Below, piece after piece: positions 1 to 22,516 of a stretch of DNA of 22,516 nt. Both the position numbers and the translations under genes were made by a program. Positions within the stretch are counted from its first letter, which is position 1, and each line of letters opens with the position of its first letter. The notes under the pieces are model-generated. The model made no database searches and was not told the origin of the DNA. It was given only the letters and a program-made list of their open reading frames with translations. This DNA is from a virus. The DNA lies in IMG/VR virus record IMGVR_UViG_3300042890_002027, positions 1 through 22,516 of that record; one strand, 5' to 3'.

Positions 1-426
1 GTTGGCCAGCCAGCTGGAATAAACCTTGCAGCGGCAAGGGATGCTGATAAGAGTTTTAAGGAACAAGTTACCAGGCCAGAGCAGGATAGGCTAGAGAAAA
101 GAATTAATGGAATCATTTCAGAGTTTACTAACATGTTTGTCTTTAAGCTGAATGAAATGACTCTTACAGACGAGGATGCAATCAGCCAGATCAATGAACG
201 TTATGTTCGAAATCAGATCATGACTCCTAATGAGGCTAGAGCTACAATCGGAATGCCTCCAATTGATGGAGGAGACGACATGTTTGTCATGAAGCCACAG
301 CAAGCCGCTGATGCCGCTGCTAATTCTGGAAAGACAAGAGCAAGAGATGCAGAGAGATCAGCGGGAGCAAGTGATGGCAAGGGCGAGGGAAGAAATCCTA
401 AGGGCGATGGAAGATCAACGCAATAG
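1..426 (+). CDS. Portal protein, C-terminal fragment (5' end outside window)
   Basis: The frame is open from base 1 to a TAG at 424-426 and encodes about 141 residues of a C-terminus; the gene starts upstream. The helical stretch with NERYVRNQIMTPNEAR then IGMPPIDGGD is typical of the distal part of phage portal proteins, where a polypeptide binding loop is followed by 'N-x-x-R...G-x-x-P-x-x-GGD'. Portals form the dodecameric DNA channel at one capsid vertex and dock terminase and the head-tail connector. The last 40 or so residues are low-complexity, rich in Gly, Ala, Arg, Lys and Asp, a common disordered portal tail. Position just before a prohead protease and capsid gene supports the call. 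An ATG at 133 is internal and has no reason to be a start. The identity rests on this short tail plus context, so it is good but not certain. Confidence 0.8.
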   Translation, partial: VGQPAGINLAAARDADKSFKEQVTRPEQDRLEKRINGIISEFTNMFVFKLNEMTLTDEDAISQINERYVRNQIMTPNEARATIGMPPIDGGDDMFVMKPQQAADAAANSGKTRARDAERSAGASDGKGEGRNPKGDGRSTQ

Positions 427-427
427 T

Positions 428-456
428 TTGCTTTTTGGCCCTTTAAAGTGTAATAT
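428..456 (+). promoter_or_regulatory. Putative promoter before protease gene
   Basis: TTGCTT (428-433), 17 bases, then TAATAT (451-456). The hexamers are imperfect, but the preceding T plus TTGCT and the exact spacing match the candidates at 6066 and 6854. The -10 ends only 8 bases before the ATG at 465, and there is no clear SD between them, so a transcript from here would be nearly leaderless. Inferred from sequence only. Confidence 0.4.
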
Positions 457-464
457 TTAACATC

Positions 465-1787
465 ATGGAGATAACAAAGTCTAATCTATCTACTCATGGG
501 CACCACCTTAATATTTCGGTGCCCTTTTCCAAGTTTGATGTAGAGAATAGAATTGTATCCGGTTTTGCCACAGCAGACAATATCGATAGAGGAAGTGACA
601 TTGTTTTGGCTGAGGCCTCCGCCCGCGCCTTTGAACGCTTTCGTGGAAATATACGCGAAATGCACGATAAGATCGCTGCTGGGCGGATGGTGTCTTTTTC
701 ACAGGAAGAAATATACGATCCAGAGACTGGAAAGTTTTATAACGGAATTTATGTTAGTTGCTATATATCCAAGGGCGCAGAGAGCACCTGGGAAAAAGTT
801 CTAGATGGAACTCTTAGCGCATTCTCTATCGGCGGGGAAATAAAAGAATCAGAACCGTTCATTGATCCCGAAACAAACAAGTCCGTAAGAATCATCAAAG
901 ACTATGACCTCGTAGAACTCAGCATTGTAGACTCACCCATGAACCAACTTTCAAATGTAATGTCTGTTATTAAATCCGATAATGGATTTGCCCTAAAGGG
1001 CATGGTAGCTGAAACAGCCACCTCTAATGTTTTCTGGTGTAGTTCTGATAATGTTGCAAAGGTATCCGATAGCGAGTCTATGGACTGTGTCTGTGGGAAC
1101 CAAATGCAAAGCATTGGATGGATTGAGTCATCAGATATTGACAAGGCGGATTCTGTTAGTGAAGTTCTTAATAAGTTCTTGAAATCAGAAAAGTCCTTGC
1201 AAAAAACAAACGAAGGAGGTATAGAAATGGCAGAAACAGAACTTATTGCTGAAGTTGATTCAGTAGAGGTTTCTAGCGCAACTGAGGTTCCTGTTGTGGA
1301 AGAAGATAGTAACGTTGAAAAGGCTGTCGTGATCTCTGAGGTTGATGATGACGCAGTTGAGGCGACCCCCGATGCAGATCAAGCAGAGGAAGCCACTGAA
1401 GAGACACCTGACACTGAAGAAGCAGCTGTTACCGAAAAGTCGGTATCGCTTGATGCTTCCGTAGTGGATGAACTCAAGTCTTTTATTCAATCGACGATCG
1501 CTGAGCTTGTCTCGAACAACTCAACAACTATCGCTAATTTTAATCATTCAATTGCTACGCTAGAGTCACGTGTTGACGATATCACTAAGCAATTCAGTGA
1601 TTCTGTATCAAATGTCACTTCAAAGGTTGACGAAGTTTCCGGTAAGATCGGTGAACTTTCTGACGCAGTTGAGAAGGTAGACAAGGATACAGCAATTAAG
1701 AAGTCCGACGACCTTGGCGGGTCTACGGCTGTTACAAAGAAAGATAACATCTGGGGCGGCAGTTTCCTCGACGCAGCATCCCTGTGA
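465..1787 (+). CDS. Prohead serine protease with C-terminal scaffold region (XkdF-like)
   Basis: 440 residues. The first 165 or so residues match the XkdF/U35-type prohead protease pattern: FSKFDVENRIVSGFAT, then D-x-x-x-DIV, a His at REMH67, the SAFS121IGG segment with the likely nucleophile Ser121, and ELSIVDSPMN (151-160), the family's 'E-x-S-x-V-x-x-P-x-N' end. Residues 190-220 hold a Cys cluster (C192, C208, C210, CVCG) like a degenerate zinc ribbon. From residue 255 the protein becomes very acidic and then coiled-coil (about 335-410), as in scaffolding domains. The protease cleaves scaffold and capsid N-termini during head maturation. An internal start at 1227 should also make the C-terminal part alone (separate entry). 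The start at 465 lacks an SD, but the protease fold begins by residue 20, so no later start fits well. It lies between portal and capsid genes. Confidence 0.85.
   Translation: MEITKSNLSTHGHHLNISVPFSKFDVENRIVSGFATADNIDRGSDIVLAEASARAFERFRGNIREMHDKIAAGRMVSFSQEEIYDPETGKFYNGIYVSCYISKGAESTWEKVLDGTLSAFSIGGEIKESEPFIDPETNKSVRIIKDYDLVELSIVDSPMNQLSNVMSVIKSDNGFALKGMVAETATSNVFWCSSDNVAKVSDSESMDCVCGNQMQSIGWIESSDIDKADSVSEVLNKFLKSEKSLQKTNEGGIEMAETELIAEVDSVEVSSATEVPVVEEDSNVEKAVVISEVDDDAVEATPDADQAEEATEETPDTEEAAVTEKSVSLDASVVDELKSFIQSTIAELVSNNSTTIANFNHSIATLESRVDDITKQFSDSVSNVTSKVDEVSGKIGELSDAVEKVDKDTAIKKSDDLGGSTAVTKKDNIWGGSFLDAASL
498..528 (+). terminator. Terminator-like hairpin inside the protease 5' end
   Basis: GGGCACC (498-504) and GGTGCCC (518-524) form a perfect 7-bp stem with a 13-base loop, followed by TTTT. 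It sits over codons 12-20 of the protease gene. It has the form of an intrinsic terminator or attenuator but overlaps coding sequence, so it may instead be a weak attenuator or chance. Confidence 0.35.
1227..1787 (+). CDS. Nested scaffold protein from internal in-frame start
   Basis: A consensus SD (AAGGAGGT, 1213-1220) lies 6 bases before ATG 1227, which is exactly in frame with the protease start (254 codons later). This is a far better initiation site than the one at 465. The product is 186 residues. Residues 1-75 are strongly acidic (runs of Glu, Asp, Ala, Val, Thr). About residues 80-155 have coiled-coil character (DELKSFIQSTIAEL, LESRVDDITKQFSDSV, VDEVSGKIGELSDAVEKV). The end is short and polar. 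This is the style of phage scaffolding proteins, which fill the procapsid and are then removed by the protease. A scaffold nested in the 3' part of its protease gene is known from lambda C/Nu3, so the arrangement has precedent. That it is made separately here is inferred from the SD and frame. Confidence 0.75.
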   Translation: MAETELIAEVDSVEVSSATEVPVVEEDSNVEKAVVISEVDDDAVEATPDADQAEEATEETPDTEEAAVTEKSVSLDASVVDELKSFIQSTIAELVSNNSTTIANFNHSIATLESRVDDITKQFSDSVSNVTSKVDEVSGKIGELSDAVEKVDKDTAIKKSDDLGGSTAVTKKDNIWGGSFLDAASL

Positions 1788-1807
1788 TACTAAAAAACAA
1801 AAACGAA

Positions 1808-1827
1808 AAGGTGGTGAAAAATAAATG
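1808..1827 (+). promoter_or_regulatory. Extended SD of capsid gene, shared with major tail gene
   Basis: AAGGTGGTGAAAA precedes the ATG at 1825. It equals the anti-SD complement AAGGAGGTGA except for one T. The same string stands before the major tail gene at 6141 but before no other gene in the window. Confidence 0.7.
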
Positions 1828-2850
1828 AGTAATGAACTTCTAGAGAAAGTAATCGCTACTACTGAGGTTGGTGCAGGTGGTGGTGGTTTGCTCAACCCTG
1901 AGCAGGCTAACCGCTTCATTGACTACATGTGGGATTCTACTGTTCTCGCTAAGGAAGGTCGCATTGTGAGAATGAAGTCTGACACAATTGATATTGACAA
2001 GGTCAATGTCGGTCAGAGAATCGCTCGCTTGGCGACTGAAGGTGTTGATGATGGTGTCAACGCCAGTGCTACGTTCACAAAGATCTCGCTGACGACCCAA
2101 AAGATTCGTCTTGACTGGGAACTCACGACCGAAAGCCTCGAAGATAACATCGAAGGTAACGGCCTGGAGGACCACATTGCGAGAATGATGGCTACCGCTC
2201 TTGGTAATGACCTTGAGGACCTGGCTATCAATGGTGACACAGGTTCGTCGGACCCGCTGCTTAAGGCTTTTAATGGTTTTAGCAAGCTTGTCACGGCATC
2301 TGGATCTGGTGCAGCTGTCGTTGACGCTGCTGGTGCAACCCTTAGTGGAACTGGTTCATCTGATGGTAAGGCAATCTTCAACAAGGCTATTAAGAATATG
2401 CCTCGTAAGTACTTGCAACGCCGCAATCAGTTGAACTTCTACGCGGGCTCAAACTTGACGCAGGACTACCTGTATGGTTTGACCAACGTGTGGGTCAACA
2501 ACGGTAACCCTCAAGATATCGCTTCTAGCGTTATCCGAGGTGACGTGGTTGCTCGCAGTGGTGACGCTGGTACGGTTACCCCGTACGCATTCGGCATCCC
2601 CGTGAAGGAAGTCCCTCTGTTCAGTGAGACTGAGACAGGTACGTATTCTGGCGCTTCTGGCAGCCACGGCTACGTTGACCTTACCTTCCCACAGAACCGA
2701 ATCTGGGGCATCAAGCGCGAAATCACGGTTCACCGTGAGTTCAAGCCCAAGAAGGACGCGATCGAGTACACCGTATTCGTTCGTGCAGGCGTTCAGGTTG
2801 AGAACAGCGAAGCTTATGTTCGCGTAAACAACGTGAAGCTTAGTTCGTAA
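1825..2850 (+). CDS. Major capsid protein (HK97 fold)
   Basis: 341 residues, the usual size for an HK97-fold major capsid protein. The N-terminal part LLNPEQANRFIDYMWDSTVLAKEGRIVRM with following IDIDKVNVGQRIARLATEG is the N-arm and E-loop pattern of the phage capsid family. The middle part (LSLTT..KIRLDWELTTESLEDNIEG then DHIARMMATALGNDLEDLAINGD) fits the spine helix. A P-domain and A-domain follow, ending in a strand pair (TVFVRAGVQVENSEAYVRVNNV). It forms the icosahedral shell and directly follows protease and scaffold. There is no long N-terminal delta domain, consistent with a separate scaffold. Fourteen of its 17 Arg codons are CGN, against mostly AGA/AGG in neighbours, as expected for a highly expressed gene. 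The start is fixed by the extended SD at 1808. Confidence 0.92.
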   Translation: MSNELLEKVIATTEVGAGGGGLLNPEQANRFIDYMWDSTVLAKEGRIVRMKSDTIDIDKVNVGQRIARLATEGVDDGVNASATFTKISLTTQKIRLDWELTTESLEDNIEGNGLEDHIARMMATALGNDLEDLAINGDTGSSDPLLKAFNGFSKLVTASGSGAAVVDAAGATLSGTGSSDGKAIFNKAIKNMPRKYLQRRNQLNFYAGSNLTQDYLYGLTNVWVNNGNPQDIASSVIRGDVVARSGDAGTVTPYAFGIPVKEVPLFSETETGTYSGASGSHGYVDLTFPQNRIWGIKREITVHREFKPKKDAIEYTVFVRAGVQVENSEAYVRVNNVKLSS

Positions 2851-2865
2851 TACAACTAAATAGTT

Positions 2866-2902
2866 GTTGGGCCGGGATTAATTTCCCGGCCCAACTTCGT
2901 TT
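2866..2902 (+). terminator. Intrinsic terminator after capsid gene
   Basis: GTTGGGCCGGGA (2866-2877) and TCCCGGCCCAAC (2884-2895) form a perfect 12-bp stem with a 6-base loop, followed by TTCGTTT. The trailing T tract is interrupted, so some read-through is likely. A second small inverted repeat, CAACTA (2853-2858) with TAGTTG (2861-2866), abuts it and could compete for base 2866. Confidence 0.8.
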
Positions 2903-2925
2903 AGTGTATAGTTTTATGGTATACT
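2896..2925 (+). promoter_or_regulatory. Putative extended -10 promoter after the capsid terminator
   Basis: TGG-TATACT (2917-2925) is an extended -10 element. The -35 is weak (TTCGTT, 2896-2901, 18-base spacer). The same TGGTATACTTAT string recurs at 6874 after the second terminator. The expected start near 2932 would give a leader of about 16 bases including AAGGAGG (2937-2943) before the ATG at 2948. Confidence 0.6.
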
Positions 2926-2947
2926 TATTTTGATACAAGGAGGATAA

Positions 2948-3361
2948 ATGTCTTTTACTGCACTTAAGGTTGCTGAATTAAAAAATATCGCTGATGAATT
3001 TGGCGTTGAAATTGATGGTGTTACAACCAAGACCGCTATTATTAATGAACTTCAGGATAATGGAGTTACATTCGAACTTTATAGCAAGACCCAGTCCCTA
3101 GTTGAAAATACTGCTTCTGCCGAAGAACTTTTTTCTGTTCATGGAGCCAGAACTGATAATGCCAGGAAGACAGAAAGATCAGAAGACACGCTTCTTGTCA
3201 AGATGGAAAGATCAAACTTGGTCTATGAACTTTATGGTGTTAGATTTACCAAGGATCACCCATACGCTCTCGTGGATATGGATACAGCTCAACAAATTTT
3301 TGAAGTTGGGGAGGGTTTTAGGCCTGCTACTCCTAAAGAGTTGCAAGACTACTACGGATAA
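2948..3361 (+). CDS. Small capsid-module protein with HeH/SAP-like domain
   Basis: 137 residues. Residues 5-42 (LKVAELKNIADEFGVEIDG, then TTKTAIINELQDNG) read as a HeH/SAP-like helix-extended-loop-helix motif, often found in phage capsid-module proteins and sometimes in nucleic-acid binding. After a polar linker the C-terminal half (VKMERSNLVYELYGVRFTKDHP, then VGEGFRPATPKELQDYY) is a compact alpha/beta segment I have seen only in phage proteins next to capsid genes; its function is not known to me. Possible roles are capsid decoration, vertex plug or head-tail adaptor. It begins a transcription unit, with a strong SD (AAGGAGG) 4 bases before the ATG, and nearly abuts the connector gene (2-base gap). 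Confidence 0.6.
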   Translation: MSFTALKVAELKNIADEFGVEIDGVTTKTAIINELQDNGVTFELYSKTQSLVENTASAEELFSVHGARTDNARKTERSEDTLLVKMERSNLVYELYGVRFTKDHPYALVDMDTAQQIFEVGEGFRPATPKELQDYYG

Positions 3362-3363
3362 AA

Positions 3364-4329
3364 ATGATTGAAATTCTTAAGAACACCTCACCACAGGTTG
3401 CTCTTAATATATATTCTGGAACATTAGATGATGATCCAGCCGTCGAAATTTCCTTTGGAAATAATGTTGTGTACTTATCAGGAAATAAAACAACCCCCAC
3501 TCCTTTGGGCACATCAGAACAGTGGACCGTATCACTACCACTGGAGTCTACAGATGTCCAGCAAGCGGTTGAAGTTCATTGGTTTTTTCATATAAATGGA
3601 AACGAGTTTGAGCAAAAATTTTATTACGACATAGCAACTCCATTAATTATGCCGATTGATGCAGCAAATGAATTGGGTTTTAGCCTTTCTCCCACCTCTT
3701 CAAAGTATAGGTCAGAAAAAGAGTTGTTATCTGCAGAAAGATTAGCTAGGTACACAATTGAGCAGCAGACAAACACAAACTTTGGAAGCGAAACAAAGAC
3801 TGTTACCGTTTTCGGTCAGGCAACCGACATACTGGTACTCAATGAAAATATCATATCTATACAACAAATCAAAGAGAATGGCGTTGTTGTTTATAGCCCA
3901 GCAGATGATATCAATGAGTTTCCCTACACTTTTGAGCCCACGGAATCTGGAAGATCAATACGAGTAGCAAATTATGGTGATATTCGTGAGTATGAAGCAG
4001 AGCCCTTGGTGAACATAGCAGGAGCCAATACCGACACAGGTTATAGTTCAACTGGGTTAAGGTCTAGCGCTTTTAGAGCTGGAAGCCGATATGAGGTAAC
4101 TGGTATCTACGGATTTGCTCGCGTTCCGTCTGACATACAACAAGCCGCCGTCCTTCTTATAAATGACTTCCTTTGCCAAGATTCTACATGGAGAACCAAG
4201 TATGTTCAACAAGCCTCTATGTCTGATTTCAAGTTTACATTCCTTGGGGAAGCCTTCTCTGGAACAGGTAACGCCATAGTAGATGGAATTCTTTCCCGCT
4301 ATCAAACTCTGGATATGGTTGTAATCTAA
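3364..4329 (+). CDS. Head-tail connector (adaptor) protein
   Basis: 321 residues. Residues 1-100 look like a beta-sandwich domain (EISFGNNVVYLSG, EVHWFFHINGNEFEQKFYYD). Residues 110-320 resemble the phage adaptor family (HK97 gp6 / SPP1 gp15 type): a helical stretch (SEKELLSAERLARYTIEQQT), strands with TVFGQATDILVLNENIISI, and a closing YEVTGIYGFARVPSDIQQAAVLLINDFL followed by a GTGN...D-x-ILSRY tail. In that family the 'Y-G...P-x-x-I...A-x-x-L' helix packs under the portal. The added N-terminal domain is larger than in the classic 100-residue adaptors. Gene order (after capsid, before neck proteins) supports the role. There is no clear SD; it starts 2 bases after the preceding stop and is probably translationally coupled. 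Confidence 0.65.
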   Translation: MIEILKNTSPQVALNIYSGTLDDDPAVEISFGNNVVYLSGNKTTPTPLGTSEQWTVSLPLESTDVQQAVEVHWFFHINGNEFEQKFYYDIATPLIMPIDAANELGFSLSPTSSKYRSEKELLSAERLARYTIEQQTNTNFGSETKTVTVFGQATDILVLNENIISIQQIKENGVVVYSPADDINEFPYTFEPTESGRSIRVANYGDIREYEAEPLVNIAGANTDTGYSSTGLRSSAFRAGSRYEVTGIYGFARVPSDIQQAAVLLINDFLCQDSTWRTKYVQQASMSDFKFTFLGEAFSGTGNAIVDGILSRYQTLDMVVI

Positions 4330-4751
4330 TGTACGGATGCTTAACATCCGCAAAGTATCATTCCTATGCAGACGTAATGGAAGTTGTTGCAACTCAGAAC
4401 CCTGCAACGAAGGAGATCAGTAGAACTTGGACAGTAACGGATACTTTTATGTGCGACGCACAGTCTATTAAAAGCGAGGGAGCTTCTGACACGGCAAATA
4501 ATAAAAAGTTTAACAAGGAGTATTCAGAAGAGCAGAGGATAAAGGTTCTTTCTAAGAAAAAGCTAAATAAAAGGCAAAGAATTACAAACTTAGCTGATAA
4601 AGATGGAAACGCTATTTGGACCGTTCCAGGAATATCAGGAGAGCCATCCATCTTTGAAATTGCTAGCGTGAGCCCATTGTTTGATATGTTTGGAAATGTA
4701 ATAGAGTACGAGATTATGGCTAAGGAAGTCTTTACTCAAAATGGAGAATAA
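4329..4751 (+). CDS. Head closure / stopper-like protein
   Basis: 140 residues. The end of the protein (QRITNLADKDGNAIW then EPSIFEIASVSPLFDMFGNVIEYEIMAKEV) has the beta-rich pattern of head-closure (stopper, SPP1 gp16-like) proteins: '+-V/I-T-N-I...G...W', then a 'F-x-V-x-x-x-P-x-x-D-x-x-G-N' strand-turn-strand. These proteins sit under the adaptor and keep DNA in the head until tail joining. The ATG overlaps the previous stop (TAATG at 4327-4331). The next gene starts inside its last codons (11-base overlap). The family assignment is by pattern and position and is moderate. Confidence 0.55.
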   Translation: MYGCLTSAKYHSYADVMEVVATQNPATKEISRTWTVTDTFMCDAQSIKSEGASDTANNKKFNKEYSEEQRIKVLSKKKLNKRQRITNLADKDGNAIWTVPGISGEPSIFEIASVSPLFDMFGNVIEYEIMAKEVFTQNGE

Positions 4752-5553
4752 GCCAAGCATAAGAGTTATGAAAAATCCTAAACCGGGGAATCGTAAGCTT
4801 AACATTTCTACTAATGCTCCAGCTGTAATTTCATCTGTATTAAACTATGAGCTAATGGTAGCCTGGCATTCAATGGCTGGTCCCGTAACTAGAAATAGAT
4901 TTTTTGATGAAGCTTTTGATGAACTAGAATATAATTTTGGGCAATATCTAGATACTAAGGCTGGATCTAATCCTAAAGCTTTACAGCACGTATACGAATG
5001 GGGCCAGAATGGCTCTACAAGGCTATGGAAATTAAATAAAACTAATGTTGGGGATAATGGGTTTAAAGTTAAATTTAATTTCCTACAGTCCCGCAGGGTG
5101 TCCCCAATAGACCCAATACTACTTGAGCCAGGTCCTAGTGGAAAATCTGTAAAAAGATCTGCTGTTTTTAAGAATAAAGCGGCTGTAATGGAGTATGGAG
5201 ATAGGGTAACCATATCCCCAAAAAAGTCAAAGTATTTGGCGATACCGGTTAAAAATATATCTGGAAACTCAAAAGATAAAGGCATTGTCTTTAGTAATAA
5301 AAGTGTAAGCATAAGTAATGTTGGTGGAAAAGACGCAAAGCTCTCCTTTACAAAATCATTCAGCTCCTGGATGTCTACTAAGGGATCTTCAGTGGTAAAA
5401 AATGGTAAAGCTGCCAAGAAGCTTGAGAGAGTAGCAAGGGTGTCTGCGCAGAATGTTCCTTCTAGAATTAGGTCAATTTCAATGAAGGGAAAGATTTCTG
5501 CTTCGGAAATTGATGCATTAGCCCAAGGCGCGGTAGAGGGTAATTGGCGATGA
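4741..5553 (+). CDS. Neck / tail-completion protein (HK97 gp10-like position)
   Basis: 270 residues, basic (many Lys and Arg), with no membrane segment. Residues 35-75 are helical and aromatic (NYELMVAWHSMAGPVTRNRFFDEAFDELEYNF). Residues 85-150 contain LQHVYEWGQNG and SRRVSPIDPILLEPGP. The C-terminal part is rich in Ser, Lys and Gly, with a helix (KKLERVARVSAQNVPSRIRSI). The place between stopper and tail terminator is where tail-completion proteins of the HK97 gp10 type are encoded, and the length is above their usual 120-200 residues. I recognise the position more than the fold. It overlaps its upstream neighbour by 11 bases and its downstream neighbour by ATGA, so it belongs to the same translationally coupled run. 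Arg codons are mostly AGA/AGG (11 of 14). Confidence 0.5.
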   Translation: MENKPSIRVMKNPKPGNRKLNISTNAPAVISSVLNYELMVAWHSMAGPVTRNRFFDEAFDELEYNFGQYLDTKAGSNPKALQHVYEWGQNGSTRLWKLNKTNVGDNGFKVKFNFLQSRRVSPIDPILLEPGPSGKSVKRSAVFKNKAAVMEYGDRVTISPKKSKYLAIPVKNISGNSKDKGIVFSNKSVSISNVGGKDAKLSFTKSFSSWMSTKGSSVVKNGKAAKKLERVARVSAQNVPSRIRSISMKGKISASEIDALAQGAVEGNWR

Positions 5554-6062
5554 GTATATACAAGAAGTCACCAGCATATGATGTAATTAATTACCTTTGG
5601 GCGAAACTACAGGAATCCGAAGTTCTAGATGCTACTGACTACTACCTTGATGATTTTGAAGATAATATAGTTCCTATTATTCCCGTGCAGGATCAACCAG
5701 AATTATCCAATTACCTGAAGAATAAGCCTTATATCATATATGATTTTATTGGATATCCTCAAACAGATGATGATTTTTTTATTAATGAAGAAGCTATAAT
5801 GTTTACTATTTTCTGTCCTAATTTTTCTAAGATTATGGAAATTGTTCGTGTGTTTAACGAATGCTTTAGGGGAAAAGACCAAGCAGCTAAAAAGCTTCAA
5901 GCAGCTCCAACTACTACGGGAACATTTTTCTTTTATTCAACAAGGATAGATGGAATAGACATATCTGGCCAGACATCGAAGGAGTCCGGCAGAATTACTG
6001 GAGAGATCTGTGTGTGCTACAGATTTGGTGAGCTTATGACTGGATCAGGATTCTACGCATAA
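5550..6062 (+). CDS. Tail terminator protein
   Basis: 170 residues from ATG 5550, which overlaps the upstream stop as ATGA and has AGAGGG about 9 bases upstream. A TTG at 5544 is possible but too close to that SD. The protein starts with a helix (AYDVINYLWAKLQESEVL), then strands with YIIYDFIGYPQTDDDFFINEEAIMFTIFCPN and a helix IMEIVRVFNECFRG, ending with a strand GRITGEICVCYRFGEL. This alpha-beta order is the usual one for tail terminators (lambda gpU / HK97 gp10-11 family), which form the ring capping the tail tube at the head side. The place immediately before the major tail gene agrees. Primary sequence is divergent, so the assignment leans on layout and predicted strand order. Confidence 0.6.
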   Translation: MSIYKKSPAYDVINYLWAKLQESEVLDATDYYLDDFEDNIVPIIPVQDQPELSNYLKNKPYIIYDFIGYPQTDDDFFINEEAIMFTIFCPNFSKIMEIVRVFNECFRGKDQAAKKLQAAPTTTGTFFFYSTRIDGIDISGQTSKESGRITGEICVCYRFGELMTGSGFYA

Positions 6063-6065
6063 AAT

Positions 6066-6094
6066 TTGCTTTTAGTCTTCTATTTCCGTATAAT
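6066..6094 (+). promoter_or_regulatory. Putative promoter of major tail gene
   Basis: TTGCTT (6066-6071), 17 bases, then a perfect TATAAT (6089-6094) in the 97-base gap before the major tail gene. A start near 6101 would leave a leader of about 60 bases, AT-rich and ending in the extended SD at 6141. This is the best sigma-70-type promoter in the window. Confidence 0.65.
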
Positions 6095-6140
6095 TCATCA
6101 AGAGGAAACAAGCCTAGCCAGCTAAAAAATTTAAAACATT

Positions 6141-6162
6141 AAGGTGGTGAAAAAATTATATG
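6141..6162 (+). promoter_or_regulatory. Extended SD of major tail gene
   Basis: AAGGTGGTGAAAAA ends 5 bases before ATG 6160. It matches the capsid gene's site at 1808 base for base over 13 positions. Confidence 0.7.
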
Positions 6163-6804
6163 GCTGCTTCCGTAAGAAATATTATCGTTGGTGCCGCGCA
6201 GGTTTTTGTTAGTGCTAACGTTGGTACAACCGGAGACCCAGTTGCACCGCTTCCAACCCTAACTAGTTCTACTTCTGCCGCAACTACCGTTGCTGCGAGT
6301 GGATCCTGGAGAGATGTTGGTTACACGACCAACGGTCTTGAGTTGTCGTACGAGCCTGACTTCGGTGAAATTGCTGTTGACCAGTTGCTTGATGCTGCTC
6401 GTTTGTTCAAGCAGGGTCAGAAGGTTATGCTGAAGACTGAGTTTGCTGAGGCCACTCTTGAGAACTTGTTCGTTGTCATGAACCAGACCTCTGGTTACAA
6501 TACTGACAATGCGAGGAAGGAATCAGGAACCTTGATCAATGGCGTTAGTAACGCTGTTGAGGTTCAAGGTGGTACTCTTGGTGACTACCCTGTTGAGCGT
6601 TCGCTTATTGCTGTTGGTCCAGGACCTCGTCCAACCTCCGGCAACAACGAGCGTGTCTACTACGCTGCTCGCGCTATGTCAATGGATGCATCTGCGCACG
6701 GTTTGAAGCGTGACACGGGAACTTTCTTCCCTGTCTCGTTCCGACTGTTGCCAGTTGCTTCTACCAGCAACGCGTACGGTAAGATCATTGACCGATCCTA
6801 CTAA
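6160..6804 (+). CDS. Major tail (tube) protein
   Basis: 214 residues. It begins MAASVRNIIVGAAQVFVSAN, the form 'N-I-x-x-G-x-a-x-V-F-V' seen in major tail proteins of many actinobacterial siphophages. It continues with WRDVGYTTNGLELSYEPDFGEIAVDQLLDAARLFKQGQKVMLKTEFAEATLENL, the 'D-x-G-x-T-x-x-G-V/L...E-x-x-v-D-Q' tube-protein pattern, then strands with RVYYAARAMSMDASAHGLKRD. It polymerises into the tail tube around the tape measure. Length is ordinary for a tube protein without an added Ig domain. The gene stands alone between its own promoter (6066) and terminator (6823). Eight of 11 Arg codons are CGN, as in the capsid gene, which fits very high expression. Confidence 0.85.
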   Translation: MAASVRNIIVGAAQVFVSANVGTTGDPVAPLPTLTSSTSAATTVAASGSWRDVGYTTNGLELSYEPDFGEIAVDQLLDAARLFKQGQKVMLKTEFAEATLENLFVVMNQTSGYNTDNARKESGTLINGVSNAVEVQGGTLGDYPVERSLIAVGPGPRPTSGNNERVYYAARAMSMDASAHGLKRDTGTFFPVSFRLLPVASTSNAYGKIIDRSY

Positions 6805-6822
6805 AAACAGTTAAAAATAGTT

Positions 6823-6855
6823 GGGCCCCAGATTTTTCTGGGGCCCTTCTGTTTT
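6823..6855 (+). terminator. Intrinsic terminator after major tail gene
   Basis: GGGCCCCAGA (6823-6832) and TCTGGGGCCC (6837-6846) form a perfect 10-bp GC-rich stem with a TTTT loop, followed by TTCTGTTTT. It is preceded by an A-rich run. Confidence 0.85.
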
Positions 6856-6882
6856 GCTAAATTCTAAAAACTTTGGTATACT
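6854..6882 (+). promoter_or_regulatory. Putative promoter of tail chaperone / tape measure unit
   Basis: TTGCTA (6854-6859), 17 bases, then TGG-TATACT (6874-6882), an extended -10. It directly follows the major tail terminator and precedes AGGAGG (6895-6900) and ATG 6909. It shares TGGTATACTTAT with the site at 2917. Confidence 0.65.
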
Positions 6883-6908
6883 TATCCAGACAACAGGAGG
6901 TTAATTTA

Positions 6909-7271
6909 ATGGCAAGTCAAGTGTTTAAAACAGAAACGATTACGCTTATGTCTGGGCGGGAGATTGAACTCAAGCCACTGAACATTAAGGGTGTAAGAAA
7001 GTTTCAACAGAAGCTCAAAGAGTATAACGATGCCCTTGTAAAGGCTTCAGAATCTGATCAGGTTGAAGAGGATGCCTTCCTTGACAATTTTATCGACATG
7101 ACGCAGGTTTGCCTTGGAAGATTGGCTCCCGATCTCGCAGAGAGTAAGGAACTGATTGAAGAGGAACTGGATATTGAAACAATTTTCAAGATTTTGGAAG
7201 TTTGTGCCGGAATGAATTTCAATGATCCAAATTTGCAAACGGCGGCGATGTTGGCCGCTCAGAATCAGTAA
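6909..7271 (+). CDS. Tail assembly chaperone, short form (gpG-like)
   Basis: 120 residues from ATG 6909, with AGGAGG ending 8 bases upstream. A longer reading from TTG 6873 would start inside the promoter and is rejected. The sequence FKTETITLMSGREIELKPLNIKGVRKFQQKL is the typical opening of tail-assembly chaperones, which coat the hydrophobic tape measure during tube assembly. The rest is helical and acidic (EEDAFLDNFIDMTQVCLGRL, EEELDIETIFKILEVCAGM). The gene lies between major tail and tape measure genes, the fixed place for this pair. A slippery heptamer near its 3' end (7229-7235) should send some ribosomes into the next frame to make a longer fusion form. Confidence 0.85.
   Translation: MASQVFKTETITLMSGREIELKPLNIKGVRKFQQKLKEYNDALVKASESDQVEEDAFLDNFIDMTQVCLGRLAPDLAESKELIEEELDIETIFKILEVCAGMNFNDPNLQTAAMLAAQNQ
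7229..7258 (+). other. Programmed -1 frameshift site (slippery heptamer plus hairpin)
   Basis: A-AAT-TTG (7229-7235) has the X-XXY-YYZ form in the reading frame of the upstream chaperone. The -1 frame is open from just after a TGA at 7223-7225 and continues without stop to 7633. Six bases downstream, GCGGC (7242-7246) and GCCGC (7254-7258) form a 5-bp stem (6 with a G-T pair at 7241/7259) and a 7-base loop, a suitable stimulator. Slippage gives a 241-residue fusion (109 + 132). Confidence 0.8.
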
Positions 7272-7282
7272 AATGGGAGGAC

Positions 7283-7633
7283 ATGGATCTTCTAGGAATA
7301 GAGTCCAGAGTCATGACCATTGGAGCATGGTTAAACTATGAACAGTTGGAGGAAACCCTAACATTGTCAGAGTTGGTCGAGCTGGATATGAGTATAACTC
7401 GAAGAGATTGGAAGTTGCAGAGAATGATTGGCGCCTCTGCAGGAGCTGATCTTCCAGAAGATCCATATGGCGATGAGGAAAAAGAAGTGACATCATCAGA
7501 CGTGTTAGACCGAGCACTAGGCAAGCTTTCTGGTGTCGACGATATCTATAACGATATTGTTGATGTTAGAGGAATAGGCGCACAACAGCAGGGCTTCGGA
7601 ATCGGACTCGGTCTTGGGTATGAGGTGGAATAA
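7283..7633 (+). CDS. Tail assembly chaperone, T-like extension frame
   Basis: The frame is 116 residues from ATG 7283, but it is open upstream to 7226, and the real product is most likely the extension of the preceding gene by -1 frameshifting at 7229. The GGGAGG before ATG 7283 ends only 2 bases from it, too close for good initiation, which also argues for frameshift expression. The sequence begins in the fusion as ANGGDVGRSESVKWEDMDLLG and continues with ESRVMTIGAWLNYEQLEETLTLSELVELDMSI, a helical T-domain thought to bind the tape measure and recruit tube subunits. It ends with a Gly-rich tail (QQQGFGIGLGLGYEVE). The stop overlaps the tape measure start as TAATG. Confidence 0.75.
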   Translation: MDLLGIESRVMTIGAWLNYEQLEETLTLSELVELDMSITRRDWKLQRMIGASAGADLPEDPYGDEEKEVTSSDVLDRALGKLSGVDDIYNDIVDVRGIGAQQQGFGIGLGLGYEVE

Positions 7634-10600
7634 TGGCTTCTATTGTTGATCTTGAATTTAGGGCTAGTGCTAATTTTTCTGATTTAATTTCTCAGGTAAA
7701 TGCAGCTAACCAGCAAATTCAAAGACTCAGCATGTCTATGCAGAGGCTTAATGTTGAGTCTTTCAACTCGGCAATGGCCTCATTCTCAAGATCGCTGGCG
7801 CAAAGTGGTCAATTTACTACGCAATCGCTAGTTATTGATGATGGTGTTAAAAAGTTTGGCAAGGCCCTTGGACAAGGAAACCTTAGTCTAAGAGAAAGCA
7901 CAACTGCCATGAGGGAGTTTATTAGGACTCGTGACGGGCAAGTTAGGCAATTAGCTAGGCAACAGGTTCAACTTGAAAGATCTGTCTGGACTTCAACAGG
8001 AAGATCTGCAAGTGGTCAGAGCCGAGGGATCCTTGCCACACCAACTGGACTACCTGATTCGGTTGCAACTAACACAGCCATTGCAACAAAAGAAATGCAG
8101 ATTTTTCACAAAGTTATTAATGAAACTTCTAAGGGCCTTATTAACTGGGGTAAGAATACCCAGTGGGCTGGTAGACAACTCATGGTCGGTCTTTCTATAC
8201 CGCTCTCCATATTTGGAACAACCGCTGCAAAAACTTTCATGGACTTTGACAAAGAACTTACTAGACTTTCTCGTGTTTATGGTGCGTCTATTACTTCTTC
8301 TGGAACACAGGCCCTTGATTCAATTAAAAGCCAGGTTAAAGAACTTTCTACAGAGCTTTCAAAGGCCTTGGGAATACCTGCGGCACAAACAGCGGGACTA
8401 GCTGCTGATCTAGCAGCCACAGGCCTTGAGGGAGAAAAACTCATTGGGGCCATTAAACAAACAAGCATCCTTGCCACGCTGGGAGAAATTGATAGACAGC
8501 AAGCCATGAAAACAACCTTATCTCTTCAAAGTGTTTTCAGATCTGATACAAAACAATTAACTAAAGATATTAACTTTTTGAATGCTGTTGAAAACCAAAC
8601 AAGCGCAAGCATCGATGACCTTACTACTGCAATTCCTAAAGCCGGTCCAGTTGTTAGAGGACTTGGGGGTGACGTAAAAGATCTAGCAACGATGCTTGTA
8701 GCAATGAAGGAGGGTGGAATCCCCGCCGGAGAAGCCGCTAACGCAATCAAATCATCTCTTTCTGCTCTTATCAACCCAACCAAAGAAGTTTCAAAATACA
8801 TGAAAACTTTTGGAATTGACCTTACTGAAATTGTTGATAAAAATGCAGGAAAACTTATGCCGACTCTTAATGAGTTCCAGGGAAAGTTAAATGCGCTCGA
8901 CGACCTTTCAAGGCAGCGCGTGCTTGAAAAACTTTTTGGTAAAATGCAGGTTGGTAGAATTACAGCTTTGTTCAATAATTTGAATCAAGCGGGTAGTCAA
9001 TCTGTACAGGTGATGGAACTCGCGGGAAAATCAGCAGCAGACCTAGCAGCATTAACAGAGCAAGAACTTGCAAGAGCTGCAAACTCTGTTTCTGGACAAT
9101 TTAAGAGAGCAGCTGAAAACTTAAAATCCAATCTTTTACCAATCGGTGAAGAGTTTCTTAAGCTTGGAACTAAAATATTTGGCGCTCTTGGAACGATGCT
9201 TGAAAAATTCAACAACCTTCCTTCCGGATTTAAACAATTTATTTTAGGTCTTACTACCCTAGTTGCAATTGTTGGACCAGTCATTATGCTTGTGGGTGTG
9301 TTTGCTAACTTCTTCGGTTATCTTGTTAAGGCTGGAGTTCTTCTTTCTGCGTTTAAGAAGGGTGGCCTTTCAGCTTTTAAATATGTTACTGCCGAAGAGC
9401 AGGCAGCTAAATTGGCGGGAGACCAACTAACTAAAACTTTTTATGATCAAGTAACAGCAACTAATACCTTTAAAAATGCTGTTGCAAACCTAGCTCTTCA
9501 GTTTAAAGAGTTAGCTGATAATGCCACTGCTGCTTCAGTAGCCACAGGAAATGCTTCACAATCACCAGCAGGTAGAGCCGCTTCTGAAAGGGTAGCAATT
9601 CCTTCCGCCATTTCGGTAGGGTCATCTACTCAGGTAGCGCAAGAACCAGGTAGTGCAGGGGCGCCTACCAGTGCTCAACTGGAACAAGCCTACAGGAGTA
9701 TGAGAGATGGCGGCGTTGCTGGAAAATACTTACTTTCATCAGCTGACCCTAGTATTGTTTCGACCAGCGGCAAATCCAAAGGCAGAACCTTTGCCCGGGG
9801 AGCTGAATATGATAGAGCCCACCTACTTAGTAAAACTGATCCATTCTGGTACGGTAGACCTCTGAGTGCTTTAGGAATAATGCCAAGCCCTAAGTGGCAA
9901 AACACAATGCAGAGGGATTTATCTGACGAAGGCAAAGGATTTGGTTTTTCTACAACTTTGGATGAAAGTGCCCCTGATGCAGAAAAAAGAAAAAAAGCAG
10001 CCATTGATGCTGGAAAGAAAAAAGACCTTGCTGAAGCTGAAGTTAAGAAAGCTAGTAAAGTAGCTGGTGCAACTAAGGAGGGAACTGATGCAGCCAAAGA
10101 GTTGGCTAAAGCTCAAAGAAGACTCATAACCGCAACAGCAAATTATACAGAAGCACTTTTTCAGGCTGGTTCATATAAAGGTAGTGAAATAGTTAAATCA
10201 CAAGCTACCATGTTTGGGCAGGCTAGGTATTTATATGAGCAGGGTGCAGGACCTAATGGGCAAGCAGCTGTAGATGCCGCTGCCAAACAATTAAATAATC
10301 CAGATGTGGCAGCAAGACAAAAGTGGTTCGCTAGCAAAGACGTAAATATTGGTGGGGCTGAAGACCAAGCTTTTGTAAAAAGAGTTCAGGACAATGCCAA
10401 AATAAGAGCGGAACGTAAGCTTAAAGCAGAGCTGGATGCAGAAACTCAGGCTGCTAGAGCAGCTGATCCAGATTATAGAAGGCTTGGTAAAGAAACTGCA
10501 GAATATAAATATAGATTAGCTAAATGGGAAACGGATGAGTTTAATAAATCACTAGTTAGGCTTGAACAAGGATTACAAAGAAGGGCAGCGGCCGCCGGAT

Positions 10601-13600
10601 ATGATATTAGAACTCCACTTTATGGAACCGGTGCGGCTAGCGGCACGGGTCATTTAGGCCCATCATCAGTATCTACACCACAAGATGCCGCAGCATCAAA
10701 AGCTTTGAACGATGCAAAAATTGCTCATGCACGAAAACTTAATGAACTTACTGCATCATTATCTACTCAGCAAGCCGCGGGAGCAGATCTAAGTGAAGCC
10801 CAGATTATTGCCGCAGGAAAACTTGCAAAGTTAACTGGTCAAAGGGAACTTGCAGAACTAAATTACACACAAGCGCTTGATGCATCTGCAAAGTTAGCTA
10901 CAAAGAGTGCCACAAACCCTAAGCGCATAGCAGCTGAACAAGCAGTTATCGCTGCTGAAGCAGCTTTAGTCACAGCTATAAGGACTGAAATTGCTGCCTT
11001 GGGAGGACTTACGACAGAAACTATAATTGAAACTGAACAGTACAGGATGAGTAATCCTAATTCCCCTCAAACAACTACTACTGGAGATGTAGATGTTGAT
11101 GGAGGTGGAGATACAGTTTTGTTAGATCCCGACGGGGAAGAAGGACCAGGTAAAAAAGCAGGTAGACGTCTGCCGTCCATGACTAAAGTAGGAATGGGAG
11201 CCATGGCGGCTGGTTCAGTTGCGTCGCTTGTAGGTCCAAAGCAGGGGGCTTTAGCAAACCTGGCTACAGGGGCCATGAGCTTTGGAGTAACAACAATGAT
11301 GGTTGGGCAAATGATCCCAGCAGAAAGTATGAAAAGATTGGGCGAGGGAATTACTAAAATGACCAAGCTCGGTGGAGTTACTGGAGCAACTGGTAAAGCT
11401 ATGGCTGCATTCTCATCAACAGTTAAAGCAGGAATGTTAGCTCTTCTAGGACCAATCGGGGCCGTAATAGCAATAGTGGCAGGTTTAGGCGCTACAGTCT
11501 GGTATGTAAATAGGCGTACTCAAGATGCTGCTAAAACAACCCAATCATTCATGACTGTATCTAGCGATATGGCCACATTGTTTAATCAAAAACTTAATGG
11601 AATGAAAGCAAATCTTTCTGGACTTTCTGAAAATATTGATGAAGCTCGTAAAAGGTATGAAGAGCTTAAAAAAGCTATTGATGCAATGGATAGCAAAAGC
11701 CCGATCAAAAAACTTATTGAAGATCTTAAAAATGAAGCTGATCCAGAAAGAAGCATCCCTGCTAAACTAACATCAATGTACTCCTCGCTTGTTCTGCAAG
11801 GCCTAGACCCACAAAAAGCAAAGGACGCTATCCAAGTTGTCCTAGATGAAGCTGGTCAAGGCAAGTATAAAATTGTTGTTAATGCTGAAATTGATGAATT
11901 AAATCTTAAGGGACCAGAAGGTAGAAAAAAACTTATTCAATCAGCATTCGATAGAGCTCTTGCAGGGGCTATTGGAACAGATAAATATAACAATGCCATG
12001 GATCAATTTAAAATTAATGGAGTAAAAAATGCAGATAAGCCTAGAGAAGAAGAAGACAAAAGCTTCTGGGACACCGTTGTTGATGCCCTCAACGTACCTC
12101 AAGATGCTGCAAGTTATAACACTCGAAGAGATGACACAATTAGGTCTGATTCTGGACAACTAGCACTAGAAGTTAGTAGAATGGGTGACCCGGCCGTGAA
12201 GGGGGCCGCGGATCAATTAAGTAACATGCTTGGTCAAATTAGTGCAGTTAACCCAGCAGGATTTAGTAAATTTGTAGAGGACTTAAAGACTAGCACAACT
12301 CTTCAAGAAGGTTTTTGGATGGACGAAAGGTTTAGAAAACAATTTATAGAAGATCTTGGAGTTGTTGGAACTAAATATGAAGAACTTATTATAAAAGAAA
12401 ACAACCTCACGGTTGCGGCACAGTTAGCTTTCCTTGCACAATCAGGAGTCTCCGATGCAATGGCTCAAAATGCTTATAATGCAGACAAGGCCGCGGGGAG
12501 CTTTGGAACCGTTACCAGTGCAATAGAAGCTATGACTGTTGCGGCCCAGGTAAACAAGCAACTTGCACTTGACGTACAAGCCGCCACTCCAAGAGTCAAG
12601 GAATCTGCAACTTCGGCCGGTAGAAAAAATGCAGTTGCTTCTGGGTACGATGCCCAAAAGAAAGCAATTCAGGGTAAAATCGATGTAATTAAAAAAGAAA
12701 TAGAAGCAATTAACAAAAAGCTTGAGGCTGAAAAGAAAGCCTTTGAATTTGAAAGAAAAATGCGTGCCTCACAAATTTCTTATAGAGAAGCTTTAGCGGC
12801 AGGGCAACTTGGAGAAGCAGCATTAATCAAGAACCAAATGAATAATGACATGCTTGACAAGCAAAAGGAAGACGAAACTGCTGCAAAAATTGATCCCAAG
12901 CAGGCTCAAATAGATAAACTTCAAGCTCAACTTGATGCAATTGATAAGATGAAGGAAAAGTCTTCTGACGCAACCGTAAGCACTGAGGGCGATGTTAAAA
13001 ATGCAGATAATCTTGAAAAAGCTTGGACTGCTGTTACTGATGGAATTGCTAGTGGCTCAATTAAGTCTGCCAATGATATAAAGAATAATTTAAGTCCAGC
13101 CCTTTATGACGCAATTAAAAAGGGTGGATATGGAATTGATGAGTTTTATGGTAAAGCTAGAAAAACTATTAAAGATTCTATTCAGGGTAGCATTAATGAT
13201 TTAGATGAAACGCAGAAGGCAGTTTGGAAAGCCTATAGTAAAGGCTCAAAAGATCTAGCGGACCAACTTAGAACTGCCAGGATTATGTCTTTTGTCGCTG
13301 GTAGAGGGGGAAGTGTTGAAGAAGCAGTAAAACTTAATCAACAAGGAAAACTTAATGTTACTACAAATAAGCAAGGAGTAATAACCGATGTCTATGCTAA
13401 GGGAGACATACCAGCAACTATAGCAAAGCCTGGTACAAAATCAGCCCTGTACCCAAATGGAATACAGCCCACCGCAGGAAATGCTGATAATACAGCACTT
13501 GCAAAATCAATTGGTGGAGAATTTGAAAGGGCACTTGATAAATATGCTGCTGATGGTAGTTCTTTAAGGGTTAGGAGTTGGGACGGAAAATCAGGTGGAG

Positions 13601-16600
13601 GTGGCGCAAACTACTATAACTATTATGGCTCTGGCATGGGTGGATCAAATTCATATTCAGGAATGGGTGGATCAAATTCATATTCTGATATGGGTGGAGG
13701 AGCTGATGATTATGATTCTGGTATGGGTGGATCAAATTCATATTCTGGTTCAGGGGCAAGCGCATATAATGGAAGATCGTCATATCTTTTCGGGCCACAA
13801 AAATCTTCAGCACTTTATGATGCAACCGCAGACCAGCAGGCTAGCGATAAAAAGGCTTCTACCCCTGCAAGTTCTTCAGCTTCATCTAGTTCTTCAGCTT
13901 CATCTAGTTCCTCTGGAAACCAAAACTCTAGTTACTTAGAAGGTTCTACAGATTCATCTGCAGGGAGCGAACAAGCGATTCAAGGACCATTTGCAGCTAG
14001 AGACGTTAAGGGCCCATTTGACAGAGTAAAAATGAAGAGTTGGGGAAACTATCCGTTTTATAATAATCGGGAGGGTAGAGCTTACGGTGGGCGCCACGCA
14101 GGCCTTGACTACCCAGCTGAGGTTGGAAGCAATGTATTTACAACCCGTGGTGGAAAGGTTGTCATGTCTCGTTACATGGCAGGTACGCCGGGATATGGAA
14201 ACTTTGTAGTTGTTGAAGATGATAAACTAAAGTATGTTTATGCACACCTAAGCACTAGAAGCGTTAAAGAAGGTCAATCCGTTGTTGAAGGACAGCAAAT
14301 AGGTAAATCTGGTAGCAGCGGTCTTAGAGATTCTGCTCCACACCTGCACTTTGAGGTAAGAGATAAAGATTCTAGTTTAGGTAACAAAAACTGGAAATCT
14401 ACCTATGACCCAAGAAATTACCTGCATACCGGTGGAAACGTTAACAAACTTTCTACTATAGACAAATCATTAAAGCGTGACGAAGTTCCTGCAGTTCTTC
14501 AATCTGGTGAATATGTAATTCAACGTAAGGCTGTTAGTCGGTATGGAGAAGGATTCATGCATATGATTAACAATGGTGATCTTTCTGATAAAGAAGTTCC
14601 TAAGTTCCATACCGGGGGAATGGTTCCCCATGCCCATGCAGGTGACGACAATTCCTCTTCAATATCTTATAACCAAAAAACTGGTAAGCGTAAGATAACT
14701 CGCAGGAAGAAGAGAAGACCTGAGCCTACCCAAGCTAAACCATATCTTTCTGTACAAGCAGCGCAATATGGGGGTTTAAAACAATTACAGCTACAAACAA
14801 AACAAGATTATACAAGTTCTAAATTTAAGAAATCTTTAGAAGGAAAATCTATTGAAGAAAGAAGAAGTCATCTAGCTTATTGGAGAGCTAAAAAAGCGGG
14901 ACCAGAAACCTTTGCGGCATATAATCACGCAAGACAAGTTGGAAATTGGAATATAGGCAAAAAAGAACTAGCATTACTTGATAACGCAGGAATAAGCCGT
15001 ACGGCAACTAGTATAACTTCTGCCGTAAAAATTAGAAATGAAAAAAATAGAGCACTGGCAACAAGTTCTTATATAGCACCTGAGTTATCTTTTTTACCTA
15101 AAACATACTTGTCTGCAAAAAAACCTGAAAACACACAATCTTTAGATCAAAATTATACTGAAGATTTTCATAGAAGATCTGGCTTTATGGGTCTTCTTCA
15201 TAAAGCTGCTAAAATTGGATTCACTCCGTATGAACAAGGAGTTTCTAGGGTGTTATCTACTGCTTTGCTATCTATAAACACAGGAAAAGGGCTTGGTGGA
15301 CTTAATCCAAGGGAGGCCTGGAATAATTCTAAGTATGTTTCACCTGGTCAAGCACTTGCAGGTGGAATTGATGCACTTAATAACAAGTGGACCCGTAGAG
15401 ATAGAGACCCTAGCACAATAACTCCAGAAGAAGAACTTAGAAGTGCAATAGCAAATAGAAGCAAAATAACAAGTTTCTCTGGTGGCGGTGCTTTTGGAAA
15501 AATTGCTAACTTAAGTTCTGGTGTTTGGGACGGAGCATTTAGACTGCTTGACCCAATGAGTTATGTACCAATTATGTGGGCTTTTAAGGGAGCTAAAGCA
15601 GGTTTAACTGCATTACCCAATGCTATGCGTACCTTTAATGCGCTTGATAAATTTAAGCCACCAATTGTTGAAGGAATGCCATCTTCAGTTAATGCTTCTA
15701 AAAATGCAAGATCAGCAACAAGTAATTTAGATAGAAGAACTAATGCTGCACTTGCTAAAGAAAGAAAGGCAGCAAGAACTGCAGCAGCCCAAGAAGCCAG
15801 AGGGCAAAAAACTGCAGCAACTTCTGGTGGGGCCGCAGGAGAAAAACAATATGGTGTAGCACACCTTAGACAGATTTTGTCTGGTGGTGGCGCAAAAGAA
15901 AAACAATACGGTGTTGCAAGTCTTAGAAGAATTCTATCTGACGACAGAGGCGAAGCAGACATTAATCCAATGAATTGGTTAAGGCGTGGGCCTAAGTTAA
16001 GTGAAAAAGATGCTGCTAGAACTGAAGAAGTTTCAGCACTTCTAAGAGCAAGCAATAAGGAAGCTGGGTCTGACGCATTTTCAGGAATGCCAGTTACAGA
16101 ACTCGGAGAATTGACTGGTGCTCTGGGCGGACGCAGTTCTGCTATTCCAGGGGTTAACGGAACGTATAGAGATCCCTTTGGACAATTGCATGTTGTGAAG
16201 GGACATACTGATGCTGCCTCTGCTTATGCTGAAGCAAGGGGGTCCCAGCTAACCACAGATCTGTTTGGACTAAAAACACCAGATCAAAAGGTTATAAAGT
16301 TTAGGCACCCAATTACTGGTGATAGGATGTTTGGAGTTCGCTCCACGTTTGATGAAAAATTTGCAGAACCCACCGGAAAATTTACTGATGATGAATTTTA
16401 CAGACAAGCAGTTGCTTCTGTTCTTAGAAGAGACAAAGATCTGCAAGCTGAAAATCTATATGGAAATATTGTAGCCGACCAGGGACAAGCGTTTGTTGCA
16501 AGCAAGGCAAGCCAACCAAGGACTGTTGGGGGGCTTAGACTTCCGGTTGGAGATCAAGTTAGAGCAAACTTCTTAATGGAAAAAGCAGGGGCTAGATCGT

Positions 16601-19395
16601 GGTTTGCAGAAACAACTGCAAGTATTGCAAAGAGGGCTTCGAAGTCTGAGTATTCTGCTGGATTCCAAAAAGCCATAGATGATGCACTAGCAAACTTTGA
16701 TGGTGCAATGGCTAACCTAGGAAAACTTTCACCAGAAGAAGCAGCAATGTATAACAGCTTAAAGGACGACCTTGTTCAACTTTCTAAAACTGATTGGGCT
16801 GAGGTTCAGGCCCATCATGCACAAATTGTTCCAAAGGTTGCTAGGCCTAAAACTGATGCCGCTATAAAGAAGGCGGCAGAAGCTAAGGCAGCTCGTAAGA
16901 TTGAAGCACAGAAATCTATTGATAGTGGTATGCCAGAGTGGTTGCTTTCAATGAGAGATACTCTTTCAGCTAGAATGGATGCCATGAAGGGCATGGCTGG
17001 TGATGATTCTGGTGCAGCTTCTATCGACATGCTAACGGGTGGACTTGGAAAATTGGTTAGTTCAATTGGAAGAAGAATTCCTAGACGGGGTATTGAAAGC
17101 GCTTTGGATAGAGGCGTTATGGGCAATGACTTTATGGACGAAATTTCAAAAGTTGTCCAAGCAGAAGAGCTTGCTCCTAAACTTATAAATGGAAGCTTCC
17201 AGCGTCCAGTATTATCTGATATGGAAAGTCAAGTTGGATCAAGTTCTCTTTCTAAACTTAAAACAATTCGTAAGCGATCTTCGCTAGGTGATAAAATTTC
17301 TTCCATGTTTGATTCTAATAGTTCTACTGATATGATTAGAATTACCTCTGGTTCTGATGAGGGTCAGTTGATGACAATTAAAGAATGGGAAAACATGTAT
17401 TATAGTCTTCCTGAGGAGGCAAGGGGCTATCTGCCAGAAATTGCAACAGTTAAAACTGACGTAGCCACTCGAACCAAGGGCGTAACTGTTGGCGGCATGG
17501 AACCTGCGGACAGAGCTGTTAATGCTACTGGAGAATTTTTAATTAGGCCAGCCGACGTAGAGGCCTGGATGTACGCGGGAAACTTTGATAGAACCATTCG
17601 TCCAGTAAGATCATCAGCTAGATCTAAAAATAGTGTTTCTAACAATATAATGTCTATCGAACAAGATTTTCAAGGATCGGGGCTGGCAACTGCTTTCACT
17701 AGAAGGATGGACGATATCTATCCTAGAATTGGTGTTGACAGAAATACTGTTGAAACTGCTGACGCAGGTACCAGTGTTTGGGGTAAGCTTGGATTTGATC
17801 TTGATAGGTATGATAATGCAGCCAGTCGAATGAATCGAGTAAATAGCTCGTCAAGTCCACAATGGCTAGATAACATGGAGATGTATGGATTGGATGCAGA
17901 ATATCCTGATCTCTATCAAGCAATTCAAGCATTTAAAGATGGAAGAAATCCAGGCTTTTCTATTCAAGATATTATGAGGAACCCGGAATCAAGTACAATA
18001 TTCAGGGGCTCCGGATGGTATGGAGAAAAACTTTATCCAAAGGCTGAACCTAAGAAGAGTTTGATAGAAAGAACCCTTGAACAAAGAATTAAGAATAAGC
18101 GTGCAAAGGAAATAGCATCAACAACGTTTAGCGAAAGATATGATCAAATGGCCCGTATTGCACGGGGGGAAGAAAAATTACCTAACCCATCATTAGTTGA
18201 AAGAATGCTAAGTGGTTATCAAGCATTAAAAGCTAGAATGCCTAAGATGGGAGATGACTCTGGAGCAGCTTCCATCGATATGCTAACTCTAGGACTTGGA
18301 AGACTTATTCCTAAAAATAGAATGGAGTTGGCAGAAGAGGCCCTGCAAAAAAAGATAGCTGATGAAAATTATATAGAAAACTATAAAAGCTCTCTCATGG
18401 GTTATGAGGGGCCTTCATCTCCATCAAGGATCCCCTCACCAGAAGAATTACTTTCAACGATAAACAACAATGTTCCTGGATCTGCAATGCAAGAAATTTA
18501 CAAAAAACTTGGATATGGGTCGATGAACATGCTTGATTCCGGTTCGTATAACAGATTGACAAAAACTGATTTCGGGAAAAATAGATTAACGCCAGCTTAT
18601 CATGGAGTACCAGTTATAAATTCTAAGCCAGAAGCTTTCAATTGGCTACAGGAACTTGTTAGAGGCGAAACTAGCTCTCCAATATCAACAAAATTTGAAG
18701 GTGCGGCAAATAATGCACGTTATAGAGGAGCCGCTCCATATTTTAGTACAGATATGAGATGGGCAGACCTTTATGCACAAGGTAAGAATTTACAAGCAGG
18801 AGGCCTAAACGAAACTGGACCAACACTAGAGACTTTCATTGCTCCAGGAGCAAAAGAAATAGACCAGAGTGCATTTTTTAGTATGTTAAAAAATGCATAT
18901 CCAGAACTTAAAGGTGTTCCAAATAACATTCTTAGATCTAAAATGTCTGAATTAGCAGCCGAGTTTGGTTATGATATTCTTAGAACTGATCATTCTCGCG
19001 GATTTTTAACAGCGCTAAACAAGGGTTCCCTACTGGTTAATAAAGAACGACTTCCCCGCAACCCTAATAACATACCAGGACTGCGTTCGGGCGGCACTAT
19101 CAATAATGACAATACCCTTGCCAATCTTCACCAAGGAGAAATGGTTCTCACCCAACCATTAACACAAAAGCTTAATGATGGTATCAATGCTTTGAGTTAT
19201 ATGCTGGCTAGACCAAATAATTCTATGTCTTCTGTTTCTTCTGGTCAACCGGCCCAACAAGTTGCATCAGCACCCGTATCATACTATAATCTTACTGTAC
19301 AACCTTCTCCGGGAATGGACGAAGACGCACTGGCTAATAGAGTTGTAAGAAAGCTTAAGGACCACGAAAGAAGAGTTGGGATGGCGAGAAGATAA
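7633..19395 (+). CDS. Giant tape measure protein with M23 peptidase and enzyme-like cargo
   Basis: 3920 residues, about two to four times the usual size. Start ATG 7633 overlaps the preceding stop and has GAGGTG 6 bases upstream. Order by residue: 1-150 helical; about 200-450 TP901-1-like core (MDFDKELTRLSRVYG, GIPAAQTAGLAADLAATG, GGIPAGEAANAIKSSLS, LEKLFGKMQVGRITAL); 533-575 hydrophobic; 645-1175 an unrecognised polar insert; 1183-1293 hydrophobic helices (LLGPIGAVIAIVAGLGATVW); 1675-1770 coiled coil; 1995-2120 Gly/Ser repeats; 2152-2264 M23 peptidase; 2265-2330 HTGG...GEYVI motif; 2337-3815 cargo block with kinase-, GNAT- and ART-like regions; 3818-3920 canonical end (GGTI...GEMVLTQPL, then EDALANRVVRKLKDHE). 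It sets tail length and is ejected into the host on infection. The tape function is secure; the cargo functions are inferred. Confidence 0.93.
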   Translation: MASIVDLEFRASANFSDLISQVNAANQQIQRLSMSMQRLNVESFNSAMASFSRSLAQSGQFTTQSLVIDDGVKKFGKALGQGNLSLRESTTAMREFIRTRDGQVRQLARQQVQLERSVWTSTGRSASGQSRGILATPTGLPDSVATNTAIATKEMQIFHKVINETSKGLINWGKNTQWAGRQLMVGLSIPLSIFGTTAAKTFMDFDKELTRLSRVYGASITSSGTQALDSIKSQVKELSTELSKALGIPAAQTAGLAADLAATGLEGEKLIGAIKQTSILATLGEIDRQQAMKTTLSLQSVFRSDTKQLTKDINFLNAVENQTSASIDDLTTAIPKAGPVVRGLGGDVKDLATMLVAMKEGGIPAGEAANAIKSSLSALINPTKEVSKYMKTFGIDLTEIVDKNAGKLMPTLNEFQGKLNALDDLSRQRVLEKLFGKMQVGRITALFNNLNQAGSQSVQVMELAGKSAADLAALTEQELARAANSVSGQFKRAAENLKSNLLPIGEEFLKLGTKIFGALGTMLEKFNNLPSGFKQFILGLTTLVAIVGPVIMLVGVFANFFGYLVKAGVLLSAFKKGGLSAFKYVTAEEQAAKLAGDQLTKTFYDQVTATNTFKNAVANLALQFKELADNATAASVATGNASQSPAGRAASERVAIPSAISVGSSTQVAQEPGSAGAPTSAQLEQAYRSMRDGGVAGKYLLSSADPSIVSTSGKSKGRTFARGAEYDRAHLLSKTDPFWYGRPLSALGIMPSPKWQNTMQRDLSDEGKGFGFSTTLDESAPDAEKRKKAAIDAGKKKDLAEAEVKKASKVAGATKEGTDAAKELAKAQRRLITATANYTEALFQAGSYKGSEIVKSQATMFGQARYLYEQGAGPNGQAAVDAAAKQLNNPDVAARQKWFASKDVNIGGAEDQAFVKRVQDNAKIRAERKLKAELDAETQAARAADPDYRRLGKETAEYKYRLAKWETDEFNKSLVRLEQGLQRRAAAAGYDIRTPLYGTGAASGTGHLGPSSVSTPQDAAASKALNDAKIAHARKLNELTASLSTQQAAGADLSEAQIIAAGKLAKLTGQRELAELNYTQALDASAKLATKSATNPKRIAAEQAVIAAEAALVTAIRTEIAALGGLTTETIIETEQYRMSNPNSPQTTTTGDVDVDGGGDTVLLDPDGEEGPGKKAGRRLPSMTKVGMGAMAAGSVASLVGPKQGALANLATGAMSFGVTTMMVGQMIPAESMKRLGEGITKMTKLGGVTGATGKAMAAFSSTVKAGMLALLGPIGAVIAIVAGLGATVWYVNRRTQDAAKTTQSFMTVSSDMATLFNQKLNGMKANLSGLSENIDEARKRYEELKKAIDAMDSKSPIKKLIEDLKNEADPERSIPAKLTSMYSSLVLQGLDPQKAKDAIQVVLDEAGQGKYKIVVNAEIDELNLKGPEGRKKLIQSAFDRALAGAIGTDKYNNAMDQFKINGVKNADKPREEEDKSFWDTVVDALNVPQDAASYNTRRDDTIRSDSGQLALEVSRMGDPAVKGAADQLSNMLGQISAVNPAGFSKFVEDLKTSTTLQEGFWMDERFRKQFIEDLGVVGTKYEELIIKENNLTVAAQLAFLAQSGVSDAMAQNAYNADKAAGSFGTVTSAIEAMTVAAQVNKQLALDVQAATPRVKESATSAGRKNAVASGYDAQKKAIQGKIDVIKKEIEAINKKLEAEKKAFEFERKMRASQISYREALAAGQLGEAALIKNQMNNDMLDKQKEDETAAKIDPKQAQIDKLQAQLDAIDKMKEKSSDATVSTEGDVKNADNLEKAWTAVTDGIASGSIKSANDIKNNLSPALYDAIKKGGYGIDEFYGKARKTIKDSIQGSINDLDETQKAVWKAYSKGSKDLADQLRTARIMSFVAGRGGSVEEAVKLNQQGKLNVTTNKQGVITDVYAKGDIPATIAKPGTKSALYPNGIQPTAGNADNTALAKSIGGEFERALDKYAADGSSLRVRSWDGKSGGGGANYYNYYGSGMGGSNSYSGMGGSNSYSDMGGGADDYDSGMGGSNSYSGSGASAYNGRSSYLFGPQKSSALYDATADQQASDKKASTPASSSASSSSSASSSSSGNQNSSYLEGSTDSSAGSEQAIQGPFAARDVKGPFDRVKMKSWGNYPFYNNREGRAYGGRHAGLDYPAEVGSNVFTTRGGKVVMSRYMAGTPGYGNFVVVEDDKLKYVYAHLSTRSVKEGQSVVEGQQIGKSGSSGLRDSAPHLHFEVRDKDSSLGNKNWKSTYDPRNYLHTGGNVNKLSTIDKSLKRDEVPAVLQSGEYVIQRKAVSRYGEGFMHMINNGDLSDKEVPKFHTGGMVPHAHAGDDNSSSISYNQKTGKRKITRRKKRRPEPTQAKPYLSVQAAQYGGLKQLQLQTKQDYTSSKFKKSLEGKSIEERRSHLAYWRAKKAGPETFAAYNHARQVGNWNIGKKELALLDNAGISRTATSITSAVKIRNEKNRALATSSYIAPELSFLPKTYLSAKKPENTQSLDQNYTEDFHRRSGFMGLLHKAAKIGFTPYEQGVSRVLSTALLSINTGKGLGGLNPREAWNNSKYVSPGQALAGGIDALNNKWTRRDRDPSTITPEEELRSAIANRSKITSFSGGGAFGKIANLSSGVWDGAFRLLDPMSYVPIMWAFKGAKAGLTALPNAMRTFNALDKFKPPIVEGMPSSVNASKNARSATSNLDRRTNAALAKERKAARTAAAQEARGQKTAATSGGAAGEKQYGVAHLRQILSGGGAKEKQYGVASLRRILSDDRGEADINPMNWLRRGPKLSEKDAARTEEVSALLRASNKEAGSDAFSGMPVTELGELTGALGGRSSAIPGVNGTYRDPFGQLHVVKGHTDAASAYAEARGSQLTTDLFGLKTPDQKVIKFRHPITGDRMFGVRSTFDEKFAEPTGKFTDDEFYRQAVASVLRRDKDLQAENLYGNIVADQGQAFVASKASQPRTVGGLRLPVGDQVRANFLMEKAGARSWFAETTASIAKRASKSEYSAGFQKAIDDALANFDGAMANLGKLSPEEAAMYNSLKDDLVQLSKTDWAEVQAHHAQIVPKVARPKTDAAIKKAAEAKAARKIEAQKSIDSGMPEWLLSMRDTLSARMDAMKGMAGDDSGAASIDMLTGGLGKLVSSIGRRIPRRGIESALDRGVMGNDFMDEISKVVQAEELAPKLINGSFQRPVLSDMESQVGSSSLSKLKTIRKRSSLGDKISSMFDSNSSTDMIRITSGSDEGQLMTIKEWENMYYSLPEEARGYLPEIATVKTDVATRTKGVTVGGMEPADRAVNATGEFLIRPADVEAWMYAGNFDRTIRPVRSSARSKNSVSNNIMSIEQDFQGSGLATAFTRRMDDIYPRIGVDRNTVETADAGTSVWGKLGFDLDRYDNAASRMNRVNSSSSPQWLDNMEMYGLDAEYPDLYQAIQAFKDGRNPGFSIQDIMRNPESSTIFRGSGWYGEKLYPKAEPKKSLIERTLEQRIKNKRAKEIASTTFSERYDQMARIARGEEKLPNPSLVERMLSGYQALKARMPKMGDDSGAASIDMLTLGLGRLIPKNRMELAEEALQKKIADENYIENYKSSLMGYEGPSSPSRIPSPEELLSTINNNVPGSAMQEIYKKLGYGSMNMLDSGSYNRLTKTDFGKNRLTPAYHGVPVINSKPEAFNWLQELVRGETSSPISTKFEGAANNARYRGAAPYFSTDMRWADLYAQGKNLQAGGLNETGPTLETFIAPGAKEIDQSAFFSMLKNAYPELKGVPNNILRSKMSELAAEFGYDILRTDHSRGFLTALNKGSLLVNKERLPRNPNNIPGLRSGGTINNDNTLANLHQGEMVLTQPLTQKLNDGINALSYMLARPNNSMSSVSSGQPAQQVASAPVSYYNLTVQPSPGMDEDALANRVVRKLKDHERRVGMARR
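8230..8982 (+). other. Tape measure core domain (TP901-1-like)
   Basis: Residues about 200-450 of the tape measure. The order F-MDFDKELTRLSRVYG, GIPAAQTAGLAADLAATG, EAVENQTSAS-like helix, KAGPVVRGLGGDVKDLATM, GGIPAGEAANAIKSSLSALI and KLFGKMQVGRITALFNNL is that of the PhageMin_Tail family found in most tape measures. Confidence 0.85.
13636..13757 (+). repeat. 27-base Gly/Ser/Tyr-coding repeats
   Basis: Copies of ATGGGTGGATCAAATTCATA start at 13636, 13663 and 13723, with a diverged copy at 13690. Spacing is 27, 27 and 33 bases, so the frame is kept. They encode MGGSNSYSG-type units in the flexible stretch before the peptidase domain. Confidence 0.85.
13870..13911 (+). repeat. 18-base serine-coding tandem repeat
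   Basis: AGTTCTTCAGCTTCATCT occurs twice in tandem (13870-13887, 13888-13905), giving a Ser/Ala linker just upstream of the peptidase domain. Confidence 0.8.
14086..14424 (+). other. M23 (LytM-like) peptidase domain of the tape measure
   Basis: Residues about 2152-2264. H2155 and D2159 (HAGLD), H2205 (YAHLS), H2237 and H2239 (HLHFEV) are all present, i.e. the three expected zinc ligands and the two extra catalytic histidines of M23 peptidases. The order GGRHAGLDY, GNFVVVEDDKLKYVYAHLS, GQQIGKSGSSG, APHLHFEV is canonical. Such domains cut peptidoglycan cross-bridges, here presumably as the tail tip opens the cell wall during DNA entry. Confidence 0.92.
14425..14629 (+). other. First HTGG / GEYVI tape-measure motif
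   Basis: Residues about 2265-2332: HTGGNVNKL, DEVPAVLQSGEYVIQRKAVSRYG, then a second HTGG. This 'GG...VPA-x-L-x-x-GE-x-V-I' pattern is usually near the C-terminus of tape measures. A second, shorter version (RSGGTI, ANLHQGEMVLTQPL) lies at about 19087-19160, so this copy marks the edge of the intervening block. Confidence 0.65.
15841..15954 (+). repeat. 57-base tandem duplication in the tape measure
   Basis: Two 19-codon units, 15841-15897 and 15898-15954, encode EKQYGVAHLRQILSGGGAK and EKQYGVASLRRILSDDRGE. The DNA copies differ at many third positions, so the duplication is not recent. Confidence 0.85.
16144..16521 (+). other. Kinase-fold-like region of the tape measure cargo
   Basis: Residues about 2838-2963. 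NGTYRDPFGQLHVVK2856 followed by AYAE2867ARGSQLTTDLFGL looks like the N-lobe of the HipA/PI-kinase-like domains in phage and plasmid polyproteins (Gly turn, 'G-x-x-x-V-V-K', helix Glu). ENLYGNIVADQGQAFVAS could match the catalytic 'N-x-x-G...' stretch, but the following metal-binding Asp is absent (Ala/Ser), so it may be inactive. Moderate to low certainty. Confidence 0.4.
16942..17110 (+). repeat. Linker repeat copy 1 (GDDSGAASIDMLT)
   Basis: Residues 3104 to about 3159: LLS..., ARM, then GDDSGAASIDMLT (3123-3135), GLGKL and IPRRGIESA. It repeats at 18205, identical over 13 residues. Confidence 0.85.
17479..17817 (+). other. GNAT acetyltransferase-like region of the tape measure cargo
   Basis: Residues about 3283-3395. 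After strands (EFLIRPADVEAWMYA, VSNNIMSIEQDF) comes Q3347GSGLATAFTRRMDDIY, matching the GNAT acetyl-CoA loop 'Q/R-x-x-G-x-G/A' and its helix. Then IGVDRNTVETADAGTSVW3383GKLGFDLD matches the 'A...G...W-x-x-x-GF' end of a family of GNAT-like domains in phage proteins. Acceptor substrate unknown. Confidence 0.6.
18205..18340 (+). repeat. Linker repeat copy 2 (GDDSGAASIDMLT)
   Basis: Residues 3525 to about 3569: MLSGYQALKARM, GDDSGAASIDMLT (3540-3552), GLGRLIPKNRMELAEEAL. It aligns with the copy at 16942 including the ARM before it and the GLG-K/R-L after it. Confidence 0.85.
18586..19059 (+). other. ADP-ribosyltransferase-like region of the tape measure cargo
   Basis: Residues about 3652-3809. 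AYH3657GVP, then RGAAPY3703FSTDMRWADLYAQG, then FGYDILRT near the end follow the order of phage polyvalent-type ADP-ribosyltransferase domains ('Y-H-G-T', 'G-x-Y-F-S/T-x-x-x-x-x-A-x-x-Y-A', 'A-x-x-x-G-Y-D-x-I'). I cannot place the final catalytic Glu, so activity is uncertain. Confidence 0.45.
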
Positions 19396-20069
19396 TGGCA
19401 TTGTCTGGTGCATTAAGTGATGCCATATTAAGCATTAATGGTCAATTGATAACAGACCATAATCGTTCTGAGCTTTCTATAACTACCGACAGAATTGAAA
19501 CTAGAAACAGAATGGCTAATGGAACTCTTAGGGTTAACCACATAGCAAATAAAACGCGTTTAGCTACGTCTTGGGACATGGTTCCTTCTAATGATTCTAG
19601 AACGGTTGATGGTAACCGTGGGGCACAGTACCTTAGAGCTTTGTACGATCAACTATGCGGCAAGCCGGTAACTGTTATTGTTACATCTAAAAGTCTTGGG
19701 TCAGAGGGGACAGCTAAAAGCATAACGGCTGTTTCTTCTGTTGGTAACTCTTTGAAATCCATTGCATCAACCTCACACGGCTTTGTTGTTGGAGACATAA
19801 TAAAAATAACTGGATTTACCGGAACAAATGCTCCATTGAATGAGATTGTTGTTGTTACTGCAAAGGACACAAACAACTTTACCTATGAGTCTTATGTTCG
19901 TTATCCAACTGCATATTCAACGGGGCAGTCTCCAGTAGCTAAAAAATTGACAGAGAGCAATAGTGTAACTAAACGAATGATCTTTGCAACATTTGAAACA
20001 TCTGTGGTCAAAAGATCTAGTGGTGGATTTGATTTAGTTAATATGTCAGTAGAACTTGAGGAAGTTTAA
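19395..20069 (+). CDS. Distal tail / minor tail protein with inserted small beta domain
   Basis: 224 residues. Position right after the tape measure is that of distal tail proteins (Dit), the first baseplate ring under the tube. Residues 1-105 (ALSGALSDAILSINGQLITD, RLATSWDMVPSNDSRTVDG, QYLRALYDQLCGKPVTVIVTS) and the last 40 (KRMIFATFETSVVKRSSGGFDLVNMSVELEEV) look like one beta-rich domain split by an insert at about 107-175. The insert (STSHGFVVGDIIKITGFTG, EIVVVTAKDTNNFTYESY) is a small domain that reappears in the next gene. The start overlaps the tape measure stop (TAATG) with only a weak SD, so translation is probably coupled. The final strands resemble tube or Dit-like folds, which fits the position; the assignment is moderate. 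Confidence 0.6.
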   Translation: MALSGALSDAILSINGQLITDHNRSELSITTDRIETRNRMANGTLRVNHIANKTRLATSWDMVPSNDSRTVDGNRGAQYLRALYDQLCGKPVTVIVTSKSLGSEGTAKSITAVSSVGNSLKSIASTSHGFVVGDIIKITGFTGTNAPLNEIVVVTAKDTNNFTYESYVRYPTAYSTGQSPVAKKLTESNSVTKRMIFATFETSVVKRSSGGFDLVNMSVELEEV

Positions 20070-22516
20070 TGAAGGGCACAACTGCTGATAAAGTTAACCT
20101 TCGGAAATCAAATTCTATATCATCATCAACTAGGGTGATACTTGAACTAAATCAAAACAGATATGCCGACATGGACTTAGATTATGTCGATGACAATAAA
20201 AGTACTTATTACGGGACAACGGCTGAAAGACAAAGCTATTACTCTGACAGATTTCCTGTTTCATCTGTGACCAAACCAATCAGACCACAAAAAACTGGAG
20301 CATGCTTCGCTAGAAACGTCCCCGCCGCGTTCGCCAGGACACTTCCTGACTATAAGTATCATGGTATAAAATCTTTTAATAAAATTTATGATTCTAATAC
20401 GTATTCTTATCTATCACAATATACCTATCAACCAAAGACAAGAATCTATTACCCTGGACCAGCAGTAAACTACCAAGTCTATTCTCAATTTTCTAACCAG
20501 TCTTCTGGCTGGGATGCTTTCTTAGTTCCTATTAAGTATAAGAGATCTTTCTGGACTAATAAAATTGTTATTGGGTTTGAGACAACCCTTGGAACTCCAG
20601 GAAGCGTAACTATCAGCCTGGACGTTAGTTCTAGTTCTACCGAGGATTGGAGGGCAATCTCTGGAACATTCACGGTAAACTCAGATGGGCAAATAATTTT
20701 ATATAGAACTTCTGGATCATACAATGAAGCCGGTACATGGTCAGACCAAAAGCCTTCTTATGATGTGGAAGATGGATATTGGGACTCGTCTTGGGGGTAT
20801 ATAAATACAGCAGTTCGAGTACGGGGAGTTAAAATAAATTGCCCCTCTCCAAATGGGCCAGTGTCGTTAATAGAGGTTTCACCAAAACTTACAACAGATA
20901 TAACGGATAAGCTAATGACATGGTCCTGGAGCGCAAATCTTTCTGAGTCAGATAGCCTATATCCAATTGGAAGTGTTTCTTCTAATACTGGAACAATAGA
21001 TATAGATAACTCTCAAAAGTTTTTCTCTGCTTCTAAAATTTCAACTACGCAAGCTTCCCTGGCGGAATTAGCTAAGCCAGAAACACAAGCACTTGGATAT
21101 GTAAGCATAGAGGGCGCTGGAGAAAACATTGCACAATTCCACGGGTTTATCTCTTCCTGGTCTGAAGATTCAGAAAGTAAGATATCACTTCCAATGAGGG
21201 ACCTCGCGGGACTCATGCAGGAGGTAGATGCACCTGACATTATTATAAAAAATTCAACTCCTAGCCAAGCAATATGGAGAATTTTAGAAATGTCTGGAGT
21301 GGGTCCAGTAAAAATTAAAGAGTACAAGGATCCAGTTGAAACTCCAAGATTTTTAGATGGTTCTGATGTATCGGACACTGGTTATTATCAAGAAGAAACA
21401 TTCCCAGTGTTTTTTACAAGATCAACAGAAAGTCTCTGGGAGTACGTAAAGGGAATTTGTTCAGAAACCGGTACAGCTGTGTATGTTGATGAAGATGGTA
21501 TTGTGAATATTGCAACAAGAAACTATCTTTTTAATTCCAGGAGACCAGAATCAATTTCAGGTAACGCAGACTGGAAGTTTTTAGGACAGGATACAACGGA
21601 AGACGGCAGCACGTCCTTTGCGGACATAGAATCTCTTTCATACACTCAAGATGAGCCATACAATAGTGTTAAATTAAATTATAAACCAGTTAAGCCCAGA
21701 TCAACTCAAAACGACCCAGAGGGAAACTGGAAGAATAACTTTTTAGGAGTCAGAAAAAATGTGCCGAGAAACGTATTTGAAGAAAAGTCTGCAATTGTTC
21801 TAGGAATTGGCGCGTTGAGCAGAAAAATTTCTAACGTAATTAAGGTAAATACTATAACCTTAGATGCTAACCATTCAACGAATGGTAAAAAAATAGTTAC
21901 CACTAGCTCTGTCCACGGATTCGCAGTTAAGGATTTAATTAAAATATATGGAACTGATACCTACAAGCTTGACAAGAACGTTACAGTTACCGCAGTAACA
22001 TCAAATACTTTTACCTATGTGGACAAAGGCAACTCAACCACATTTGACAAGGCCACGGCCGGTAAAGTGGTTACTGTTTATGATGCAGATATTTATGTAA
22101 ATAATTCAATTTTTACGTATGGTAGTTGGGGAGCTTTTAGCGGATATTTATTAGTTGATCAAGAAATTATTAAGTACGACGGAGCCAGATTTCAATCAAT
22201 AGATTCAGTAACTAATCAGAAAAAATATACCACCGTAAAAACTCAAGACGAATTTTTGCAACTTTCAGATTCCTCTAAGGGCGCAATAGAATTTAGGGGT
22301 AGATTTACTGGAATTGAAAGAGGCCAGTTTTCTACTACAAAAACTTTTCATGAAGTTGGAATTGATTTTTCTAAGTGGCAAAGAAATACTGGGGTATCTC
22401 CTACCTCTTTTACTCAGTATAATTACCAAAAAGAAGAAACCGGTGAGATTGATAATGCCATGAAAATACATAGAGCTAATTCTGTTGCTGGAACAAGAAA
22501 TACAAGTATTCGCAGG
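20069..22516 (+). CDS. Minor tail / tail-hub protein, N-terminal part (3' end outside window)
   Basis: ATG 20069 overlaps the previous stop (TAATG), with GAGGAA about 6 bases upstream. The frame stays open for all 816 codons to the window end, so the C-terminus is missing. Residues 1-270 are Tyr/Ser-rich with a beta-sandwich-like part (KIVIGFETTLGTPGSVTISL). About 275-400 (LTTDITDKLMTWSWSANLSESDSLYPIGSVSSNTGTIDIDN) matches a block common in minor tail proteins of actinobacterial phages. Around 400-560 comes a hub-like region (FYTRSTESLWEYVKGICSETGTAVYVDEDGIVNIATRN). About 596-675 is a small beta domain (SSVHGFAVKDLIKIYG) shared with the upstream gene. It probably belongs to the tail tip and may bear host-recognition parts further on. 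Confidence 0.7.
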   Translation, partial: MKGTTADKVNLRKSNSISSSTRVILELNQNRYADMDLDYVDDNKSTYYGTTAERQSYYSDRFPVSSVTKPIRPQKTGACFARNVPAAFARTLPDYKYHGIKSFNKIYDSNTYSYLSQYTYQPKTRIYYPGPAVNYQVYSQFSNQSSGWDAFLVPIKYKRSFWTNKIVIGFETTLGTPGSVTISLDVSSSSTEDWRAISGTFTVNSDGQIILYRTSGSYNEAGTWSDQKPSYDVEDGYWDSSWGYINTAVRVRGVKINCPSPNGPVSLIEVSPKLTTDITDKLMTWSWSANLSESDSLYPIGSVSSNTGTIDIDNSQKFFSASKISTTQASLAELAKPETQALGYVSIEGAGENIAQFHGFISSWSEDSESKISLPMRDLAGLMQEVDAPDIIIKNSTPSQAIWRILEMSGVGPVKIKEYKDPVETPRFLDGSDVSDTGYYQEETFPVFFTRSTESLWEYVKGICSETGTAVYVDEDGIVNIATRNYLFNSRRPESISGNADWKFLGQDTTEDGSTSFADIESLSYTQDEPYNSVKLNYKPVKPRSTQNDPEGNWKNNFLGVRKNVPRNVFEEKSAIVLGIGALSRKISNVIKVNTITLDANHSTNGKKIVTTSSVHGFAVKDLIKIYGTDTYKLDKNVTVTAVTSNTFTYVDKGNSTTFDKATAGKVVTVYDADIYVNNSIFTYGSWGAFSGYLLVDQEIIKYDGARFQSIDSVTNQKKYTTVKTQDEFLQLSDSSKGAIEFRGRFTGIERGQFSTTKTFHEVGIDFSKWQRNTGVSPTSFTQYNYQKEETGEIDNAMKIHRANSVAGTRNTSIRR

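Follow-up and report, generated by a model that had tools for sequence, protein, structure and literature searches.

The gene for the head maturation protease in this viral genome very probably carries a second, in-frame translation start, from which the scaffold part of its product would also be made as a separate protein. The window, i.e. the whole stretch of DNA that was analysed, comprises 22,516 nucleotides of the IMG/VR record IMGVR_UViG_3300042890_002027, and the promoter, protease-scaffold and capsid features from 428 to 2850 are located on its forward strand. An open reading frame of 440 amino acids (465–1787), the predicted protease-scaffold fusion, lies between the end of the portal gene and the gene of an HK97-fold capsid protein and begins with an ATG without a Shine-Dalgarno (SD) sequence. 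Inside this frame, the SD AAGGAGGT at 1213–1220 is followed by the spacer ATAGAA (1221–1226) and an ATG (1227–1229), with six bases between SD and ATG. The internal ATG is in frame with the parent start ((1227 − 465)/3 = 254), corresponds to codon 255 of 440 and opens a nested frame of 186 amino acids (1227–1787). The original prediction had placed these elements 254 codons into the protease gene, and every coordinate proved to be correct; likewise, the peptide N-E-G-G-I, which it had assigned to the SD AAGGAGGT in the protease frame, is the one read from the sequence.

According to the mechanism proposed here, one frame would give rise to two proteins with a common C-terminus. Initiation at ATG 465 would yield the 440-residue protease-scaffold fusion, and initiation at ATG 1227, behind a near-perfect SD, would yield the 186-residue scaffold alone and in excess. 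Through the C-terminal part that they share, both proteins would assemble together with the capsid protein; a few proteases would thereby be incorporated into each prohead and would later degrade the scaffold. The parent start, which is located right behind a putative promoter, would most likely be translated from a leaderless or near-leaderless mRNA, and the transcript from this promoter would also supply the scaffold and the capsid protein through their SD-led starts. The sequence elements and their conservation constitute the observed part of this study; from them we infer that the two products exist, in what ratio and with what roles, and where transcription begins.

The protease-scaffold gene and its homologues

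The fusion protein passed the gathering cut-off of the Pfam family PF04586 (Peptidase_S78 prohead protease) with 23.2 bits against 21 and matched phrog_9427 (head maturation protease) over its full length with an E-value of 2e-113. The score for TIGR01543 was below the cut-off (19.5 vs. 59), and Pfam gave no S49 match for the fusion protein. The S78-type protease domain comprises approximately residues 1–166 (465–962) and contains H67 and S121, which are invariant in alignments of 11 and 31 sequences and, judging from the family, probably form the catalytic pair. In the AlphaFold model, for which an alignment of the window protein with the fetched contigs was used, the protease part is confident (pLDDT mostly 80–93). 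It is followed by a small predicted beta segment (1020–1130; strands at residues 186–221), which is zinc-ribbon-like with the conserved cysteines C192, C208 and C210, and by a helix ending near residue 247. The columns of these three cysteines are invariant in alignment A1, and a CxxC motif is found in relatives. Residues 246–330 are mostly disordered and acidic, and two long helices are predicted at 331–349 and 353–415; codon 255, the internal start, coincides with the beginning of the disordered stretch. The modelled fold resembles predicted viral prohead proteases, and a Foldseek search of the PDB with the whole fusion retrieved no solved structure below an E-value of 0.001. Elsewhere in the window, the tape measure gene (7633–19395), which encodes 3920 residues and occupies more than half of the window, includes an M23-like peptidase motif (HLHFEVR) and, at 13636–13698, a 27-nt repeat.

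Homologues were collected from several sources. By tblastn, 138 phage records were found, including 127 Streptomyces phages and 9 Rhodococcus phages, of which 129 cover at least 80% of the query and none exceeds 60% identity to the window protein. The annotated relatives that were fetched belong to the Stanwilliamsviridae, one unclassified Streptomyces phage and Rhodococcus phages. An alignment search of IMG/VR gave at least 596 relatives, 80 of which were kept, and a capsid search added a further 80 loci. The sample analysed thus consisted of 173 complete frames, represented by 63 non-redundant sequences; one locus (L015) was left out as a distant protease. In the fetched annotated relatives, no internal scaffold start is listed. 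A description of a nested scaffold in this protease family was not found in the literature, of which subscription journals were covered incompletely.

The parent start and its putative promoter

The original prediction had stated that the parent start at 465 has no SD. This agrees with a duplex energy with the 3' tail of the 16S rRNA of only −1.9 kcal/mol at ATG 465, as opposed to −13.9 kcal/mol at the internal site, and with the homologues, among which an SD 5-mer is found at the parent start in one of 63. However, the reading is incomplete, since a putative promoter adjoins this start: TTGCTT (428–433), a 17-nt spacer and TAATAT (451–456) end 8 nt before the protease ATG. The pattern TTG-N16-18-TANNNT ending 5–10 nt before the protease start is present in 52 of the 63 homologues as opposed to 1.7 expected, with a spacer of 17 in 45 of these 52 matches, and TANNNT alone ends 5–11 nt before the ATG in 62 of the 63. 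A correctly spaced TTG hexamer is missing from eleven homologues, and in L178 both elements are absent. The same pattern was absent before the capsid start (0/48), and the element at 428–456 was not flagged by a scan for the E. coli promoter consensus. The base preceding the parent ATG is a pyrimidine in 54 of the 63 homologues, and the parent start is an ATG in all 63, a count that is slightly biased, as the choice of starts favoured ATG.

In Mycobacterium tuberculosis, transcripts start 7–12 nt downstream of TANNNT, and leaderless genes account for about a quarter of those with a mapped start; leaderless translation is robust in M. smegmatis (PMC3898074, PMC4633059). The spacing rule for leaderless genes places the −10 element approximately 6–7 nt before the ATG or GTG start (PMC3898074). 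The gap between the putative promoter and the protease ATG is 6 or 7 nt in 30 of the 52 matches, 8 nt in the window and 9–10 nt in 21, which would leave a leader of about 3–4 nt; therefore, the wording “leaderless or near-leaderless” is used. Judged by these patterns, it is fairly likely that the protease is read from such an mRNA. Two more putative promoters of the form TTGCTN-N17-TANNNT were found in the window at 6066–6094 and 6854–6882, each upstream of a gene with an ordinary SD-led leader (of about 60 nt and 25 nt, respectively, with a GC-rich hairpin preceding the second promoter), so the close spacing of promoter and ATG is specific to the protease in the window. In the Streptomyces phage Samisti12 (L195), TTG-N16-18-TANNNT is located exactly 6 nt before the ATG at 6218, 8581, 11437 and 25592, with little or no SD, and late genes without a leader may be common to these Streptomyces phages in general. 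A hairpin at 498–524 just inside the protease gene (seven pairs, then TTTT) was dropped, as it is not conserved in the homologues.

The main rival to a leaderless parent start is re-initiation from the upstream gene, which concerns the parent start only. The upstream genes overlap the protease start or end within 4 nt of it in several Streptomyces phages, and the promoter-pattern test covers DNA only. In the window, however, the portal frame ends at 426, 38 nt upstream of the protease start, and TTG-N17-TANNNT is conserved in both arrangements of the upstream gene; re-initiation is thus considered unlikely, although it retains some weight, and a leaderless or near-leaderless start is preferred.

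Conservation of the internal signal

When synonymous codons were sampled from the gene while the protein was held fixed, Met 255 was preceded by an SD of 6 or more nucleotides with p = 0.24 in the window alone, because the Met is fixed and GGA and GGT are common. A single sequence is therefore weak evidence, and it is the comparison across homologues that argues for a real nested start. In all 63 non-redundant homologues the internal SD is kept, and of all SDs that precede an in-frame start downstream of codon 100, the strongest is the one at the junction of protease and scaffold, with its start 3–11 nt downstream. A strict criterion, i.e. an exact SD core of at least 6 nt containing GGAG, gave 138 of 139 distinct proteins, the exception being L185 with AAGGGGGT, for which the pairing is still −13.0. 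Two further relatives from bacterial assemblies (L196 and L197) also keep the internal signal at the same domain boundary. With the proteins held fixed, a junction SD was observed in 62 of the 63 homologues vs. 7.07 expected.

Loss of the SD or the ATG in homologues had been named as evidence against the original prediction. The comparison did not refute it: the SD and a start are kept in every one of the 63, while the start is not always an ATG and is more often a GTG (ATG 25, GTG 35, TTG 3). Elsewhere in these genes, about 6% of the synonymous codons for that residue are GTG or TTG, and at least 17 swaps of the start codon were counted on the tree, never outside ATG, GTG and TTG. In 56 cases, the SD consists of the codons GGA-GGT (or GGA-GGC/GGA), with the peptide x-G-G, and in another frame it reads AAG-GAG-GTA (L011, L012, L104 and L110; K-E-V), CAG-GAG-GAG (L097; Q-E-E) or AAG-GAG-GAT (L197; K-E-D). 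As the SD is thus encoded in two reading frames with different peptides, it is the nucleotides, i.e. the RNA, and not the peptide that are conserved. Given this and the rare start-capable codons, selection acts on the RNA signal. The homologues are related and not independent, and the multiplied probabilities from the codon tests are not p-values; the repeated exchange of the start codon and the frame change of the SD are the better argument.

Two unusual homologues also bear on the junction. In L109, the protease and scaffold parts are separated by an in-frame TAA (3221–3223), and the scaffold part retains AAGGAGGT and a GTG at 3287; this stop was seen in a single metagenomic contig and might be erroneous, yet it is allowed by the nested-start model. 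In L178 (377–2977), the protease-scaffold frame has 867 codons and a large insertion, and the internal SD is still located at the junction, at codon 630. The promoter pattern TTG-N16-18-TANNNT was not found before the internal start in any of the 63 homologues, nor between 435 and 2549 of the window. An internal RNA structure occluding the SD was considered and rejected, as the local fold is no stronger than that of shuffled sequences (z 0.72).

The conservation of the junction also bears on readings without a second product by internal initiation. If the fusion alone sufficed, the scaffold would be freed by self-cleavage, as in P2 gpO, and the SD would be a relic of a separate gene. Both P2 and lambda are described with the two functions in one gene (PMC8508860), and K-S dipeptides, which may mark protease cleavage sites, occur 224 times in the scaffold part of the 63 homologues vs. 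84.5 expected, a 2.7-fold enrichment. However, a relic would decay, whereas the SD and the start are kept despite synonymous freedom across homologues of about 40% identity, making this explanation improbable. More doubtful still is that the SD-like sequence serves as a translational pause at the domain boundary, aiding the folding of the protease with no internal initiation: the site is located exactly at the modelled border of the folded part and the disordered linker, but a pause needs neither an in-frame start 3–11 nt downstream in all homologues nor the rare GTG and TTG. A chance SD-like match, conceivable from p = 0.24 in the window alone, is refuted by the conservation in the family (62/63 vs. 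7.1 expected) and has a negligible probability.

The scaffold part and comparison with known systems

The nested frame is predicted to encode an acidic disordered segment, a long coiled coil and C-terminal motifs. Its first 75 residues contain 25 D/E and 2 K/R, which, together with the helices predicted further downstream, matches the acidic-then-coiled-coil order originally described. In the homologues, the scaffold part has a length of 145–238 residues with a median of 174, and its two C-terminal motifs, K-K-S-x-D and W-x-G-x-F-L, show strong conservation, making them the natural candidate for the capsid-binding part. Among PDB entries, sequence relatives of the scaffold part were generic coiled coils only, and no characterised scaffold was matched. 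The major capsid protein (1825–2850; 341 amino acids) matches TIGR01554, and its model matches HK97-fold capsids. This profile has 385 positions and is matched from position 105, at protein residue 12, so the HK97-type delta domain of about 100 residues is missing from the capsid protein, and a separate scaffold would therefore be needed. In HK97, the delta domain of the capsid protein acts as the scaffold (PMC10275583, PMC8508860). In the fetched annotated relatives, no scaffold is annotated, and nothing lies between the protease and capsid genes. The scaffold role of the nested product is suggested by its position and composition, by its coiled coil and by the absence of the delta domain from the capsid protein.

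The original prediction had recognised the logic of lambda C/Nu3 in another protease family, which is consistent with an in-frame internal SD start at a domain boundary in a protein with an S78 match and no S49 match. Lambda C is a ClpP/S49-like protease and belongs to a different family. In phage lambda, the scaffold corresponds to the C-terminal portion of the protease gene, read in frame from an internal start of its own (Shaw and Murialdo 1980, as cited in PMC8508860). The window shares this arrangement but differs in its S78-type protease and in a parent start that looks leaderless or nearly so. The gene works like lambda C/Nu3 but is not a homologous member, since it is of the S78 and not the S49 type.

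In herpesviruses, the scaffold is made from a separate internal transcript, whereas the internal start of the window is not preceded by a promoter pattern. Phage Mu (I/Z) has a single gene for protease and scaffold (PMC8508860), and herpesvirus UL26.5 is contained in UL26 (PMC2949831); as in the window, the scaffold shares the C-terminus of the protease in both. HK97 (gp4/gp5) also has an S78-type protease beside an HK97-fold capsid gene. However, HK97 uses the delta domain of its capsid protein as scaffold, as is typical of the delta-domain type represented by HK97 and T5, whereas in the window the capsid protein has no N-terminal delta domain and the predicted scaffold frame lies inside the protease gene. 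The protease of the Streptomyces Stanwilliamsviridae (Circinus, Samisti12, Coruscant) is a full-length homologue with the same internal SD and start, but in the fetched records it is annotated as a single protease gene without the scaffold start.

With the nested start, a scaffold gene would be assigned to a phage family in which it had been missing and which comprises at least 129 sequenced records and several hundred environmental contigs, and the lambda C/Nu3 arrangement would be seen on an HK97-type protease. A single frame would combine two starts, one probably leaderless and the other led by a strong SD, providing a system for testing how the protease-to-scaffold ratio is set in a phage. 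It is quite conceivable, although we propose it tentatively, that the two initiation modes themselves set this ratio, with the protease made only by leaderless initiation on transcripts beginning at its AUG and the scaffold made by SD initiation on any transcript covering it. If this is true, the placement of the promoter, and not the strength of the SD, would meter the number of proteases per prohead across a large group of actinobacterial phages.

Follow-up and report, generated by a model that had tools for sequence, protein, structure and literature searches.

The 22,516-base virus record analyzed here (the window, which is this whole stretch) raises the question of what a giant tape measure protein (TMP) carries between two motifs in its C-terminal part, and whether this cargo could be delivered to the host at infection. 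The head and tail genes of the record are ordered much as in Streptomyces phage Gilson, and a single unbroken open reading frame at positions 7633-19395 encodes a TMP of 3920 residues (this frame and the features of it given below are on the plus strand). The protein was placed among siphophage tape measures by its position among the tail genes, similar to that in Gilson, and by matches to Pfam PhageMin_Tail (PF10145, residues 238-436, positions 8344-8940, E 6.6e-28) and to PHROG tape-measure families, with E values down to 1.4e-147. In tblastn searches its N-terminus matched 585 phage records, and the 20 matches listed (30-34% identity) were nearly all to annotated tape measures of Streptomyces phages. 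A scan of genome contigs with the same N-terminus gave no relative and hence no link to a host. Two adjoining frames at positions 6873-7633 occupy the place where Gilson has its tail assembly chaperones. The giant TMP is unlikely to be an assembly artefact because a second contig, L001 (IMGVR_UViG_3300042562_000844), shows the identical architecture, encoding the same TMP from about residue 178, where that contig starts.

On its left the cargo slot is bordered by a first HTGG/GEYVI region (residues 2265-2331, positions 14425-14625), directly preceded by an M23 peptidase domain (residues 2154-2247, positions 14092-14373; PF01551, E 7.9e-23). A motif HMM trained on 24 clear copies, with the window's own copy outside the training set, matched the TMP at residues 2281-2317 with 29.7 bits, and this match ends 1603 residues from the C-terminus. 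The common, canonical C-terminus begins at residue 3813 (positions 19069-19392) and contains a second motif (GGTINNDNTLANLHQGEMVL from residue 3820; GGTINND lies at position 19090). It is 99.1% identical to that of L001 over 108 residues, and the C-terminal motif of the Gilson TMP matches residues 3814-3851 (38 residues, 52.6% identity, E 1.5e-6). About 1480 residues of cargo lie between these borders. An earlier, sequence-only reading of this DNA had proposed that about 4.4 kb of enzyme-like cargo was spliced into the TMP between the first HTGG/GEYVI region and the canonical C-terminus. The borders at residues 2265-2331 and 3813 agree with that distance, and the splicing itself is borne out by the empty, one-domain and longer slots of relatives and by a cassette that differs in L001, both described below. 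Upstream of the M23 domain, which that reading had not mentioned, a Gly/Ser-rich part of the TMP contains short tandem repeats (27 bases at positions 13636-13698 and 18 bases at 13870-13910).

An alignment of four TMP N-termini yielded at least 590 confirmed matches, and the best 80 (L018-L097), selected by likeness of the TMP N-terminus, were taken for comparison. A TMP frame was found in 79 of these 80 loci (none in L051 by the pattern used); 56 TMPs, of 1179-3868 residues, were complete at the 3' end, and the 23 incomplete ones were excluded from the length counts. The sample contains near-duplicates, with identical TMPs in L086 and L091 and equal lengths in L018/L019 and L059/L060. For each TMP the motif copy that scored best within the C-terminal half was used, with a threshold of 10 bits. 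The distance from the end of the motif to the C-terminus was 57-81 residues in 16 of the 56 complete TMPs, where the slot is empty, 280-315 residues in ten, where it usually holds one known domain, and 424, 721, 794, 861, 958, 975, 1121 and 1431 residues in the remaining eight. The other 22 had no copy of at least 10 bits in the C-terminal half, so that slot occupancy is not assignable there; L034, counted among them, has a copy of 9.2 bits, and L033 has a further copy of 21.6 bits at residues 1324-1359. The same distance is 1603 residues in the window, 1751 in L001 and 406 in Gilson (15 bits). The slot thus occurs with empty, single and longer occupancy among relatives, which makes it a general insertion slot with the window as an extreme case. 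The sequence-only reading had assumed that the motif normally sits near the end of tape measures; this holds for part of the relatives, namely the 16 TMPs with an empty slot. Relatives lacking such a block, for which it had proposed to search, do exist, so that the second outcome it had named as refuting, a block in all close relatives with no recognisable enzyme folds, did not occur.

The occupants of the slot are varied. Among the ten slots of 280-315 residues, matches over the cut-off were to NlpC/P60 in three, M23 in four and OmpA in one; of the last two, one had CHAP/NlpC below the cut-off and the other nothing significant. The long slots hold NlpC/P60 in L020, CHAP and LysM in L097 and a phage lysozyme in L040, and no Pfam match was found at E<=1 in those of L053, L066, L084, L095 and L096. 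The slot of L079, whose TMP is incomplete, contains OmpA and a sub-threshold ABC1/APH kinase. This second kinase-like stretch (HGDMHPGNLLL ... FDWG, at about residues 3120-3160) is present besides the mid-tape kinase of the same protein, and its matches, ABC1 at E 0.003 in one search and at 0.0011 alongside APH in another, fall short of the Pfam cut-offs. HEXXH-like metallopeptidase stretches were seen by eye in the slots of L020, L084 and L097 (HELRH, HETMH and HELIH). The slot of L084 also has a GNAT-like stretch by eye, matched by neither the strict nor the loose GNAT expression used below, and the mid-tape of L097 has the look of an R-S-E type ADP-ribosyltransferase (ART), with no match to the ART expression.

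Comparison with L001 revealed that the end of the cargo is exchangeable. Up to window position 14710 the two are 92.7-93.0% identical in DNA; identity in the cargo is 88.5-91.9%, and the 3448 bases that begin at position 19069 reach 98.96%. The 392 bases at positions 14711-15102 are represented by 32 bases in L001, with the frame kept. The last part of the cargo, 857 bases at positions 18212-19068, has no blastn match in L001, where 1691 dissimilar bases (L001 positions 9568-11258) replace it in frame, a difference of 278 codons. The terminal module was recently replaced between near-identical phages. Viral scans with other parts of the TMP returned only the L001 contig or nothing, and one returned the near-identical contigs L003, L005 and L008, all of which end before the cargo block. 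A 13-residue stretch, GDDSGAASIDMLT, occurs twice in the window, once after the kinase (positions 16999-17037) and once within the exchanged cassette, close to its left end (18250-18288), with no exact copy in L001; judging from the sequence, this duplication is possibly a mark of recombination.

SopF of Salmonella is an ADP-ribosylating enzyme. The module found in L001 in place of the cassette resembles DUF3626 weakly (E 0.012-0.025). A search confined to the record gave E 1.2e-4, which did not reach the family cut-off, and in it none of 14 control genomes was matched. DUF3626 is a domain named in the effector SopF in the accessible part of the source (PMC6682159). If this likeness holds, it may be speculated that one ART-like module was swapped for another.

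Within the cargo, the domain at residues 2789-3118 (positions 15997-16986) is probably a kinase. Kinases typically have a set of K, D, N and DxG residues with the spacing D-x4-N and D-x-G, and the predicted catalytic set here is K2856, E2867, D2936, N2941 and D2949-x-G2951. Besides L001, 24 of the 80 loci selected above from at least 590 have a TMP with a homologue of residues 2781-3120 or so (blastp E 5e-10 to 9e-87). All 24 homologues lie mid-tape, starting at residues 729-1343, and in 9 of the 17 TMPs examined the kinase is flanked by PVVLTPGEAVI and GEKGPE-FVP motifs. In an alignment of 25 TMP sequences, excluding the short kinase fragment of L039, K76, D156, N161, D169 and G171 are invariant in 25/25 and E87 is kept in 90% or more; K76, E87, D156, N161, D169 and G171 correspond to K2856, E2867, D2936, N2941, D2949 and G2951 of the TMP.

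An AlphaFold2 model built from these 25 sequences was confident (pLDDT 85.9, pTM 0.83) and has a helical C-terminal part, so that structure prediction did not end in coiled coil or disorder only, the outcome that the sequence-only reading had named as counting against it. In a Foldseek search of PDB no match fell under E 0.001 (best 0.017, TM 0.28), and the 50 rows listed were kinases or macrolide phosphotransferases. VIA-align, run on Foldseek's 1000 highest-ranked chains, placed CtkA at the top (Z 11.8, 206 residues aligned, rmsd 4.7), followed by PI4KII (10.4), HipA (8.8) and HipT (8.7), then Vps34 and PI3K, with row 50 at 7.4. CtkA, PI4KII and HipA have the fold and the K, D, N, DxG set in common with the cargo kinase, but only 11-16% identity in the structural alignments, and the HipA_C profile found no match at E<=10 in any of 11 records, with the control matched in 5 of 14 genomes. 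Viral predicted structures gave five matches at E<=0.001: a PI3/4-kinase, two entries labelled ADP-ribosyltransferase, another labelled portal protein, and a fifth that carries no name. By sequence, all 25 members went without a match to a Pfam kinase profile at E<=1; the window member matched no family at all, and the best scattered match was Acyl-CoA_dh_M (E 8e-5, 1 of 25 members). PDB sequence searches of the cargo gave nothing better than E 0.018, to a leucine-rich repeat protein. In tblastn searches of 50,697 GenBank phage records, from which records very near the window are possibly absent, the window kinase had no match at E<=10, and in the same 50,697 records the kinases of L041, L038 and L053 had none at E<=0.01. 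The modeled fold and the catalytic residues support membership of the protein-kinase-like superfamily (HipA/CtkA/PI4K type), and phosphotransfer is the predicted activity.

Two further enzyme-like stretches lie downstream. The GNAT-like core (residues 3290-3395, positions 17500-17817, with its motif at residues 3340-3388) reads MSIEQDFQGSGLATAF ... VWGKLGF, which fits by eye the GNAT motifs A and B, QGxGLA ... WxKxGF. The ART-like module (positions 18565-19068, with the pattern at residues 3656-3714) reads YHG ... YFSTDMRWADLYAQG and likewise fits by eye. Regular expressions for both were composed after the sequences had been inspected. The strict GNAT expression matched only the window and L001 in 791,402 residues, with no match in 20 shuffled sets, and the loose one again matched only these two, with 0.35 matches expected per shuffled set. 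The ART expression matched five places, four in cargo slots (window, L066, L080 and L096) and the fifth in a small antisense frame; as chance alone would give 0.9 matches in each shuffled set, and 18 blocks out of 5000 matched after shuffling, it argues weakly for an ART. It gave no match in the stretches of L053, L040, L079 and L097 that look ART-like by eye. Five ART-like stretches were 15-25% identical with three invariant columns, and we do not claim an ART family from them.

Profile searches with the same regions were negative. Acetyltransf_1 was matched in 0 of 11 records (control 14 of 14) and no other Pfam or NCBIfam profile matched the GNAT-like region; for the ART, PF18760 was matched in 0 of 11 records (control 2 of 14), and sequence searches of PDB gave nothing usable for either. 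An AlphaFold2 model of the GNAT-like and ART-like parts, made from two sequences only, had a pLDDT of 40.5, too low to be informative. Against the phage records, tblastn gave one match for the GNAT-like region (E 2) and three for the ART-like region (E 0.9-8); L014, a small gene by a Cro-like gene in a Paracoccus phage, is among these matches and had E 0.001 in a small local set. From their motifs, we regard the GNAT and ART assignments as possible to probable. Thus, of the kinase-, GNAT- and ART-like regions originally proposed, the first now stands on fold and catalytic residues and the other two stay at the level of motifs, with no profile match.

The leader region (residues 2496-2720, positions 15118-15792) precedes the kinase. 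Its residues 2530-2591 resemble phrog_10618, a 1722-position family of unknown function that was absent from the earlier reading (E 3e-4); a one-record search gave E 6.6e-7, but 1 of 14 control genomes also matched. A weak likeness of the leader region to the structural protein L013, from an uncultivated podovirus, had E 4e-4 when a small local set was searched and 0.6 when the search covered all phage records. Three further PHROG matches in the block were weaker (E 0.0086, 0.11 and 0.18), all to families of unknown function. A hydrophobic leader was also considered, but the signal for it in the window was weak (peak 0.95) and the idea was abandoned. A 57-base tandem duplication with copies 75% identical is found left of the kinase module (positions 15823-15936), mostly within a stretch without a blastn match in L001. 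Searched as five pieces, the cargo block matched no Pfam family, and its single NCBIfam match was trivial (E 0.051). The window, compared by megablast with the 50,697 phage records, gave nothing usable for the cargo, and tblastn of the whole block against phage records gave no match at E<=0.01.

Selection was estimated between the window and L001, and every dN/dS value was below 1. The kinase (0.12, 49 changes) and the GNAT-like core (0.11, 7 changes, against 0.19 for the GNAT region taken more widely) are more constrained than the middle of the tape (0.42) and the linkers, with 0.47 in the interval between kinase and GNAT, 0.46 directly after the GNAT core and 0.53 further on. Values were 0.38 in the leader region, 0.37 around the first motif, 0.30 in M23 (6 changes) and 0.025 at the C-terminus. 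The N-terminal tape is as constrained (0.08) as the kinase, which counts against the explanation preferred below.

TMPs of long-tailed phages are thought to exit the tail into the envelope at infection. We lean slightly towards a model in which this TMP, through an exchangeable slot holding a leader, a kinase, a probable GNAT and an ART-like-looking terminal module, delivers host-modifying enzymes. The TMP would leave the tail at infection, with its C-terminal part entering both envelope and cytoplasm. The kinase and the other modules would modify host proteins (or lipids) ahead of phage gene expression; swapping of the last module is what one would expect from an arms race in which host targets or defences are at stake. 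Since ATP, acetyl-CoA and NAD are cytoplasmic, catalysis would take place inside a cell, either newly infected or producing. Delivery at infection is what we infer from TMP biology and from phage P23-45, whose virion RNA polymerase is fused to the TMP and was placed by its authors at the TMP entry pore, according to the accessible part of that paper (PMC10770324). Against delivery, a folded kinase must pass the narrow tail tube or unfold there.

The producing cell is a rather unlikely place of action. The TMP is a late structural protein, and in the 24 relatives other than L001 the kinase lies mid-tape instead of in the C-terminal slot, which leaves room for a role in structure or assembly; the modules might act late, for example the kinase on tail or host proteins during assembly, and be in the virion as passengers only. 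However, the peptidoglycan-active domains, wall hydrolases, in the slots of relatives favour entry over such action, and a cassette swap beside nearly unchanged structural genes fits a host-facing role better. It is unlikely that the domains are pseudo-enzymes that fill the tail lumen or tip structurally, without catalysis, even if the GNAT-like and ART-like parts have no profile match and a pLDDT of 40.5 and the kinase family occurs inside the tape too: all 25 aligned sequences keep the catalytic K, D, N and DxG, dN/dS is 0.12 in the kinase against 0.42 in the mid-tape, and the slot is empty in 16 of 56 relatives, so there is no general structural need for it to be filled. The domains could, finally, act on wall or membrane, for example as a lipid kinase, to open a channel through the envelope, and not as cytoplasmic effectors. 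The M23 domain adjoining the block, the NlpC/P60 or M23 domains over the cut-off in 7 of the 10 one-domain slots, and PI4KII and PI3K/Vps34 among the top structural matches would suit such a device, which nevertheless seems improbable as the kinase requires ATP, located inside the cell, and the best structural match is CtkA, a Helicobacter kinase, not a lipid kinase.

The preferred model, delivery of host-modifying enzymes through the slot, has partial counterparts. As far as the accessible text goes, P23-45 likewise has a giant TMP with a fused enzyme, but that enzyme is one N-terminal RNA polymerase, whereas here several modules, a kinase among them, occupy a C-terminal slot, the last being exchangeable (PMC10770324). 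The polyvalent proteins of Iyer et al. 2017 (PMC5512222), in the part of that paper available, also combine kinase, GNAT and ART types in one modular, variable polypeptide thought to be co-delivered with DNA; here the M23 domain and the kinase are the parts established, and delivery is a prediction. Polyvalent proteins are described there as fused to MuF, portal and other virion proteins, as against the TMP here, and no word beginning with 'tape' occurs in the text. Their kinases are said in the same accessible part to lack the C-terminal subdomain, whereas the window kinase model has a helical C-terminal part. The MuF-fused VIP2-like ART of Microbacterium phages, in the accessible part of its source (PMC7302621), is likewise a host-modifying enzyme on a virion structural protein. 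The Streptomyces phage Gilson TMP (NC_048742) is similar in its related N-terminus, gene order and succession of GE-V motif (15 bits), cargo and the same C-terminal motif; unlike the window's, it has 2100 residues and a cargo of M23 and, by eye, a lysozyme-like part, with no kinase profile match. Among the papers listed on tape measure proteins (by title and abstract opening, with few subscription papers and no bioRxiv preprints covered), none reports kinase, GNAT or ART cargo in a tape measure.

The insertion is real, and its generality goes beyond what the sequence-only reading had stated. The kinase is good at the level of the predicted fold, the GNAT and ART not yet, and delivery would follow by reasoning from what is known of TMPs. 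A wider proposal, to which we give a little less than an even chance, is that in a large uncultivated siphophage-type group the TMP is a polyvalent effector carrier: GE-V motifs would bracket mid-tape and C-terminal bays, recombination would exchange kinase, peptidase, ART-like and GNAT-like modules in these bays, every phage would thereby have a host-modifying set of its own that enters before the DNA, and the kinase (lipid or protein) would belong to a family that tblastn did not find in GenBank phage records. In the accessible parts of the sources cited above, the injected phage enzymes described are mostly carried by head proteins, and the known case on a tape measure is one fused polymerase. 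If our model is true, an exchangeable effector slot in the TMP would give long-tailed phages a second way of delivering enzymes, and a more general one, and could help explain the differences in TMP length among relatives. The space between the two GE-V motifs would then be a place to look for anti-host and anti-defence enzymes, and a slot-bearing TMP could serve as a natural scaffold for protein delivery.
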